Positions 1-64,000 of a stretch of 64,000 nt of DNA are shown one piece after another. The notes below the pieces were generated by a model. It did not search any database and was not told the DNA's origin. It worked only from the letters and a program-made list of their open reading frames with translations. This DNA comes from an uncultured Myxococcales bacterium (GTDB lineage Bacteria; Myxococcota_A; UBA9042). The translations under genes and the position numbers were made by a program. The stretch spans positions 62,001 to 126,000 of the forward strand of contig CAJBNH010000024.1 of NCBI GenBank assembly GCA_903955385.1. The letters are read 5' to 3'. Every line of letters starts with the position of its first letter. The first letter of the stretch is position 1.

Positions 1-369
1 CACGACGCCCCAGTCCAGGGTGACGAGGGTCTGGTCGATCAGGCCGCCGGTCTCTGGGTCGCAGAGCGACATGCCCATGCTCTCGCAGGGGACCAGATTC
101 CAGACATTGGCGTAGGTCACGGCCATGATGGCGATCTGCGCCACCGACAGCACGGCGATGATCCAGCCGAGGTCGCGCCGCCGCTTCTTGAAGACCGCTG
201 CCGCCAGACCGATCACGCCCATCGAGAGCAGGATCGAGATGAGGCCGGTCATCACGTGGAAGCTGCGCAGGGCGACTTCCTCCTCATCGACCGTGATGAA
301 GGGCAGCACCAACGGCCCAAACAGGGCCACGATTCCGCCGATGATCGCAAGGATGCTTCCGCCGCTCAT
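1..369 (-). CDS. Hypothetical membrane protein, C-terminus cut by window edge
   Basis: The frame opens with ATG at 369 on the minus strand and runs off the left edge, giving the first 123 residues. It starts MSGGSILAIIGGIVALFGP and contains hydrophobic stretches at about residues 5-22, 37-60 and 70-92, with a KKRRRD basic loop between the second and third, so it is a multi-pass inner-membrane protein. Two Cys residues lie in a segment near residues 97-105 that is probably periplasmic. I do not recognise the family. Codon use is typical of the window. It is separated by 309 bp from the transsulfuration genes upstream on the same strand. Confidence 0.7.
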   Translation of the reverse strand, partial: MSGGSILAIIGGIVALFGPLVLPFITVDEEEVALRSFHVMTGLISILLSMGVIGLAAAVFKKRRRDLGWIIAVLSVAQIAIMAVTYANVWNLVPCESMGMSLCDPETGGLIDQTLVTLDWGVV

Positions 370-678
370 GATTCCTCTGGTGGGCTAGGGCTTTGGCCGA
401 AGCCGCTCGTTCTGGGGCTCGCTCGCCAAGTCTGGGATCCAAACGTGACAAGCCGGGCGGGATGCTAGTTTCGCGTCGTCCCTCGCGTCAAGGGTCGAGA
501 TGGCTTCGGGCGATTCTTCTTTTCGCCCCGACATCCGACCGGATCCAGCATCGGGCAAGGCCGCGACACACCAATACCGTCACTTCCGACGCACGACGCT
601 GCGAAAGGATCTGCATCATCGCGCAGAAGCCTCTTCGCCGACCGCTGTTTTGCGGACAAAAAAGGCTGCCGACAAATC
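370..678. other. Intergenic stretch without a gene
   Basis: This lies between the start of the truncated membrane protein and the end of the cystathionine gamma-lyase/synthase. On the minus strand a T-run at 658-663 follows the lyase stop by about 15 nt, but the stem before it is poor. A short GGGCGA/TCGCCC inverted repeat at 518-538 has a T-rich loop. No convincing promoter or small gene was seen. Confidence 0.5.
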
Positions 679-1842
679 TCACAGGAAGGCGCGGACAAGC
701 GCCTGCTCCAAGTCTGCCAGCTGGTCCTGCACGTGCTCCACACCGACGCTCAGCCGGACCAGAGAATCGTCGATGCCGATGGCCGCCCGCCGCTCTGGCG
801 GAATCGACGCGTGGGTCATGATGCCGGGGTGCTCGATCAAACTCTCGACGCCGCCCAAGCTCTCAGCCAGCGTAAAGACCCGCACGGTGGACAGGAATTT
901 GCGCGCCTGATCGATGCCGCCGTCCAGCACCGCCGTGACCATGCCGCCGCCTGCGCGCATTTGGCGCTGAGCCAGGGCGTGCTGCGGGTGCGAGGGTAGG
1001 CCCGGGTACACAACCTTGCGGACGCGCGGGTGTTGCTCCAGCCACTCAGCCACGGTCTGGGCGTTCTGGCAGTGGCGCTCCATTCGCAGGCCCAGCGTCT
1101 TGACGCCTCGCAACGTCAGCCACGAGTCGAACGGGCCCGGGGTGCCACCGTTCGCGTTTTGCAGAAAGGCCACCCGGTCGCCCAGCGCTGCTTCGTTCAC
1201 GATGACTGCGCCACCCACGACGTCCGAATGGCCGCCCAGGTACTTGGTGGTCGAATGAACGACAAGATCCGCTCCCAGCGCGAGGGGTTGCTGCAGGTAC
1301 GGCGTGGCGAACGTGTTGTCGACCGCCACCAGCACGCCGTGCGCGTGGGCCCGCCGCGCCAGATCGGCGATGTCGACGAGCTTGAGCATCGGGTTGGTGG
1401 GCGTCTCGATCCACAGCAGCTTGGTGCGCGGCGTGACGGCGGCTTCGAAGGCATCCGGGTCACGCAAGTCGGCATAGCTGAAGGTCAAACCGTGCCGCCG
1501 CCAGACCTTGTCGAACTGGCGGAACGTGCCGCCGTACATGTCGTCCATCGCCACGACATGGTCACCCGCATCCAGCATCGCCAGCACGCCATGGGTGGCC
1601 GCCAGACCAGAGGCGAACGCCATCGCCCGGGAGCCGCCTTCCAGCGCCGCCAGGCACTCTTGCAGCGCGTCGCGGGTGGGGTTGCTGGTGCGGCTGTACT
1701 CGTGCCCCAAGTGCTCGCCCGGCGCGGGCTGCGCGAACGTCGAGGTCTGGAAGATCGGCACGACGACCGCGCCGGTGCGGGGTTCGGGGTCTTGCCCGGC
1801 GTGAATGGCCAACGTCTCGAAGCGGGCGTGCTTCCAGTCCAT
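679..1842 (-). CDS. Cystathionine gamma-lyase/gamma-synthase family PLP enzyme
   Basis: A 387-residue member of the Cys/Met metabolism PLP enzyme family, of normal length. The Schiff-base lysine is in HSTTKYLGGHSD (K200). Upstream are the family motifs ASGLAATHG (about 77-85), WIETPTNP (144-151) and VAVDNTFATP (172-181). The family uses PLP to join cysteine and an activated homoserine, or to cleave cystathionine to cysteine, 2-oxobutyrate and ammonia. Its stop-to-start neighbour, 28 nt upstream on the same strand, is a cystathionine beta-synthase. This favours a role as cystathionine gamma-lyase in reverse transsulfuration, though sequence alone does not separate lyase from synthase. Cytoplasmic. 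Confidence 0.9.
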   Translation of the reverse strand: MDWKHARFETLAIHAGQDPEPRTGAVVVPIFQTSTFAQPAPGEHLGHEYSRTSNPTRDALQECLAALEGGSRAMAFASGLAATHGVLAMLDAGDHVVAMDDMYGGTFRQFDKVWRRHGLTFSYADLRDPDAFEAAVTPRTKLLWIETPTNPMLKLVDIADLARRAHAHGVLVAVDNTFATPYLQQPLALGADLVVHSTTKYLGGHSDVVGGAVIVNEAALGDRVAFLQNANGGTPGPFDSWLTLRGVKTLGLRMERHCQNAQTVAEWLEQHPRVRKVVYPGLPSHPQHALAQRQMRAGGGMVTAVLDGGIDQARKFLSTVRVFTLAESLGGVESLIEHPGIMTHASIPPERRAAIGIDDSLVRLSVGVEHVQDQLADLEQALVRAFL

Positions 1843-1870
1843 GCGGGTATCCTTTGTGGCGGAGAGAGAA

Positions 1871-3241
1871 CTAGCCGCGGCGGCTGAGGTAATCGATCAG
1901 GTCGATCTTGGTGATGATGCCCAACACGCGGCCCGACTGGACCACGACCGCGACGTTGTCCTGAGCGAACACCTGACGCAGCTGCTCCAGATTGGCCTCG
2001 GGGTCGATGACGCCCTGCAGCGGCGTGACCAAGCCCTCGATGACGTTGTCGCGGTGGTAGGTGCCCTCCACGATGGCGTTCAACAGGTCCAGCTCGTGCA
2101 CCATGCCGATCGGCTCGCCCGTGGCAGACAGCACCGGCATTTGCGAGATGCCCTCGCGCTTGAGCCGCAGGATCACGTGGCCCAGGCGCTCGTCGGGGGT
2201 GGCCGTGTGCAGGATGTGACTCTTGCCGCGCAGCAGGTCGCGCACGGACGCCGCGCCGGGCTCGGGCTCGAAGAAGCCGTTGTCCTTCATCCAGTCGTCG
2301 TTGAAGAACTTGGACAGGTAGATGGCGCCGCTGTCGGGCAGGATGACCACGATGGTGGCGTTGCGGCCGAGCTCGCGGGCCAGCCCCGCCGCCACGTGCA
2401 CCGCGCCGCCGGACGAGCCGCCCGCGAAGATGCCTTCCTCTCGCGTCAGGCGCCTGGCCATCGCGAAGCACTCGCGATCGTTGACCTGGATCACGTCGTC
2501 GATGTGGTTGAATTCCAAGGCACCGCAGACCATGTCCTCGCCGATGCCCTCGACCTTGTAGGTGTGGGGCGTGCTCGGGCGGCCAGAGTGGAACATGTCG
2601 TAGTAGATCGACCCTTCCGGGTCGACGCCGACGGCGCGGATGCGCGGGTTGCGCTCTTTGACGTACTTGGCCGTTCCCGACATCGTGCCGCCCGTCCCCA
2701 GACCCGCCACCAGCGTGGTGAAGTTGCCGCCGGTCTGCTCCCACAGCTCGGCACCGGTCGACAGGTAGTGCGCCTCGATGTTCTCCTTGTTGTGGTACTG
2801 GTTGATCATGAACGAGTTGGGCGTCTCGCGGGCGATGCGCTTGGCCGTCTCGTAATAGCTGTCGGGGTGGTCGGCCGGCACGGCAGTTGGCGTCACCACC
2901 ACGTCGGCACCGAACGCCTTGAGGCGCCGCACCTTCTCCTCGCTCATCTTGTCCGGCATCGTGAAGATGCACCGATAGCCCTTGACCGCCGCCGCCATCG
3001 CCACGCCCACGCCGGTGTTGCCCGAGGTGTTCTCGACGATGACCGAGCCCGGACGCAGCTCGCCCCGACGCTCGGCCTGCTCCAGAATGTGAAGCGCCAT
3101 CCGGTCTTTGACCGAGCCACCCGGGTTCATGAACTCGAGCTTGGCCAGCACGCGTGCGTCGTGGCGTCCCACCACCTTGTTCAGTTGGACGAGCGGGGTG
3201 TCCCCGATGGCGTGGAGGATGTTCTGGTAGATACCGCGCAT
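1871..3241 (-). CDS. cbs: Cystathionine beta-synthase with C-terminal CBS pair
   Basis: A 456-residue fold-type II PLP enzyme that condenses serine (or O-acetylserine) with homocysteine to cystathionine. The PLP lysine is in NPGGSVKDR (K45), with ENTSGNTG near 75 and the phosphate-binding GGSSGGA near 250. Residues from about 335 to the end form two CBS motifs (SHILHTATPDERLGHVI..., ending in GIITKIDLIDYL), probably a nucleotide or SAM sensing module. The heme-binding N-terminal extension of the animal enzyme is absent. I use the ATG at 3241 rather than one 28 codons upstream because AGGAAA precedes it and the protein then begins at the family's usual point. Probably an operon with the lyase downstream. 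Confidence 0.9.
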   Translation of the reverse strand: MRGIYQNILHAIGDTPLVQLNKVVGRHDARVLAKLEFMNPGGSVKDRMALHILEQAERRGELRPGSVIVENTSGNTGVGVAMAAAVKGYRCIFTMPDKMSEEKVRRLKAFGADVVVTPTAVPADHPDSYYETAKRIARETPNSFMINQYHNKENIEAHYLSTGAELWEQTGGNFTTLVAGLGTGGTMSGTAKYVKERNPRIRAVGVDPEGSIYYDMFHSGRPSTPHTYKVEGIGEDMVCGALEFNHIDDVIQVNDRECFAMARRLTREEGIFAGGSSGGAVHVAAGLARELGRNATIVVILPDSGAIYLSKFFNDDWMKDNGFFEPEPGAASVRDLLRGKSHILHTATPDERLGHVILRLKREGISQMPVLSATGEPIGMVHELDLLNAIVEGTYHRDNVIEGLVTPLQGVIDPEANLEQLRQVFAQDNVAVVVQSGRVLGIITKIDLIDYLSRRG

Positions 3242-3361
3242 GGGATTTCCTGAGTCGTGTAGGGGCTTGGGCGAGGCGTTCTCGCGGAGTCCCGGTTGCT
3301 TAGTCGGAAAAGTAGGGAATTTCAACCCGCGTGTCGCTGATCGGGTGCGGGAGAGGCTGAC

Positions 3362-4957
3362 CTACTCCTCGGGAGCCGTCTCTGGCGCCGGAGTCTCGCC
3401 GTTGGGCGCCTCTTGCGGGGCGTTGGGATCCTGCTCCTGGGGCTCGGTCGCCGGGGGCGTTTCGTCGCCGTTGTCGGAGCCTTCGCCGCGCTGTGATCGG
3501 TGCGGCTGGCGCACCCGTGCGTTGCCCTCTGCCGGGTTGGCGGGCTCGGCACCGGATTCCTCCGACGGCGGCGGCGGCGGCGGCGTGACGGTTGGCGCCA
3601 CCGGTGGCTCACCACCGGGGCTGCGCTCCGTCGGCGTCTCCGGCGGCGGCGTGGGCTCTGGCGTCGGCTCGGGGCGCGCGGGCTCCGGGCGAACGGCGGG
3701 CTGGTACTCGACGGGCGGCGGCACGGGGTCGTCCCCGCCACGCTGCGCCCCTGGCTCGGCCGCAGGCTCCGCGCCGGTGTCGCGGCCATCCACGGGCTTG
3801 TCGCCCCCGATCTTGGCGCTGCCGTCCGCCTTCTGGCGCGTACCCACGCTGACTTGCGGCAGGTCGGGCTTGCACTGCGGCCGTGACAGCAGACCCGTGC
3901 AGGTGATGCCGATGTAGCCGTTGCGCTGGAAGGGCTTGAGCTTGCCGCCCGCCATCGTCAGCAGCGAGGCCCACTTCAGGCGGTCGTCTGCAGGCTTGCC
4001 CGCAGCAGCGCCTTCCTTGCCACCGGCCGGCTTGTCCGGCAGCGCAAACGCGAAGTGCAGCTTGATCGTCGCTGCCTTGAAACCCGCCTTGCCGGGGGGA
4101 ATCAGGATGTGGGAGGTCTCTTCGGTGATGAGTTCGAGCTGATCGCCCACCGACTCGAGTTCCTCGATGTGGATGACGGTGGCCTTGTCGCTGCCCCTTT
4201 GCGAGGCCAGCGTCGCGATCTGTGACTTCAGGTTCATGCGAATGCGGATGGTGACCGTGCCCATCGCGAGGTCGGTCATGCGCAGACCGCCCTCGAGCGC
4301 GAGCTCTGGCCCTCGCAGCGTGGTGTCGCCCAGCTGCAGATCCACTTGCCCGACGAGATCTTCCGGACTGCCGCCCCAGTGCACCTTCATCCCGCCGCTG
4401 AGCTTGCCGTCCAGTTCGCCGCTGACCTTCTTGGTGGCGTCGAGGATGCGACCGCCCGCGCCCATGTCGGCCAGCGACAGGTTCTCGATGCGCTCGATCT
4501 CGAAGTCCAGCACGCTGCCCTTGCGGACCAGATGGCCGCCCTGAATCGTGCCGCCGCCTGCCTCGACGTCGAACGTGACGTCGATGGTCTTGCCGAACAG
4601 GGCGGGGAACAGGGCCACTCGGGCGGTGATCTTGTCAAACCGCAACTCTGTGTCGGGGATGTCGCGCGGCGCAGGGCCGTCCCCGGCGGGCTCGCCCTTC
4701 TTGCCGGGCAAGGTCAGCCGCAGGCCGCCGATCTCGACACCGCCCAAACCCCACAGGGATAGCTCATCGATCTCCAACGGATAGCCCTGGGCCGCGGCCT
4801 GGCGCGCCACGTAGCTCTTCAGCTGGCGCGTCGGAAACGTGAGCGGCACGGCCAACAGGAGCACGAACAGAAAGAACAGCACGTAGCCGGTGTAACGCAA
4901 GATCGCGAACACCCGCGGGTGCTGCAGGAATTGCAGCTGGGAAAGCAGTCGGTTCAC
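3362..4957 (-). CDS. gspN: Type II secretion system protein GspN
   Basis: A 531-residue last gene of the secretion operon. One N-terminal membrane segment (about residues 20-42, GYVLFFLFVLLLAVPL) is followed by a periplasmic domain of about 300 residues rich in short beta-strand patterns (SLWGLGGVEIGGLRLTL), as in the delta-proteobacterial GspN family. The last 150 or so residues are a Pro/Glu/Ala-rich, probably disordered tail (for example PPPVEYQPAVRPEPARPEP). That tail is an unusual extension. The ATG overlaps the stop of gspM by 4 nt (ATGA), so translation is coupled. Confidence 0.8.
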   Translation of the reverse strand: MNRLLSQLQFLQHPRVFAILRYTGYVLFFLFVLLLAVPLTFPTRQLKSYVARQAAAQGYPLEIDELSLWGLGGVEIGGLRLTLPGKKGEPAGDGPAPRDIPDTELRFDKITARVALFPALFGKTIDVTFDVEAGGGTIQGGHLVRKGSVLDFEIERIENLSLADMGAGGRILDATKKVSGELDGKLSGGMKVHWGGSPEDLVGQVDLQLGDTTLRGPELALEGGLRMTDLAMGTVTIRIRMNLKSQIATLASQRGSDKATVIHIEELESVGDQLELITEETSHILIPPGKAGFKAATIKLHFAFALPDKPAGGKEGAAAGKPADDRLKWASLLTMAGGKLKPFQRNGYIGITCTGLLSRPQCKPDLPQVSVGTRQKADGSAKIGGDKPVDGRDTGAEPAAEPGAQRGGDDPVPPPVEYQPAVRPEPARPEPTPEPTPPPETPTERSPGGEPPVAPTVTPPPPPPSEESGAEPANPAEGNARVRQPHRSQRGEGSDNGDETPPATEPQEQDPNAPQEAPNGETPAPETAPEE

Positions 4958-5628
4958 TCGCCTTCCTCCAGATTGCCGAAGCGGAATTGGCCGATCTTGA
5001 TGGTGGCCTGGAATTGGTCGCGCGACGTCGCGTTGCGGCTCAGGTCCAGCGCAAGGCCGAACAGCGGGTCGGGATTCGTCTCGAGCTTGGCCAGAAAGCG
5101 CATGACCGCTTCATCCGGCACGCCCATGAACACGGCGTCGATCGAGGCCAGGAACACCTCGCGGCCGCCCGCCTTCTTGTTGGTCTTGCGCTTCTGGCCC
5201 TTCTTGGCCTTCTGGGTCAGCTCGGCCAGGATTTCGCTTGAATTGGAGAACTTGATGGTGTCGCTCAGGCGCTCAGACGTCGTGTTGCCCTCGGCATCCA
5301 CCCGCTCGAACTGGATCTGCTTGGCGATGTTGAGCACCACGGCCTGCAGCGGCTCTTTCGAGGCCCGCTCCAGCTGGTCCGTCAGGGACTTTTCCTCTGC
5401 GCGCATCCGCAGATAGGTCGGCCCCAGCTGCACGACCTCGCGCATGGCGGTCTCGTTGCCGGCGACCTCGTCCTCCAGTGCGCCGACCTTGCGGGACACC
5501 AGCACGCCGCCCAGCACCAACAAGACGGCCAGGACGAGCGCGGTGCCGCCGAACACGAGCTTGCGCTCGCGGTCGCTCATCCGCTCGAACATCGCGTTGA
5601 GGCGCCCCACTTTCATGCCGACCACCAT
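4954..5628 (-). CDS. gspM: Type II secretion system protein GspM
   Basis: A 224-residue inner-membrane assembly-platform protein. A short cytoplasmic N-terminus (MFERMSDRERKLVFGG, starting at residue 12) precedes one membrane segment (about 27-47) and a predicted coiled coil (VGALEDEVAGNETAMREVVQ). A periplasmic ferredoxin-like region follows, interrupted by a Lys-rich insert (KKGQKRKTNKKAGG). In the family GspM partners GspL. Its ATG abuts the gspL stop (TAGATG), which indicates coupling. A later ATG at residue 5 or 12 is possible. Identity rests on topology plus operon position, since GspM is poorly conserved. Confidence 0.75.
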   Translation of the reverse strand: MVVGMKVGRLNAMFERMSDRERKLVFGGTALVLAVLLVLGGVLVSRKVGALEDEVAGNETAMREVVQLGPTYLRMRAEEKSLTDQLERASKEPLQAVVLNIAKQIQFERVDAEGNTTSERLSDTIKFSNSSEILAELTQKAKKGQKRKTNKKAGGREVFLASIDAVFMGVPDEAVMRFLAKLETNPDPLFGLALDLSRNATSRDQFQATIKIGQFRFGNLEEGE

Positions 5629-7629
5629 CTACTCCTCACTCGGTTCGGCGGAGCCGCCCGCGGCCTTGTCGTCCGCCGTCTTCTCTTCCGCACCCTTGTC
5701 GTCGACCTTCTTGCCGTCGGCCGACTTCTTGGCATCGGCCGCCTTCTCGGGCTTGGCCGCCGGGCACGCGATCTCGAACTGGACCGTGAACTTGAACCAA
5801 TCGCGGTGCCGCTCAAACGTGATGCGGTCGCTCGACGACTTGACCTTGCCGAAGCATCGGTGGGCGTCGATGCCCTCCTGCAGCGCCAGCAGGGCGTCTT
5901 GCGTGTCGGCGTCGCCTCGCAGGGTGGCGCTGGTGCGGTCGATCTGCACCGACTGCAATTCGATCTTGTGGCCGGTAAACGGCGGGGGGCCATCTGTCGG
6001 GGGCTCGCCTTCATCGCCACCGCTCGCGTCGCCCGCTGCGGCGGCACCGGGTACTGCACCTGCTCCCGCCATCGGGTCGGGGCGCGGTCGAATCGGCCGC
6101 GTCGGCAGGCCACCGGGCGGCAGTCCCGCCGGCAGCCCGGGAACGCCGGAGCGCCGCTGCTGCAGCATCGCCGGGTCCGGCATGCGCGTCGGTTCCATCG
6201 GCATCGTCCCCAGCGACACGCCGGGCATCCGCACGTCGCCAGGGCCACCCGGCGGTACGTACTCGGGCGGCTCGGTCACCTTGTCGATGATGGAAGAGAT
6301 GTCCTCGAGCACCTTGAACGCCGACATGTCGGGGTACAGCGCCGTCAGGTCCACCTTCGGCGGCCGACCCAGCTCGGTCCGCAGCACGGTGAACGACGAC
6401 ATCGCCTTGCCAGACAGCTTCTTCGACAGGGACTGCAGCTGCGCGACCTGTTGGTCCTGCTCCGTCACCAGCCCCCGGTAGTCCAGACTGGTGCGGATGC
6501 CAAGCAGGCACACGGCGATGACGATGAACGCCACCAGCTGCGGCATGCGGGCGCGCAACACCTTGTAATCGCCTTCGTAAGCCAGCTCATTCTGCCGGAA
6601 GTCGACGTCGTGCTCTGTGTTGCTGTCCGCCCCCGAAAGCGCTTGGGCAAGGGCCAGCACGCCGAGATCGCCCAGTCGCTCGGGCTTGGTCACCTGCACG
6701 TCGGCCAGGTCCTCGACGCGCACGCGCTCGACCGGAAGACCCAGCGAACGCTCCAGAAACTCGTGAAGCCCGACCAGCCGCGTCAGACCGCCGGTGACCA
6801 GCAGCCGCGACGGCCGGGAGTGGGCGGTGCGCTGCCACGACGCGATGGTCTGGCGCAGCTCGCGCAGCAGAGGCGATAGGGCGTCCGAGGTCGCCTCGTG
6901 CAGCGTCAGCTCGTTGGGCGTCTCGGGCTCGATGCCGTGCGGCAGCAGAAAGCCGTGTGTTTGCAGGATGTCGCCGACGCCGCTGGTCTCAAAGTGGGCA
7001 GAGAACAGCTCCTCGACCGACTGCGCACCGACCGACAGGCTGCGGACGAACTTCGTGCGCCCGCCCTCGAACACCGCGACTTGGGTCGAGGCCGTGCCGA
7101 TATCCACCAGCATCGTCGTGCCTTCGGCGGCCTGCGGCAACTCCCTGATCAGGCTTGCATAAGCCAGCGTCTCCAGACCCAGCCGCCGCGGTTCGACTCC
7201 TACGGCGCGCAGCTGACTCAGTCGCTCGATCACCCGCGCCCGTGGAGCCGCAAGCGCCAGTACCTCGGTCTGGTCCTTCTTCTCGCCCAGCACGATGTGG
7301 TCGACGACCATCTCGGACACGGGCGTGGGGATGTGGTTCTCGAGTTCGAAGCCGATGGCCTCTGCAAGGGACTTGGGGTCACGGAAGGGGAACGACAGCG
7401 TGCGATGCAGGCAAAACGCGCTCGGCAGGCCGACCGACACGACGTCGTCGGGCCGCAGGTTGCGGGCGAGCACACGGCGCACGGCGTCCTGCCGCTCTTC
7501 ATCCGTCGCGCCGAACGCCACCGTTTCTTCGTCGAAATGCGTCAGCACGGCCTTCCGCATCGACTTGTCGATGACGGCGACCTTGATGGCCGTTTGGCCG
7601 ATGTCGAGTCCCAGGATGCGGTGGGCCAT
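5629..7629 (-). CDS. gspL: Type II secretion system protein GspL, PilM-like
   Basis: A 666-residue protein. The first 330 or so residues are an actin-like PilM/GspL cytoplasmic domain beginning MAHRILGLDIGQTAIKVAVI, with LVDIGTASTQVAVFEGG as the second phosphate motif near 190. One membrane segment (MPQLVAFIVIAVCLLGI) lies near residues 363-380, then a periplasmic domain with a Pro/Gly-rich insert (PAGLPPGGLPTRPIRPRP). A final 50-residue Lys/Asp/Ala-rich tail is charged and probably disordered. It is longer than enterobacterial GspL. In the apparatus GspL anchors the GspE ATPase to the inner-membrane platform. An 18-nt gap separates it from gspK. Confidence 0.85.
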   Translation of the reverse strand: MAHRILGLDIGQTAIKVAVIDKSMRKAVLTHFDEETVAFGATDEERQDAVRRVLARNLRPDDVVSVGLPSAFCLHRTLSFPFRDPKSLAEAIGFELENHIPTPVSEMVVDHIVLGEKKDQTEVLALAAPRARVIERLSQLRAVGVEPRRLGLETLAYASLIRELPQAAEGTTMLVDIGTASTQVAVFEGGRTKFVRSLSVGAQSVEELFSAHFETSGVGDILQTHGFLLPHGIEPETPNELTLHEATSDALSPLLRELRQTIASWQRTAHSRPSRLLVTGGLTRLVGLHEFLERSLGLPVERVRVEDLADVQVTKPERLGDLGVLALAQALSGADSNTEHDVDFRQNELAYEGDYKVLRARMPQLVAFIVIAVCLLGIRTSLDYRGLVTEQDQQVAQLQSLSKKLSGKAMSSFTVLRTELGRPPKVDLTALYPDMSAFKVLEDISSIIDKVTEPPEYVPPGGPGDVRMPGVSLGTMPMEPTRMPDPAMLQQRRSGVPGLPAGLPPGGLPTRPIRPRPDPMAGAGAVPGAAAAGDASGGDEGEPPTDGPPPFTGHKIELQSVQIDRTSATLRGDADTQDALLALQEGIDAHRCFGKVKSSSDRITFERHRDWFKFTVQFEIACPAAKPEKAADAKKSADGKKVDDKGAEEKTADDKAAGGSAEPSEE

Positions 7630-7647
7630 GGTCCAGTCCTTCCCGTC

Positions 7648-8898
7648 TCAGTCTTCGCGCCAGTGCACGTAACGTTGCGCGCCCGTGTCCAGCAGCGCCG
7701 TGATCCGCTTGGTCACCTTGCCGCTTGTGCCATAAGCCTGAATTCGCACGATTTTTCCGGTAACACCGATGTCGTTCATCATCCGCCCGTGGTCGATCTG
7801 CAGCACCTGCACATACTCAGGGGGCAGCACCGTGCCGAGCTTGTCGAAGAACTGCACGAACCGCCCCGTGTTCGCAAACGGCGGGCTGAACACCAGCTTC
7901 TTCAGCGTGCGGCACACCTCGATGTACTGCCCGGCGACGTTGACGGGCACCAGCGGGTTCTGCTGGTAGCCACGCGCGCACGCCAGCGCCTCGTTGTCCG
8001 GGTTCGCCAAATTCTTGCAGATCAGGGCTTTGATGACCTCGATGGGCGCCGTGTTCACGTTCAGCTTGTCGGTCGCGTACACCGTCAGCTGGTCGCGCAG
8101 CTTGCACCACTGGGTGTCGCTCATGCCCTCGACCAGCCGCACTTCCTCAGTCGTGTCGAAGGGGGCGTCCTTCGACCGGTAGCCGTGCTTGCGGTAGGAG
8201 ATGCCCTCGGCGCCGCTGCTCTCGACCAGCTTGCGCGTGCCGGGATCGATGTCCACCCGCGTCGTGTCCGCGTCGGCCCAGTCGATGATGTTCAGCGCGA
8301 GCTGGGCCATGTCCTTGTCCAGCTCGCCGACTTGGGTCACGCCCTCGTTGCGCTCCAGCACCTTGTACAGCGTGTCGAACACCGCCTGCTTCTGGCCCAG
8401 ATCGCCGACGCGATTGACGTTGACGCGACCGTCCTCGTCGCTGGACGTGCAGCCGCAAGTGCCGCGCTCGAGTCCCACCGCCTCGCGGCCTTCCAGATTG
8501 ACCAGCTGGATGCCCATCAGGGTCATCTGCCCTTCGCAGAAGGCGTTGACGAACTCGCAGGCATAGGACGCCGTGTTGATCGAGGGCCGCTTGCCACCCA
8601 TCATCGTCGCGTACTTGGCCAGAATGCTCTCGACGATGTCCGCCGACCCGATGACCAGCGCCGCGAGTTCGACGGCCGCGCGGGCGTGCAGCGAGGCCTC
8701 GATCTCGGCCTCGACGTAGGTGGCCGTGCGGATGGCGACGCGCGACTGGTACGTGAATTCCATCGAGAAGATCGACAGGATCGCGATCGCCGTCAGCGCA
8801 AGCAGCATGGCCACGCCGCGCTGGCGGTCAGCGAGACCCCGGCTTCCCGCGCCCAAGCTGCGGCGTCCGGCGGCGATGGCGGCGCGCAGGGCGGTCAT
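7648..8898 (-). CDS. gspK: Type II secretion minor pseudopilin GspK
   Basis: A 416-residue minor pseudopilin, the large tip subunit of the pseudopilus. The prepilin leader ends at RQRG, followed by VAMLLALTAIAILSIFSMEF. Position +5 is not Glu, which is normal for GspK and unlike the other pseudopilins here. The remainder carries the typical alpha/beta domain with WADADTTRVD and DKLNVNTAPIEVI (the helix-hairpin signature LNVNTA). Start: ATG at 8898 overlaps the gspJ stop (ATGA). The longer open frame upstream is the shadow of gspJ. Confidence 0.9.
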   Translation of the reverse strand: MTALRAAIAAGRRSLGAGSRGLADRQRGVAMLLALTAIAILSIFSMEFTYQSRVAIRTATYVEAEIEASLHARAAVELAALVIGSADIVESILAKYATMMGGKRPSINTASYACEFVNAFCEGQMTLMGIQLVNLEGREAVGLERGTCGCTSSDEDGRVNVNRVGDLGQKQAVFDTLYKVLERNEGVTQVGELDKDMAQLALNIIDWADADTTRVDIDPGTRKLVESSGAEGISYRKHGYRSKDAPFDTTEEVRLVEGMSDTQWCKLRDQLTVYATDKLNVNTAPIEVIKALICKNLANPDNEALACARGYQQNPLVPVNVAGQYIEVCRTLKKLVFSPPFANTGRFVQFFDKLGTVLPPEYVQVLQIDHGRMMNDIGVTGKIVRIQAYGTSGKVTKRITALLDTGAQRYVHWRED

Positions 8899-9830
8899 CG
8901 GGTGCCTCCCGTCGTACCGGTCGCGCCGGTGGCGCCCGCACCCGTGGCGGGCAGCACGCTGAAGCCGGCGGGTGTGATGGGGGCGATTCCGTAGGGGCTC
9001 AGCGAGGTCTCGTACGCCTTCAGGTTGGCCGTGCTGTTGAAGTCCACGGGCTCCATCAGTCGCACCCGCGCCTGGGTCTCGAACGAAAGCTCGCCATCGT
9101 CGGTCTCGAGCGTCAGCTGGATGCGAATCCGCGCCGGCAGCCAAAGCTCGTCGGGCCCGTGCTTCTTGTCCTGGTTCTTCATGTCGGCCAGGGCCTTGCC
9201 CAGCTCGGCGTTGCCCGTCAATCCGGTGGCCAGCGCGGCGGCGGCGTCCTTGGCCTGTTTCTCCTGCTGCAGTCGGTCGATCTCGACGCGCCAGTCGGAC
9301 TGCCAGCTCTCCTTGTCCATATCCCAGTAAGCAAAGGTCAATTTCTTCACTCGGGTGGCCAGCACCTGTCGGCGTCCCCCCCGCAGTGGCGTGTCGTCGA
9401 TGACGACCTTCTCGCGCCGCACCAGTACGTTCTCGCCGGTCTTGGCCTCGCGCTCGACCTTGTACTCGACCACGCCCTCGTCGCTCTCGAACGAGTTGCG
9501 CACCATCGACCGGTGGCCCATGTAGGAAAACGTGATCGTGTTGGCCTTGCCCACGAAGAGTGTCTTGGTGGTGCGGTCTTCGCTCTGGTGCTTGCTGACG
9601 TACGCCATGCCCAGCTCGCGGCCCATGCGACCCAGCGCCACGCGCGCCGTGTGGTAGTCCTCCTGCACCACGCGGGTGGCCCGGATGGCGTTGATCAGCG
9701 ACGAGGTGGCGGTTGCCAGAATCACGCCCAGCATCGCCATCAGCGTGGCGCCGATCATCATTTCGAACAGCGTGAAGCCGTCAGAACTTCCTGAGATCAG
9801 GGGGATGTGCAGGTTGGCTGGGCGTCTCAT
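8895..9830 (-). CDS. gspJ: Type II secretion minor pseudopilin GspJ
   Basis: A 311-residue minor pseudopilin. The prepilin peptidase site is G18/F19 in SSDGFTLFEMMIGATL, with the required Glu at +5. The hydrophobic helix is followed by a beta-rich domain (YWDMDKESWQSDWRVEIDRL, typical of GspJ). The C-terminus ends in a Gly-Ala-Thr repeat (GAGATGATGTTGG) encoded by GC-rich short repeats, an unusual tail. ATG overlaps the gspI stop by 4 nt. Together with GspI, GspK and GspH it should form the pseudopilus tip. Confidence 0.88.
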   Translation of the reverse strand: MRRPANLHIPLISGSSDGFTLFEMMIGATLMAMLGVILATATSSLINAIRATRVVQEDYHTARVALGRMGRELGMAYVSKHQSEDRTTKTLFVGKANTITFSYMGHRSMVRNSFESDEGVVEYKVEREAKTGENVLVRREKVVIDDTPLRGGRRQVLATRVKKLTFAYWDMDKESWQSDWRVEIDRLQQEKQAKDAAAALATGLTGNAELGKALADMKNQDKKHGPDELWLPARIRIQLTLETDDGELSFETQARVRLMEPVDFNSTANLKAYETSLSPYGIAPITPAGFSVLPATGAGATGATGTTGGTR

Positions 9831-10675
9831 GGCGTGCCCCCCTGCAGGTTGGCGGGCAGCTTGCTCTCGATAGCGCCCTGAATCTTCTCAGCGTTCTTCA
9901 GCTCCTGGATCGCGCGGGCTTCCTCTTCGCTGACGGCAGTCGTGAAGGTCTCGATCTCCAGCTTGCGCTGCTCGCCCTCCTCGTCCTTCCACGACAGGTG
10001 CACGACGACCTTGCGGGTGCGGTCCGACGCGCGCTTGAGGATGCGCGGCAGCAGCTCGGCCACCATCAGGCCCATCGACATCTGCAGGACGCCGATGTTG
10101 ATGTCGCACAGGGACAGCAGGTTCAGGCCCGCGTCGCCGGACATCAGGATGGTGCCGATCAGGTCCATCATGTCGCCGCCCTTGGCCAGACCGGTCAGGT
10201 CCAGTCCGGCGGACTTGGCGCTGGACGCTGCATCTCCCAGATCCGTCAGGGGTTTCTTGCCACCGGTGTCGCCGCCCTCCAGCTTGTCCAGTGCTCCCGA
10301 CGCCGCCAGCTTCTCTTGCGCATCGGACAGCATTGTCTGCGCCTGGGTGGTCATGTCGCCGATTTCGGAATCGTCCATGTCCAGGCCGATCAGGTCGAAT
10401 TTGCACTGGAAGTGTTTGGCGTAAACCTTGGGCAGCTCGCAGTCGCGGTTGGTCAGGTCGTTGGAGGGAAAGCCCTCCTTGCGATACTTCTCTTCGATGT
10501 CGAGGATCGTGCCGCGCAGCAGCAGCGACGCGACGGTCGACCGATAGATGCGCTTGGACTGGATGGCCGCAGACGAAGACGCCGACGTGATCGCCGTCAG
10601 CGCAAACGCCAAAATGGCGAGCGCCAGCAGCACCTCGAGCAGCGAAAAGCCCTTGTTGTCGCGCCTATCCGTCAA
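9827..10675 (-). CDS. gspI: Type II secretion minor pseudopilin GspI
   Basis: A 282-residue pseudopilin with a very short leader; processing is expected at G9/F10 in DNKGFSLLEVLLALAILAFAL (Glu at +5). GspI proteins are usually near 130 residues. This one carries a large insert between about 95 and 200, rich in Asp, Ala and Leu, before the conserved end (KVVVHLSWKDEEGEQRKLEIE). The insert is the odd feature. It lies 9 nt after gspH and overlaps gspJ. Confidence 0.85.
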   Translation of the reverse strand: MTDRRDNKGFSLLEVLLALAILAFALTAITSASSSAAIQSKRIYRSTVASLLLRGTILDIEEKYRKEGFPSNDLTNRDCELPKVYAKHFQCKFDLIGLDMDDSEIGDMTTQAQTMLSDAQEKLAASGALDKLEGGDTGGKKPLTDLGDAASSAKSAGLDLTGLAKGGDMMDLIGTILMSGDAGLNLLSLCDINIGVLQMSMGLMVAELLPRILKRASDRTRKVVVHLSWKDEEGEQRKLEIETFTTAVSEEEARAIQELKNAEKIQGAIESKLPANLQGGTP

Positions 10676-10684
10676 TTCCGCTCC

Positions 10685-11317
10685 CTATCGTTCCTCTTCG
10701 CTGCGGCCAAAGCCGTCCGTCGGCTCCTTGCCTTTGATCAGGCGCGCCGTGCCCAGCAGCGCCTTGACCTCGACCGACATCACATCGTCCGGGTCTCCCT
10801 CCACGTAGACCAGCGCGTTCTCCGTCGTGCCGTTCGGAAAGAAGTAGATGTACGCCTGACCGGTCGTCGACAGCGTGGTCTGGTGCGACGTCATCACCCC
10901 CGAGAACCTCACACCCTTGTCCAGCGTGTACTTCGACAGCAGCTTCGACGGCGACGCCTGGAACGACGCCCGCTTGTCCCCCTCAGCCGCAGGCGCGCCG
11001 TCGTCCGCACCCTCACCGGGCAGCAGAAACGACTCGCACGGATCGGCCGACGTCTGCTCCTCGCCCCAGTACGCGCCGGTGTCCAGGTCGAAGACGAGGC
11101 GGTGGTTGCGCCCGGACAGCGAGGTCAGGTTGTAGAGATAGCGGACTGCAATCGCGACCTTGCCCGCCTCTGCCTGCACCGACGCGCCGCGGATGTTGCC
11201 CACGCCCGCCGCCACCGCCACGGTCACCACCACCATCACCACCATGACGACCATCACCTCGATCAAGGTGAAGCCCGCCTTGCGGGTTGGCGGCTGCCGC
11301 GGCCGGCGGAAGGTCAC
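10685..11317 (-). CDS. gspH: Type II secretion pseudopilin GspH (GTG start)
   Basis: A 210-residue pseudopilin. The GTG at 11317 overlaps the gspG stop in GTGA and gives the leader VTFRRPRQPPTRKAG, cleaved before FTLIEVMVVMVVMVVVTVAV (Glu at +5). The upstream extension of this frame to 11431 overlaps gspG and is rejected. The mature part has the GspH-like pattern of a long helix followed by LAGRNHRL-like text (LSGRNHRLVFDLDTGAYW). It ends in a Lys/Glu/Arg-rich tail (GFGRSEEER). Confidence 0.85.
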   Translation of the reverse strand: MTFRRPRQPPTRKAGFTLIEVMVVMVVMVVVTVAVAAGVGNIRGASVQAEAGKVAIAVRYLYNLTSLSGRNHRLVFDLDTGAYWGEEQTSADPCESFLLPGEGADDGAPAAEGDKRASFQASPSKLLSKYTLDKGVRFSGVMTSHQTTLSTTGQAYIYFFPNGTTENALVYVEGDPDDVMSVEVKALLGTARLIKGKEPTDGFGRSEEER

Positions 11318-11727
11318 CGCTCCTCTCCGTCGTGGCAGATGTCGTCGTCGGTCCCGGTCTTGCGGTCGGGGCCGTTCGAGCACAGCGAGAAGCCCTCGCC
11401 GGTCGTCGAGTACACAAGCTCCTGCTTCCACGGGTCCAGACGGTCGGCTTCCTTGATCTTCGGCTTCAGGTCGGCCAGCGAGTCCGGAAAATCGCCTTGC
11501 GTGGCCTGGTGGTAGTTCACCTTGGCGGCGATGCTTTGCACCTGGATCTTCGCGGTCTTTTCGCGGCCTTCGCCGAACAGCTCGAACACGCCGACGGCAA
11601 GGGTCGAGCCCAGCACGCCGATGATGACGATGACGACCATGATCTCGATCAAGGTCATGCCCCGTTGGGCCTTGTCGACGACCAGAGCGACCGGTTCCTG
11701 GCCTTCCTTGCTCAAACAGGTGTGCAT
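11314..11727 (-). CDS. gspG: Type II secretion major pseudopilin GspG
   Basis: A 137-residue protein of the usual length for the major pseudopilin that builds the piston-like pseudopilus. The leader runs to AQRG, followed by MTLIEIMVVIVIIGVLGS with Glu at +5. The C-terminal region has the family layout DPWKQELVYSTTGEGFSLCSNGPD, and GTDDDI is the calcium-loop region. ATG at 11727 is chosen over a TTG six codons upstream because AAGGAGAG sits just before the ATG. Confidence 0.93.
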   Translation of the reverse strand: MHTCLSKEGQEPVALVVDKAQRGMTLIEIMVVIVIIGVLGSTLAVGVFELFGEGREKTAKIQVQSIAAKVNYHQATQGDFPDSLADLKPKIKEADRLDPWKQELVYSTTGEGFSLCSNGPDRKTGTDDDICHDGEER

Positions 11728-11741
11728 CTTCTCTCTCCTTT

Positions 11742-13001
11742 TCAACCCGAGACCGACTGGCTCAGCTTCATCATGGGCAGCATGATCGCCGCGACCAACA
11801 GACCCACGACGACGCCCATGAACACGATCATCAGCGGCTCGAGCAGCGAGGTCAGGGCGTTCACTCGCGTGTCGACCTGGTTCTCGTAGCTCTCGGCCAC
11901 GTTCTTCAGCATGTTTTCGAGCTCGCCCGACCGCTCGCCGATCGCGATCATGTGCACGACCATGGGCGGGAACTCGTTGGAACGCTTCAAGGGGCCGGCG
12001 ATGCTGTCGCCTTCGCGAATGGCGGTACGGGCCTCAGCCACCACCTTGGCCAGCACCCGGTTCGACACCACGTTCTCGACGATCTCCAGCGCGGTCAGCA
12101 GCGGCACGCCCGAGCTCAGCAGCGTGCCCAGCGTGCGCGAGAACCGTGAGATCGCGACCTTGCGGATGATGTCGCCCATGATGGGCACCTTCAGCAGCCA
12201 ACGGTCCCACTTGTCGGCGCCCGCCTCTGTGCGGTGCCAGCGGTGAAAGGCGTACCAGCTGCCGACGGCGCCCAGAATCATCAGGGGCCAGCCGACCGAC
12301 ACCATCCGCGACATCGCCATCATGATCCGTGTGATCATAGGCAGTTCTGCGCCCATGTCCTCGAACATCGTCGAGATCTGCGGCACCACGAACAGCATCA
12401 TGCCCATGACGATGGCGAACGCGATCAGCATCATGACCGCGGGATAGGTCATCGCGCCGATGATCTTGTTGCGCAGCTTGACGTACGACTCGGTGAAGTC
12501 CGCCAACCGCAGCAGCACGATGTCCATGTTGCCCGACGTCTCGCCGGCCCGGACCATGTTGTAGTAGGTGGAATCGAAGACCTTGGGGTGGTTCTGCAGC
12601 GCGCGCCAGAACGCCACGCCTTCGTTCACCTCGGTGCGGACCTGCGCAAGGACGCGCTTGAGCTTCGGATTCTCGACCTGTTCGGTCAGCGCCTGCAGGG
12701 CCTCGACCAGCGGCACGCCGGCCTTCAGCAGGGTCGCCAGCTGCCGCGTCACCTCGGACACATCGGCGGGCTTGATGGTCGTCAGGAACTCGCCGAGATC
12801 GAAGTCCCGCGACCCCGCCTTTTGCTTTACGCCCGCGCGGACCTTGTCCTTGCCGCCCTTGACCGACGTCTCGTGGTACTCGGTCAGGAAGACGCGGTCC
12901 CGCTTCATGGCGGCCCGCAAGCCGCGCACGCTGTCGGTGTCGAGCACGCCCTTGATGGTGCGTCCGCTCGCGTCCTTGCCGATGTACTCGTAAACAGGCA
13001 T
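11742..13001 (-). CDS. gspF: Type II secretion inner-membrane platform protein GspF
   Basis: A 419-residue polytopic inner-membrane protein that begins MPVYEYIGKDASGRTIKGVL, as GspF/PilC proteins do. It has two repeated GspF domains (about 75-200 and 280-405), each with TLLKAGVPLVEAL- or TLLSSGVPLLTAL-type signatures, and hydrophobic segments near 175-200, 225-245 and 385-410. It forms the core of the platform beneath the pseudopilus and contacts GspE. A 39-nt gap separates it from gspE. Confidence 0.93.
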   Translation of the reverse strand: MPVYEYIGKDASGRTIKGVLDTDSVRGLRAAMKRDRVFLTEYHETSVKGGKDKVRAGVKQKAGSRDFDLGEFLTTIKPADVSEVTRQLATLLKAGVPLVEALQALTEQVENPKLKRVLAQVRTEVNEGVAFWRALQNHPKVFDSTYYNMVRAGETSGNMDIVLLRLADFTESYVKLRNKIIGAMTYPAVMMLIAFAIVMGMMLFVVPQISTMFEDMGAELPMITRIMMAMSRMVSVGWPLMILGAVGSWYAFHRWHRTEAGADKWDRWLLKVPIMGDIIRKVAISRFSRTLGTLLSSGVPLLTALEIVENVVSNRVLAKVVAEARTAIREGDSIAGPLKRSNEFPPMVVHMIAIGERSGELENMLKNVAESYENQVDTRVNALTSLLEPLMIVFMGVVVGLLVAAIMLPMMKLSQSVSG

Positions 13002-13040
13002 TCGGTTCCGGTTGCTCCTGACGGGGGACGAGCCCCCGCG

Positions 13041-14765
13041 CTACTCCTCGTCGTCCGCGTTGGCGATGCGCATCACTTCCTCGACGGTGGTGATGCCGGC
13101 CATGACCTTCAGGGCGCCGTCGTCGCGCAGCGTCGCCATGCCGTCGGCCATCGCCGCGCGCTTGATGGTTCCCGCATCGGACTTGGCCACGACCAGACGC
13201 TTGACCTCTTCGGTCGGCGTCAGCAGCTCGTGCAGACCGGAACGCCCTGCGTATCCCGACATGCCGCACTCGGGACAGCCCTTGGCGCGGAAGAACGTGG
13301 CCTTCTTCAGCCGTGGATCCCCCCGCTTCAGGCCAAGCTGCTCGAGCTCCAGATCCGTCGGCAGGTGCGGCACCCGGCAGTCCTTGCACAGCACGCGAAT
13401 CAGGCGCTGGGCCAGAATGCCGACGATCGACGACGACAGCAGGAAGGGTTCGACGCCCATGTCGACGAGTCGTGTGTAGGTCGAGGCCGCGTCGTTGGTG
13501 TGCACGGTCGACAGCACCAAGTGACCGGTCAAGGCCGCTTGCACCGCGATTTCCGCCGTCTCGAGGTCGCGGATTTCGCCCACCAGCACCACGTCGGGGT
13601 CCTGACGCAGCGTGGCGCGCAGACCCTTGGCAAACGTGAAGTCGATCTTGGGGTTGACCTGCATCTGGCCGATCCCTTCCAGCTGGTATTCGACCGGGTC
13701 CTCAATCGTCAGGATGTTGATGTCGGGGTTGTTGATGGTCATCAGCGCCGAGTACAGCGTCGTGGTCTTGCCGGAGCCGGTGGGACCGGTGCACAGCAGG
13801 ATGCCGTTGGGCCGATGCACCAGCGCGTCGATGGCCTGCACCACGTCGGCGCGCATGCCCAGGGTCTTCAGGTCCAGAGTCGTCGATGTCTTGTCCAACA
13901 GACGCATCACGATCCGCTCGCCGTGCGCGGTCGGGATGGTCGACAGACGCAGGTCGATGTCGCGCCCGGCCACCTTGATGCGGATGCGGCCGTCTTGGGG
14001 CAGGCGTTTCTCTGCGATGTTCAGGCCGCCCATGATCTTGACGCGGCTGGTGATCGAAGGCTGGAAGCGCTTCGACGTCCGCACGACCTCTTTCAGCACG
14101 CCGTCGCGCCGAAAGCGGATCATCACGTACTTCTCCATCGGCTCGATGTGCACGTCCGACGCCCGCTCCTTGGCCGCCTGATTCAGCACCGAGTTGACCA
14201 GACGGATGATCGGGGCCTCGTCGCTCTCGTCGAGGATGTCCTGCGCCGCGTCCTCGAGCTCCGACGCGATGTTGGCGATGCCGTCGTCCGTCTTCTCCAT
14301 GTCGTCGACGACCTGATCCGCGCGGGCGCGGCGGTCGAAGGCGAAGTTGATGGCGGCGTTCAGGGCTTCGGTCGACACCAGAAAGGGCTCGATGCGCGGC
14401 CCGCCGAACAGCACCCGCAGGTCGTCCAGCGCTCCTGTTGCCAGCGGGTTGGCCAGCGCGACGTGCAGGGCGCCGTCCACGCGGCGAATCGGCAGGATCT
14501 CCGACTCCTTGGCCCAGGTCATGGTCAGCGGCGCCACCATCGACGGGTCGATGGTGTCCTCCTCGATCTTGGCCAGCACGAGCATGCCCATCTGGTCGCC
14601 AAGCGCCTCCAGCACCTGCAGCTTGGTGACCGAGCCTTGGCCGACCAGCAGCTCGCCCAGCAGGCCGCCGCGGTCGGACTGGATGCGCAGGGCAGACTCG
14701 ACCGCCTCAGCCGTGCATTGGCCGCGCGAGACGAGGATTTCGCCGATGGGGCGCGGGTCGATCAT
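13041..14765 (-). CDS. gspE: Type II secretion ATPase GspE
   Basis: A 574-residue secretion ATPase. An N-terminal GspE_N domain (MIDPRPIGEILVSRGQ...) is followed by the ATPase core with Walker A GPTGSGKT at 327-334, the Asp box and GEIRDLETAEIA (Walker B region), and His motifs ending STVHTND. A tetracysteine zinc motif is formed by C460/C463 and C497/C500. Start: ATG at 14765 is one base after the gspD stop (TGACATG). The longer open frame upstream is the gspD shadow. It powers pseudopilus assembly in the cytoplasm. Confidence 0.94.
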   Translation of the reverse strand: MIDPRPIGEILVSRGQCTAEAVESALRIQSDRGGLLGELLVGQGSVTKLQVLEALGDQMGMLVLAKIEEDTIDPSMVAPLTMTWAKESEILPIRRVDGALHVALANPLATGALDDLRVLFGGPRIEPFLVSTEALNAAINFAFDRRARADQVVDDMEKTDDGIANIASELEDAAQDILDESDEAPIIRLVNSVLNQAAKERASDVHIEPMEKYVMIRFRRDGVLKEVVRTSKRFQPSITSRVKIMGGLNIAEKRLPQDGRIRIKVAGRDIDLRLSTIPTAHGERIVMRLLDKTSTTLDLKTLGMRADVVQAIDALVHRPNGILLCTGPTGSGKTTTLYSALMTINNPDINILTIEDPVEYQLEGIGQMQVNPKIDFTFAKGLRATLRQDPDVVLVGEIRDLETAEIAVQAALTGHLVLSTVHTNDAASTYTRLVDMGVEPFLLSSSIVGILAQRLIRVLCKDCRVPHLPTDLELEQLGLKRGDPRLKKATFFRAKGCPECGMSGYAGRSGLHELLTPTEEVKRLVVAKSDAGTIKRAAMADGMATLRDDGALKVMAGITTVEEVMRIANADDEE

Positions 14766-14766
14766 G

Positions 14767-17625
14767 TCACTCCTGGCCGGCCGCGGGCTTGGCGGGGGCG
14801 GGATCGGCGGCGGGGGCTTCAGGTGCTGCGGCCTTGGTTGCCTCAGCCTTCTTGCCCTTGGCCGACTTGCTGGCCTTCGCGGGCGACTTGCCCTTCTTCG
14901 CCGGCCGTCCGTCGGGCAATTCGATGACGTCCACGCCCGAGTCGTCGCCCTTGTCCTCCTGCGCGCCACCGTCGTCACCCGCGGGCTTGAAGGGGTCGTA
15001 GTCGAGATCGTGGCGGTCGGGCGGACCGACCAGATCCACGTCAGAGTTGTCGAAGTACGCTTTCTCGATCATCCGCCGCTCGCCGGACGCCTGATCCACG
15101 GCCTGGAACAGGTGCTCGAGGAAGCCCTTCTTCTTCCGGTAGTCGACCTTGCCCTGGTACTCCTTGCGCTTGGTGGCCAGCTCATCGGCAAAGTCGCGGA
15201 TCTGCTCCATCTTGTTCTCGTGCATGCGCTCGAGATCACTGGGATCCTTGATGATGTGCGGCACCACGATCAGCATCAGGTTCTTCTTCTCGATGCTCTT
15301 GGTCGTCTTGCGGAAGAAGGTGCCGAGCAACGGCAGGTCGCCCAGGATCGGGATCTTGGCCACGCCGTTGGACTCGCGGTCGGTGATCAGGCCGCCGATG
15401 ACGACAGGCTGCTGGTCGCGCACGACCACGGTGTTGTTGACCTTGCGCTTCGAGGTTGTCGGCCCGAGGTTGGGGTCGATGCCTTCCACCTCGTCCAACT
15501 GCTCTTCGATCTTCAGCTTGATGAAGTCGCTCTCGTTGATCTGCGGCGTGATCCGCAGCGTCAGGTCGACGTCGATGTACTGCACGGTCGAGCCCATCGA
15601 ACCCAGACCCGCCAGACCTGCCAAACCGCCCAGCGCGCTCGAAGCCGTGCTGCCCAGGCTGCCCAACGCGCCCAGACCGCTCATTCCGCCCATGGTCTGC
15701 GACCGGTAGGGGACCTTGCGGCCGACGGTGATCTCCGCCTCTTCGTTGTTCAGCGTCAGGATGTGCGGAGTCGACAGCAGGTTGACGTCGGAGTTCTCTT
15801 GAATCGCCTGAATCAGGAAGCCGAACGCGGGGATCGACAGCGTGACGCCTGCAACCGCCGACGAGCTGGCGTTGCCCGCAGCGACCGACAGCAGCGGCCC
15901 TTGCAAGCCTGCCGCAAAGCCACCCGAGTTCAGCTGGCTCAGGTTGACGCCACCCATGCCCAAGCCGCCCAAACCCATCAGGAACGGGACGGTGTCGCCG
16001 CCGATGTCGAACGTGGTGCCGCCCGAACCGGCGATCTGAACGTTGCGGTTCTTCGAGGTCGAGATCTCCATGATCACGGCCTCGAGGTAGACCTGCTTGC
16101 GGCGTGCATCCAGCTGGGCGATGACCTTCTGCAGGCTGACGTAGTCCTTCAGCGAGGACTCGATCACCAAGGCGTTCGTGGCTTTGTGCGCGGTGATCTT
16201 CACCTCGCCCTCGAACAGCGCCGCAGACGTTCCGGGACCACCCGCTGCCGGCTTGGCGCCGCCCTTGGCACCCTTGCCGCCCGACCGCGACGAGGTGCCC
16301 GACGCCAGCGACTGCAGCGTGGACGCCAAATCCTCCGCGTCGGCGTTTTCGAGGTGGTGGATGTGGATCTGGCCTTCGCCGGGAATCGGCGTGTCCAGCT
16401 TGCGAATCAGGGCGTCGATCTTCAGGTAGTTCGAGCGCGTGGTAACGAGGATGATCTGGTTCGACCGCTCGTCGGCGATCGCCTTGGTGATCACGACCTT
16501 GCCGCCGCCGGGACCGGCCGCGCCGGGAGCACCGGCAGGCCTCGCGCCGCCACCCGTCTCAGAGAACACTGCCGTGATCTTCTCGACCAGCTCGGCCGCA
16601 TCCATGTGCTGCACCGGGCGAATCCAGATCTTCTCGCTGCCCAGCGGGACGTCAACATCGGCCAACAGCTTGATCATGCGACGGATATTGCTGCCGCTGT
16701 CGGTGACGATCACCGTGTTGTTCGGCGGATACACGAACACGTCGCCGGCCTTGGACTTGAACTTGCTGAGGATCGGCTCGACCTCCTTGGCGTCGAGGTG
16801 CTCCAGATGGATCAGGCGTGTCACGATGTTGTCGTCGGCCGGCACGCCCGCCTTCGGACCCAGCACTTCGGCACCAGAGGCGCGCGCGTCGCCCACGTCG
16901 ACGATGTGGTAGAAGTCGCCCTTCTTCACCACCGCCATGCCGTTGACGTTCAGGGACGACAGGAACGCCCGGTAGGCCTCGTACACGCTGACCGGCTGCG
17001 GCGACAGGATGGTGATCTTCCCGCCGCGCTTCTGCGTGGCGATCAGGAAGTTGCGGTTCATCCAGCAGGACATCAGCTTGGTGATCGACTCGATCGGTGC
17101 TTCCTGGAAGTCGAGCGTGACCCGCGCATTCAGCGGCAGCCGCTTGCACTTCACGTCCTTCTCGAAATTCGACTTGAAGGTGACCAAATCCTCGATCTTT
17201 TGCTCGTCATCGGACTCGGCTGCTGCGGGCGCGGGCGCTTCGTCCTTGGCGGCAGCGCGCGAGGCCTTGCCACCGCGGACGGGCTTGGGGACGACGGGCT
17301 CCTCAGTGCCCGGCTCCTGGTCCAGCCTGCGACTGGTCTGTGCGGGGTCGTAGGCCGGGTCCAGCGACGAGGACTTGCCGCGCTTCAGCACGCCGTCCTT
17401 GCCGGAAGTTGCCTTGATCTCGCCGCCTTCGCCCCGCTTCTTGGGCATGCGGCCGGTGCCGCCTTGGACGGGGATCGCCTTTTCGCCTTCCTCGGCCTGG
17501 GCACCCGCACTGGCGGGCATCAGCAGCGCAAGGCCGAGCAGAGTGGGCAAGCCGATGGACAGGACCGGATGCCGGAAGGCAGGCCGGCGGTCAGCGGTGC
17601 AGAGGGGCAGGGCGGGAGCACTCAA
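14767..17625 (-). CDS. gspD: Type II secretion secretin GspD (probable TTG start)
   Basis: A secretin forming the outer-membrane pore, 952 residues from a TTG at 17625. GGAG lies 7 nt upstream of that codon, and it gives a plausible signal peptide ending near ASAGAQA; no ATG fits upstream without entering gspC. About 140 residues of Lys/Pro/Ala-rich low-complexity sequence precede the N0 domain (FKSNFEKDVKCKRLPLN...), which is unusual. N1-N3 repeats follow (VFVYPPNNTVIVTD, VTTRSNYLKIDALIRKLD). The secretin domain has VPYRSQTMGG, VDLTLRITPQI and VVVRDQQPVVIGGLITDRES. A Lys-rich C-terminal extension of about 170 residues may serve a pilotin. It is translated 65 nt after gspC. Confidence 0.88.
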   Translation of the reverse strand: MSAPALPLCTADRRPAFRHPVLSIGLPTLLGLALLMPASAGAQAEEGEKAIPVQGGTGRMPKKRGEGGEIKATSGKDGVLKRGKSSSLDPAYDPAQTSRRLDQEPGTEEPVVPKPVRGGKASRAAAKDEAPAPAAAESDDEQKIEDLVTFKSNFEKDVKCKRLPLNARVTLDFQEAPIESITKLMSCWMNRNFLIATQKRGGKITILSPQPVSVYEAYRAFLSSLNVNGMAVVKKGDFYHIVDVGDARASGAEVLGPKAGVPADDNIVTRLIHLEHLDAKEVEPILSKFKSKAGDVFVYPPNNTVIVTDSGSNIRRMIKLLADVDVPLGSEKIWIRPVQHMDAAELVEKITAVFSETGGGARPAGAPGAAGPGGGKVVITKAIADERSNQIILVTTRSNYLKIDALIRKLDTPIPGEGQIHIHHLENADAEDLASTLQSLASGTSSRSGGKGAKGGAKPAAGGPGTSAALFEGEVKITAHKATNALVIESSLKDYVSLQKVIAQLDARRKQVYLEAVIMEISTSKNRNVQIAGSGGTTFDIGGDTVPFLMGLGGLGMGGVNLSQLNSGGFAAGLQGPLLSVAAGNASSSAVAGVTLSIPAFGFLIQAIQENSDVNLLSTPHILTLNNEEAEITVGRKVPYRSQTMGGMSGLGALGSLGSTASSALGGLAGLAGLGSMGSTVQYIDVDLTLRITPQINESDFIKLKIEEQLDEVEGIDPNLGPTTSKRKVNNTVVVRDQQPVVIGGLITDRESNGVAKIPILGDLPLLGTFFRKTTKSIEKKNLMLIVVPHIIKDPSDLERMHENKMEQIRDFADELATKRKEYQGKVDYRKKKGFLEHLFQAVDQASGERRMIEKAYFDNSDVDLVGPPDRHDLDYDPFKPAGDDGGAQEDKGDDSGVDVIELPDGRPAKKGKSPAKASKSAKGKKAEATKAAAPEAPAADPAPAKPAAGQE

Positions 17626-17632
17626 GGGGCAT

Positions 17633-17661
17633 CTCCGGAGCAGGAAAACGCTGTTTCCTGC
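17633..17661 (-). promoter_or_regulatory. Intercistronic hairpin and RBS before gspD
   Basis: Between gspC and gspD an 8-bp perfect inverted repeat (17640-17647 with 17654-17661, GCAGGAAA/TTTCCTGC, 6-nt loop) ends three bases before the GGAG ribosome binding site (17636-17633) of gspD. No T-run follows, so it is not a typical terminator. It could stabilise mRNA ends or tune secretin translation. Confidence 0.5.
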
Positions 17662-17690
17662 GGGGGACGGGGGCCACGGGGCCGCTCGCG

Positions 17691-18668
17691 TCAGCGAATC
17701 GTGTAGCGCAGTGTCTTGGCGACACCGCCGCGGTCGATGAGCACGGTCAGACGGGACTTGTTCTTCAGGGCTTCGTACAGGGCCAAGGCCTTGTTCGGGT
17801 TGTCGATGCGCTCGCCGTTGACGGCCATCAGCAGGTCGCCATTCTCGAAGCCGATGTTCTTGATCAGGCTGTTGCCGGCCATACCGACCATGCGCACGCC
17901 TTCCTGCTTGCCATTGCGGTAGTTGGGCACCACGCGCACTTCGGCGCTGAACTTGGACAGGTCTTTCAGCTTGTCGTTCAGGTTGTTGCGGTCCAGTTGC
18001 CAGGCGGTGTCGGATACGCGGCGCACGCCCTCGACGTTGGGGCCGGCGGTGGGCGACGGCAGCGGGCGCTGCGGCATGGTCGCGGGCGCCACCGCAGCGG
18101 TCGGGATGCCGGCCGCGCCGCCCGGGTCCTTGCCGAACAGCGGCGCGATGGTCAGCTTGGCGCCTTCCTGCAACACAATGTAATTGCGCCGGATCGCGTA
18201 CACGGTGGCTTGGCCGCCCAGCAGCTCGACGCCCACGTTGACGATCTTCTGCTCGCCTTTCTCGACTTCCAGGCTGGCGCTGGACCACGTCTCGGGAGAG
18301 ACGACCATCGTGCCCAGCAGCTTCACCGGCAGCGTCGTCGGCTCGTAGGTCGGGACAAGCGGCCCCTCGTCCGCCGCCTCGGCGCCTTCCTCAGGCGGCG
18401 GCTCTTCGGGCAGCGGCTCTTCGATCAGGAAGATCGACCGACCGGCGATGACGGCACCCGACTCGTCCCGCAGCCGACCGTCGCGCAGGCGCTGACTGAC
18501 ACCGTCGGAGTCGCCCTCGGCCGCCACCATCGGCCGCGCCTCGCTGCGGCCCAGCTTCGTCAGGTACATGCCGACAAACGAGTTCATCGACCCCGCCGTC
18601 AGCCAGGCGATGATGCCAAGCCCCAGCAGGTTGATGAGCCAGAAGTGGCGTTTCAGCAGAACTTCCAT
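17691..18668 (-). CDS. gspC: Type II secretion protein GspC
   Basis: A 325-residue first gene of the operon. A short cytoplasmic tail and one membrane helix (about residues 8-27, FWLINLLGLGIIAWLTAGS) lead to a Pro/Glu-rich linker and the periplasmic homology region (PVKLLGTMVVSPETWSSASLE at about 115-135). A C-terminal PDZ-like domain ends the protein (GNSLIKNIGFENGDLLMAVNGERI; alternative to the coiled coil of other GspC). GspC links the inner-membrane platform to the secretin. Promoter: the sigma-54 site at 18767-18783. Confidence 0.9.
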   Translation of the reverse strand: MEVLLKRHFWLINLLGLGIIAWLTAGSMNSFVGMYLTKLGRSEARPMVAAEGDSDGVSQRLRDGRLRDESGAVIAGRSIFLIEEPLPEEPPPEEGAEAADEGPLVPTYEPTTLPVKLLGTMVVSPETWSSASLEVEKGEQKIVNVGVELLGGQATVYAIRRNYIVLQEGAKLTIAPLFGKDPGGAAGIPTAAVAPATMPQRPLPSPTAGPNVEGVRRVSDTAWQLDRNNLNDKLKDLSKFSAEVRVVPNYRNGKQEGVRMVGMAGNSLIKNIGFENGDLLMAVNGERIDNPNKALALYEALKNKSRLTVLIDRGGVAKTLRYTIR

Positions 18669-18766
18669 TCCGGACCGGCTCCTGTCACCCGCGCGATGGC
18701 GCTGCGACTGCCTGTGCGGTGACCTTCAGCCGCGGTCGGGCCGAGAGACACCTTCGTTCCTAAAGG

Positions 18767-18783
18767 AGCAAAGGTCGTGCCAG
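18767..18783 (-). promoter_or_regulatory. Sigma-54 promoter of the gsp operon
   Basis: On the minus strand the sequence is CTGGCACGACCTTTGCT, which matches the RpoN consensus YTGGCACGrNNNTTGCW at every specified position, with exactly 10 bp between GG (-24) and GC (-12). The expected start of transcription is near 18756, about 88 nt before the gspC ATG. Promoters of this class need an enhancer-binding ATPase, and a candidate upstream site is at 18888-18900. Confidence 0.85.
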
Positions 18784-18887
18784 TTGCCCGGACAAAAGAC
18801 GTTTGTCGAATTGAGACCTTGCGCGACGGGGGACGATACCTCGCGCGACGCGCTGGCACACCGGCCGCTGCCATCCGCCTCTCGTCG

Positions 18888-18900
18888 TGCCAATTTGGCA
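18888..18900. promoter_or_regulatory. Candidate enhancer site, copy 1 (TGCCAATTTGGCA)
   Basis: A 13-bp near-perfect dyad (TGCCAA-T-TTGGCA) ends 105 bp upstream of the sigma-54 promoter of gspC. The same 13-mer occurs at 22946-22958, 106 bp upstream of a second sigma-54-like promoter. This is the placement expected of an upstream activator site for an enhancer-binding protein. It also lies 98 bp before the divergent lipoprotein start. Confidence 0.65.
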
Positions 18901-18997
18901 AACCGTACACGGAATCACGACTTTGCGGCGTGCGTCGGGGCCAGCTATGCTCCGTCCGGTCTCTGGACCTCGCGTGCGGGTCCCGACCGGAGGAACC

Positions 18998-20047
18998 TTG
19001 CGTCGTCATGTCCCTTGCCGCAAGTCGGCGTCTGCGCTGGCCGCCATCCTGCTGGCGTGTGCAGGTCTGTCCGGTTGCGGCACGACCGAGTCCGAGTCTG
19101 TCGATGCCGCCGACCTCTCGGTCGCCGACGTCGCCGAGGACGGGGCCGCGATCGACGTGCCGCTCGATGTCACCGCCACCGACACGGCCGCCCCAGACCT
19201 GCCAGATACCGGCGTCGACGCCACGCTGCCGGATGTCCCCGACGGCTGCATCCCGCTGTGCGAGGGCAAGAAGTGCGGCCCGGACGGCTGCAACGGCATC
19301 TGCGGGTACTGCAAGACCGGCCAGCTCTGCATCGACGACGGGGCGAAGTGCAGCGAGTTCTGCAAGCCGCTGTGCGACGGCAAGAAGTGCGGTGACAACG
19401 GCTGCGGAGGCGACTGCGGTGCTTGTGGCGACGGGTTGCACTGCGGACTCGACTTCCTTTGTCACGAGAACGACTGCATCAGCGACTGCGGCGCGATGAA
19501 GTGCGGCCTCGACACGTGCGGCAAGAGCTGCGGCCTGTGCGCTGACGGCGACTGGTGTGACGCAGGCACGTGCAAACCCTCTCCGTGCAAGGGTATTCCC
19601 GACAGTGGCAAGTGCGATGGCGTCGTGCTGTCGGTCTGCGTGGGGCAGGGAGCCACGGCAGAGAAGCAACTGGTGGACTGTTCGGCAACACCCGGCAAGA
19701 TCTGCGGTTTCGACGGATTGGCCGGCAAGTACGCCTGCATCGACAAGCCAGCCTGCACGCCGGTCTGTCAGGCGACTCGCAACGGCCAGTCGGTCAAGCT
19801 CGAGTGCGGCGACAACGGCTGCGAGGGCGTCTGTGGCGTCTGCGCCAGCGGCTGGTCGTGTCCCGACGGCCAGTGCATCCCGCAGAAGGGCGCAGCGTGC
19901 GGCCCGCTGCCCCCGCAGGGTCAGTGCATGGGCGACGTCTGGATGTTCTGCAATACCGGCAAGATCGCGCTGATCGACTGTCAGGCCGACCTGGGTCAGA
20001 CCTGCGGCTGGGACAGCAAGGTGGGCAAGTTCACCTGCGTGCCGTGA
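18998..20047 (+). CDS. Cys-rich repeat lipoprotein (TTG start)
   Basis: A predicted 349-residue surface lipoprotein. The TTG at 18998 is preceded by GGAGGAACC, an excellent ribosome binding site, and gives a basic N-terminus, a hydrophobic core and the lipobox LSGC (Cys27). An Asp/Ala/Thr-rich linker (about 30-75) leads to Cys-rich repeats of the form CxPLCxGKKCGxxGCxGxCGxC (at about 80-175 and again near 250), interspersed with two copies of a module with CGFDGLAGKYAC or CGWDSKVGKFTC. Such repeats are common in myxobacterial lipoproteins, but their function is not known to me. It converges on truA with a 4-bp gap. Confidence 0.8.
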   Translation: MRRHVPCRKSASALAAILLACAGLSGCGTTESESVDAADLSVADVAEDGAAIDVPLDVTATDTAAPDLPDTGVDATLPDVPDGCIPLCEGKKCGPDGCNGICGYCKTGQLCIDDGAKCSEFCKPLCDGKKCGDNGCGGDCGACGDGLHCGLDFLCHENDCISDCGAMKCGLDTCGKSCGLCADGDWCDAGTCKPSPCKGIPDSGKCDGVVLSVCVGQGATAEKQLVDCSATPGKICGFDGLAGKYACIDKPACTPVCQATRNGQSVKLECGDNGCEGVCGVCASGWSCPDGQCIPQKGAACGPLPPQGQCMGDVWMFCNTGKIALIDCQADLGQTCGWDSKVGKFTCVP

Positions 20048-20051
20048 CGCG

Positions 20052-20930
20052 CTAGTCCTCGTCCTCGTCGGCCGTTTCGCCCCAAGCCCGGTTCATGTTC
20101 GTCAGCAGCCGTTTGTAATCAAGGCCTTGGCGTTCACCAGCCGGGCCGAACATCACCTCGTCCAGCGTCAGTCCGTGGGCGGGAGCGGTCTGCCCGGCGC
20201 GGGTGCGGTCGCGGCTGGCCAAGATCGCCGGCATGTCCTCCGGCGCGAGTCGGTGGTGCCCGACGTCGACCAGCGTGCCCGCGAGGATGCGCACCATGTG
20301 CATCAGGAACGCATTTCCCTCGACGGTGATCGTCAGCAGCCGCTCGTCGACTGCCTCGACCTGCACGCGCCGCAGGTTGCGGATCGTCGACTTGGCCACG
20401 CACGCGATGTCGCGAAACGCGGCGTAGTCGTGGACGCCTGCCAGCAGCGGCGCCGCTTGCATCATCGCCTCGAGGTCCAGGGGAGCGCGGACATGCCACG
20501 AGGTCCGGCGCCACATCGGCGACAGCGACTCGTTCCGTTGGATCCGGTAGACGTACCGCTTGCCGACGGCATCGTGGCGAACGTGGAACTCGGGCGGCAT
20601 GTCCTCCACCGCTTGCACGGCAAGGTCGGGCGGCAGGTGGCGATTCAGCCCCAGCTTCAGGTTGCGCGGCGGCACCTTGACGGCGGTCATCACCAGCACG
20701 GGCATTCGGCGCGCGTGGACGCCAGAGTCGGTGCGGCTCGACGACCGCGCGACAATCGTCTCGCCCATCATCCGCAACCAGGCCTTCTCAATCTCGCCTG
20801 CGACCGTTCGCAACGGCGGAGCCTGCCTCTGGAATCCGCAGAAATCGGTGCCCTCGAACTCGACCCACAGCAGCACCTGCCGACTGGGGCGGAGCGGGGC
20901 GTCCTGTGGGGCCGGGGATTGGTCAGCCAT
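20052..20930 (-). CDS. truA: tRNA pseudouridine synthase A
   Basis: A 292-residue enzyme that isomerises uridines 38-40 in the anticodon arm of tRNAs. The catalytic Asp is D68 in SSSRTDSGVHA. Other TruA motifs are FCGFQRQ near 30, RYVYRI near 127 and HDYAAFRD in the middle, with NAFLMHMVRILAGTLVDVG in the C-terminal domain. It is slightly longer than the usual 260-280 residues because of Pro-rich and Asp/Glu-rich ends. It lies 50 bp downstream of the outer-membrane fusion gene and may be read through from its promoter. Confidence 0.93.
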   Translation of the reverse strand: MADQSPAPQDAPLRPSRQVLLWVEFEGTDFCGFQRQAPPLRTVAGEIEKAWLRMMGETIVARSSSRTDSGVHARRMPVLVMTAVKVPPRNLKLGLNRHLPPDLAVQAVEDMPPEFHVRHDAVGKRYVYRIQRNESLSPMWRRTSWHVRAPLDLEAMMQAAPLLAGVHDYAAFRDIACVAKSTIRNLRRVQVEAVDERLLTITVEGNAFLMHMVRILAGTLVDVGHHRLAPEDMPAILASRDRTRAGQTAPAHGLTLDEVMFGPAGERQGLDYKRLLTNMNRAWGETADEDED

Positions 20931-20980
20931 CGGCGCACAATCGCTTGCGGTGGCAGGGGACGGGACGTTCGCGCTGGGGG

Positions 20981-22756
20981 CTAGAGGTCGAACGCAAGAC
21001 CGAACACCAGCACGTCATCCGACAGGTCGATCGACTTGGAGTCGCCAAAGTCGTTCAGGGAGAGACGTCGCCACTCGCCGAACAAATACGAGTGGTTCAC
21101 GCCCATCTCGATGTCGAAACTGCGCGCCGCCGAGGGCTCCAGCGGGTCGAGCTGGAAGCGAAGACCCACCGATCCGTGCAAACCGGCCACTCCGCCTCGG
21201 CCGACGAACGTATCTCCGGCGGCATCCGTGTAGCGGCTGATGTTGCCCACGCCGTTCTCGATCCACCACACCCCATAAGCCAAGCCGACCTTGCCGTACG
21301 GGATGAGGGGAAAGCCGGTCTTCTTGGAAATCCAGTCGAATCGGTACACGAGGTCCAGGGTCAGCGGGATGATGTTCAGGGTCGTCTTGTCCTCGGTCGC
21401 GCCGCCCGACACCGCCAGACTCTGGCCGGTGGCCGACCACCAGCCCGCGCCGACGCCCATGCTGAGATCGCCAAACCCGTGGAAGATGTTCCAGTCGATG
21501 CTGGCGCCCCACTCCCAGTCCGACCCGCCCAGCACGTCGGCATACGGCACGGCGCCGGTGGTCTTCGCGAACTCGCGGTCGATGCCGGGCTGGTAGGAGC
21601 CGAACCGCAGGTCCAGGCTCGAGGTCTGCGGCGACTCGGCGCGCGCTTCGCCTGCGGCCACCATGCCCAACGTGCCGATAGCGCCAAGCGCAACGATGAC
21701 CCGGCTCAGGCGAGCGAGGGGCAGCTTGCGGCGCGTCGCCAGAACGACAACCGGCAGGAACAGCAGCAGCCACGAGAGGTTGCCTGTCCCGCTCCGGCCA
21801 GAGCTGCAGCCGTAGTAGCCGCCCTCCTCCGTGCCGCCGTTGGCCTTGTAGTACTGCCACAGGTCCTGCACCTCCAGCGGGGCGCCGGACATCACGACGG
21901 AGCCGTCGCTCTCGTTGTCGTTCGCGTCAATCGCCGAGACCGAGACGTAGTACGTGGTGCCGTTGGTCAGGCCGGTGATCTGGTAGCTGGTGGCCGTCAG
22001 CACGCTGGACTTGCCCTCAGCCATCCACGCCGTCGCCGCGGTCAAGGGTTGCTTGGACCAGTAGACGCGAGAGGAAAGCGTCGTGGCGGTGTCCACATGC
22101 TCCCACGTCGCCTTGAGGTTCTCACTGCCTGAAGACAACCCGGTCAGGGTCGGGGCCTTCGGCGCTTCGAGGTCGACGTCGATGTTCAGCGCAACACCGG
22201 TGACCGTGGTGGTGGCGGTGCCTGTCGAGAGGTCCTTGACGATGAAGTAGATCTTGGCGCCGGTGGTCGAGTCTACGTTGCAAGCCGTGTCGCCCAGCAC
22301 ATCGCGCAGGTCGATGTCGACCGTCTGCCCCGAGGCCGTCAGCGGGTTGTCGAAGTCATGGTCGCTGGTGATCACCTTGCACGCCGAGTCGCTCGCCGAC
22401 TCGGTCATGTCGTTCTCGTCGCAGCTGCGACCGGGCGGGGCGATCTTGATGCCGTACTGCGGCGTCGCCTGCAGCACGTTCTTGTCCAGCCACGACCAGG
22501 TGATCCGAATCTTGGGCGAGGCGTGGGCGCGAATCGTCTCGCAATCCGCGATGTTGATCACGTGGGTGACCTTGCCCAGACCGATCTGGTTCGATGTCAG
22601 TCCCAGCCGGTCGTTCGGCGTGAAGTCGCTGCCGGGCTTGCCGACGATCGAGTCGACCTGGATGGTGACCGCCTGTGCCGCCGCCGCCGAGAACAGCGCC
22701 GTCGCCGCAAGTCCGCACACGACCGCTGCCCGGATCTGGTTGCCGCTTGCCTTCAT
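20981..22756 (-). CDS. Fusion: Fn3 surface protein with internal sorting-like tag and C-terminal outer-membrane barrel
   Basis: A 591-residue protein. A signal peptide (1-27) is followed by a beta-rich domain and a fibronectin III-like domain (about 195-295, APTLTGLSSGSENLKATWEH... and TYYVSVSAIDANDNES). At about 314-344 comes a GCSSGRSG-hydrophobic-RRK element (Cys317) that looks like a MYXO-CTERM-type C-terminal tag. A second signal-like hydrophobic segment ends AAGEARAES near 376, then about 215 residues have alternating patterns and end in FGLAFDL with terminal Leu, as in an outer-membrane beta-barrel. No ATG, GTG or TTG lies in frame between RRK and the second hydrophobic core, so it seems to be one polypeptide. 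The ATG at 22756 has GGAGGA 7 nt upstream. Confidence 0.75.
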   Translation of the reverse strand: MKASGNQIRAAVVCGLAATALFSAAAAQAVTIQVDSIVGKPGSDFTPNDRLGLTSNQIGLGKVTHVINIADCETIRAHASPKIRITWSWLDKNVLQATPQYGIKIAPPGRSCDENDMTESASDSACKVITSDHDFDNPLTASGQTVDIDLRDVLGDTACNVDSTTGAKIYFIVKDLSTGTATTTVTGVALNIDVDLEAPKAPTLTGLSSGSENLKATWEHVDTATTLSSRVYWSKQPLTAATAWMAEGKSSVLTATSYQITGLTNGTTYYVSVSAIDANDNESDGSVVMSGAPLEVQDLWQYYKANGGTEEGGYYGCSSGRSGTGNLSWLLLFLPVVVLATRRKLPLARLSRVIVALGAIGTLGMVAAGEARAESPQTSSLDLRFGSYQPGIDREFAKTTGAVPYADVLGGSDWEWGASIDWNIFHGFGDLSMGVGAGWWSATGQSLAVSGGATEDKTTLNIIPLTLDLVYRFDWISKKTGFPLIPYGKVGLAYGVWWIENGVGNISRYTDAAGDTFVGRGGVAGLHGSVGLRFQLDPLEPSAARSFDIEMGVNHSYLFGEWRRLSLNDFGDSKSIDLSDDVLVFGLAFDL

Positions 22757-22823
22757 CACCGCGTCCTCCGACCGTCCGCTGCGACCTCGACTCTGGGTCG
22801 CCGCAGGACCAACGCCCTTGTTC

Positions 22824-22840
22824 TGCATGGCCCGTGCCAA
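22824..22840 (-). promoter_or_regulatory. Sigma-54-like promoter of the outer-membrane fusion gene
   Basis: The minus strand reads TTGGCACGGGCCATGCA. The -24 element TTGGCACG is perfect, the GG to GC spacing is exactly 10 bp, and only the first T of TTGC is replaced by A. Transcription would begin near 22813, about 57 nt before the ATG at 22756. The palindrome at 22946-22958 lies 106 bp upstream. Confidence 0.75.
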
Positions 22841-22945
22841 AGGCACCACACGCCAACCTCGCGACAGCTTGCGGGTATTCCCAACTGCCCGGCAATTCCG
22901 CGTGCCTTTCGGTCACGACCGACGGCCCGAACAGTGGCTCAACCT

Positions 22946-22958
22946 TGCCAATTTGGCA
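22946..22958. promoter_or_regulatory. Candidate enhancer site, copy 2 (TGCCAATTTGGCA)
   Basis: An exact second copy of the 13-bp dyad found upstream of gspC. It lies in the 226-bp gap between asd and the outer-membrane fusion gene. Measured from dyad centre to the -12 C, the distance is 127 bp here and 126 bp at gspC. Confidence 0.65.
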
Positions 22959-22982
22959 GAGCCCGGGTCCGCTGCCCGCCGA

Positions 22983-24029
22983 CTAGGCCTTGGCCGTTCG
23001 CCCGGCACCGCGCACCAGACCTCGCTCGACCGCCAGCAGCGCAATCTGCACCGCATTGGTCGCCGCACCCTTGCGCAGGTTGTCGGCCACGACCCAAAAC
23101 GCCAGTGCATTCAGGTCAGTGGGGTCCTGCCGAATGCGTCCCACGAACACATCGTCCTTCTCGGCAGCGTCGATCGGCATCGGGTACTGCCGCTGCTTGG
23201 GGTCGTCCACGACGCTGACGCCGGGCATCTTGGCCAGCAGCTCGCGCGCTTGTGCAGGGGTCAGCGGCCGCTCGAATTCGGCCAGCACCGACTCGCTGTG
23301 GCCGCCGAAGACAGGCACCCGCACGGCGGTCGGCGTCACGCGCAACTCCGGCAACCCCATGATCTTGCGGGACTCGTAGACCAGCTTCATCTCTTCGTCG
23401 GTGTACCCTTGGGCATCGAAGGTGCCGATGTGGGGGATCACGTTGAAGGCGATGCGGGCGTTGTGGACCTTGACCTCGAACGGCTTCTGGTTGAACAGCG
23501 CAATCGTCTGGGCGCTCAGCTCGTCCATGCCCTTCTGGCCGGCGCCCGACACGCTCTGGTAGGTCGAGACGACGACGCGACGCAGCCCCGCCACCTGATG
23601 CAGCGGCTGCAGCGCCATCACCAGCTGCACGGTCGAGCAGTTTGGGTTGGCTACGATGCCGTCGTGCCACAGCAGGTCGTCTGGGTTCACCTCGGGGACG
23701 ACCAGCGGCACCGTGTCGAACATGCGAAACGCATTGGAGTTGTCGACGCAGAAGCAGCCCCGCCGCGCCGCCTCGGGCAGCAGCTCGCGTGAGACGGTCC
23801 CGCCGGCCGACGCCAGCACGATGTCCACGCCATCGAATGCCTCCGGTGTGGCGACGCGCACCTTCAGCGGCCGCTTGCCCCACAGCACCTCTTCACCCTC
23901 AGAGCGGGTCGAGGCCAGCGCAATCACCTCTGATGCGGGAAAGCGTCGCTCGTCCAGCACCGCGAGCATTTCGCGACCCACGGCGCCAGTCGCGCCCAGG
24001 ACGGCGACCTTGTACTGCTTGATTGTCAT
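22983..24029 (-). CDS. asd: Aspartate-semialdehyde dehydrogenase
   Basis: A 348-residue NADPH-dependent enzyme reducing aspartyl phosphate to aspartate semialdehyde, the branch point to lysine/diaminopimelate, threonine and methionine. The nucleotide-binding motif is GATGAVGREML (12-22). The nucleophile is C131 in ANPNCSTVQ, and the catalytic His is in RVPVFGGHSES near 244. Length is normal. GGAGAACCC precedes the ATG. It follows the PP2C gene by 12 nt, so the two are probably cotranscribed. Confidence 0.95.
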   Translation of the reverse strand: MTIKQYKVAVLGATGAVGREMLAVLDERRFPASEVIALASTRSEGEEVLWGKRPLKVRVATPEAFDGVDIVLASAGGTVSRELLPEAARRGCFCVDNSNAFRMFDTVPLVVPEVNPDDLLWHDGIVANPNCSTVQLVMALQPLHQVAGLRRVVVSTYQSVSGAGQKGMDELSAQTIALFNQKPFEVKVHNARIAFNVIPHIGTFDAQGYTDEEMKLVYESRKIMGLPELRVTPTAVRVPVFGGHSESVLAEFERPLTPAQARELLAKMPGVSVVDDPKQRQYPMPIDAAEKDDVFVGRIRQDPTDLNALAFWVVADNLRKGAATNAVQIALLAVERGLVRGAGRTAKA

Positions 24030-24041
24030 GGGTTCTCCGGT

Positions 24042-24944
24042 CTAGGCGGCCTCGCCCGGTGCAGGGACGCTTGGCGGCGGCGGAATGAACGACACCGCTC
24101 GCTGCTGCGGTCCCGTGCGGATCCGGATGATGAGGCTCGTGATGTTGTCGTGGCCGCCCATTTCCTTGGCGCGCCGCGTCAGCTCTTCGCAGGCATCGGC
24201 GGCCGTGGGGGCGAACTGCAGGATGCGGCCGATCTCGCGGTCCCGCACCAAGTCGGTCAACCCGTCGGTACACAACAGGATCTGGTCGCCGGGTCGCACG
24301 GTGGTCGAGGTGATGTCGACTTCGACGGCGTCCTGCAGTCCCAGCGCACGCACGATGACATTCTTGTAGGGAAAGTCCTCGATCTCATGCGGTTGCAGCA
24401 AATTCAGGCGGATGTACTCGTTCAGCAGCGAGTGATCCTCGGTCAGCTGCAGCAGCTCGCCGTCTCGCATCCGATACACGCGACTGTCGCCCACATTGGC
24501 GACGTAGATCCGTGATCCGGCGAAGGCGACGGCGACAACGGTCGTGCCCATGTCGCGCAGCTGCACGTGTTCCTGGGCCAGCCGAAAGACCGACAGGTTG
24601 GCGCTCTCGACGGCCTTGCGCAGGCGCAGCGAGTGGAAGCTGGGGTTGCTTTTGGCGCCCTTGGTGCGTTCGGCAGCCGCCCGTACCCGCTGCGTGATGT
24701 CCGGCGACTCGTAGAACGCGCGGATCGCCTCGATCGTGAACGCCGACGCCACCTCTCCGCACGCGTGGCCGCCCATGCCGTCGGCAACGACGTACAGGTC
24801 GGCATCTTCGAGCAAGAGCAGGGCGTCTTCGTTGCCTTCACGCACAAGCCCGACGTCGGTCAGGCCGTGGGTTTCACGCCAAAACGTCTTGCGCTTCGAT
24901 CGCTTGCGGGATTTCGGAGCCGCGTTGGCGGCAGGGTCGGGCAT
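24042..24944 (-). CDS. PP2C-family Ser/Thr protein phosphatase
   Basis: About 300 residues from the ATG at 24944; an in-frame GTG at 25013 is an alternative. All PPM metal-binding motifs are present: VREGNEDALL, VADGMGGHACGE, DMGTTVVAVAF, NVGDSRVYRM, LLCTDGLTDLV and GHDNITSLII. It should dephosphorylate Ser/Thr residues on proteins in the cytoplasm and could counteract Hanks-type kinases, one of which lies 34 kb away. A short Lys/Arg-rich N-terminus and a Pro-rich C-terminus flank the domain. The 3' end is 12 nt from asd. Confidence 0.88.
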   Translation of the reverse strand: MPDPAANAAPKSRKRSKRKTFWRETHGLTDVGLVREGNEDALLLLEDADLYVVADGMGGHACGEVASAFTIEAIRAFYESPDITQRVRAAAERTKGAKSNPSFHSLRLRKAVESANLSVFRLAQEHVQLRDMGTTVVAVAFAGSRIYVANVGDSRVYRMRDGELLQLTEDHSLLNEYIRLNLLQPHEIEDFPYKNVIVRALGLQDAVEVDITSTTVRPGDQILLCTDGLTDLVRDREIGRILQFAPTAADACEELTRRAKEMGGHDNITSLIIRIRTGPQQRAVSFIPPPPSVPAPGEAA

Positions 24945-25093
24945 AAGGCAGCACGCCGGGGTCAGGGCCAAACGGTCACTCAAGAACGGGTCACTTTCCC
25001 GCTCCCACTCCACACCGCTCCAAAACGGATCGACGCATCAGCAACACGTCGGTCCAACCTATCGTGGCAAGGGAACACTGTCAAACTCGCGTG

Positions 25094-26467
25094 CTACGGA
25101 TGAATGCGATCCATCAGGCGCGCGAACGGAATCGTTTCGCGCACATGCGGCAACCCGCAGACCCACGCGACGGTTCGCTCCACACCAAGGCCAAAGCCAG
25201 CGTGCGGCACCGAACCGTACTTGCGCAGGTCCAGGTACCAATCGAACGCCTCCATCGGCAGCCCGTGCTTGTGGATCGCGGCCACCAGCGTGTCGTAATC
25301 GTCTTCGCGCTGACCGCCGCCGATGATCTCGCCGTAGCCCTCGGGCGCCAGCATGTCGACCGACAGGGTGCGGTCCGGGTCGTCCGGTCGACGCTTCATG
25401 TAGAACGCCTTGACCTCGGCCGGGTAACCGTAGACCAGGGTCGGGCTGTCGTTCTCGCGCGACAGGATCGTCTCGTCGTCGCCACCCAGATCGTCGCCGT
25501 CGGGAATGTCGCTGCCCAGCTCGTGCAGGCGCCGAATGGCGTCCTTGTAGTCGAGACGGGGGAACGGCTTGTGGACGGCCGCCAGGGCCTCGCGCCGGGG
25601 CTTGAGCTGCCGATCCTGCTCCGCCTCACTGCGGATGCTGTCGATGAGGTCGAGCTCCGACCCGCAGTCGGCCAGCACGTCGCGACAGATCGTGCAGATC
25701 AGGTCCTCGGCCAGCTCCATCGTGCCGTCGAGATCCATGAATGCGGCCTCGGGCTCGACCATCCAGAACTCGGTCAAGTGCCTGCGGGTCTTGGACTTCT
25801 CGGCGCGGAACGTGGGGCCGAACGTGTAGACCTTGCCAAACGCCATTGCGTCGGCCTCGTTGTACAACTGGCCGCTTTGGCTCAGGTAAGCCTTGGTCCC
25901 GTGGTAGTCGGTCTCGAACAGCGTCGAGGTGCCCTCGCACGCGGCGGGGGTGAAGATCGGCGTGTCGACCAGCAGGAAGCCGCGGCCATCGAAGAAGTCG
26001 CGGATCGTTTTGATGATTCGCGCGCGCACCTTGAGGATGGCGCCCTGACGCCGTGACCGCAGCCACAAGTGCCGGTGGTCCATCAGGAAAGCGACGCCAT
26101 GCTCCTTGGGCGAGATCGGATAGTCGGGCGCAGCGTCGGCGACGACGACCATGCCGTCGCACGCGAGCTCGAAGCCCAGCGGCGACCGCTCGTCACGCCG
26201 GACAGTACCGCTGACGATGAGGCTGGTTTCCTGCGTCAGGTGGTCGGCACGCTGGAAGGTGGCCTCGTCGACGTCGCCCTTGAACATCACCGCCTGGATG
26301 ATGCCAGAGCCGTCGCGCACCTGCAGGAAGTGCAGCTTGCCCTTCGACCGCCGGCCGTACAGCCAGCCGCGGATCTGCACCCGCTGGCCGTCAAACGGGG
26401 CGATCTCCGCGACGCGGGCCACGGGCAGGTCGGGAAGCGCCATGGGAAGAGTGGGGCTGAGCGACAT
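25094..26467 (-). CDS. asnS: Asparaginyl-tRNA synthetase
   Basis: A 457-residue class IIb aminoacyl-tRNA synthetase that charges tRNA-Asn. The N-terminal OB-fold anticodon-binding domain ([23 protein letters not shown]) spans about 27-110. Motif 2 is [21 protein letters not shown] and motif 3 [12 protein letters not shown]; the end [12 protein letters not shown] resembles the usual [22 protein letters not shown] favours AsnRS over AspRS. Start: ATG at 26467 with AGGTGCG upstream, giving the usual N-terminus; the longer frame adds 19 residues. Confidence 0.92.
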
Positions 26468-26509
26468 GATCGCACCTGCACGCAAAGAGTTGAGGGGAGC
26501 CAGAAGCAA

Positions 26510-26557
26510 CACCGCCCGGCGCACGCCCGTCCCTAGGGGGGCATGCGCCGGGCGGTG
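26510..26557 (-). repeat. Large GC-rich inverted repeat between HU and asnS
   Basis: A 14-bp perfect inverted repeat (26510-26523 CACCGCCCGGCGCA with 26544-26557) encloses a 20-nt loop whose ends, CGCCC and GGGGGC, can partly extend it. It sits 135 nt after the HU stop and 43 nt before the asnS ATG. No T-run follows on either strand. It may be an HU transcript end, an asnS leader structure or a protein-binding dyad. Confidence 0.6.
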
Positions 26558-26692
26558 CTGAGGCTCGCTGGTGCCACGGTGCCCCTACGTCGAGTCCGGT
26601 CTTTGCCGGAGGCGAGGGCGGGCGTGGCACGTAGGAACGGGTCGTCGGGGCCGATGGCATACGCCACTGCGGCACCCTGCACCGGGAGGGGC

Positions 26693-26974
26693 CTACTTGC
26701 CCTTGTCGACGCGGTTCTTCAGGTCGAGGCCGACCTTGAAGAAGGGCATGCGCTTCGGGCCGACGTTGACCGCGTTGCCCGTCTTGGGGTTGCGGCCCGT
26801 GTACGACGGGTACTTGCGAACGGTGAAGTTGCCGAAGTTGCGGATCTCGATGCGCTCGCCGCGCTTCATCGCCTCGACCATGAGGTCGAAGATCGAGTTG
26901 ACAACGATGCTGGCCTTGTCCTTGGTCAGGGTGGCCTTCTGGGCGACGCTTTCGATCAGATCGGACTTGGTCAT
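26693..26974 (-). CDS. HU/IHF family DNA-binding protein (IHF-beta-like)
   Basis: A 93-residue nucleoid protein, full length for the family. It begins MTKSDLIESVAQKATLTKDKA and carries the beta-arm signature IRNFGNFTVRKYPSYTGRNPKTGN and PKRMPFFKVGLDLKNRV. The start MTKSDLIE and the GRNPKTGN arm are closest in style to IHF-beta, but HU is not excluded. ATG at 26974 has GAGGACC about 7 nt upstream; a frame start five codons earlier is less likely. IHF would be needed to bend DNA between enhancer and sigma-54 promoters of the type found in this window (inference). Confidence 0.92.
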   Translation of the reverse strand: MTKSDLIESVAQKATLTKDKASIVVNSIFDLMVEAMKRGERIEIRNFGNFTVRKYPSYTGRNPKTGNAVNVGPKRMPFFKVGLDLKNRVDKGK

Positions 26975-27364
26975 GATGTAGGTCCTCATTGCGATAGGGT
27001 GTTGAACCGAAGGGTGTCCGGTGCTCGTGCCTCAGTTGGAGAGCATGTCGGCTGAGTACACCGTCCCCGGGCGGCCGGTCAAGAGCCAACCCGCAGTGTC
27101 TACGCAAAAACATGCGCTTTCGCTGCGACGCCCCTGCCCAATCGGCCGTTTTCGCCCACTGGGACGCCACTTTTTGGCCAATCAGCGGATCTCAACAGCG
27201 GCGCACAGTTAGCCCCGTTGCCCCATCGGGCCGTGATCCAATTTGCACTGGGTCCGGTCGATGCGCAGGCGGAGGGAGCACGAACGCGCACGGCAACGGC
27301 GGTTCCGGTCCACCGTGGCGCGAGAAGTGATGGAGGATCAAGGGACTGGGGGGGGCGGGAAGGC
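26975..27364. other. Intergenic stretch upstream of the HU/IHF gene
   Basis: 390 bp upstream of the HU/IHF gene and downstream of the ASH/PKD lipoprotein stop. It includes a weak promoter for HU (27053-27082) and a G-run near 27348-27359. No gene or clear terminator was seen; the small open frames have no ribosome binding sites. Confidence 0.5.
27053..27082 (-). promoter_or_regulatory. Possible sigma-70 promoter of the HU/IHF gene
   Basis: The minus strand reads TTGACC (27082-27077), an 18-bp spacer, then TACTCA (27058-27053). The -35 is good and the -10 poor. It lies about 80 nt before the start codon. Confidence 0.35.
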
Positions 27365-29761
27365 CTACTTGCCGCAAACGCCGCCGAGCATCGCGGCCAG
27401 GGCACTCTTGTACTTGGCCGTGACCTTGCCGGTCTGGCCGCCCTTCCAGATGCCGTCCTTCTGGACTGCCGTGGCATCTGCCACCGCTCCGGCGACGTCA
27501 ACCAGCTCGCCGGACGGCCACAGGATCTTCTTGACCCACCACATGTCGCACTCGACCAGCGGCCGATCGTAGATCGCCGTCAGCGAGCCGTGGATCCAGA
27601 TCTTCACCGTGGCGAAGGACTTGCCGAAGCCGTAGGAGTCCCAGTAGTGCACGCCGACGGTGTAGGTCACGTCATTTTCCGGTGCCTTGAGGTTCAGGTT
27701 CTCGGGACCCCACCCATCGGTGTCGTCGAGGTCGAGACCCGGGTTGTCGTCGATGCCAGCGCTCGACGAACCCCAGTTGGGCGACGGGTTGTACCAGTAG
27801 GTGTCGAACAGGCCGTGGAACCACGGGTCGGCCTTGCCGTCGGCGTCGACGTCGTACTGGCACGAGCACTTCTGGTTGCCGCACATCTCTGCGGGTTCCT
27901 TGCAGATCTTGCCGACTTCGGCCGTCTGGTGCGCGAAGTGCAGGTCGAGGTCCGCCCCTTGTCCCGGACCCGTGTCGGTCTTGTCGGGGTCGTCGGGCGT
28001 GTCCCATAGCAGCTCGACGTGGATCGCCTGGTCGGGAATCACCAGCACCGTGTAGTACGCGGGCTGGCACGACTCCAGCCCCGTGTTGTCGGTGACGGTC
28101 AGCTTGAACTCGTACTCACCGGCGACGTTGACAGGGAACGAGGTCACGCCCAGCGACTCGGTCTTCACGCCGAACTTGGGGTCCGCGACCGTGGCGTTGG
28201 GGTAGAAGGTCAGCCCCTCGGCGCCCGCAGGCGACTTCAGGACCTCCCACTTCCAACCCGTTACCTGCTTGCCCGGCATGGCGAAGCTGAGGTTGCCGCG
28301 CAGCTGCAGCTCCTGCTGCGGGACGATCTGCTCGCCCTCGTCGGTCTGGATCACGGCGGTGGGGCAACTGGAAGCCGACCCCCAGCACTCGAGCGCAAGC
28401 ACCTTGTCCGGCTGGATGGTGTTGTCGGCGAACTTCAGGTTGGCCAGGAACGGCTTGGCCTTGCCATCTGCGCCCTTGTTCTCGCTGCTGGGCTCGCAGG
28501 CCACCAGCACGGTCACCGGCTTGTTGATGGCCACCAGAAGGGGGTTGGCCGGGCTGACGGGCTTGCCCTTCAGCGCCTCGATGCCGCTGGTGTCGGCGCC
28601 GAACACGCCGGCCGCGTCCTCCACGACGTCCAGCCCCGAGACTTCGACGTCACCCGAGCCGCAATTCGACAGCTCGACCGTGCGCTTGGAGAGCTCGCCT
28701 ATGGTGACGAAGCCGAAGTTCACCTTGTTCGAGGGCTTGACCAGCAGGCAGGGCACGCTCTGGTTGGCGAAGAGGTTGACGGTCTTGGCGTTGCACTCCT
28801 CGATGTTCACCACGCCGCCGACGGGCTTGCACGTGCCGCCGCTGTTCGAGTGGACGGTCACCGTCGAGCTGTGCTTCTGCGCGTCCAGCCCCGAGAACTT
28901 CACCAGAAGCTTCTGCGAAGTCTTGGGCTTCACGACGATCGGCGGCTTGAACTCGTAGCTGGCGCCTCCGGCAAAGGGCTTGTCGTCGATCGTCATCGAG
29001 AACGGCTTGGCGTCGTTCAGCGCGAAGTCGATCTGGTGCACCAGCAGGTCGGCATCGCCGGCGTTGAGGATCGTCACCGGGAGCGTGCTTCCCTCGCCCA
29101 GCTTGACGGTGCCGAAGTCGACCACCGGGGGGGTGACGTTGATCAGCGAGACGGCCGTCTTGGTCTCCAGACGGATGCGGAACGACTTGCCCTCCCAGCT
29201 CACGTCGCCCTTGGGTGTCAGCGTCAGCTTGGCAAGGCGCGGCGCATCGTCGGCCTGCTTGCGAAAGCGGATGACGACGCGGGCAGAGTTCACCGGGGTG
29301 CTTGTCGCGCAGTCGGGATCGAAGCCCGGCGGCACGATCGAACCGAAATCATGTCCAGCACAGGGCTCCATCTTGCCGTCGACCGACACCAGGCACTCGA
29401 ACACGGGCGTATTCGGGTCCGTCGCGCCCACGGGCACGGTGTAGGCCAGCGCAGCAAACTCGAGTTTGAGTTCCTGGGCCGTCGTACCGGCTCCGTTGAC
29501 GATGATGAACTCGGTGTCGACCGTTTGGCCTGCAGAGAGTGGACCCGAGTCGATGCTGACGAGCTCGTTGTCTCCGACGGCCTGATCGCCGCGGCGAACC
29601 TGGAAGTCAGCGCTGTTGTCGGTGCCGAGCGGCCCTTTCTGGGCGGCGCACTTGTCGGGCAACGTCGAGGTCGGGTCCGTTCCCGACCCGCCCGAGCAGC
29701 CCGAGATCGCAAGCGACCCGAGCAGCCAGACGGCGGCAAGCGTTGTGGCGCGCGTCATCAT
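27365..29761 (-). CDS. ASH-repeat/PKD lipoprotein with C-terminal WDTP-DLDLHFAH module
   Basis: A 798-residue predicted surface lipoprotein with lipobox ISGC (Cys22). Beta-sandwich repeats of the choice-of-anchor D/ASH type follow (PPVVDFGTVKLGEGSTLPVTILNAGDADL; KVNFGFVTIGELSKRTVELSNCG). A PKD-like domain comes next (about 470-580), then a C-terminal module of about 190 residues: VELLWDTPDDPDKTDTGPG, DLDLHFAH, DPWF, DDTDGWGPENLNL, VGVHYWDSYGFGKSFATVKIW, DMWWVKKILWPSGE. Two other proteins here share this module, which faintly recalls DUF2135/YfaP beta-sandwiches. Start: ATG-ATG at 29761 preceded by AGGAGG. The two minus-strand paralogues are 77 bp apart. Confidence 0.82.
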   Translation of the reverse strand: MMTRATTLAAVWLLGSLAISGCSGGSGTDPTSTLPDKCAAQKGPLGTDNSADFQVRRGDQAVGDNELVSIDSGPLSAGQTVDTEFIIVNGAGTTAQELKLEFAALAYTVPVGATDPNTPVFECLVSVDGKMEPCAGHDFGSIVPPGFDPDCATSTPVNSARVVIRFRKQADDAPRLAKLTLTPKGDVSWEGKSFRIRLETKTAVSLINVTPPVVDFGTVKLGEGSTLPVTILNAGDADLLVHQIDFALNDAKPFSMTIDDKPFAGGASYEFKPPIVVKPKTSQKLLVKFSGLDAQKHSSTVTVHSNSGGTCKPVGGVVNIEECNAKTVNLFANQSVPCLLVKPSNKVNFGFVTIGELSKRTVELSNCGSGDVEVSGLDVVEDAAGVFGADTSGIEALKGKPVSPANPLLVAINKPVTVLVACEPSSENKGADGKAKPFLANLKFADNTIQPDKVLALECWGSASSCPTAVIQTDEGEQIVPQQELQLRGNLSFAMPGKQVTGWKWEVLKSPAGAEGLTFYPNATVADPKFGVKTESLGVTSFPVNVAGEYEFKLTVTDNTGLESCQPAYYTVLVIPDQAIHVELLWDTPDDPDKTDTGPGQGADLDLHFAHQTAEVGKICKEPAEMCGNQKCSCQYDVDADGKADPWFHGLFDTYWYNPSPNWGSSSAGIDDNPGLDLDDTDGWGPENLNLKAPENDVTYTVGVHYWDSYGFGKSFATVKIWIHGSLTAIYDRPLVECDMWWVKKILWPSGELVDVAGAVADATAVQKDGIWKGGQTGKVTAKYKSALAAMLGGVCGK

Positions 29762-29838
29762 CCCCGCCCTCCTGATGTCCGAGAGCGGTCCGTCCGTCTG
29801 TGGTGCGGGAAGGATGGCCGGCCGCTCAAGAAAGATGG

Positions 29839-32280
29839 CTACTTGCCGCACTTCGCCGAGGTGGTGGTCGTGGACGCGGTGAAGCTCTTGTTCTCGTAGC
29901 ACTTTGTGATGCACCAATCACCTGCGGGCTTCCACATCTTGCCGCCCTTGGGGTTGGTCGCATCCTGCTGGCCGATGCACGCGTCGCCCGACTGCTTGCA
30001 GACGGTGAACGGCGGCTGATCGACGCCCGTCAGCTGGTTGGGCCAGTGGATCTTGGCCACGTACCACATGTCCAGCGGGTCCATCTCGACCTTGTCGATG
30101 TTCAGCGCGAGCACGCCCTGCAGGTAGATGCGCACCGACGCGAGCGACGTGCCGTAGCCGTGGTCGTGCCAGTAGTGGATGCCGACCGAGTACGCGATCG
30201 GGTTGCTGGCGTCGCCCTCCGGGTTCTCGAGGTTCAGGTTCTCGGGACCGGCACCATCGGTGTCGTCGAGGTCCAGGCTGGGGTCGTCGTTCGCGCCAGC
30301 CGGGGCTGCGCCCCAGTTCGGATTCGGGTTGAACCAGAACGTGTCAAAAGGATTGGAGAACCACGGGTCGGGCGTGCCATCGCAGTCGAGGTCGGGACCA
30401 GAGCCCAGCGGGTGCGCGAAGTGCAAGTCCATGTCGGCGCCCGCGTTGACGCCCGCATCGGTCTGGTCGGCGTCGGCCGGCGTGTCCCACAGCAGCTCGA
30501 CGTGGATGGCGTTGTTCGGCACCACCAGCACGGTCACGCACGCCGGGGTGCACGACTTGGTGTTGTTCTGGTCCCACACGTCCAGACAGAACTCGTACTC
30601 ACCCGCGGCGTCCGGGGTAAACGTCGGGTTGACGTAGCCGGCGTTGGGGCCGAACGCCTTGCCCGAGCCCGCGGGCTGCTTGGCGGTCCACTGGTACTTC
30701 TTGATGGTGCCACCGCCCGGCGCGACCGACTGCTCGCCCTTGAGGTGCAGGATGGTCTGGGGCACGACCTCTTCGCCCTCGAGCACCGACACCTTGGCCT
30801 GCGGGCACGTGGTCTTCACGCCGTAGCCCTCGACGTTCAGGGTCTTGGTCGCAAACGCGTTCGACGTGACCTCGACCATGTCGGTGTCGGGCGGGGTGGG
30901 GTTGCCATCGGCGTCGACCGGCGTGATGTCCTTGGGGTCGTAGCGCACGGTCACGATCGCGTCGCCCTGCTGGGAGAGGATCAGCGGCTTCTGCGCGGTC
31001 GGGCCGTTGCCGCCCAAGTCGGCGAACTCCTTGGTCGTCTCGGTGAAGTCGAGCGAGTACTCGTCCGAGGTTCCCTTGCCGGTCAGCTTGATCGAGTAGA
31101 TCTTCAGATCCTCGCTGCCGCAGCTCTTCACGACGAATTCACGGGTGTCGCTGATGCCGAAGAGCACGCCGCCGAAGTTCATCTTGGGGAACGGCTCCAG
31201 CTTGACGCACGGCACCTTGGCGTTGGCGATCAGGTTGACGGCGATGTAGCGATCCGAGTTGGCGTTGGCCGGGTCCAGCTTGGGCGCCGAGGGATCGTTG
31301 ACGATGATGCGAATCACGCCCTGCTTGGCGATGTCGTCGATCGGCGTGAACTTGACGCGGAACTCGCGGTTGCTGCCGGCAGCGAGGACGAAGGGTGACA
31401 GGAACTTGGGCTCTGCGGCGGCGGGGTCGAACGAGATGTCCTCGCCGGGCTTGACGATGACCTTGGCACTGTCGTCCGCGTTCGGGACCTCGAGCTCAAA
31501 CGCCGTTCCGCCCTCGAACTCTATCCGGCCGATGATCAGCTCGGCGTCGCCGGTGTTGAACAGCTTGAATGAGGACCACTTCTTGTCGTCCGGCGCGGAG
31601 GCCTCGACGTAGGGCCACAACACGTCGGTCGGCGAGGCAGAGGCCTTCGGGGCGCCCTGCTTGGTCTTGAAGCGGATGCGGAAGTCGGTCAGCAGGTCGC
31701 GGTCGCCCAACAATTTGATGCGAATCGTGGCGTTGCGGTCGACGCTGTCCAGGCGGGTGTAGCGCACGGTGAAGGACTGGCTGCTGTAGCGACCGGCGCT
31801 CTCGTTCACGTGGGCGCTGGGCACGATCTTCTTCCACTTGCCCTTCATCTCGCTGCACTTGACTGGCGCGGGGTTGTCGCCTTCCAGCGATCCGGCCTCG
31901 TAGCACTCGAAGGCGCGAAGCTCCGGGCTCTCCTCGGGCGAGCTCATGTTGTACTCAAGCGCCAGCGTCGAGATCTGCAGATCGGCTGCCGCGAGCGTCG
32001 TGGCGGCATTCGAGATCACGAACTTGTAGTCGCGGTACTCGCCGATCGGAATGCTGCCTACGTCGACGGGGAATTCGTCTGCGTTCGACACGACGGCGTT
32101 GGTCTGGGCGACGCGGACCTCAGCGGTGGCCGTGCAGTCGAGCTGGCTGCCGACGATGATGCACGTGTAGGTGCCGCTGGGCGTCGTCTGCGCGACGCCT
32201 CCCTGATTCTCCGAACTGCAGGACAGCAGCGCAGCGGACAGGGCCAGCCACGAAAGGGCGTGCAGGCTCGAACGGGACAT
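29839..32280 (-). CDS. ASH-repeat/PKD lipoprotein, paralogue of the 27365 gene
   Basis: An 813-residue predicted lipoprotein with lipobox LLSC (Cys21). The order is the same: ASH-type repeats (KMNFGGVLFGISDTREFVVKSCGSEDL), PKD-like domain (EEVVPQTILHLKGEQSVAPGG), then the C-terminal module VELLWDTPADADQTDAGVN ... DLDLHFAH ... DDTDGAGPENLNL ... VGIHYWHDHGYGTSLASVRIY ... DMWYVAKIHWPNQL. It ends with a short Cys tail (CKQSGDACIGQQD, WCITKCYENK). AAGGAG lies 8 nt before the ATG at 32280; the frame upstream adds 14 residues without support. It is transcribed away from the VWA/barrel/TPR block. Substrate and partners are unknown. Confidence 0.82.
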   Translation of the reverse strand: MSRSSLHALSWLALSAALLSCSSENQGGVAQTTPSGTYTCIIVGSQLDCTATAEVRVAQTNAVVSNADEFPVDVGSIPIGEYRDYKFVISNAATTLAAADLQISTLALEYNMSSPEESPELRAFECYEAGSLEGDNPAPVKCSEMKGKWKKIVPSAHVNESAGRYSSQSFTVRYTRLDSVDRNATIRIKLLGDRDLLTDFRIRFKTKQGAPKASASPTDVLWPYVEASAPDDKKWSSFKLFNTGDAELIIGRIEFEGGTAFELEVPNADDSAKVIVKPGEDISFDPAAAEPKFLSPFVLAAGSNREFRVKFTPIDDIAKQGVIRIIVNDPSAPKLDPANANSDRYIAVNLIANAKVPCVKLEPFPKMNFGGVLFGISDTREFVVKSCGSEDLKIYSIKLTGKGTSDEYSLDFTETTKEFADLGGNGPTAQKPLILSQQGDAIVTVRYDPKDITPVDADGNPTPPDTDMVEVTSNAFATKTLNVEGYGVKTTCPQAKVSVLEGEEVVPQTILHLKGEQSVAPGGGTIKKYQWTAKQPAGSGKAFGPNAGYVNPTFTPDAAGEYEFCLDVWDQNNTKSCTPACVTVLVVPNNAIHVELLWDTPADADQTDAGVNAGADMDLHFAHPLGSGPDLDCDGTPDPWFSNPFDTFWFNPNPNWGAAPAGANDDPSLDLDDTDGAGPENLNLENPEGDASNPIAYSVGIHYWHDHGYGTSLASVRIYLQGVLALNIDKVEMDPLDMWYVAKIHWPNQLTGVDQPPFTVCKQSGDACIGQQDATNPKGGKMWKPAGDWCITKCYENKSFTASTTTTSAKCGK

Positions 32281-32619
32281 GATGACCACTCCTTCAGGCG
32301 CGATTTCAGCCACCGGGCGCACCTAAGACTAGGGGCACAGCGAATGAAGCACTGTAGATTCCTCAGCCCCCTCCGTCAACATCCGCGGCACCTCCGTGAG
32401 AGGGCAAGCGCGTCGCCAAGCCCCTACCGCTTCCCCTACGCTTGACTTGGCACTCGTATAGCGGAAACATCTTCCCCTCGCTGTTCAGGCCATGCGGTCG
32501 GCAGCGGTGACGTCGAGGGCCTTGCCGATCACGGTTTGCCCCTCCTGAGGCTCTTCCCGCGTCAGGCCCAACGGTCTGATGCCTCCCCCGTTCGTCCTGC
32601 CTCATCTGCCAGGAGTTCC
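32281..32619. other. Divergent promoter region before the VWA/barrel/TPR block
   Basis: 339 bp between a minus-strand lipoprotein and the plus-strand VWA lipoprotein. At 32447-32463 TTGGCACTCGTATAGCG has a perfect -24 half and 10-bp GG-GC spacing but a poor -12 half, so it is only a weak sigma-54 candidate. No copy of the 13-bp palindrome was found here. No clear sigma-70 promoter was seen. Confidence 0.45.
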
Positions 32620-34605
32620 ATGGTGAATCCGCGCAAACTGTTGTGGTTGCCCTCGGCTTTGCTGGTGGGCGCCTTGGGGCCAGCCTGGATGATCGCCGGT
32701 GGACTCGTCTCGTGCGACTCGACCGCCAAGTTCTACCTGCCGGATCGGCAGTTCCAGGACCTTCAGGTGATCTCGGCCTTCCCGGCGCGCATCGACAACG
32801 ATCGCGTCGTGCGCGTCTGCGGCGTGCCCCTCGATGGCGAGGACGCGCTCGAGCCCAACGGCGTCGAGGTCATGGTCAACCTGATGTCGACCGAGATCCG
32901 GTCGAAGAAGTCGTGCGAGAACGACAGCGATCTCTCCATCAAGGAAGGGGAGATGATCGATCTGACGCGGGTCACGACCAACGCGCAGGAACCGACGGTG
33001 GCCGCCAGCAACTTCCGGTTGACGCTCGACTGCCCGCCGCAGGCCCACGTGCCCGGCGGCGGCGACGCCTGCTCGAACGCCGAATCGATGACGGCAGTGG
33101 CTGTCCGCTATGCTCAGGTGACGAAGCGCTGCGACCCGAGTGACGTAAACACCCGTCTGAACGTGGCCGTCGTGGTTGACGACAGCGGGTCGACCTCAGG
33201 TCTGGTCGATCGCAACGCTCCGTACTACGAGGAGCCCGACTTCGACATCAGCTACCCGGACCCGATCAGCAAGACTCAGGAGTCGGACCCCTACGATATT
33301 CGGCTGATGGCGGCCAGTGAGTTCATCGACAGTCTGACGCTCGGTCACGACCGCACGATCGCGTACTCGTTCGGCGAAAAGAACAACATCGACGTGGCCT
33401 GCTCGAACGGCGCAACCTGCACCGGCGGCAACAAGAATGGCCTGAACTGCTTGTTCCCTCAAGACTGTCCTGGTGGCGACTGCGACGCGGACGCAAGCGG
33501 TGACTCGAATGTGTTCACGACGTTGCCGATCTCGGGCCCCGGGTCGAGAGAGGCCAAGTGCTTCGGCGCTCAGGCCGCCCATCGCAAGTTCATCGAGCTC
33601 GGGCTGGCCTTCATGAAGAACAACGGCGGCGGTCGCGCCCCGCTGTGGCAGGCCATGTACAAGGCCTACTCCTTCTTCCAGACCTCACCCGGCGAAGGCG
33701 GTGGCAAGGCACAGGGTCCCTACGGTGCCCGCGCGATCGTCGTGCTGACGGACGGCCCGGACACCTGCACCTACTCGGACGACTTCAACTACGTCGATCT
33801 CACGCCGACCGGCGGCGGCTTGCCGATGTGTCGTACCAAGTGCACCGAGTCCGAGTACGACTTCCTCAAGCTGCGCAACCTGATGTGGACCGGCGACAAC
33901 AATGGCGACGGTCTGGCGGAGTACGACCAGCCCCGCAATCAGTGTGCCGACGGCGACAAGCGCGGCGAAGGCTGCAGCAACGACGTCCAGTGCCCCGGCA
34001 GCTACTGCACCTTGGTGTGGCCGGTGCAGGTGCACATCGTGCAGTTCCAGTCGCCCGCGCACCTCAAGGCCGATGCCCGCTTGCAGGAGATCGCCTGCCG
34101 CACCGGAGGCAGCTACCAGTTCCTGAATACAGAGCAGTTCAACAAGGAAAAGGCCGACGAGTACGCGCCGATCAAGCTCGCGATGGCGCGGGTCCGCAAC
34201 GCCCTGAGTGGCTCGTGGCGCCCGGCGTTCAAGCTGTCTGCCCTGGCGGAGCAGCTGCCCCCCGGCCAGATGACGGCCCTGCAGGGTTCGGTCAAGCTCG
34301 AGAGCGGTGGCTTCACGAGCCTGAAGAATGTCTACTCGAGCGAGACCGGCAACTGGCGATTCGGCAAGTCGGGTTCGGCGGACCAGCGCCTGCTTCTGCG
34401 GCGTGCCTGCAAGACCTCGGAGGACTGCGGCGGTTCGGAAGCCTGCGGCACCAACCACTGCAACGAAGCCGGTCTGTGCGAAGCCATGGGGGCGCCGGAC
34501 AACATGCCGTGTGGCGACCCGGCGGACGAGGCGAACTTCGTCTCGAAGCGCTGCTGCAACGGAACCTGCCAGCAGGGCATCTGCGCCACCGTATGCAAGA
34601 AGTAG
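32620..34605 (+). CDS. VWA-domain outer-membrane lipoprotein (CglB-like?)
   Basis: A 661-residue predicted lipoprotein with signal peptide and lipobox LVSC (Cys32). A von Willebrand A domain begins around 180 with the MIDAS D187-x-S189-x-S191 (VVVDDSGSTSG), continues through GGGRAPLWQAMYKAY and IVVLTDGPDTC, and ends near 520. Many Cys residues, in the domain inserts (CSNGATCTGGNKNGLNCLFPQDC) and the C-terminus (RRACKTSEDCGGSEAC), imply disulfides. AGGAG precedes the ATG at 32620. A Cys-rich VWA lipoprotein heading a barrel and TPR block resembles CglB, the gliding adhesin of Myxococcus; this rests on architecture and context, not on alignment. Confidence 0.75.
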   Translation: MVNPRKLLWLPSALLVGALGPAWMIAGGLVSCDSTAKFYLPDRQFQDLQVISAFPARIDNDRVVRVCGVPLDGEDALEPNGVEVMVNLMSTEIRSKKSCENDSDLSIKEGEMIDLTRVTTNAQEPTVAASNFRLTLDCPPQAHVPGGGDACSNAESMTAVAVRYAQVTKRCDPSDVNTRLNVAVVVDDSGSTSGLVDRNAPYYEEPDFDISYPDPISKTQESDPYDIRLMAASEFIDSLTLGHDRTIAYSFGEKNNIDVACSNGATCTGGNKNGLNCLFPQDCPGGDCDADASGDSNVFTTLPISGPGSREAKCFGAQAAHRKFIELGLAFMKNNGGGRAPLWQAMYKAYSFFQTSPGEGGGKAQGPYGARAIVVLTDGPDTCTYSDDFNYVDLTPTGGGLPMCRTKCTESEYDFLKLRNLMWTGDNNGDGLAEYDQPRNQCADGDKRGEGCSNDVQCPGSYCTLVWPVQVHIVQFQSPAHLKADARLQEIACRTGGSYQFLNTEQFNKEKADEYAPIKLAMARVRNALSGSWRPAFKLSALAEQLPPGQMTALQGSVKLESGGFTSLKNVYSSETGNWRFGKSGSADQRLLLRRACKTSEDCGGSEACGTNHCNEAGLCEAMGAPDNMPCGDPADEANFVSKRCCNGTCQQGICATVCKK

Positions 34606-34648
34606 GACAGCTGCGGCGGACCCGATCGGTCCCGCAGTGGAGGAACGC

Positions 34649-35368
34649 ATGACCTGGAACCGCATCGCCGCGGCACTCGCGCTCGCAGCCGGCCTTCTGG
34701 CCAGCCTGCCCGTCGCTGCCGAGGACCTGGCGCCGATCGACGCCGAGCTCGACAAGTATTGGAACGTCGAGCAGGCCGTCCCCGCGCTGAAGAATCCGCT
34801 GTACGAGCGCGCTGGCGGCCTCGAGTTCTCCGTGCACGGGGGCATCGTGCCGAACGACTCGTTCTACGTCCCCAAGCCGGTGGGCGCCCGCTTGTCGTAC
34901 TTCTTCACCGACACCCTCTCGGCCGAGGTGGGCGGGTCGTACCTGCTGAGTTCGCTCAGCGATCTCGAGGCCTTCCTCGAGTGCGCAACCGTGAGCAACG
35001 GCAAGTGCGCCGACCTGACCGTCCGCAAGCCGCCCAAGATGACCATGCTGACGTCTCTGGACATCGCCTACACGCCGTTCCACGGCAAGGTCGGCATCTT
35101 CACGTCCAAGCTCTCCAGCTTCGACATGGGGTTGTCGTTGGGCGGCGGCCTGATCGGTGTCGACATCGACGAGGGCAACGACGGCGTGCCCGACATCCAG
35201 TCGACCTTCAAGCCCGCGGGACACTGGGGCGCCAACTTCCGCTTCTTCGTGACGCGGTGGCTCAACGTCCGCGCCGACTACAAGCAGTTCATCTACTGGC
35301 CGGTGGAAGGCTCGCCCTTCCTCGCCCCCGTCGAGTTCACCCTCGGCCTGGCCTTCCTGACGAAGTGA
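34649..35368 (+). CDS. Outer-membrane beta-barrel, GltA/GltB-type (first copy)
   Basis: A 239-residue protein with a signal peptide ending AAA/EDLAP near 24. The mature part has alternating hydrophobic strands (LEFSVHGGIVPNDSFYV, GARLSYFFTDTLSAEVGGSYLL, FHGKVGIFTSKLSSFDMGLSLGGGLIGVD) typical of a small beta-barrel. The motifs GGIVPND and HGKVGIFT recur in the next gene, so the two are paralogues. GGAGGAACGC lies before the ATG; the stop is at 35366-35368. By position it corresponds to one of the paired barrels of Glt/Nfs systems (inference). Confidence 0.8.
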   Translation: MTWNRIAAALALAAGLLASLPVAAEDLAPIDAELDKYWNVEQAVPALKNPLYERAGGLEFSVHGGIVPNDSFYVPKPVGARLSYFFTDTLSAEVGGSYLLSSLSDLEAFLECATVSNGKCADLTVRKPPKMTMLTSLDIAYTPFHGKVGIFTSKLSSFDMGLSLGGGLIGVDIDEGNDGVPDIQSTFKPAGHWGANFRFFVTRWLNVRADYKQFIYWPVEGSPFLAPVEFTLGLAFLTK

Positions 35369-35379
35369 TGAGGTCCTCG

Positions 35380-36384
35380 ATGCGAGCGATGAACAAGACG
35401 GTCCTCCTCGGGATGCTGGCGCTGGCCGCACTCGTGCTGGTGCCGGCGCTGGCGAGTGCAGAGCCCAAGCGTCCCACGCCTGCGCCTGCCCCGGCAGCCC
35501 AGCCGGCCCCCGCGCCTGCGCCTGCTCCGGCAGCCGATGCGGCACCTGCCCCCGCGCCTGCTGCCGCTGCTCCGACGCCTGCTCCGGCTCCCGCCCCTGC
35601 CGCCCCTGCGGCGGCTCCAGCGGCCACGCCTGAGGCTGCACCCGCCGCGGCCACTCCCGCCCCTGCAGCGGAAGAACCCGTCCCTGAAGTGGAACCCAAG
35701 CCGACGATGATCGAAGACGCCTATGGCTTCTCCGACGACGTTGCACCCGTGGGCAGCCGTCTGGAGTGGGCCGCCCGGCGCGACCTGCGCGTGATCCAGA
35801 AGCGCAGCGTGCTGAAGGAAGGCCGTCACGGCTTCACGCTGTTCGGCGGCGTGGTCCCCAACGACGACTTCTTCACCTACATCACCGGCGGACTTGGCTA
35901 CAACTACTACTTCTCTGAGGACCTCGCGCTCTCGATCCACGGCGCGTACACCTACGACCAGAAGACCTCGCTCGAGTCCAGCCTGTCCAAGCCGCGCGAG
36001 ACCAACGAAGGCCCCGGCCTGGAAGTGCGCCTGCCCCAGGTGCTGCAGTCCTACGCGTCGGCCGGCATCGACTGGAACTTGCTGCACGGCAAGGTCGGCT
36101 TTTTCACGACGAATCTGCTTGAGTTCGACCTGGCGCTGTCGTTCGGCGCGGGCGCGGTCATGACGACCATCACGCCCAAGGGTCAGGATCCGTTCACCCA
36201 GTTCGACCCCGCGGGCAACGTGGGCGCCGGCCTGCAGTTTTACCTGACGAACTCGTTTGCGCTTCGGCTCGACTACCACCAGTTCTTCTACCCGGCCCTT
36301 CGCGGACAGCCGGGCGGTGGCGGTGTGTCGTACCCGATCGCTGCGACGGTGGCCCTGACCTATTTCACCGCGGGGCTCCAGTAG
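35380..36384 (+). CDS. Outer-membrane beta-barrel with Ala-Pro linker, GltA/GltB-type (second copy)
   Basis: A 334-residue protein. After the signal peptide (about 1-27) come some 65 residues of nearly pure Pro-Ala repeats (PAPAPAAQPAPAPAPAP...) ending EEPVPEVEPK. Then the barrel: HGFTLFGGVVPNDDFFTYITG, YNYYFSEDLALSIHGAY, LHGKVGFFTTNLLEFDLALSFGAG, and a last strand ending TYFTAGLQ. The Ala-Pro stretch could reach into the periplasm or peptidoglycan. I chose ATG 35380 because GAGG lies just before it; the ATG at 35368 overlaps the preceding stop (TGATG) and is an alternative. It is a paralogue of the preceding gene. Confidence 0.8.
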   Translation: MRAMNKTVLLGMLALAALVLVPALASAEPKRPTPAPAPAAQPAPAPAPAPAADAAPAPAPAAAAPTPAPAPAPAAPAAAPAATPEAAPAAATPAPAAEEPVPEVEPKPTMIEDAYGFSDDVAPVGSRLEWAARRDLRVIQKRSVLKEGRHGFTLFGGVVPNDDFFTYITGGLGYNYYFSEDLALSIHGAYTYDQKTSLESSLSKPRETNEGPGLEVRLPQVLQSYASAGIDWNLLHGKVGFFTTNLLEFDLALSFGAGAVMTTITPKGQDPFTQFDPAGNVGAGLQFYLTNSFALRLDYHQFFYPALRGQPGGGGVSYPIAATVALTYFTAGLQ

Positions 36385-36445
36385 CACCAAACGACCGCAC
36401 GACCCCGACGGGCCCAAGACCGATGGCCCACGCGGAGGCAAGACC

Positions 36446-38380
36446 GTGACCAAGTTGAAGCTCACCGATCGGACCCTTCACCGCATCGCCCGACTGTCCC
36501 TGGTCGGGATGATTGCGGTCGTGTCCCTTGGAACGGCGGCGCAGGTGCTCGCACTGTCCGTACAGGAAATCGTCACGCTTTCGAGCCTGGAGATCCCTGA
36601 CGACCAGATCATCAAGAAGATCCAGAAGGACGGCACCAAGTACACGCTGACGCCGGCTGAGATCCTCGATCTGAAGAAGAAGGGCGTGTCCGACAAGGTC
36701 ATCCGCTACATGCTGTCGACCAGCAAGGAAGCGGGACCGGCGGCCGGAACTGCGGCTGGCAAGGCCAAGACCGACGACCGGCCCAAGCGCGAGCTGACCG
36801 CTGCCGAGCAGGCGGCCGAGGAAGCGCGCCTGAAGGAAGAGGCCCTGCGTCTCGCCGAAGAGCAGCGCCGCCGTGAGGACGCCGCCCGTCGCGCGTTCGC
36901 CGGCAAGGTGCTGAACAAGGGTCAGGATCTGGCGAACGACGGCAAGTTCGTCGAGGCCATTCAGGTCTTCAACAAGTTCGTCGAGGACGGCGTGGGCGGA
37001 GTGCCGTTCGCCCCTGACAGCCAAGAGGCCTACGTCGCCAAGTACGGCATCGCCAACGCACTTTCGCGCGCAGGTCTGATGCAGAGCGCGGCCAATGCCC
37101 TGTTGGACGTCGTGCGCGCCGGTCCCGACAAGATGTTCTTCGTGTCTGCGTTCGAGCAGCTGCGCGAGCTGCGCCGCAAGATCAACTACCGTCCGCCGGA
37201 GCTCGAGGACCTGACCCGCTTCTCCGTCGTCAATGCCAAGCCCGAGTTCCAGGACGGCTTCCACTACTTCGTGGGCGAATTCCTCAATGACTTCGGTCTG
37301 CCGGCCGACGCCAAGCCGTACCTCGAGAAGGTGTCGCCCAAGGCTGAGGACTACGGCCGTGCGCAGTACCTGCTGGGCCTGATCGCCTTCCAGGACGAAA
37401 CGCTGAGCACGCAGGAGAAGGTCACACAGGGCTCGACGGCGTTCCAGAAGGCGGTGCTGGCCGGTGAAGAGCGAGAGGACGGTCAGCCGATCGTCGACCT
37501 CGCCTATCTGGCGCTCGCGCGATTGGCCTACGAGTACGAGCAGTACGACGCGGCGATCTACTACTACAAGAAGATCTCCAAGAACTCCCCGAAGTTGGCG
37601 TCGGCCTTCTACGAGGCGGGTTGGACGTATTTCCTCAAGAACGACATCAGCCGCGCGCTCGGTACCTTCCACGCGCTGCACAGCCCGTACTTCTCGCACC
37701 ACTTTTACCCGGAGCTGTGGATCCTCGAGGCCACCATCTACGTCAACAGCCTGTGCCAGGTGGAGTCGGCGGAGAAGGCGATCCAGATGTTCGAGGAAAC
37801 CGTGCTGGTGCTGCAGCCCCCGCTGCGCGAGTTCCTGAAGCGGAACCGCCGGCCAGAGGACTTCTACGGCGCGCTGCTGGACTCCGTGAACAAGAAGACG
37901 CCCAACCCGCTGCCCCGCGTACTGCAGTCGCCGGTGTTCGAGAACGTCGAGTACTTCAACCTCTACCAGACGATCAAGCAGATCGAGAAGGAAGAGGGCG
38001 TGGTGCGGCAGAACGTGAAGTCGTTGGGGCCGTTCGGTCAGGACCTGCTGGCACGTCTGGCGCAGCTGAAGGCAGAGCGTATCTCGGAAGCCGGCGTCGT
38101 CATTCAGAAGACGCTGCGGCAGACCCAGAAGGATCTGGAGCTCTATCAGGACAAGCTGGACGAGCTGCGAATCGACTTGCAGGAAGCCCGGCTGAACGAG
38201 ATCGACGACCAGATCGCCGGCCGCAAGGACGACATTGACCCGGCCGCGGCGCGCCAGGGTGCGATCGCGATTGCTGGTTCGGACTCCATGGTATGGCCCT
38301 TCCAGGGCGAGTTCTGGAAGGACGAGATCGGTGCCTACCGTTCGTTCCTGCGCAGCAAGTGCCGCAATACGGCCGAGTAG
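36446..38380 (+). CDS. Periplasmic TPR protein, GltC-like (GTG start)
   Basis: A 644-residue protein. The GTG is preceded by GGAGG, 7 nt away. An N-terminal hydrophobic segment (about 17-36) looks like a signal peptide. A short repeat follows (SVQEIVTLSSLEIPDDQIIKKIQ ... KKKGVSDKVIRYMLS, about 37-92) of the kind found in envelope proteins that sense or bind. A charged coiled-coil region (110-150) leads to about 280 residues of TPR-like helix pairs (DLAYLALARLAYEYEQYDAAIYYYKKI). The C-terminal 150 residues are helical. By order in the block it could be the Glt/Nfs C component; the assignment is tentative. Confidence 0.7.
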   Translation: MTKLKLTDRTLHRIARLSLVGMIAVVSLGTAAQVLALSVQEIVTLSSLEIPDDQIIKKIQKDGTKYTLTPAEILDLKKKGVSDKVIRYMLSTSKEAGPAAGTAAGKAKTDDRPKRELTAAEQAAEEARLKEEALRLAEEQRRREDAARRAFAGKVLNKGQDLANDGKFVEAIQVFNKFVEDGVGGVPFAPDSQEAYVAKYGIANALSRAGLMQSAANALLDVVRAGPDKMFFVSAFEQLRELRRKINYRPPELEDLTRFSVVNAKPEFQDGFHYFVGEFLNDFGLPADAKPYLEKVSPKAEDYGRAQYLLGLIAFQDETLSTQEKVTQGSTAFQKAVLAGEEREDGQPIVDLAYLALARLAYEYEQYDAAIYYYKKISKNSPKLASAFYEAGWTYFLKNDISRALGTFHALHSPYFSHHFYPELWILEATIYVNSLCQVESAEKAIQMFEETVLVLQPPLREFLKRNRRPEDFYGALLDSVNKKTPNPLPRVLQSPVFENVEYFNLYQTIKQIEKEEGVVRQNVKSLGPFGQDLLARLAQLKAERISEAGVVIQKTLRQTQKDLELYQDKLDELRIDLQEARLNEIDDQIAGRKDDIDPAAARQGAIAIAGSDSMVWPFQGEFWKDEIGAYRSFLRSKCRNTAE

Positions 38381-38492
38381 ACCGGGCCCTGAACCCGGAA
38401 CCCGTTGAAGGGTCGGCCTCCCCGTGGACGCCGGCCGAACCCCGCGCCGCAGGCCATCGAGCCGCGGCGCAGGCGTGTGTCGAGGTGGCAAG

Positions 38493-41400
38493 ATGTTCGA
38501 GTTGATCCGCCGCTGCTCGTGGGCCGTTGTCGCCGCGAGCCTTTTGGTGAGCCTTCCCGCCTGGGCCCAGCCGGCTGAGGGCGCTCCCCCCGCGACGCCG
38601 CCTGCCGGTGCGACCGCTGGGGCGCCCACCGACCCGCCCAAGAAGGTGGCTGACAAGAAGCAGTCGCTGGTCGAGGAAGAGAAGAAGCCGACCGACGCCA
38701 AGCCCAAGGTCGCCGACGACTCGCTGAAGAAGGGCGAGTTCAACTACGAGCGCCTCGAGCAGCTGGGCTTCACCAAGGAGCAGCAGCGGTTGCAGGAGGA
38801 GAAGTCCAAGCTCCGCCGCAACATGATCAAGACGATGCAGGAGTACATCGACCGCGGCGGCGACCCGGACAAGCTGCCCGACATCTACTTCCGCTTGGCA
38901 GAGACGTGGTGGGACGAGACCCACTACCAGTACCTGCTGGACCGCGCCGGGTACGACCGCGTGATGGAGCAGCGCGAGAAGGGCATCGGCGCCTCCGGTC
39001 CCGCCCCCGCCGCCCCGGTGGAGGACTACTCGCAGTCGATCTCGTACTACGAAAAGGTTCTGCAGCAGTATCCGAACTACAAGCGCATCGACGAAGTGCT
39101 GTTCCGCTTGGGCAAGGCCGCTCTGCAGCAGGGCAAGGCGCGCGGCGACAAGGTGCTGTCGAACAAGGGCGTGCAGTACCTCAATCAGCTGGTCCAGAAG
39201 CACCAGACCTCGACCTACATCGCCCAGACCCACTTGGCGTTGGCCGAGCACTTCTTCGAGGCGAACAACCTGACGCTAGCGAAGATGAACTACGAGCGCA
39301 TCACCCAGAACTTCAAGGGCGCGCCGATGTTCAACTACGCGATGTACAAGCTGGGTTGGGTTTACTACAACCTGCGCGAATTCCGTCGTACAATCGAGAC
39401 CTTCCAAGACGTCGTCAAGCAGATCGGCAACGACAAGGCCGCTGGCAAGATCGAGTTCAAGGACCAAGCGCTGCGCGACCTCGTGCAGGCGTTTGCCGAG
39501 CTGGACCGCGGTTGGCCCGAGGCCAAGGACTACTTCAAGTCCGTCGAGGGCGAGAAGAACATGTGGGAGCGCTTGGAGAAGATGGCCGAGATCTATCTGT
39601 CGACCGACAAGGACGACAACGCGATCGAGCTCTTCACGCACTTCATCGAGAACAAGCCGGTGGATCCGCGCTGCATCGACTGGCACGAGTCGATCATGGA
39701 TGTGCGCCGCAAGATCGGTAACTTCCCGGACGAAGAGGCCGCGATTCGCAAGTTCCTGGCCTTCACCGACGACCGCACCAGCCCGTGGGTGGCGTCGAAC
39801 CGGAACAATGCCGAGGTCATGGACAAGCAGGCCAAGATGGGCGAGACCAAGCTGCTCTATATGGCCAACCATTTCCACCAGTTGGCGCAGAAGACCGAGG
39901 AAGAATCGAAGTCCCTCGAGGCCGCCAAGCCGCTCTACGCCAAGGCCGCGGCGGACTACAAGGAGTTCGTGCGCCGGTATCCGGACTCGAAGAAGGCGTA
40001 CATCGTCAACTTCTACTACGCGGAAATCCTTTACGATCAGTTGAAGGACTTCGAAGGCGCCCGCCAGCAGTACAAGGAAGTCATCAAGCGTGACCCGGGC
40101 GGCGAGTACGTCGAGGACGCGGCCTTGGGCGTCATCTACGCGGTCGAAGAGCTGATGCGGAACACGCACGTTCGCTGGGACAAGCAGAAGCAGAAGTGGG
40201 TCGATGACCCGGCCGCGCCTGCGCTGATCCAGTCCACCAACAGCGACTCGGTGAAGATCATCAAGACGGGCAAGAAGGAAGAGCTGACCGACGCCCAGGT
40301 CAAGGACGCTCAGGTTCCCAAGGAGCCCGAAGAACTGCACTCGCTCGAGGCCGACTACGTGATGGCGGCCGACACCTACGTGGACCTGATGGAGAAGCTC
40401 AAGGCCGAGCGTGCCGCCAAGGGCAAGACCATGGGCGAGAAGGGCAAGAAGGTCTCTGAGATCATGTACCTGGCGGCCACCGTCTACTACGAGCGCGGTC
40501 AGTACTCGCGCGCCGTCGAGCGGTTGGAGCGCACGTACAAGTACAAGGAAGACCACCAGATCGCTGAGATCGCGGTCAAGACGTTGATCGACATCTACGC
40601 CCGCCAGAAGGACTGGGTGAAGATTGAGGAGTGGGCGCGGCTGATGCTGGCCCGCAAGACCCGTCTGGTGCTGGACACCAAGGATCTGCGCAAGTACGTC
40701 GCGATCTCGGTCGCCGAGCAGGCCTTTGACCTCGCTGAGCGCAAGGACTGGGACGGCGCGCACGCCAAGTACGACACCATCCTTCGCGAATTCCGCAAGG
40801 ACGAGCCAGAGTTGGCCGCGACCTCGATGTACAACAAGGCGATGCTGTACGAGCTGCAGAAGGAAGACGCCAAGGCCATCCAGACCTACGAGTCGGTGGT
40901 GGCGGAGTTCCCGAAGTCGAAGATCGCACCTGAGGCCATGTTCAACATCGGCATGATTTACGAGTCGCAGACGCAGTTCAAAGAGGCGTCCGACGCGTTC
41001 CTGAACATGACCAAGTTCCGCGACAACGCAGACGCGGCCCAGGCGCTGATCAACGCCGGCCAGATCCTGTCGGCGTTGCAGCAGTACAAGGAAGCTGCCG
41101 ACGCCTACAGCAAGTTCATTACGGTGGCGGGCAACCTGAAGGGTGACGACACGAACACCAAGCGGCTGAAGGGCCTGATCGCCGACGCGGAAATGGAGCG
41201 CGGTCGCGTGTTCGAGAAGCTGGGCGGCGACGGACTGAAGCAGGCTGCGGCCGTCTATGCCGGCGTCGTGACGAAGTACCCGGCTCGCCCCGACCTGGCG
41301 GTCGAGTCGCTGTCGCGTCGTGTCGAGTCGCTGCGTCTGTCGAACGCCATCAAGAACCGCAAGGACGTCATCAAGGCCGCCGATGCGGCGGTTGCCGCGT

Positions 41401-42104
41401 ACGACAAGCCGGACGGCAAGAACGCCAAGTCGGCGCTCTACGTCGCCCAGGCGATGTTCTACAAGGCGGAGTACACCTACGACGACTTCGACTTGGTGAC
41501 GCTCGCCAAGGTCAAGAAGATGTCCGGTCTGCTGCCGGCTCTGCAGGACAAGGCGATCAAGCTGAAGAGTGCCGAGAACGCGTACTTCGCGCTGATCGAT
41601 GCCGCCAGCGCCGGTGGTGGTCGTGCCTATGCCGCCGCCGCCGCCTTCAAGGTCGGCATGCTGTACTACAACTTCAAGGAAGACCTGTTCAAGGCGCCGA
41701 TTCCGCCGGAAGTCCGCCAGGCGGGACCCGAGATCGAGGATGCGTATCGCCTCGAGATCGAGAAGGTGGCCGTGCCGATCGAAGAGCAGTCGCTGTCCGC
41801 CCTGCGCAACGCCATCAACATGGCCCACAACTTGGGCGTCTACAACAAGTGGTCGAAGGAGGCCGGTGACTACGCGGCCAAGGTCAACCCGAACGAGTAC
41901 CCGACGGTCGAAAAGGACCCGAACCTGCCCAAGGCGACGACCGCCGTGTCGGCCAACAAGCCGACCGACGCCGCCACCTCGTCCGCGTTCGTGACCCAGG
42001 TCCGTCGCGGCAAGTTCACGGTGTCGTTCAAGCCCACGGAAGAGAAGAAGGAACCGACCAAGCCCGGCGCCCCCGCGACGTCGACGACTCCGGCCGCGCC
42101 GTAG
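38493..42104 (+). CDS. Giant TPR protein, AgmU/GltD-like
   Basis: A 1203-residue protein with a signal peptide (MFELIRRCSWAVVAASLLVSLPAWAQ), then a Lys/Pro/Ala-rich linker (27-90) and tandem TPR or TPR-like helix pairs across most of the rest (SQSISYYEKVLQQYPNYKRIDEVLFRLG; KAYIVNFYYAEILYDQLKDFEGARQQYKEV; APEAMFNIGMIYESQTQFKEASDAFLNMTKF). The C-terminus is Pro/Thr-rich. AGGTGG lies before the ATG at 38493. The size and architecture match the large periplasmic TPR protein (AgmU/GltD, NfsD) of the myxobacterial gliding and spore-coat systems. A scaffold role in the periplasm is inferred. Confidence 0.72.
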   Translation: MFELIRRCSWAVVAASLLVSLPAWAQPAEGAPPATPPAGATAGAPTDPPKKVADKKQSLVEEEKKPTDAKPKVADDSLKKGEFNYERLEQLGFTKEQQRLQEEKSKLRRNMIKTMQEYIDRGGDPDKLPDIYFRLAETWWDETHYQYLLDRAGYDRVMEQREKGIGASGPAPAAPVEDYSQSISYYEKVLQQYPNYKRIDEVLFRLGKAALQQGKARGDKVLSNKGVQYLNQLVQKHQTSTYIAQTHLALAEHFFEANNLTLAKMNYERITQNFKGAPMFNYAMYKLGWVYYNLREFRRTIETFQDVVKQIGNDKAAGKIEFKDQALRDLVQAFAELDRGWPEAKDYFKSVEGEKNMWERLEKMAEIYLSTDKDDNAIELFTHFIENKPVDPRCIDWHESIMDVRRKIGNFPDEEAAIRKFLAFTDDRTSPWVASNRNNAEVMDKQAKMGETKLLYMANHFHQLAQKTEEESKSLEAAKPLYAKAAADYKEFVRRYPDSKKAYIVNFYYAEILYDQLKDFEGARQQYKEVIKRDPGGEYVEDAALGVIYAVEELMRNTHVRWDKQKQKWVDDPAAPALIQSTNSDSVKIIKTGKKEELTDAQVKDAQVPKEPEELHSLEADYVMAADTYVDLMEKLKAERAAKGKTMGEKGKKVSEIMYLAATVYYERGQYSRAVERLERTYKYKEDHQIAEIAVKTLIDIYARQKDWVKIEEWARLMLARKTRLVLDTKDLRKYVAISVAEQAFDLAERKDWDGAHAKYDTILREFRKDEPELAATSMYNKAMLYELQKEDAKAIQTYESVVAEFPKSKIAPEAMFNIGMIYESQTQFKEASDAFLNMTKFRDNADAAQALINAGQILSALQQYKEAADAYSKFITVAGNLKGDDTNTKRLKGLIADAEMERGRVFEKLGGDGLKQAAAVYAGVVTKYPARPDLAVESLSRRVESLRLSNAIKNRKDVIKAADAAVAAYDKPDGKNAKSALYVAQAMFYKAEYTYDDFDLVTLAKVKKMSGLLPALQDKAIKLKSAENAYFALIDAASAGGGRAYAAAAAFKVGMLYYNFKEDLFKAPIPPEVRQAGPEIEDAYRLEIEKVAVPIEEQSLSALRNAINMAHNLGVYNKWSKEAGDYAAKVNPNEYPTVEKDPNLPKATTAVSANKPTDAATSSAFVTQVRRGKFTVSFKPTEEKKEPTKPGAPATSTTPAAP

Positions 42105-42156
42105 TTCGTCGATTCGCGCGCATCCCCCTTCGTTCGGCTCCATGAGGAAACACGCC

Positions 42157-44178
42157 ATGACCCGCCACCTTCCTTCCCTCCTCCGCCTGTCGGCCGCGCT
42201 GCTCGCCGTCGCCACGTCCTGGACGTTTGGCGCCACCGCAGTACAGGCTCAGGAAGCTGCCTACCTGCAAGGCATTCCGGCCAAAGCCCAGGATCACCTG
42301 CGCGATGGTCTGGCCGCTGCCCTACGCAAGGTGCCCAAGTGCGATCAGGTGCAGCTGCTCGAGAGCGGCGAGTGCTGCCCTCCCGGTGAGATTTCGCTGG
42401 GCAGAAGCTGCGCAACGATCGCCCCGCCCACCTGCGCCGCCGTGGCCATTTCGAGCCCCGCGTCCTGCAACATCACGCGGTGCGCCAAGTACACGCGCAC
42501 CATTGAGAAGCAGGAGCCGGCGATCGGCGACGATGGCAAGCCGATTCCGGACCAGATGGTCACCAAGCAGGTCGATGTGGCCTGCGAGCCGTGGGCCAAT
42601 GGCGTGCGCGACCTGACGTGCGAGCTCGACACCTACGACTGCAAGAAGGAAGAGCTGACCTCGGGTCCGACCCGCTGGTGCGGCGACTGGGTCAAGCGCG
42701 TCCCGGCGCCTCCGCAAGTCGATGCTGCCGGCAAGCCCGTCGTCGATGCGCCCACCGAGCAGATCATCCGCTGCCGTCCCGGAACCAGCGGCTGCGAGTT
42801 GGATGTCCGCGAGTGCATGGGCACCGAGCTGATGTCGAACAAGTCCGACGGCGCCGGACCCTGCAAGATCGGCGAGTTCATGGACGCACAGACCGGCAAG
42901 TGCTCGCCCTACAAGTGCCCCTCGCACTGCACCACTGCCGACGGCCGCTGCGCCAAGTGTGGCCCCGACTATCTGGGCTCGGTCGATTCGTTCAAGAAGG
43001 CCGTCGAGGTCGACAAGCGCTTCTTCGAGGCGTGGTTCAACTTGGGCATGGCCTACGAGCGCTTGGGTCGCGGCAAGGACGCGCTGGCAGCCTACGAGTC
43101 GGCGGCCAAGATCGTGCCGAACGACGAGCGCGAGAAGCTGCTGCAGCTGTCCGCCCAGGGCTACATCGCCCGAGCATGGCTCGCAGAAGCACGTCGGAAC
43201 CATGAAGCCGGCGAGTTCGACAAGGCCAAGGAACTCAGAGAGAAGGCCCGCGCGGCGTGCGAGTCCATCCGCGGCGTCGACCCGGACAACTCGATGGCGA
43301 ACGTGACGTTGGCGCTCTACTACCTCGAGTCGGGCGAGCTGCAGCTTGCGGAAGACTTCGTGCGTCAGGCGTTGCGCAACAACCGCGAAGACACCATCGC
43401 CTTGAACATCCGTGGTCTGATCAACCTGAAGAACGGCCGCAACGAGATCGCTCGCTGGATTTTGGAAGAGAAGGTGCTGGCCATCGACCCGGCCAACCCC
43501 GAGGCGCTGGCCAATTTGGGTCTGGCGTATGTGCGCTTGGGCGACCTGCCCAAGGCCGTCGTCGCCTTCGAGCGGGCCGTGCGCTTGAACCCGAACTCGA
43601 TCTCCGCGCGTCTGAACTTGGGTGCCATCTATCTGGAGTACTTGAACTACCGAGACGCGAACACCCAGTACGAGCAGGCCCTGCGCCTGGAGCCCGACAA
43701 CTTGGAGGCCCTGACCGGTTTCGCTCTGGCCCTGGAAGGCAAGCGCGAGCCCAAGAAGGCCGCCGAACTGTACGAGCGCGTGCTGGCCAAGGACCCCAGC
43801 CGCAAGGCGATCATGATTCGTCTGGCGCTGTTGTATAACAAGACGCCGTTCAACGACGGCGACCGGTCGCTCGCGTACTGGCAGCGCTACCAGAAGGAAG
43901 AGAACCTGCCGCCGGCTGATGGCGTGAAGATCGAGCGCGACTCGGTGCGTGCCCAGCTGGCTGCGATGGTCAAGCCGCCCAAGAAGGGTCTGGCTGATTG
44001 GAACGCCAAGAAGGCGGAACTGGTGAAGAAGGAAGTGGAACTGACCAAGCTCTATCAGAACGTGCTGGCCATCCAGAGCCGTATCGACGAGATCGTGCAG
44101 GGCCGCGAGCTCGAGAAGCAGGCCAAGCAGCCGGGCGCCGCGCCGGTTGAGCCGACGCCTCCTGAGGCGGGGAAGTAG
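42157..44178 (+). CDS. Cys-rich + TPR protein, GltE-like
   Basis: A 673-residue protein. The signal peptide ends near 31. Residues 40-265 hold about 22 Cys in pairs (CDQVQLLESGECC, CAAVAISSPASCNITRC, CKIGEFMDAQTGKCSPYKC), implying a disulfide-stabilised region. From about 270 to 565 there are TPRs (VDSFKKAVEVDKRFFEAWFNLGMAYERLGRGKDALAAYESAAKI; NPEALANLGLAYVRLGDLPKAVVAFERAVRLNP) in at least six copies. The tail is a charged coiled coil. GAGGA precedes ATG 42157; ATG 42142 lacks a ribosome site. It follows the large TPR gene by 52 nt. It may be the E component of a Glt-like system, or GltC; not lipidated here. Confidence 0.7.
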   Translation: MTRHLPSLLRLSAALLAVATSWTFGATAVQAQEAAYLQGIPAKAQDHLRDGLAAALRKVPKCDQVQLLESGECCPPGEISLGRSCATIAPPTCAAVAISSPASCNITRCAKYTRTIEKQEPAIGDDGKPIPDQMVTKQVDVACEPWANGVRDLTCELDTYDCKKEELTSGPTRWCGDWVKRVPAPPQVDAAGKPVVDAPTEQIIRCRPGTSGCELDVRECMGTELMSNKSDGAGPCKIGEFMDAQTGKCSPYKCPSHCTTADGRCAKCGPDYLGSVDSFKKAVEVDKRFFEAWFNLGMAYERLGRGKDALAAYESAAKIVPNDEREKLLQLSAQGYIARAWLAEARRNHEAGEFDKAKELREKARAACESIRGVDPDNSMANVTLALYYLESGELQLAEDFVRQALRNNREDTIALNIRGLINLKNGRNEIARWILEEKVLAIDPANPEALANLGLAYVRLGDLPKAVVAFERAVRLNPNSISARLNLGAIYLEYLNYRDANTQYEQALRLEPDNLEALTGFALALEGKREPKKAAELYERVLAKDPSRKAIMIRLALLYNKTPFNDGDRSLAYWQRYQKEENLPPADGVKIERDSVRAQLAAMVKPPKKGLADWNAKKAELVKKEVELTKLYQNVLAIQSRIDEIVQGRELEKQAKQPGAAPVEPTPPEAGK

Positions 44179-44288
44179 CCTCTGTCCGTCGAAGCGCGCG
44201 ATTCGTCGTTGCGCGGTTGGTCTGGGCAACGCTAGAGTGAACGCACGACGCCCGCACCGTAGGGCGTGACCGAACCGGGAGACATGCC

Positions 44289-44555
44289 ATGCTTCGCACC
44301 GTCCGCACCCTGCTGTTCGTCGCCGTTGGCACCACCCTGCTGCTGGGCAGTGCCGGTGTCGTGCTGGCCCAGGCCAAGGACTCCAAGGCGCGGTTCTACG
44401 ACTTTTCCGATCAGCTGATCGACGGCGAGATCAAGAAGCCGACGGCCCTGTACATGGAGAGCCGCTCACGCGCCCGGTTCGAGAAGCTGCTGAAGCTGAA
44501 GAAGTCCTTCCGTCCCGCCATGATCGAGACGAGCAAGGAGCGGATCCTCAAGTAG
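44289..44555 (+). CDS. Small secreted protein, CglF-like?
   Basis: An 88-residue protein: signal peptide (about 1-27, ending VVLAQA), then a short mature part of about 60 residues that is mostly charged and helical. Its C-terminal motif ARFEKLLKLKKSFRPAMI also appears in altered form in the next gene. GGGAG lies 8 nt before the ATG. It is the fifth gene after the first barrel in a block resembling Glt components, where CglF is also a very small secreted protein. That match is by size and context only. Confidence 0.65.
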   Translation: MLRTVRTLLFVAVGTTLLLGSAGVVLAQAKDSKARFYDFSDQLIDGEIKKPTALYMESRSRARFEKLLKLKKSFRPAMIETSKERILK

Positions 44556-44648
44556 GCCGCAAGATTTTTCCCCCACATCGTCGCGCAGACGTTACATTGT
44601 CCATGTGGCCGCCGCCCCTCTGCTTTTCGGCGCCACTTGGAGCACACC

Positions 44649-44942
44649 ATGCGTGAGGGTATGCGGTCCCGTTTCATCATCGCCATCGCCGTTCTGCTAG
44701 CCGCCACGATGGTACTGAGCGTCGTGATCCCGGCGTTCGGACAGACCATGCAGACGTCGGACGACAAGGCTCCGGCCAAGAACTTCTACAAGTTCCCGCC
44801 TACGGGCGTGGGCGGCGAAGTGCGGCGCGGCATCGACGCCTGGTTCTCGCGGACGCCGGCGAAGTTCAAGCCACTGCTGACGCTGGACAAGTCTTTCCAC
44901 GACAAGCTGATCAGCGCGTCGGGAGAACCTGCCCTGCGCTGA
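44649..44942 (+). CDS. Small secreted protein, paralogue of the preceding gene
   Basis: A 97-residue protein: signal peptide of about 32 residues (ending VIPAFGQ), then about 65 residues including AKFKPLLTLDKSFHDKLI, which aligns with ARFEKLLKLKKSFRPAMI of the gene 93 nt upstream (hydrophobic LL, KSF and I positions agree). ATG 44649 has GGAG 7 nt upstream; a TTG at 44637 and an ATG at 44661 are alternatives. Function unknown; probably a periplasmic or outer-membrane accessory of the block. Confidence 0.62.
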   Translation: MREGMRSRFIIAIAVLLAATMVLSVVIPAFGQTMQTSDDKAPAKNFYKFPPTGVGGEVRRGIDAWFSRTPAKFKPLLTLDKSFHDKLISASGEPALR

Positions 44943-45076
44943 CGTTTGCTGCGTTCCGATGGTTGCGGCAATACCCCAGCTTTGGCACCATTCACGCCTT
45001 CGTGCGCCCGACTGCGCCCAATGCGCGGGACCGCCGCGCCCGCGCCCCCCCGTTTCGCGTCCCGAGAGGCAACCCC

Positions 45077-47254
45077 ATGGCCCCGAACCGCTCTTCCCTG
45101 TGGCTGCTGGCGATCGCGACTGCGCTGGTCGCGGCTTGCTCGACGCCGACCGACCCGAACGGCACCAACTACAACAACAGCGACACCTCTGTCACCGAGG
45201 ACACCGGCGGCACGACGCCCGTCAATTGCACGGCAGGGGGCAGTTTCGGCGTTGAGTGCAAGCCGGCGATCGAGGTGCGTGAGGCGGCGAACGGCTCCAA
45301 CGTGCCGCCGGGCAAGGTGTTCGTTGTCACCGCCGGCGACATGTCGACCGGCGATGAGTACGACTACCTCCTGAAGGTTGGCAACACCGGAAACGCGGGT
45401 CTGACGATCACCAAGATCACGCTGAACTACTCGGCGCCGGTTCCGAACGAAGAGGTTCCCGGCTTTCGCTGCCTCGCCCCCGACGGCACGACCGCCTGCA
45501 AGGACTACGCGTGGCCGGTGGTGAATCCGTCCAAGAACGTGCTGGTCAAAGTCCGCTTCAAGAAGCTGGACGACAAGAACCGCTCGGCAACGCTGGTGAT
45601 TTCGTCCAACGATGCCTTCAACAAGACGCAGTACCAGGTCACGTTCTCGACGTCGTCGGGTCTGCCCAAGGTCAAGGTCCAGCCTGCCGAGGTCGACTTC
45701 GGCTTCGTTGCCATCGGAGCCGACAAGATTCAGAGCGCCAAGGTCTACAACACCGGCAACGCAGAGCTGGTCGTGAACGAGATGGACCTGTCGGAGTCCA
45801 ACTTCGAGAAGGACCTGTTCACCGTCATTCTGGAGGGCAAGGAGTACGCCGCCGGCGCTCTGGTGACGCTTGACCCGCCGCTGACCGTTGCTGCGGGTAT
45901 GTCTACGGAGATCAAGATCAAGTACGTCGGCAAGGACGACAAGCCGCATCCGACGGCGATTGTGCTGCACACCAACGACCCGACACTGACCGTGGCGTCC
46001 GACGGCGGTCCCGGCTTCAAGCGCATCCCCGTCAAGGTGAATTCGACTGGTCCGTGCCTGCTCGTGCTGCCCAAGGTGGTCGTTTTTGGCGCCACCGGCC
46101 TTGGCGACTCGCCCAAGCGCCCTGTCCAGCTGAAGAGCTGCGGCGACATCCCGGTCGAGATCTCCAACATCGCGTTTGCCGCCGGCGGCAGCGATGAGTT
46201 CGAGATCGACTGGACCAGCATCGGCCAAGCGCCCACCGAGAAGGCTCCGCTCGTCATCCCGGTCAATGGCTCGGCCACGCTGCAGGTCATCTACTCGCCC
46301 GCGGACCAAAGCCCGGTCAAGGACGGCGCGCCTGTGCTGGACAAGGCCACCGTCGACATGAAGACGAACACCGCATCGGGCAAGGCGACGGCCCAGCTGG
46401 AGGGCTTCGGCTCGGCGACCAAGTGCCCGACTGCCATCATCATCGTGCAGGAAGGCGACACCGTGACGCCGCAGACCCTGCTGCATCTGGACGGCAAGCA
46501 GAGCTACAGCACCGGCGGCACCATCTCGAAGTACAAGTGGGAAGTGGAGCAGCCCAAGGGCTCGGTCGGCTTGTTCCTGCCCAACGACTCGGCGTCGGGC
46601 GTGCAGTTCACCCCCAACGTCGCCGGCGACTACAAGTTCAAGCTGCACGTGCAGGACCAAAGCGGCGTGCAGAGCTGCTTCCCCGCTGAGAAGATCGTCA
46701 AGGTGCTGCCGGATCAGGCGATTCACGTCGAGCTGCTGTGGGACACCCCCGGCGACCTGGACCAGACCAACGAAGGCCCCGGCGCCGGTTCCGACTTGGA
46801 CCTGCACTTTGCCCATCAGTACGCGGCGGGACAGGACTTCGATCAGGACGGCAAGGCCGACCCGTGGTTCGCCGACACCTACGACTGCTTCTGGTTCAAC
46901 CGCGGTCCTGAGTGGGGCAGCCACGACCCGAACATCGACGACAATCCCAGCTTGGACCGTGACGACACCGACGGTGCCGGCCCCGAGAACCTGAACTTGA
47001 CCCTGCCTGAGGACGGCAAGATCTACTCGGTCGGCGTGCACTACTACAACCACTTCGGCAAGGGTCCGTCGTTCGCGACCGTGCGCATCTACGTGTACGG
47101 CGATTTGGTCTATGAGAAGACGTCGCCCAGCCTGAACAACAAGGACATGTGGTACGTGGCCACCATCGACTGGCCCACCGGCGATGTCGTCAGCAAGAAA
47201 GACAAGAACAACAAACCGTTTATCACGCCCAGCTATCCCCACCCAGAGCTGTAG
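45077..47254 (+). CDS. ASH-repeat/PKD lipoprotein, third paralogue
   Basis: A 725-residue predicted lipoprotein with lipobox VAAC (Cys21). A Thr/Asn-rich linker leads to ASH-type repeats (EVDFGFVAIGADKIQSAKVYNTGNAELVV; KVVVFGATGLGDSPKRPVQLKSCG) and a PKD-like domain (GDTVTPQTLLHLDGKQSYSTGG). The shared C-terminal module closes it: VELLWDTPGDLDQTNEGPG ... DLDLHFAH ... DPWFADTYDCFWFN ... DDTDGAGPENLNL ... VGVHYYNHFGKGPSFATVRIY ... DMWYVATIDWP. It is clearly homologous to the two minus-strand genes on the other side of the block. AGAGG lies 7 nt before the ATG at 45077. Confidence 0.82.
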   Translation: MAPNRSSLWLLAIATALVAACSTPTDPNGTNYNNSDTSVTEDTGGTTPVNCTAGGSFGVECKPAIEVREAANGSNVPPGKVFVVTAGDMSTGDEYDYLLKVGNTGNAGLTITKITLNYSAPVPNEEVPGFRCLAPDGTTACKDYAWPVVNPSKNVLVKVRFKKLDDKNRSATLVISSNDAFNKTQYQVTFSTSSGLPKVKVQPAEVDFGFVAIGADKIQSAKVYNTGNAELVVNEMDLSESNFEKDLFTVILEGKEYAAGALVTLDPPLTVAAGMSTEIKIKYVGKDDKPHPTAIVLHTNDPTLTVASDGGPGFKRIPVKVNSTGPCLLVLPKVVVFGATGLGDSPKRPVQLKSCGDIPVEISNIAFAAGGSDEFEIDWTSIGQAPTEKAPLVIPVNGSATLQVIYSPADQSPVKDGAPVLDKATVDMKTNTASGKATAQLEGFGSATKCPTAIIIVQEGDTVTPQTLLHLDGKQSYSTGGTISKYKWEVEQPKGSVGLFLPNDSASGVQFTPNVAGDYKFKLHVQDQSGVQSCFPAEKIVKVLPDQAIHVELLWDTPGDLDQTNEGPGAGSDLDLHFAHQYAAGQDFDQDGKADPWFADTYDCFWFNRGPEWGSHDPNIDDNPSLDRDDTDGAGPENLNLTLPEDGKIYSVGVHYYNHFGKGPSFATVRIYVYGDLVYEKTSPSLNNKDMWYVATIDWPTGDVVSKKDKNNKPFITPSYPHPEL

Positions 47255-47353
47255 CGTCCACGGCGGAGCGCCGGTTGCCTGCCAGAAGTTGGGCAGGCCC
47301 CATCGGCCGCTGCGAGCTGGGGGGCACGCGGCGGTTTTGCACACGAGGTCCAA

Positions 47354-50300
47354 ATGCAGCGGATGCGGGGTGCCTGGCTGACGGTCGGGTTGGTGGCGTC
47401 GCTGTGGGCGGCCGTGGGCTGCTCAAGCGCACCGGAGGGCACCGGCAACGGCGAACCGACCTGCACCGGCAGCTTCTGCTTCGAAGAGGAGCGGATTCTT
47501 GAGGTCACGCCCAAGAAGCTCAGCTACGTCGATCTGGCGCCCGGGACCACGCAAGAGCTGACCCTCAAGCTGACCAATCAAGCCAACCTGGCGGCCAAGA
47601 AGAATCTGGACATCACCGCGGTCAAATTCGACCCGGCGACCACGGAGTTTCAGGTCGTCGAGTTCGCTCCGTCGAGTCTCGAGCCCGGCGCCAGCACCTT
47701 CTGGGTCGTGCGCTACCAGGCAGAGAAGTCGGGTGGCCGCAAGCTGAACCTCATCATCGTCAACACGTCGTCCGATGCGACCAAGCGCAACCTTGTCGTG
47801 CCCATCGAGGTGGTGTCCGGTGGCACGGGCTTGGTGCTGCAGCCGTCGCCGCTGGACTTTGGCGACGTCGCGGCGAACAGCAAGGTCGAAAAGAACCTGT
47901 CGATCATCAATGTAGGCTCGCTGCCCCTGCCGATTCTGTCGGTGGAGCTGTCGCCGACCGGTTCGGACGAGTTCGAGTTCGTCGAGACGCCCAAGCTGGA
48001 CGCGCCCATCCCGGGAGGCGGCTCGCTGCCCATCAAGCTGCGGTACACGCCCAAGAACGGCGACTACGACGAGACGATGGTGCTGGTCGAGGCGTCGGGC
48101 GGCAAGAAGACGACTGCGATCATCAAGGGCAACGAAATTGCTCCGCACATCAAGGTGTTGCCGCCAAAGCTGGACTACGGCGCGGTGCAGGTCGGGGTGC
48201 CGGCGACGCTGCAGCTGGGTGTGCTGAATTCGGGCATGGCCAAGCTGGACGTCAGCCTGATCGAGGTCTCTAACCTGAGCACCGTCAAGAACATTCAGGT
48301 CAAGCTGGCCGGCGAGTCCGGCGCGGCGGGCGCCTTCGAGGTCACGCCCAAGGGTTCGCAGAAGCTGGACGTCACGATGACGGTCGAGCAGGTGTTGCCC
48401 AACGGCAACACGGCAGTGGCCAGTCTGGTGATCCACTCGAACGACCCCGGCGAACCCACCGTGATCGTTCCGATCTTCGCCAAGACCGACGCGGCCAAGC
48501 TGCAGGTCACGCCGGATGCTCTGGTCGACTTCGCCATCGTTGGCATGGGGGTGACCAGCAAGCGGACGGTCGAGCTGTTCAATGCGGGCTCGGCGCCGTT
48601 GGACGTGTCGAAGGTGGAGCTGCTGGCCGACTCGAACGGAGAATTCACTTTGGTTCCGGTAGGTTTTGCTCCTGCCACCGCATCGCCGACGACCGCGACG
48701 CTGGACAAGTCGCAGTACGCGTCGTTTCAGGTGGCGTTCAAGGCGACCGGCGCGGCGAACCAGCAGGCGACGGGCAAGCTGCGCATCACCTCGACCGACC
48801 CGGACAAGCCACAGTGGGACCTGAATCTGATGGCTACGCGGGCACAGGGGACGACCTGCAACGTGCAATTCCAGCCGAACATCGTGAACTTCGGTCTGCT
48901 GCCCTACGGCCAGTCCAAGCTGCTGCAGCTGACGTTGAAGAACATCGGCACGGGCTACTGCGCGTTCGACAAGGTCGTGCTGACCGACTGCCCCGGCTCC
49001 ATGTTCAGCTCTGCGCCCACGTGCAACATGTACGGCTCGAAGATGTTCAAGGCGTACGCGCCCAGCACCAAGCTGTTCAACCTCGGGCCGGGCGAGTCGG
49101 GCAAGCTGCAGCTCGAGTTCGTTGCACCTGAGGACCTTGGTGCCTTTGCCGGCAAGCCCAACGAGGCGACGCCGCTGTACGGACTGATCGTCGCGGACTT
49201 CAAGGACGTCGCCAGCGGCACCGTCAAGAGCTATCCGCCCGTCGACTTCACCAAGCCCGATCTGGTCGCCAAGGCCACGCCCAATCTGCAGGCCAAGGTC
49301 GGCAAGGCAGCGGTCAGCGTGTTGCCGGGCCAAGTGGATTTCGGTGTCGTCACGGTAGGGTGCAAGTCGCCGACGCAGAGCGTGCAGGTCTTCAACACCG
49401 GCTCGACCGAAGTTTGGGTGACCAAGGTGCTGCTCGACGGCTGCGGCGTTGAGGTCGAGGGCCCCGGCTGGCCGGCGGTCCCCAAGGCTGGACTGCCGAT
49501 TGCGCAGGGCAACCCGCAGACCTTCCAAGTGAAATACGGCCCGCAGAACGTCGGCAAGGACCAGTGCCAGATGCTGGTCTACACAGGCATGGAAGGCACC
49601 TGCGCCGACCAGAACAACGTCGTGACGACCGGATCGTGCAACGTCAGCGCCGACTGCAAGGCCGGCGAGTGGTGCATGGGCCAGCTGTTCACCGTGCCGA
49701 TCCAGGGCCAGGGCACGCTGGACGACGAGTTCACCGATGTCTACACGCAGGGCACCGGCAAGCTGGTCGACGTGCTGTTCGTGATCGACAACTCCGGGTC
49801 CATGGCAGAGGAGCAGGACAACCTGATCCAGAACTTCAAGGACTTCATTCAGATCGCGACCTTGTGGCAGAACGACTACCACATCGGTGTCGTCACCTGC
49901 GACATGGACGGGGCCGGCGACTCGGGCAAGCTGCGGGAGTACGGCGGCAATCGCGTCATCACCCCCAAGCTGTCGAGTCCGACGCCGACGCAGACCTTCA
50001 CCAACATGGCCGACCTGGGCACCGGTGGTTCCGGCACCGAGCAGGGACTTGCCGCGGCCGAGGCCGCGCTGACGCTGCCGCTTGCGTATGACAGCGGCAA
50101 GACCTGCAAGACCGACGCCGATTGCACCAAGCCCGCCGTGTGCGTGAAGGGTGCCGACGACGGCCAGCTGATGTGCGGCGGCTACAATCGCACGTTCCTG
50201 CGCAAGAATGCGGGCTTGGAAGTGGTGGTCTTGTCGGATGAGGAGGACCAGTCGGGCTCGGATCTGGCCTACTTTGTCAACTTCTTCTATTCGATCAAGG

Positions 50301-50698
50301 GGTTGGCCAATAAGGGGCTGTTCCATCTCCACGCCATCGTGGGACCGTCGGGCGGCTGCACAAGCGGCAGCGGCGATGCCGTGGCGGGCGACAGGTACTT
50401 GACGGTGGCCAACGACACCGGCGGCAAGACGGCGAGCATCTGCGACAGCAATTTCGCCCAAGCACTCAAGGACATCGGCTCGGTGGCCTTCGGATTGACG
50501 CAGCAGTTCTTCCTGACGCGTACGCCCGACTCGCCGACGATTCAGGTCAAGGTCAACGGCGCCGTCTGCACCAAGGGCGCCAACACGTGGAGCTACGACG
50601 CCCCCTCGAACAGCGTGACCTTCAACGAGAAGGGCTCGTGCATGCCCGTCAAGGGCGACAAGGTCGAGATCTACTACAAGATGCTGTGCTTCCCGTGA
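47354..50698 (+). CDS. ASH-repeat lipoprotein with C-terminal VWA domain
   Basis: An 1114-residue predicted lipoprotein, lipobox AVGC (Cys23). At least six ASH/choice-of-anchor D beta-sandwiches follow (PLDFGDVAANSKVEKNLSIINVGSLPLPIL; KLDYGAVQVGVPATLQLGVLNSGMAKL; IVNFGLLPYGQSKLLQLTLKNIGTGYC; QVDFGVVTVGCKSPTQSVQVFNTGS). A VWA domain begins near 803 with a full MIDAS, D812-x-S814-x-S816 (FVIDNSGSMAEE), later VVVLSDEEDQSG. It ends in a 60-residue beta-rich domain (LTRTPDSPTIQVKVNGAVC...). This looks like a long stalk with an adhesive tip. AGG lies before the ATG. It is followed 61 nt later by another ASH lipoprotein. Confidence 0.84.
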   Translation: MQRMRGAWLTVGLVASLWAAVGCSSAPEGTGNGEPTCTGSFCFEEERILEVTPKKLSYVDLAPGTTQELTLKLTNQANLAAKKNLDITAVKFDPATTEFQVVEFAPSSLEPGASTFWVVRYQAEKSGGRKLNLIIVNTSSDATKRNLVVPIEVVSGGTGLVLQPSPLDFGDVAANSKVEKNLSIINVGSLPLPILSVELSPTGSDEFEFVETPKLDAPIPGGGSLPIKLRYTPKNGDYDETMVLVEASGGKKTTAIIKGNEIAPHIKVLPPKLDYGAVQVGVPATLQLGVLNSGMAKLDVSLIEVSNLSTVKNIQVKLAGESGAAGAFEVTPKGSQKLDVTMTVEQVLPNGNTAVASLVIHSNDPGEPTVIVPIFAKTDAAKLQVTPDALVDFAIVGMGVTSKRTVELFNAGSAPLDVSKVELLADSNGEFTLVPVGFAPATASPTTATLDKSQYASFQVAFKATGAANQQATGKLRITSTDPDKPQWDLNLMATRAQGTTCNVQFQPNIVNFGLLPYGQSKLLQLTLKNIGTGYCAFDKVVLTDCPGSMFSSAPTCNMYGSKMFKAYAPSTKLFNLGPGESGKLQLEFVAPEDLGAFAGKPNEATPLYGLIVADFKDVASGTVKSYPPVDFTKPDLVAKATPNLQAKVGKAAVSVLPGQVDFGVVTVGCKSPTQSVQVFNTGSTEVWVTKVLLDGCGVEVEGPGWPAVPKAGLPIAQGNPQTFQVKYGPQNVGKDQCQMLVYTGMEGTCADQNNVVTTGSCNVSADCKAGEWCMGQLFTVPIQGQGTLDDEFTDVYTQGTGKLVDVLFVIDNSGSMAEEQDNLIQNFKDFIQIATLWQNDYHIGVVTCDMDGAGDSGKLREYGGNRVITPKLSSPTPTQTFTNMADLGTGGSGTEQGLAAAEAALTLPLAYDSGKTCKTDADCTKPAVCVKGADDGQLMCGGYNRTFLRKNAGLEVVVLSDEEDQSGSDLAYFVNFFYSIKGLANKGLFHLHAIVGPSGGCTSGSGDAVAGDRYLTVANDTGGKTASICDSNFAQALKDIGSVAFGLTQQFFLTRTPDSPTIQVKVNGAVCTKGANTWSYDAPSNSVTFNEKGSCMPVKGDKVEIYYKMLCFP

Positions 50699-50759
50699 GG
50701 CACCCCCAACGGTCCGCCTGCCCCCCATTTCGGGCCGACCGCTTCGACAGGAGGATGAC

Positions 50760-52712
50760 ATGAACAGTTGGACGACCCGCGTAGGCATGGCCCTACTCGC
50801 AGTGATTGGCGCTGGTCTGGCGGCCGGGTGCGGCAGCAGCCAGGAACTGCTGAGCGAGCCGCTGATCTACGTGATGGTGGACAGCAAGAAGAACATCGAA
50901 GGCACTTGCGCCCAGTTCGCACCGGACGACTCGCGCGGCCAGATGTCGTACGAAAAGACGGTCATCATTCGCAATGCCGGCACGGGCGTGCTCTGCCTGA
51001 AGAAGGTGACGTTCACCACCGACAACCCGATGCTGACCATGAAGGTCTCGGGGGCCAAGCCGCTGAACGAGTCGTCTTGCCCCGGTGCCTATGCGGCGCT
51101 GGACAAGAACGCGTCGCTGACGCTGAAGGTCAAGTACGCCCCCAGCGCGTCCGAAGAGAACGGCGCCGGCGCGTCGCTGGCCATCGAGCACAACGACTAC
51201 CTGAACAAGGCGCCGGTGGCCGCGTGCTTCACGATCGGTCAGGTCGGCCCGCGGCTTGCGCAGGACGTGCTGAACGACAAGTTCGTCAACGCGCAGTCGT
51301 CCAAGCCGCCGGAGCACTGCTATCCGTTCGGCAACACGGGCACCGCGCCCCTGATCTTCAAAGAGGCCTACTTCACCACCGTCAACGCGCAGTACAGCAT
51401 CGTCACCCAGCCCAACAACGGCGACGAGATCCCGGCGTTCGGCACGCCCGGCAACCTCAAGACCGACCCCGGCAAGCTGAAGGTCTGCGTCCGCTACACC
51501 CCGAACTCCACAGAGGGCGATGAGGACGTCAAGCTCGCCATCAAGACCAACGACCCGTCCGCGCAGAACGCGAGCATCACGATCACCGCGACCAACGAAA
51601 AGGGCTCGTACCAGCTGACCTGCGGGGCGGCCGACGGTCTGGTCTACGACTTCAGGGGCGCGGGCGTCCAGGCCACCGGCAAGTGCAACATCTACAACGT
51701 CGGACCGTCCGGCTTTGCGATGACCGGCATCGAGATCCAGGCCGTCAAGTCGGCCGACCAGGATGCCGCCATGGGCATGTACGCGTGGCACTTGGAGAAG
51801 AGCGGCACTACCGTTTCCAATCCGCCCTACAACGTCTCGAAAACCCTGTCGATCGACATCGTGGTGGACTACAGCAAGCCGGCGGTCGGTCAGCCCGTCG
51901 CCGCGAACCTGGTCATCCGCTTCAATCAGGCAGGCATTCCCGGCACGGTGGTCATCCCCATCATCGCGGGCAACTGCGACACGCCGGACCCGGCCATGGG
52001 CCCGCAGCCGCAGGTGTGGCTCCAGGCCGACGTGGGCAAGACGTCGCAGGGGGTGGCGGTGCTGGCCAATCAGAGCTGCGCGCCGCTGCGGATCCTCGAC
52101 TCGTGCATCGTGGACGCCAAGTACACGGGCGACGACGCCTGCAATCTGGGCAGCCCCTCGAATCACTTCGCCATGGTCAAGCCTCTGAAAGACTTCGACG
52201 TCGACCCGTGGGGCCTGATCGCGCTGCCGTTCACCTTCAAGCCGCAGGACGGCAACATGAATCAGCGCGACGCCGTGCTGCATGTCGTGTACTGCTCGGG
52301 CGCGTGGGCGGCGGACAAGTGCTTGGGCGGCGACCCCACACCGGTCAAGTTGAATCTGCAGGGCTCGATTGTGATTGACCTGCTGCAGCCGACGGTTTCA
52401 CTGGGATCGACGTCGGACTACGCCGATGCCAAGGTCGGATTCCCATTGAAGATCATCGCGTCATTCGCCAAGGGCACGCATGACGACGGCCAGAACTACA
52501 TCTGGGCCGTCAAGAAGCGCCCGCTGGCATCCAAGCTGTGGCTGAACGAGAACGCGCAGTCCGGTGACGGCATCCTGTCGGTCGTGCCCGACGTGGTCGG
52601 CAGCTACACGTTCCTGGTGATGGCGCAGGCGTTCAACGCCGAAGACTCGGGCGAGTACACGTGGAGCCCGCAGTCCGAAGTGACGGTGGACGTCAAGGCT
52701 GACGCTCCGTAA
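50760..52712 (+). CDS. ASH-repeat lipoprotein
   Basis: A 650-residue predicted lipoprotein with lipobox AAGC (Cys24) and AGGAGG 5 nt before the ATG. Beta-sandwich repeats start at about 60 (YEKTVIIRNAGTGVLCLKKVTFTTDNP) and recur near 180, 300 and 420, with paired Cys in each. The C-terminal 110 residues (PTVSLGSTSDYADAKVGFPLKIIASF...) resemble a PKD-like fold without the VELLWDTP module. Its end overlaps the end of a convergent gene by 20 bp. Probably secreted with the preceding paralogues; role unknown. Confidence 0.8.
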   Translation: MNSWTTRVGMALLAVIGAGLAAGCGSSQELLSEPLIYVMVDSKKNIEGTCAQFAPDDSRGQMSYEKTVIIRNAGTGVLCLKKVTFTTDNPMLTMKVSGAKPLNESSCPGAYAALDKNASLTLKVKYAPSASEENGAGASLAIEHNDYLNKAPVAACFTIGQVGPRLAQDVLNDKFVNAQSSKPPEHCYPFGNTGTAPLIFKEAYFTTVNAQYSIVTQPNNGDEIPAFGTPGNLKTDPGKLKVCVRYTPNSTEGDEDVKLAIKTNDPSAQNASITITATNEKGSYQLTCGAADGLVYDFRGAGVQATGKCNIYNVGPSGFAMTGIEIQAVKSADQDAAMGMYAWHLEKSGTTVSNPPYNVSKTLSIDIVVDYSKPAVGQPVAANLVIRFNQAGIPGTVVIPIIAGNCDTPDPAMGPQPQVWLQADVGKTSQGVAVLANQSCAPLRILDSCIVDAKYTGDDACNLGSPSNHFAMVKPLKDFDVDPWGLIALPFTFKPQDGNMNQRDAVLHVVYCSGAWAADKCLGGDPTPVKLNLQGSIVIDLLQPTVSLGSTSDYADAKVGFPLKIIASFAKGTHDDGQNYIWAVKKRPLASKLWLNENAQSGDGILSVVPDVVGSYTFLVMAQAFNAEDSGEYTWSPQSEVTVDVKADAP

Positions 52713-53667
52713 CCACGCTCGAACACTTCGCTTCCTCGCACCACTTCCGCCACGCGTCGGGGCCCTGCAGCGCCTTGCCGGTCAGCTGCCGCAAGCCCTG
52801 CTCGGCCGCGCGAGCGATGGACGGCACCGGATCCCCGGTCAAGTCAACCAGCGTTGCGGCGTCGGACGCTTTCGGAGCGGCCGCCATTGCTTCGGCGGAG
52901 GCGCGCCTCGCTCCGTAGTGCGCGTGGCGGGCAATCAACGGCAGCACCTCGCCACAGTCCGGAGCGCCCGGCTTGCGGCACAGCGACACGCCCCAAGCCA
53001 GCGCCGGGCCGCCCATCTGCTGGCTGGACAGCCACTTGAGCCGTTCGACGAACTGCGCGGCAGCACCGGGCTCGCCAAAGTGGTGCAGCACCCACCATGC
53101 GGACAGCTGCGGCGCCGAGCCCCAGACGGTAGGCACGGCGGCCGTGATCTGGTGCAGACGATCGACCTGGTCGCGCGCTTCCAGCAGGCCCAGACCATAG
53201 ATCGCATGACCGGTGACCTCGGGGTCGCGGTCCGTCAGCGCCTGACGCAGAAAGGGCAGGGCCAGCGGGTCCTTGGACTCGGCGATGATGCGCACGGTGC
53301 GCGCGCGGTAGGGCGCCTGACGCGAAGCGCGGAGAAAGGCGTTCTGCAGGGCAGGCGTCGCGTGCCAGCCAAAGCCAACCAACACAGCTTCGGCAGGGCA
53401 GCCCGACACATCGTTGCACTTGAAGCGATCGCGCAGGTTCTCGAGCGCTGCCCGCAAGGCCTCGTCCATCGCTTCGGGGTCGCGGCCCAACGCCTGCTTG
53501 CGCAACTCACCGTCACGTTGCGGGTTTTGCGCGGCCGCAGATGCCGGCGCCAGACCGGGGGAAGGCAGAGGCTCGCGCTGGCAGCCGGACTCCCAGACGG
53601 TGACGGCCAGCAGCCAGAGCAGGGTGCGCTGGGCGGTGACCCATGTGCGCGAACAGGGACGGGACAT
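52693..53667 (-). CDS. HEAT-like repeat lipoprotein
   Basis: A 324-residue predicted lipoprotein: hydrophobic leader with a lipobox-like WESGC (Cys29), a short Pro/Ala linker, then helical repeats of HEAT type (DPLALPFLRQALTDRDPEVTGHAIYGLGLLE; PVPSIARAAEQGLRQLTGKAL). AAGGGGG precedes the ATG at 53667. HEAT repeats usually bind proteins, but the partner is unknown. The 3' end overlaps the plus-strand lipoprotein stop, and the gene diverges from the triple-DsbA gene, with which it may share a control region. Confidence 0.72.
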   Translation of the reverse strand: MSRPCSRTWVTAQRTLLWLLAVTVWESGCQREPLPSPGLAPASAAAQNPQRDGELRKQALGRDPEAMDEALRAALENLRDRFKCNDVSGCPAEAVLVGFGWHATPALQNAFLRASRQAPYRARTVRIIAESKDPLALPFLRQALTDRDPEVTGHAIYGLGLLEARDQVDRLHQITAAVPTVWGSAPQLSAWWVLHHFGEPGAAAQFVERLKWLSSQQMGGPALAWGVSLCRKPGAPDCGEVLPLIARHAHYGARRASAEAMAAAPKASDAATLVDLTGDPVPSIARAAEQGLRQLTGKALQGPDAWRKWCEEAKCSSVVTERQP

Positions 53668-53840
53668 GCAACCCCCTTGGCGACCCAGGCCGCGGTGCGG
53701 CATTGCACCCCAGGGACGAGCCACACGCAAGGGAATCGCACACCCGAGTCTCTTCGCAGTCCGCAAGCCGCCTGCCCGAGTCGGGGCGAGGATCCCGGAA
53801 TGGTTTCGGGCATTCGCGGGTTGGGGCGAAACGAGGGCGG

Positions 53841-53869
53841 TTGCGTGGCCGTTCGGCGGCGACTAAGAT
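53841..53869 (+). promoter_or_regulatory. Weak sigma-70-like promoter of the triple-DsbA gene
   Basis: TTGCGT at 53841-53846, a 17-bp spacer and TAAGAT at 53864-53869 lie 68 nt before the ATG. The -10 is reasonable and the -35 weak. Confidence 0.3.
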
Positions 53870-53936
53870 CCCGCGCTCTCGCTGTCTTCAAGCCCTTCGC
53901 GGCAGGTCGCCTGCCACCACCCCTTCGAGGAACCAG

Positions 53937-55967
53937 ATGAAGAAGGAAACTGCCATTATCGCGATCGTCGCCATCGGCGTGCTCGGCTTCGTCGCCGGCC
54001 GCATGGCCTCGCGACCCGCCGCTCCCGTGGCCGCAACGCCCGAGAGCCTGCCTGTTGCCGCAGCGCCGGCCGCTGCCGCCGTGCCTTCGATCGGGCCGGA
54101 GGATGCCAAGGTCACGATCGTCGAGATCAGCGACTTCCAGTGCCCCTTCTGCTCTCGGGCCGCGGGCACGATCGAGCAGTTGAAGAAGGACTACGCGGGC
54201 AGCTTGCGCGTCGTCTTTGTCAACCAGCCGCTTTCGTTCCACAACCGTGCCAAGCCCGCCGCGATCGCCGCGTTGGCCGCCCACAGGCAGGGCAAGTTCT
54301 GGCAGATGCACGACAAGTTGTTCGCGAACGCTCGCGAAATGACGGACGAGAACATCGCCAAGTGGGCGGGCGAGATCGGTCTGGACAAGGCCAAGTTCGA
54401 CGCTGACCTGAAGGACCCAACGATTGCGGCGCAGGTCGACCGCGACCAGGCCATCGCAGGCGCCCTCGGTGTCAACGGCACGCCCGGCTTCTTCGTCAAT
54501 GGCGTGAACGTCTCGGGCGCCCAGCCGATTGAGAACTTCAAGAAGATCATCGACGAGCAGCTGACCAAGGCCACCGCCGAGATCGCCAAGGGCACCAAGG
54601 CTGCCGACCTCAACGAGAAGCTGACCCGCGCGAACAACCCTGAGAAGGGCGCGAACCTGATCGGTTGGATCTTCAAGGGCGAGCCGATCTCCGCCAAGGC
54701 TGCCGACTCCGGCGCTGCCGCTCCCGACAAGGCCGCACCGCCTGCCGAGGACAAGACGGTCTGGAAGACGACCCTTCGCGGGCAAGAACCCACCAAGGGC
54801 CCGGCCGACGCGCTGATCACACTGGTCGAATACACCGATTTCGAGTGCCCCTTCTGCTCCAAGGCGCGCGGTTCGTTGGCCGAAGTCGAGAAGGCCTATG
54901 CGGGCAATGTGCGGTTCGTGTTCAAGAACCAGCCCTTGCCCTTCCACAAGAAGGCCCAGGCCGCTGCGGAAGCCGCCCTGTGCGCCATGGACCAGGGCAA
55001 GTTCTGGGAGATGGAAGAGCGTCTGTTCACGAACCAGCAGTCGATCGGCGCGGAGCAACTGCCCGAGCACGCCAAGGCGATCGGCCTGGACGCGGCCAAG
55101 TGGCAGTCCTGCATGGATGCGCGCAAGTTCAAGGCGCACGTCGAGGCCGACCAGGAGGACGCGGCGAAAGTCCAGGCGACCGGCACGCCCGCGTTCTACA
55201 TCAACGGCCGCAAGCTGAGCGGCGCCCAGCCCTTCGACGCGTTCAAGAAGCTGATCGACGAGGAAATGACCAAGGCTCAGGCGCTTGTGCAGAGCGGCAC
55301 GGCGGCCAAGGACGTGTTCGCCAAGACCATCGCGGACGGCAAGGTGTTCACGCCGCCGCCGCCGCTGGACCCCAAGGTCAACACGTTCGACTACGCCGGC
55401 TCGCCGCACAAGGGTCCGCGCAACGCTCCCGTGAAGATCGTCGAGTTCAAGGAGTTCCAGTGCCCCTACTGCGCCCGCGTGAACCCGACCATGAAGCAGG
55501 TCGAAAAGAACCTGAAGGGCAAGGTCGCCATCGTCTTCAAGCACTTCCCGCTGTCCAGCCAGTGCAATCCGGGCATGGGCCGCGACATGCACCCCGCCGC
55601 CTGCACCGCCGCCTATTGGTCGTTTGCAGCGGAGGAGCAGGGCAAGTTCTGGGAGTTCGAGGACGTGGTGTTCAACAACATGCAGTCGATGATGCCGCAA
55701 GAGGGCGCTCTGGACGCGCGGCTGGCGGCCCTGACCGAGAACATGAAGAAGTACGCGGCTGAAGTCGGCATGGATGTCGCCAAGGCAGAGGCCTACGTCA
55801 AGGCGGGCAAGTACCAGGCCAAGCTGACGAAGGACCTCGCCGAGGCCCGCGCGGCCGACGTGGGCGGGACGCCGTCGATCTACATCAATGGTCGCTCGTA
55901 CAACGCCGCGATGACGCCCGAGAAGATGACCGAGATCGCCCAGCAGATCCTGGACGGCAAGCTCTAG
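53937..55967 (+). CDS. Triple DsbA-like thioredoxin-fold protein
   Basis: A 676-residue protein with an N-terminal anchor or signal (about 6-23), an Ala/Pro linker and three tandem DsbA-like thioredoxin domains. The redox pairs are C69-C72 (CPFC), C304-C307 (CPFC) and C509-C512 (CPYC). Each has the cis-Pro loop (GVNGTPGFFVNG, QATGTPAFYING, VGGTPSIYING). A single domain is usual for the family. The third has extra Cys (QCNPGMGRDMHPAACTAA). It would oxidise or isomerise disulfides in the periplasm, where the many Cys-rich lipoproteins encoded nearby would be substrates (inference). GAGGAACCAG precedes the ATG; a strong terminator follows. Confidence 0.87.
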   Translation: MKKETAIIAIVAIGVLGFVAGRMASRPAAPVAATPESLPVAAAPAAAAVPSIGPEDAKVTIVEISDFQCPFCSRAAGTIEQLKKDYAGSLRVVFVNQPLSFHNRAKPAAIAALAAHRQGKFWQMHDKLFANAREMTDENIAKWAGEIGLDKAKFDADLKDPTIAAQVDRDQAIAGALGVNGTPGFFVNGVNVSGAQPIENFKKIIDEQLTKATAEIAKGTKAADLNEKLTRANNPEKGANLIGWIFKGEPISAKAADSGAAAPDKAAPPAEDKTVWKTTLRGQEPTKGPADALITLVEYTDFECPFCSKARGSLAEVEKAYAGNVRFVFKNQPLPFHKKAQAAAEAALCAMDQGKFWEMEERLFTNQQSIGAEQLPEHAKAIGLDAAKWQSCMDARKFKAHVEADQEDAAKVQATGTPAFYINGRKLSGAQPFDAFKKLIDEEMTKAQALVQSGTAAKDVFAKTIADGKVFTPPPPLDPKVNTFDYAGSPHKGPRNAPVKIVEFKEFQCPYCARVNPTMKQVEKNLKGKVAIVFKHFPLSSQCNPGMGRDMHPAACTAAYWSFAAEEQGKFWEFEDVVFNNMQSMMPQEGALDARLAALTENMKKYAAEVGMDVAKAEAYVKAGKYQAKLTKDLAEARAADVGGTPSIYINGRSYNAAMTPEKMTEIAQQILDGKL

Positions 55968-55989
55968 TCAGTTCCGCATCGAAGACGCT

Positions 55990-56038
55990 CGCCTCTGCCG
56001 CCGACTGTCCGTAAGGGCTCGGCGGCAGAGGCGTTTTT
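55990..56038 (+). terminator. Rho-independent terminator after the triple-DsbA gene
   Basis: A perfect 15-bp inverted repeat (55990-56004 with 56019-56033, CGCCTCTGCCGCCGA arms) has a 14-nt loop and TTTTT immediately after at 56034-56038. It stops plus-strand transcription 20 nt after the triple-DsbA stop and also separates it from the convergent matrixin-like gene. Confidence 0.9.
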
Positions 56039-56076
56039 GCGTCTGGCCTCAGATCGGCGTGGGCGCGATCGTCCGG

Positions 56077-58089
56077 CTACATGCGGCGTCTGCGGGCGGC
56101 GCGGGGCAGGGCAAGCGCGGTCAGCAACAGGGTCGCCAACAGCCAGCCTGACCGAAAGCCTGCCGACGGGCTGGCAGCGCACCCGGCAGAGGCCGTTGTG
56201 GTGGTCGGGGGCTGCCACTGCGCCGCGGGCACAACCGTGGGGAAGTTGAGGGTCTTCGCAGCGAAGTTCTTCGACAGTGTCGGTGTCGGCGGCGTCTCGG
56301 CCAGCGGGTCCAGACCCACCGCACACGCGCCGCGGGTCAGGGAGCCGTCCAGTGCCGCACAGACCAGACCGGGTCCGCAGGTGGCGTCCTTGCCAGGCGC
56401 GCAGTCCAGGCGGCACGTGGGGGCCTCAGAGGGGCCTGCCGCGCACACGAGATCGAAGCGGCACGCCGAGTCCTCGCCGCAGGTCATGCCGGCCATCGCT
56501 CCGCCGCCGCCGTCCCGACACACGCCGCCCGTCTTGGTGGCGGCGCCGACCCACACGCAGCGCTGGCCGCCGGGGCAGTCGAGGTCGTCCCCAAACGGCG
56601 CACAGACCGTTCGGCACATGCCCACGCCATCGACCGGTCCGACGTCGCACGCCATCTTGCTGCCACATCCGCCGGGCGACGTGCAGGGCGAGCCAGGCTG
56701 CGGAGCGCCGTAGGGCAGGCAGAACGACTGGTCGTCGTCGAGTGGCGTGCAGCCAGTACCGGCCGGGCAATCCGTAGCTACTTCACAGGGTTGGCTGCAA
56801 GCGCGGGTGAATGGCCCGCCCGGGTGCTCGACGCAAAGGCCCGACGCGCAGTCAAAGGCGCTCTCGCAGGGCCAACCCAAGGCAAGCGGACCGGCCTGGG
56901 TGCAGCTGAAGGTGTGCGTCCGATCGCAGGTGTACGACTTGGGGCAGTCGGTCGTGTCCGAGCAGGACACGCTGCACCGTCCCACGGCGGTCAGAGAGGG
57001 CACGCAAAGGCCCGAGGCGCAGGTCGATCCGACCATGCACGGCGACCCGATGGGGTCCTTGCCCCAGGTCAGGCACGTGGCCCCGCCGGAAGGCCAGTCG
57101 ACGCACTGTCCCTGACCGCCGCAGGAGCTGGTGCAAGGCTTCGAGCAGAAAGCGAATTTGCCGCCAGACAAGCAGTAGCGGTTGTCGCCGCACGCCAAGT
57201 TGCTGGCGCAAGGCTGGCCGAACCCCGACGAAGCGGAGTCGGCCCGGCAGTGGCCGTCGTTCGGCAGGCACGCTTTGCCGGTCGAGTAGCTGCCGCAGCT
57301 TGCGCCAATCGGGCATTCGTCATGGGTGGTACATGGTTGCGCGCAGTGGCGGGCGCCGTCGGGCCACGCGAGGCAAAGTCGGCCATCCGCGCAGTCCGCG
57401 TCGGTCTGGCACGCATCGCACCACTTGCCCTCGGCCTTGTCGGCGGTGCCGTACAGGAATCTGGCGGCACGCAAGTCGTCCGGCGCCAGCTCGCGGCCGG
57501 CGGCACCGCGGTGGTGAAAGTACATGGTGGAGAGGCCGTCGCGGCTGTGCCCCAGTCCCAGCACGTGCCCTAGCTGATGCGTCAGCGCTGCCTGCAGGTC
57601 AGCGACGGGGCCGCTCACGTAGAGCGGATCGGCCGTCACCCACTCGTAATCCCCCGCATTCAGGTGGATTTCCGTTCGTGTCAGTCGTCCAGAGGCATCG
57701 CGCACCCGCAGCGTTCTCCCGGTCAGATCGCCCTCGCTCAGGTCGTAGGCGCCGTCGAACGTGACGTAGATGTCGAACAGCGGCGGCTCCAGAACCAGAC
57801 CGCCGTACTCGAGCTGAATGTCGGCGCCCGGTGCCTCATTCCACGACTCGAGGGCGAAGTTCAGGCTCTGCTGCACCTTGGACAGCGACAACGCGCTGAC
57901 ACCTCTGGCCTGCAGGTACACCGTGACCGGTGCGCGATCAAAGCGCACGATCTGTCCGTCGGCGGCCCGGTCGACTTCAAATGCAAGCGCGGTAGTGGCA
58001 GCAACAGCCACCAAGCCCGCCAGCAGCAGTGGCGCCCGGCGGAAACGGCGGCGGAAGCGGGTGGCAACCGGTAGCGGCGCAGTGTTCAT
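56077..58089 (-). CDS. Matrixin-like protein with altered active site and MYXO-CTERM-like tag
   Basis: A 670-residue exported protein: signal peptide (ends near 37, TTALA/F), then a matrixin-like domain of about 175 residues. The zinc motif is HQLGHVLGLGH at 171-181, where Gln172 replaces the catalytic Glu of HExGHxxGxxH; the codon is CAG. The following GLSTMYF fits the Met-turn. From about 235 there are some 380 residues of Cys-rich repeats (CxTDADCADGRLC, CTTHDECPIGASC ...), a Thr/Pro spacer and the C-terminus AGCAASPSAG-hydrophobic-RAARRRRM, which is a MYXO-CTERM-type tag for surface anchoring. ATG 58089 is used; GTG 58092 is possible. Confidence 0.82.
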   Translation of the reverse strand: MNTAPLPVATRFRRRFRRAPLLLAGLVAVAATTALAFEVDRAADGQIVRFDRAPVTVYLQARGVSALSLSKVQQSLNFALESWNEAPGADIQLEYGGLVLEPPLFDIYVTFDGAYDLSEGDLTGRTLRVRDASGRLTRTEIHLNAGDYEWVTADPLYVSGPVADLQAALTHQLGHVLGLGHSRDGLSTMYFHHRGAAGRELAPDDLRAARFLYGTADKAEGKWCDACQTDADCADGRLCLAWPDGARHCAQPCTTHDECPIGASCGSYSTGKACLPNDGHCRADSASSGFGQPCASNLACGDNRYCLSGGKFAFCSKPCTSSCGGQGQCVDWPSGGATCLTWGKDPIGSPCMVGSTCASGLCVPSLTAVGRCSVSCSDTTDCPKSYTCDRTHTFSCTQAGPLALGWPCESAFDCASGLCVEHPGGPFTRACSQPCEVATDCPAGTGCTPLDDDQSFCLPYGAPQPGSPCTSPGGCGSKMACDVGPVDGVGMCRTVCAPFGDDLDCPGGQRCVWVGAATKTGGVCRDGGGGAMAGMTCGEDSACRFDLVCAAGPSEAPTCRLDCAPGKDATCGPGLVCAALDGSLTRGACAVGLDPLAETPPTPTLSKNFAAKTLNFPTVVPAAQWQPPTTTTASAGCAASPSAGFRSGWLLATLLLTALALPRAARRRRM

Positions 58090-58393
58090 CACCTTCGAGA
58101 CTACCCCGGCCCCCCATGCGTGTCGATCCGCGCGTGACGCAAGGTGACCCGGCTGGGCACATCCATGTGTGAAGAAGTGTGTGCATTGGACCGGCCCTCC
58201 AGCGTGAGGACGCCCGTGTGATCAGGGATCTCCTTGGAAAGACGGGTCAATTTGACGGACGTCGCGGTGGGGCTGAAAAGTCAAGTCACTGGGATGATTG
58301 CCGAAAGCGCGAATTGCTTGACCTCCTACCCCTAGTTTGTATTCTCCGCCCCCGTTCGCGCCCGGTACGACCTGAGGCGAGAGGTTCCCCCCC
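58090..58393. other. Intergenic region upstream of the small Cys protein
   Basis: 304 bp between a minus-strand protease-like gene and a plus-strand small gene. A plus-strand sigma-70-like promoter is at 58318-58345. Upstream of it I see nothing else interpretable. Confidence 0.5.
58318..58345 (+). promoter_or_regulatory. Sigma-70-like promoter of the small Cys protein
   Basis: TTGACC (58318-58323), a 16-bp spacer and TATTCT (58340-58345) lie 48 nt before the ATG at 58394. The A/T-rich -10 stands out in this GC-rich region. Confidence 0.55.
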
Positions 58394-58684
58394 ATGAACA
58401 GTATCCTTCCGACGACCACCTCCAACGACGAAGCCCTGCGCCCCCGGAGGCTGACGGACGTGTTCCGTTGCGGCAACCGCGGACGCCAGCTGCACCTCGC
58501 AACCTGCCTCGACGACTACATGAACGCGAATGCCCTGCGCGTGAAGTCGATGGTTTGTTTCGAGTGCACGCAGGGCACCTGCAACCGCGAGACGTTCGCG
58601 GCCGACGCCGACAGCGAAGGCTTGCTCGACTCCGAGATCTGGGCGCGGCTGATGGCCGACTTGAAGGACACGGACAACTGCTGA
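58394..58684 (+). CDS. Small Cys-containing protein of unknown function
   Basis: A 96-residue soluble protein without a signal peptide. Its Cys residues lie at 26, 38, 55, 58, 63 and 96; C55-x2-C58-x4-C63 (VCFECTQGTC) could bind zinc or an Fe-S cluster. Codon third positions are strongly G/C, supporting a real gene, and it has its own promoter. AGAGG lies about 10 nt before the ATG, with a C-run between. I do not recognise the family. Confidence 0.65.
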   Translation: MNSILPTTTSNDEALRPRRLTDVFRCGNRGRQLHLATCLDDYMNANALRVKSMVCFECTQGTCNRETFAADADSEGLLDSEIWARLMADLKDTDNC

Positions 58685-58918
58685 TCCGTTCGTTCGCCCG
58701 TCTCCCACTGCTGTGGCAAAGAAGCCTTGCGAAGCCCTCAGCTTGAGCGGTTTGGCCGACCCGGATCGCCGGGCGGAACCTTGTCGCTGAGGGCTTGGCG
58801 TGGTACCGTGGTCACGCCTCGGCGTGCGGCAATAGCTTCGCCGTATCCTTGCGAGGCCAGGCAGCAAGCCCCGACCGCTACGGCGCCCTGACGTCGAAGC
58901 GTCCCAGGCAGAGGCGAC

Positions 58919-61018
58919 ATGGCGACCGGGAACCAGAACACCTTTCCCCAGCAGTTTGGCCGCTACTACCTGACGCAGAAGATTGCGATGGGTGGCATGG
59001 CCGAGATCTTCCGCGCCAAGAGCCTGGGCGCCGAAGGGTTCGAGAAGGTCGTCGTCATCAAGCGGATCCTGCCGCACTACTCTGAGGACGAAGGCTTTGT
59101 CACGATGTTCAAGGACGAAGCCCGTGTCGCAGCGCATCTGGCGCACGCGAACGTGGTGCAGGTCTTCGACTTCGACATGGTCAACGACCTGTTCTACATC
59201 GCGATGGAGTATGTCGAGGGCCGCGACCTGAAGCGGGTGCTCGACCACGGCGCCAAGCTTGGCAAGCCGCTGAGCATCGCCCAAGCCGTTCACGTGATGA
59301 TCGAGGCGTCGCAGGGACTTCACTACGCACACGCACGCGTGGTCGATGGACAGCCGCTCAACATCATTCACAGAGACGTCTCGCCCCACAACGTCATGGT
59401 CTCCTTCAGCGGTGAAGTGAAGATCATGGACTTCGGCATCGCCAAGGCGGCCAGCCGGTCGACCAAGACGCGCGTCGGCACGGTCAAGGGCAAGTGCGCC
59501 TACATGAGCCCCGAGCAGGCGCGCGGCAAGCCCTTGGACCCTCGCAGCGACCTGTTCGCGCTGGGCGTACTCCTGTGGGAGATGCTGACTGGCAAGCGTT
59601 TGTTCGTCGGCGAGTCGGACTTCGAGACGCTGAACAACGTGCTGAAGGCAGAGGTTCCGGCGCCCAGCGAGCTGAATCCTGAGGTGCCGAAGGAACTTGA
59701 CGCGATCGTGCTGAAGTCGCTGGCGCGTGAGCGCGAGGACCGGCAGGTGGACGTCGGGCAGTTCGTCTCTGAGCTGCGGCGCTGGTTCTACTCGTCGGTG
59801 CCGGACCCGGATGCGGTGTCGCTCAAGAACTACATGACCGACCTGTTCGCGGACGAGATTGAGGTGCTGCGGGCCGAAGTCGCCATTGAAGTCCAGATGA
59901 TGGATGGCGTGCGGAAAGGCACGGGTCCCAGCGGCAAGCGGCCTGGAACGGGGTCGTCCAGCGTGCCCCAGGTGGGCGGCGACGACGAGAAGACGATGGC
60001 GCTGGATGCGACCGGCGGCCTGCCGGCGACGGCCGACAGTGACCGCACGATGGCGCTGCCCGATGCGATGTCGATTCCCCGGCTGGGACCGAAGCCCGGC
60101 ATCGATTCGTCGCGGACGCTGGTGGGCCAGATGCCCGACGAGCCCAAGAAGTCCAAGGTCGGACTGTTTGTGGGGCTTGGCGTGGCCGTCGCACTGCTGG
60201 TCGGCGTGGGCGCGTTCCTCGCGATGAACGGCGGGAACACGACGAAGGACGGTACCGGACCTGCGGCTGCCGCGGCGGCCCAACCCTCGACGCCTGCGGC
60301 GCCTGTCGCACAGGTGTCGGTCGTCATCAAGGCGCCGGGTGCCAATGAGATCGTCGTCGACGGCGAGACCGTATCGACCGACCCCGAGTGCACGTTCCGC
60401 GGCGACAAGGGGCGTGAAATCAAGGTGCTGGTCAAGAACGGCGACCGGAAGAAGCTGGTCAAGCACGTTCTGGACACCGACGGCGCCGTCCTGAGCATCG
60501 AGCTTCCCGCGGCCGCTGCCCCTGAACCGAAGGCCCCGGCTGCCGATTCGGGCGCGCCTGTCGTGCTGGTGCAGGTCGAGCCGCGCAACGCCACCGTGAC
60601 GGTCAACGGCGCGCCGGTCGAGGCGGTCGGAGGCAACGCCCGCGTGCCCAACCTGAAGATCGGCGACACGTTCAAGGTCGAGGTCAAGGCCGCGGGCTAC
60701 AAGGCTGAGGCGCGCGATCTGGTGGTCAAGTCGAGCGTTGAGACGTTCGAGATCGTGCTCGCACGGGACCGTCCCGCCAGCGCGAGCAGTGGCGCAGCGC
60801 CCGTTGCCGCCGGCCCTGGCAAGGTGGTCGTGTCGGCCAAGCCGTGGGCGAAGGTGTCGTGCAAGGGCAAGGACCTGGGGCTGAGCCCTGGCCCGTTCAC
60901 CCTGCCTGCTGGTCGTTACACGCTGACGCTGACGAAGGGCAGCGTGACCAAGACGGTCACCGTCACCGTCAAGGCCGGACAGACCACCCAGACCAGCACG
61001 GACATGACGGCTCCCTAG
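58919..61018 (+). CDS. Hanks-type Ser/Thr kinase with PEGA-like tail
   Basis: A 699-residue transmembrane kinase. The kinase domain (about 14-290) has the Gly loop MGGMAEIF, Lys48 (VVVIKR), H151-R152-D153 in HRDVSPHN, DFG (KIMDFGIAK) and APE-equivalent MSPEQARGKPLDPRSDLFALG, so it should be active. A Gly/Ser/Asp-rich linker (about 330-410) includes repeated TMAL motifs (EKTMALDA, DRTMALPD), possible phospho-Thr or FHA sites. One membrane segment spans about 414-437. The periplasmic part has at least two PEGA-like domains (VQVEPRNATVTVNGAPVEAVGG ... VEVKAAGYKAEARDL; VSAKPWAKVSCKGKDLGLSPG). GAGGCGAC precedes the ATG. Confidence 0.93.
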   Translation: MATGNQNTFPQQFGRYYLTQKIAMGGMAEIFRAKSLGAEGFEKVVVIKRILPHYSEDEGFVTMFKDEARVAAHLAHANVVQVFDFDMVNDLFYIAMEYVEGRDLKRVLDHGAKLGKPLSIAQAVHVMIEASQGLHYAHARVVDGQPLNIIHRDVSPHNVMVSFSGEVKIMDFGIAKAASRSTKTRVGTVKGKCAYMSPEQARGKPLDPRSDLFALGVLLWEMLTGKRLFVGESDFETLNNVLKAEVPAPSELNPEVPKELDAIVLKSLAREREDRQVDVGQFVSELRRWFYSSVPDPDAVSLKNYMTDLFADEIEVLRAEVAIEVQMMDGVRKGTGPSGKRPGTGSSSVPQVGGDDEKTMALDATGGLPATADSDRTMALPDAMSIPRLGPKPGIDSSRTLVGQMPDEPKKSKVGLFVGLGVAVALLVGVGAFLAMNGGNTTKDGTGPAAAAAAQPSTPAAPVAQVSVVIKAPGANEIVVDGETVSTDPECTFRGDKGREIKVLVKNGDRKKLVKHVLDTDGAVLSIELPAAAAPEPKAPAADSGAPVVLVQVEPRNATVTVNGAPVEAVGGNARVPNLKIGDTFKVEVKAAGYKAEARDLVVKSSVETFEIVLARDRPASASSGAAPVAAGPGKVVVSAKPWAKVSCKGKDLGLSPGPFTLPAGRYTLTLTKGSVTKTVTVTVKAGQTTQTSTDMTAP

Positions 61019-61048
61019 GTTTCGTGACCGGCGGGGCACAACAGCGGC

Positions 61049-61077
61049 TTGACACGCGGTCGGACCTCCGCTAAAAC
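61049..61077 (+). promoter_or_regulatory. Sigma-70 promoter of the tRNA genes
   Basis: A perfect -35 TTGACA (61049-61054), a 17-bp spacer and TAAAAC (61072-61077), about 54 nt before tRNA-Gly. It is the best sigma-70 promoter in the window. Confidence 0.75.
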
Positions 61078-61130
61078 GCCACCCGCTTCACCGATGGTGC
61101 CCTGCGCGGGAACTTAGGTGGAGGGAGTTT

Positions 61131-61205
61131 GCGGGAATAGCTCAGCGGTAGAGCGCGACCTTGCCAAGGTCGATGTCGCGGGTTCAAATCCCGTTTCCCG
61201 CTCCA
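61131..61205 (+). tRNA. tRNA-Gly (GCC anticodon)
   Basis: A 75-nt cloverleaf with encoded CCA. The acceptor GCGGGAA pairs with TTCCCGC, the T-arm is GCGGG TTCAAAT CCCGT, the anticodon stem CGACC/GGTCG and the loop TTGCCAA with GCC at 61163-61165. The discriminator is U, as in tRNA-Gly. Confidence 0.95.
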
Positions 61206-61240
61206 AAGAGGCCCCCTTCGTGGGGCCTCTTTCGTTTTTT
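61205..61240 (+). terminator. Rho-independent terminator after tRNA-Gly
   Basis: An 11-bp perfect stem AAAGAGGCCCC/GGGGCCTCTTT (61205-61215 with 61222-61232), a 6-nt loop and TTTTTT at 61235-61240. It starts at the CCA end of tRNA-Gly, so tRNA-Leu probably has its own promoter or depends on read-through. Confidence 0.88.
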
Positions 61241-61306
61241 GCGCGATCTCGCCACGATGCGCCGCGTCAGGGTCCGCAGACGCAAGCACGTCCAGGCCCA
61301 CTCCCC

Positions 61307-61393
61307 GCCGGGATGGCGAAATGGTAGACGCAGAAGACTTAAAATCTTCAAGCCTTACAGGCTATACGGGTTCGATTCCCGTTCCCGGCACCA
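61307..61393 (+). tRNA. tRNA-Leu (TAA anticodon)
   Basis: An 87-nt type II tRNA with a long variable arm and encoded CCA. The acceptor GCCGGGA pairs with TCCCGGC, the anticodon stem is GAAGA/TCTTC and the loop CTTAAAA with TAA at 61340-61342. The T-arm is ACGGG TTCGATT CCCGT and the discriminator A. No clear terminator follows before the convergent gene. Confidence 0.95.
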
Positions 61394-61462
61394 CCAGAAG
61401 CGCTCGACCAGCTGCGCGGGGCACGGGGGCGCCCGACTCGCTGTGTTCGCGTTGGCGGTCGG

Positions 61463-63496
61463 CTAGAACAGGAACTCGATGTAGTGCACGGACGGCACGG
61501 GCACTGTGCGCGTCAAGTGCAGCGAGCCGTCGGTGACATCGGCCAACCCCTGTTCGGGGAAGACGAAGCCCGACCAAGAGAGCTTGCCGCCGTCCATATA
61601 CGCCCAGCGGTAGCCGACGGTCTTTACGTCCGCGGGCAAACTGTCGATCTGCAGGCGCAGCTGGTGCTCCAGCACGGCCGACTCTCCCGGGTTGCCTACG
61701 TCCATGTCTGAGATCAGCACGCGAATCATGCGCTTGCGGTCCTTGGTCACGGCCGGCATCTTTGAGTCGGTGATGCAGTCGACGTCGGTTCCCACGTCGT
61801 TCGTGCATTTCTCGCGGGTGGCCAGCAGGATCAGGCCTCTGTTGGGGTTGCTGCTCTCTGTCCCCGAGGTTTTCAGCGGGTCCGGTCCGTGCTGGACCGA
61901 GAGGCGCTGGTGACGGGCCAGAAACCCCTCGTTGAACCAAAAGCTCTGCCAAGCCGCGGGTTTGAGGGACCCGGCGGTGACCGACTGCGGCATCGTCTCC
62001 GATGCGTACCAAATCAGCGTGCTGTCGGTGGCCGTCTTCGCAAGCTGGTCGTCCGTGATGGAACCGGCGACAACCGTTGGGAAACGCACAGCATTGCCGG
62101 AAACGGCCTCAGAGACGACACCCTGCCACAGCGTCTTGGTAGCGGCGAAGAAGGCTCCAACCCATGCGGAGTACAGTGCCGGATCCTGAGCGATGAATTC
62201 AGGCAGGACTGAGGACTTCGAGGGGCGCAGGTCCGTCACCCACAGCGGCACGATGACCGTTCCGTCGTTGCGGCACTTGTTGTCGGCGCCGCAGACTTCT
62301 CCGGTCTGGCAGGGAAGGGGCGCGTTGGCGCACAGGACGTTGGTGCCCGAGCAGAGGTTGTTGGTGCAGGCCCCGCCGTTTGTACACAGCACAGCCGCGT
62401 TGAAGCACTGACGCAGGGAGTCTTCTTTCAGCAACTTCTTGCCAGCCGCGTACGTGGCGACGGCGGAAGCGATTTTGTGGGCCTCGAGTGGGCTGCCTGC
62501 TTCGATCTCGATCGACAGATAGGAGAGAGCCAGCCGCTTGCCGGGGTTGAGGAAGTTCTTGGCCGGGTCTGCCAGGAAGTCGATGAAAGCGTAGATCGGC
62601 GACCCGTTCAGCCCGAGCTCGCCTTGAATGACGACCGAAGGCCCGATCAGGTTGACGTCGTTGCCCGGCAAGGGGAATTCCTGACGCAACTCGGTGGCGA
62701 AGTACACGTAGCCGTTGAGCCACTGCGGCAAGGTCGCTTGGGTAAAACCACCTGCGCCGAAGGGGTCGCGGCCGTACTCGATGTTGAAGATGCTGGGCGA
62801 GCAGTCCCACGGGCGAGTCGTGCCGGCCGCGACCTTGCAGGAGGGCGTCTCAGCGTTCTTGGACGGCAACTCGCGGTCGAAGTAGCGAGCGACCTGTCGG
62901 ACGACCTTGGCCCACTTGGCCGGGTCGGCCATGCCGGTGCCTTTCTGCTGTCCGTTCTCGTACACGCAACTGCCCAAGCCGTCTCCAAGATCGTACGCGG
63001 CCGTCCACAGGGGTACCGTGTTGGCTTCGCGCGCGGCCGCGAGCAGGGGCTGAAACGCGGTGAAGTTGAAGCTGGCCGTGGCGGTCTTGCCTCCGGCGTC
63101 CTCGTGAGGTGCGTTGCGGTTCGGGAAGATCCCCTGCAGCGTGGCGCCGCACCCATAGCCGACCGGGAGGCGCGTCCAGTAGGCGTGCAGGCTGCCGAAA
63201 TTGGTCTTGGCTGCAGCAACGTCGAGCGGAATGGCCGCCAGCGGCACGCCGTTGACTCCGCGCAGACCTGCGACCTGAATGCCGTTCACGAGTGAAGAAG
63301 GGTTCGCCGGGCAGGCCACCAGTGAGCCGTCGCCCAACACGCACATCGACGCGTCGACGACCACAGAGCGGTTGCGGGTCAGATTTGCCGTCTTGGGGAG
63401 CGTGACCGAGGCATCCTCGATGCATCCCGGCAGGGCGAGCACCGTGGACAGGGAGGCCAGCAACACGCGAATGGCGGCTCGGGAGGGGGTGCGCAT
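61463..63496 (-). CDS. Large lipoprotein of unknown function, possible glycoside-hydrolase-like fold
   Basis: A 677-residue predicted lipoprotein with lipobox LPGC (Cys25). The central region (DPAKWAKVVRQVARYF ... FNIEYGRDPFGAGGF) has the spacing of a GH39-like TIM barrel (W..V..V..Y ... E), a weak suggestion. A 45-residue Cys cluster follows (about 385-430: LCTNGGACTNNLC, CQTGEVCGADNKC). The C-terminus is beta-rich (VGYRWAYMDGGKLSWSGFVF). The ATG at 63496 has AAGGACC upstream; the longer frame adds 30 residues without a ribosome site. It converges with the tRNA genes. Not recognised with confidence. Confidence 0.7.
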   Translation of the reverse strand: MRTPSRAAIRVLLASLSTVLALPGCIEDASVTLPKTANLTRNRSVVVDASMCVLGDGSLVACPANPSSLVNGIQVAGLRGVNGVPLAAIPLDVAAAKTNFGSLHAYWTRLPVGYGCGATLQGIFPNRNAPHEDAGGKTATASFNFTAFQPLLAAAREANTVPLWTAAYDLGDGLGSCVYENGQQKGTGMADPAKWAKVVRQVARYFDRELPSKNAETPSCKVAAGTTRPWDCSPSIFNIEYGRDPFGAGGFTQATLPQWLNGYVYFATELRQEFPLPGNDVNLIGPSVVIQGELGLNGSPIYAFIDFLADPAKNFLNPGKRLALSYLSIEIEAGSPLEAHKIASAVATYAAGKKLLKEDSLRQCFNAAVLCTNGGACTNNLCSGTNVLCANAPLPCQTGEVCGADNKCRNDGTVIVPLWVTDLRPSKSSVLPEFIAQDPALYSAWVGAFFAATKTLWQGVVSEAVSGNAVRFPTVVAGSITDDQLAKTATDSTLIWYASETMPQSVTAGSLKPAAWQSFWFNEGFLARHQRLSVQHGPDPLKTSGTESSNPNRGLILLATREKCTNDVGTDVDCITDSKMPAVTKDRKRMIRVLISDMDVGNPGESAVLEHQLRLQIDSLPADVKTVGYRWAYMDGGKLSWSGFVFPEQGLADVTDGSLHLTRTVPVPSVHYIEFLF

Positions 63497-63604
63497 GGGG
63501 TCCTTGCTGCCAGCCGTGGCTCGCGCTGGCCGTCGTGAAACCGGAGCCTTGCAGTATCCGCGATGCGTGCGAGAGGGGTCAAGCAAACGCGGCGCACGGA
63601 CCCA

Positions 63605-64000
63605 TCAGGGGAAGCGGGCCATCGCCACAAACCCGCGCGATTGTCGGCAACCGATGTCCAAAGTGCCTCCGCCCTTGTCTGCCAAGGCCGCCGCAATCGG
63701 CAGCCCCAGACCCAAGTGGCCCTGACCGACGCGTCGCAGCGTGCCTTGCGAGGCTGCCACCAAGTCCGCACAGCCGGGACCGTTGTCGCTGATGGTCAGC
63801 AGCAGTCCGCTGTGGCGGGTGAGCTCGACGCGGATCCAGGGCGGTTCGACTTCTTCGTCGGCCTCGCGGTCGAGCAGTTGAGCGGCGTGGGCATCCAGCG
63901 CATTTTGCACCAGCAACGAGAGCAGGTGCACCCACTCGGCCTCTCCCAACCCGAGCGGTCGGCGGGCTTGCGTGTCGACCGGGCCCAGCGAGGACACCAG
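63605..64000 (-). CDS. Histidine kinase C-terminal ATPase domain, 5' end beyond window
   Basis: The open frame continues off the right edge. It holds about 130 C-terminal residues of a GHKL ATPase: N box LLSLLVQNALDAH, G1 box SDNGPGC, G2 region GHLGLGLPIAAALADKGGGTLDIG. The dimerisation and phosphoacceptor His part must lie outside the window. Partner regulator not visible. The last residues RGFVAMARFP are typical of a kinase end. Confidence 0.85.
   Translation of the reverse strand: MVSSLGPVDTQARRPLGLGEAEWVHLLSLLVQNALDAHAAQLLDREADEEVEPPWIRVELTRHSGLLLTISDNGPGCADLVAASQGTLRRVGQGHLGLGLPIAAALADKGGGTLDIGCRQSRGFVAMARFP

Follow-up and report, generated by a model that had tools for sequence, protein, structure and literature searches.

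Predicted activator dyads in common to the sigma-54 promoters of the type II secretion operon and a fused envelope gene in Myxococcota

The type II secretion system (T2SS) operon and a fused envelope gene of an uncultured Myxococcales bacterium carry the same dyad at nearly the same distance upstream of predicted sigma-54 promoters. From sequence comparison, it is proposed—with a probability of roughly 0.8—that both dyads are activation sites for one NtrC-type enhancer-binding protein, C122:73944-75362, which would drive sigma-54 transcription of the operon and of the fused gene. Relatives throughout the phylum keep this arrangement at the secretion operon, often with an activator gene alongside; hence, the dyad is very probably a real regulatory site, and its activator can be named. 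A single enhancer-binding protein for type II secretion and this envelope gene had already been suggested in the first-pass annotation of the window (the whole stretch of 64,000 nucleotides that was analyzed). The suggestion gains support from 41 of 41 family promoters, from 24 of 28 gspC loci outside the family, and from one orthologous activator.

Dyads, promoters, and target genes in the window

At a standard sigma-54 enhancer, activator dimers sit on dyads on the same face of the DNA, which loops to bring them to a -24/-12 promoter. The anatomy of the window fits this layout (Table 1). Each of the 13-mers forms a perfect 6-1-6 dyad about an odd centre base, and the gspC and fusion promoters both show the -24 GG and the -12 GC at 10-bp spacing within a TGGCACG-N4-TTGC-type consensus. 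On re-reading, the 13-mer stands at the two positions given in the first-pass annotation, and recomputation returned the same gaps between dyad and RpoN site (105 bp for gspC and 106 bp for the fusion gene), the same distances from dyad centre to the -12 C (126 and 127 bp), and a GG-GC spacing of exactly 10 bp at both promoters. Two details had to be amended. The RpoN sites are as described, but their starts had been placed at 18783 and 22840, which includes one surplus 5' base; the correct starts are 18782 and 22839. Also, one dyad had been assigned to each promoter, which is right for the main dyad but overlooked a weaker second site lying 42–43 bp closer to the promoter.

Table 1. Predicted regulatory sites and their target genes in the window
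Feature	Position	Strand	Remarks
Predicted upstream activator dyad of gspC, TGCCAAATTGGCA on promoter strand	18888..18900	-	Exact 13-mer; core in 21/21 family gspC promoters
Weaker second site of gspC promoter, TGCCAGCGCGTCG	18846..18858	-	42 bp promoter-proximal to first dyad; weak conservation at +42 to +54 in family alignment
Predicted sigma-54 -24/-12 promoter of gspC, TGGCACGACCTTTGCT	18767..18782	-	Conserved in 21/21 family genomes
Predicted upstream activator dyad of fusion gene, TGCCAAATTGGCA on promoter strand	22946..22958	-	Core in 20/20 readable family fusion promoters
Weak second site of fusion promoter, TGACCGAAAGGCA	22903..22915	-	43 bp promoter-proximal to first dyad
Predicted sigma-54 -24/-12 promoter of fusion gene, TGGCACGGGCCATGCA	22824..22839	-	Conserved in family
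gspC, first gene of type II secretion operon	17691..18668	-	Weak T2SSC match just below Pfam cut-off
Remaining T2SS operon in view (gspD, E, F, pseudopilins, gspK; presumed one transcript)	7648..17691	-	Secretin, T2SSE, T2SSF, T2SSK domains
Fused envelope gene, 591 codons, one open frame	20981..22756	-	MXAN_2561-like part and MXAN_2562-family barrel

The dyad is rare in this genome (5.30 Mb in 201 contigs). TGCCAATTTGGCA occurs exactly twice, upstream of gspC and of the fused envelope gene; TGCCAANTTGGCA is found at these two places only, and the looser, degenerate TGNCAWWWTGNCA is likewise restricted to both promoters. For TGCCAANTTGGCA, about 0.1 copies per genome are estimated by chance from base composition, and no copy turned up in 3 Mb of first-order Markov sequence. 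A perfect TGNCA-N3-TGNCA at a gap of 103–108 bp from a given promoter has a chance of ~9e-5, and two promoters have one. A genome scan for the 13-mer and for RpoN sites, as suggested in the first-pass annotation, confined the 13-mer to two RpoN promoters: the genome contains 16 TGGCACGNNNNWTGCW sites (vs one for the reversed control), and among these 16 only the gspC and fusion promoters have, at that distance, a dyad that is perfect or nearly so. A third match to the combined module in this genome (C118:21860) and seven surplus matches in relatives were dismissed as chance, since none of them has a proper -12 element.

gspC was found in all 21 family genomes, at 48–66% identity to the query. 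The fused gene encodes, in this order, a signal peptide, an fn3-containing MXAN_2561-like part, a MYXO-CTERM-like segment, a second signal-peptide-like helix, and an outer-membrane beta-barrel of the MXAN_2562 family. The barrel scores 206 bits against a cut-off of 100 (NF040596). The MXAN_2561-like part covers nearly the full model (NF045522) at 91.5 bits against a cut-off of 150 and is hence a homolog rather than a member of that family. Both known families are thus matched by the fused gene, but here in a single frame with an internal sorting segment. This segment, of a MYXO-CTERM-like Cys/helix/Arg make-up, reaches 15.9 bits for the MYXO-CTERM sorting domain (TIGR03901) against a cut-off of 20 and is internal instead of C-terminal; other members match TIGR03901 with E values down to 1.6e-6. 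MXAN_5598, in which an internal MYXO-CTERM is followed by an outer-membrane barrel, offers a comparison (PMC11980579). Genomes of the family retain the fusion, and in several other families of the class the two halves appear as separate, adjacent matches. Processing of the fused gene product as a polyprotein is possible.

Conservation within the family and across the phylum

The family sample spans 10 genera, with 21 readable gspC promoters and 20 readable fusion promoters. All 41 bear the TGNCA-N3-TGNCA dyad together with an RpoN site, at a gap of 103–108 bp to the -24 element—a count with some selection built in, as the dyads were picked as the best among gaps of 100–111 bp. The comparison of both intergenic regions in close relatives, which the first-pass annotation had called for, thus finds dyad and spacing kept. 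All eight bases of the dyad core are invariant and its centre is almost always A/T, and the flanking columns mostly stay below 0.5 bits. At individual promoters, the weaker second site begins 42–43 bp after the first dyad. The combined pattern of dyad and RpoN site mostly gives two matches per family genome, with few control matches. Much of the conservation at the 41 promoters recurs in named MAG contigs of the family, a set that overlaps with these genomes. These named relatives are uncultured Myxococcales MAGs, several of them lake-derived according to their isolate names. One MAG titled Klebsiella pneumoniae (L134, CAMDBH010000030.1) carries a locus of this Myxococcota family, and its record is probably mislabelled.

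Further elements were noted at these loci. A weakly conserved A-rich element lies between dyad and -24, about 80 bp after the dyad start, in 21–31 of the 41 family promoters; an IHF site was one possibility weighed for this interval. In one genus, a third TGCCATTTTGGCA between fusion gene and gspC (L137:9695, L140:9674, L143:2741, and L157:9697) was set aside; it has no RpoN site and probably sits inside or beside another gene. Several relatives also bear bare dyads elsewhere, with as many as 19 places in a genome, and the examined copies are not accompanied by an RpoN site at the fixed spacing. Hence, the dyad alone is not diagnostic in these relatives.

Beyond the family, a perfect dyad lies within 500 bp upstream of gspC at 24 of 28 loci from other families of the phylum. 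At these 28 loci, 32 dyads fall into 14.8 kb of upstream sequence versus 11 into the remaining 495 kb, a 97-fold enrichment; the control pattern gives 0 upstream and 2 in the remainder. The perfect dyad is absent from the other four loci, and several loci have poor -24/-12 matches. Outside the family, the distance from dyad to best -24/-12 match ranges from about 50 to 175 bp, which makes the fixed 105 bp a family trait. The fixed distance put forward in the first-pass annotation therefore holds inside the family and not elsewhere in the phylum. Similarly, the exact 13-mer described there is the shared site in this genome but is family-specific as a general motif, for which TGNCA-N3-TGNCA is the conserved core. 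Where perfect dyads are paired, at 11 loci (eight gspC and three MXAN_2561-like), they are always 39–41 bp or about four helical turns apart—an arrangement that suits two activator dimers on the same side of the DNA.

For the MXAN_2561-like partner, a dyad with an RpoN site (≤2 mismatches) was found at 12 of 20 loci outside the family. In a phylum-wide sample, this holds for 3 of 15 loci, all three from the class of the window, and the predicted co-regulation of the pair hence applies to the class and not to the phylum. The family and phylum samples share ancestry, and their counts are not independent events. Nevertheless, a putative operator that is conserved in 10 genera and in several families besides, between flanks that have diverged, is hard to explain otherwise.

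A candidate activator and its rivals

In many other families, gspC is directly preceded by a sigma-54 activator gene, which encodes an NtrC-type response regulator. For every one of these activators, the best match in the present genome (G000) is C122:73944-75362, which is 48–57% identical to the full-length gspC-adjacent copies; the next best protein reaches at most 46%. In a tree of the gspC-adjacent copies, the orthologs from the family, and the remaining activators encoded here, the first two group together with support of 100/98. This tree was rebuilt without long rows after a long-branch row had joined the group in the first one, and F1ORTH_L296, a mis-framed relative that it contains, was disregarded. 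The clade has the HTH core GDK..A.LLG...RT.YR in common. C122:73944-75362 itself shows the NtrC-type architecture of a receiver, a sigma-54 AAA+ domain with GAFTGA, and a Fis-type HTH, and a single copy of its ortholog is present in 18 of the 21 genomes of the family, including all 15 of good quality. The gene adjoins one for an RNase E/G, and the adjacent frames examined hold no kinase. No activator gene was found on the contig of the window, and none was reported in the loci of the named family MAG contigs. Since gspC and the activator gene are unlinked in this family, the assignment is based on orthology. The gspC-adjacent activator of M. xanthus may be Nla4.

Since this genome encodes about 15 full-length activators and the assigned gene lies apart from gspC in the family, the dyads might instead be sites of another of its enhancer-binding proteins. 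This appears unlikely, as only C122:73944-75362 groups with the gspC-adjacent activators and has the recognition-helix sequence in common with them, and as none of the good family genomes lacks it. Even less probable is that the dyad binds a separate repressor or an activator of another type, with its place upstream of RpoN sites reflecting only a shared promoter layout. A perfect short dyad would suit many regulators, and bare copies do occur away from RpoN sites in some relatives; however, the distance to -24 is constant in the family, the promoter core is not overlapped, and both the pairing of sites at 39–41 bp and the linkage to an activator gene speak against such a regulator. A chance likeness of two short palindromes, for which a degenerate 8-base core expected at ~1.4e-5 per base might be invoked, is refuted by the conservation at all family promoters and the enrichment outside the family.

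For C122:73944-75362 as the common activator, the following sequence of events is proposed. Once phosphorylated, it would bind as dimers to TGNCA-N3-TGNCA and, some four helical turns closer to the promoter, to the weaker site; the dimers would form an active ring and loop the DNA. The ring would then open the complexes of RpoN and RNA polymerase at gspC and at the fused gene, both of which are taken to depend on RpoN. In this way, the cell would make its T2SS together with a surface-anchored fn3 protein and an outer-membrane barrel, with the surface part of the fused gene as a likely T2SS client. Surface delivery of MYXO-CTERM proteins requires the T2SS (PMC11980579), which renders a joint production of the machine, a surface-anchored partner, and a barrel coherent. 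Maybe, the activator is even a dedicated regulator of secretion status with no targets other than the T2SS operon and the MXAN_2561/2562-type pair. In that case, the pair would act as an accessory of the Myxococcota T2SS—for example, an outer-membrane module receiving or anchoring lipidated MYXO-CTERM clients—rather than one more client; this extension is speculative and put forward tentatively.

Relation to known regulons and other RpoN promoters

The nearest parallel is the PrsR/PrsK sigma-54 regulon of PEP-CTERM genes (PMC1569441), which also concerns a sorting-tag class, has an activator motif upstream of -24/-12, and had its NtrC-like regulator assigned by comparative genomics. Its motif, however, contains TTTACA and lies on average about 63 bp before -24/-12, in contrast to TGNCA-N3-TGNCA at 103–108 bp, and so the sites described here are not of the PrsR kind. 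That regulon is furthermore tied to EpsH/exosortase and many target genes in Proteobacteria; the one proposed here is tied to myxosortase and two operons in Myxococcota. Nla28 of Myxococcus xanthus (PMC7910581) is alike in its phylum and as an NtrC-like activator acting on repeats upstream of sigma-54 promoters, but it differs in its half site, CT(C/G)CG(C/G)AG, and in its targets, which are developmental and natural-product genes and not the T2SS. In the literature searched, with few subscription papers among it, no earlier account of the regulon was found under Nla4, MXAN_2516, MXAN_2561/2562, or links between T2SS and sigma-54 in Myxococcus, and within that literature the first-pass annotation was right to call it undescribed. 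New are the proposed regulon, its operator, and the partner pair; the mechanism class of sigma-54 with an enhancer-binding protein is known.

For type II secretion in Myxococcota, whose MYXO-CTERM surface proteins depend on that system (PMC11980579), a candidate regulator and an operator recurring across the phylum are proposed here. In addition, a widely conserved, uncharacterised pair of surface protein and outer-membrane barrel is tied to the T2SS, and the role of the pair becomes testable in a culturable myxobacterium.

Several other RpoN sites of this genome bear different repeats, as would follow if each of several activators governed its own subset. At four RpoN promoters (L006, L010, L015, and L016), the upstream repeats are of the GGTCTC/GAGACC type, suggestive of a second regulon under a different activator. 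One of these, L006 (G000:C24:129874-129889), lies just past the window and precedes a ComM/YifB-like gene, as judged from the translated start. Five further RpoN promoters (L011, L012, L013, L014, and L017) carry ACATGT- or GAGACA-like elements and perhaps belong to a third activator group.
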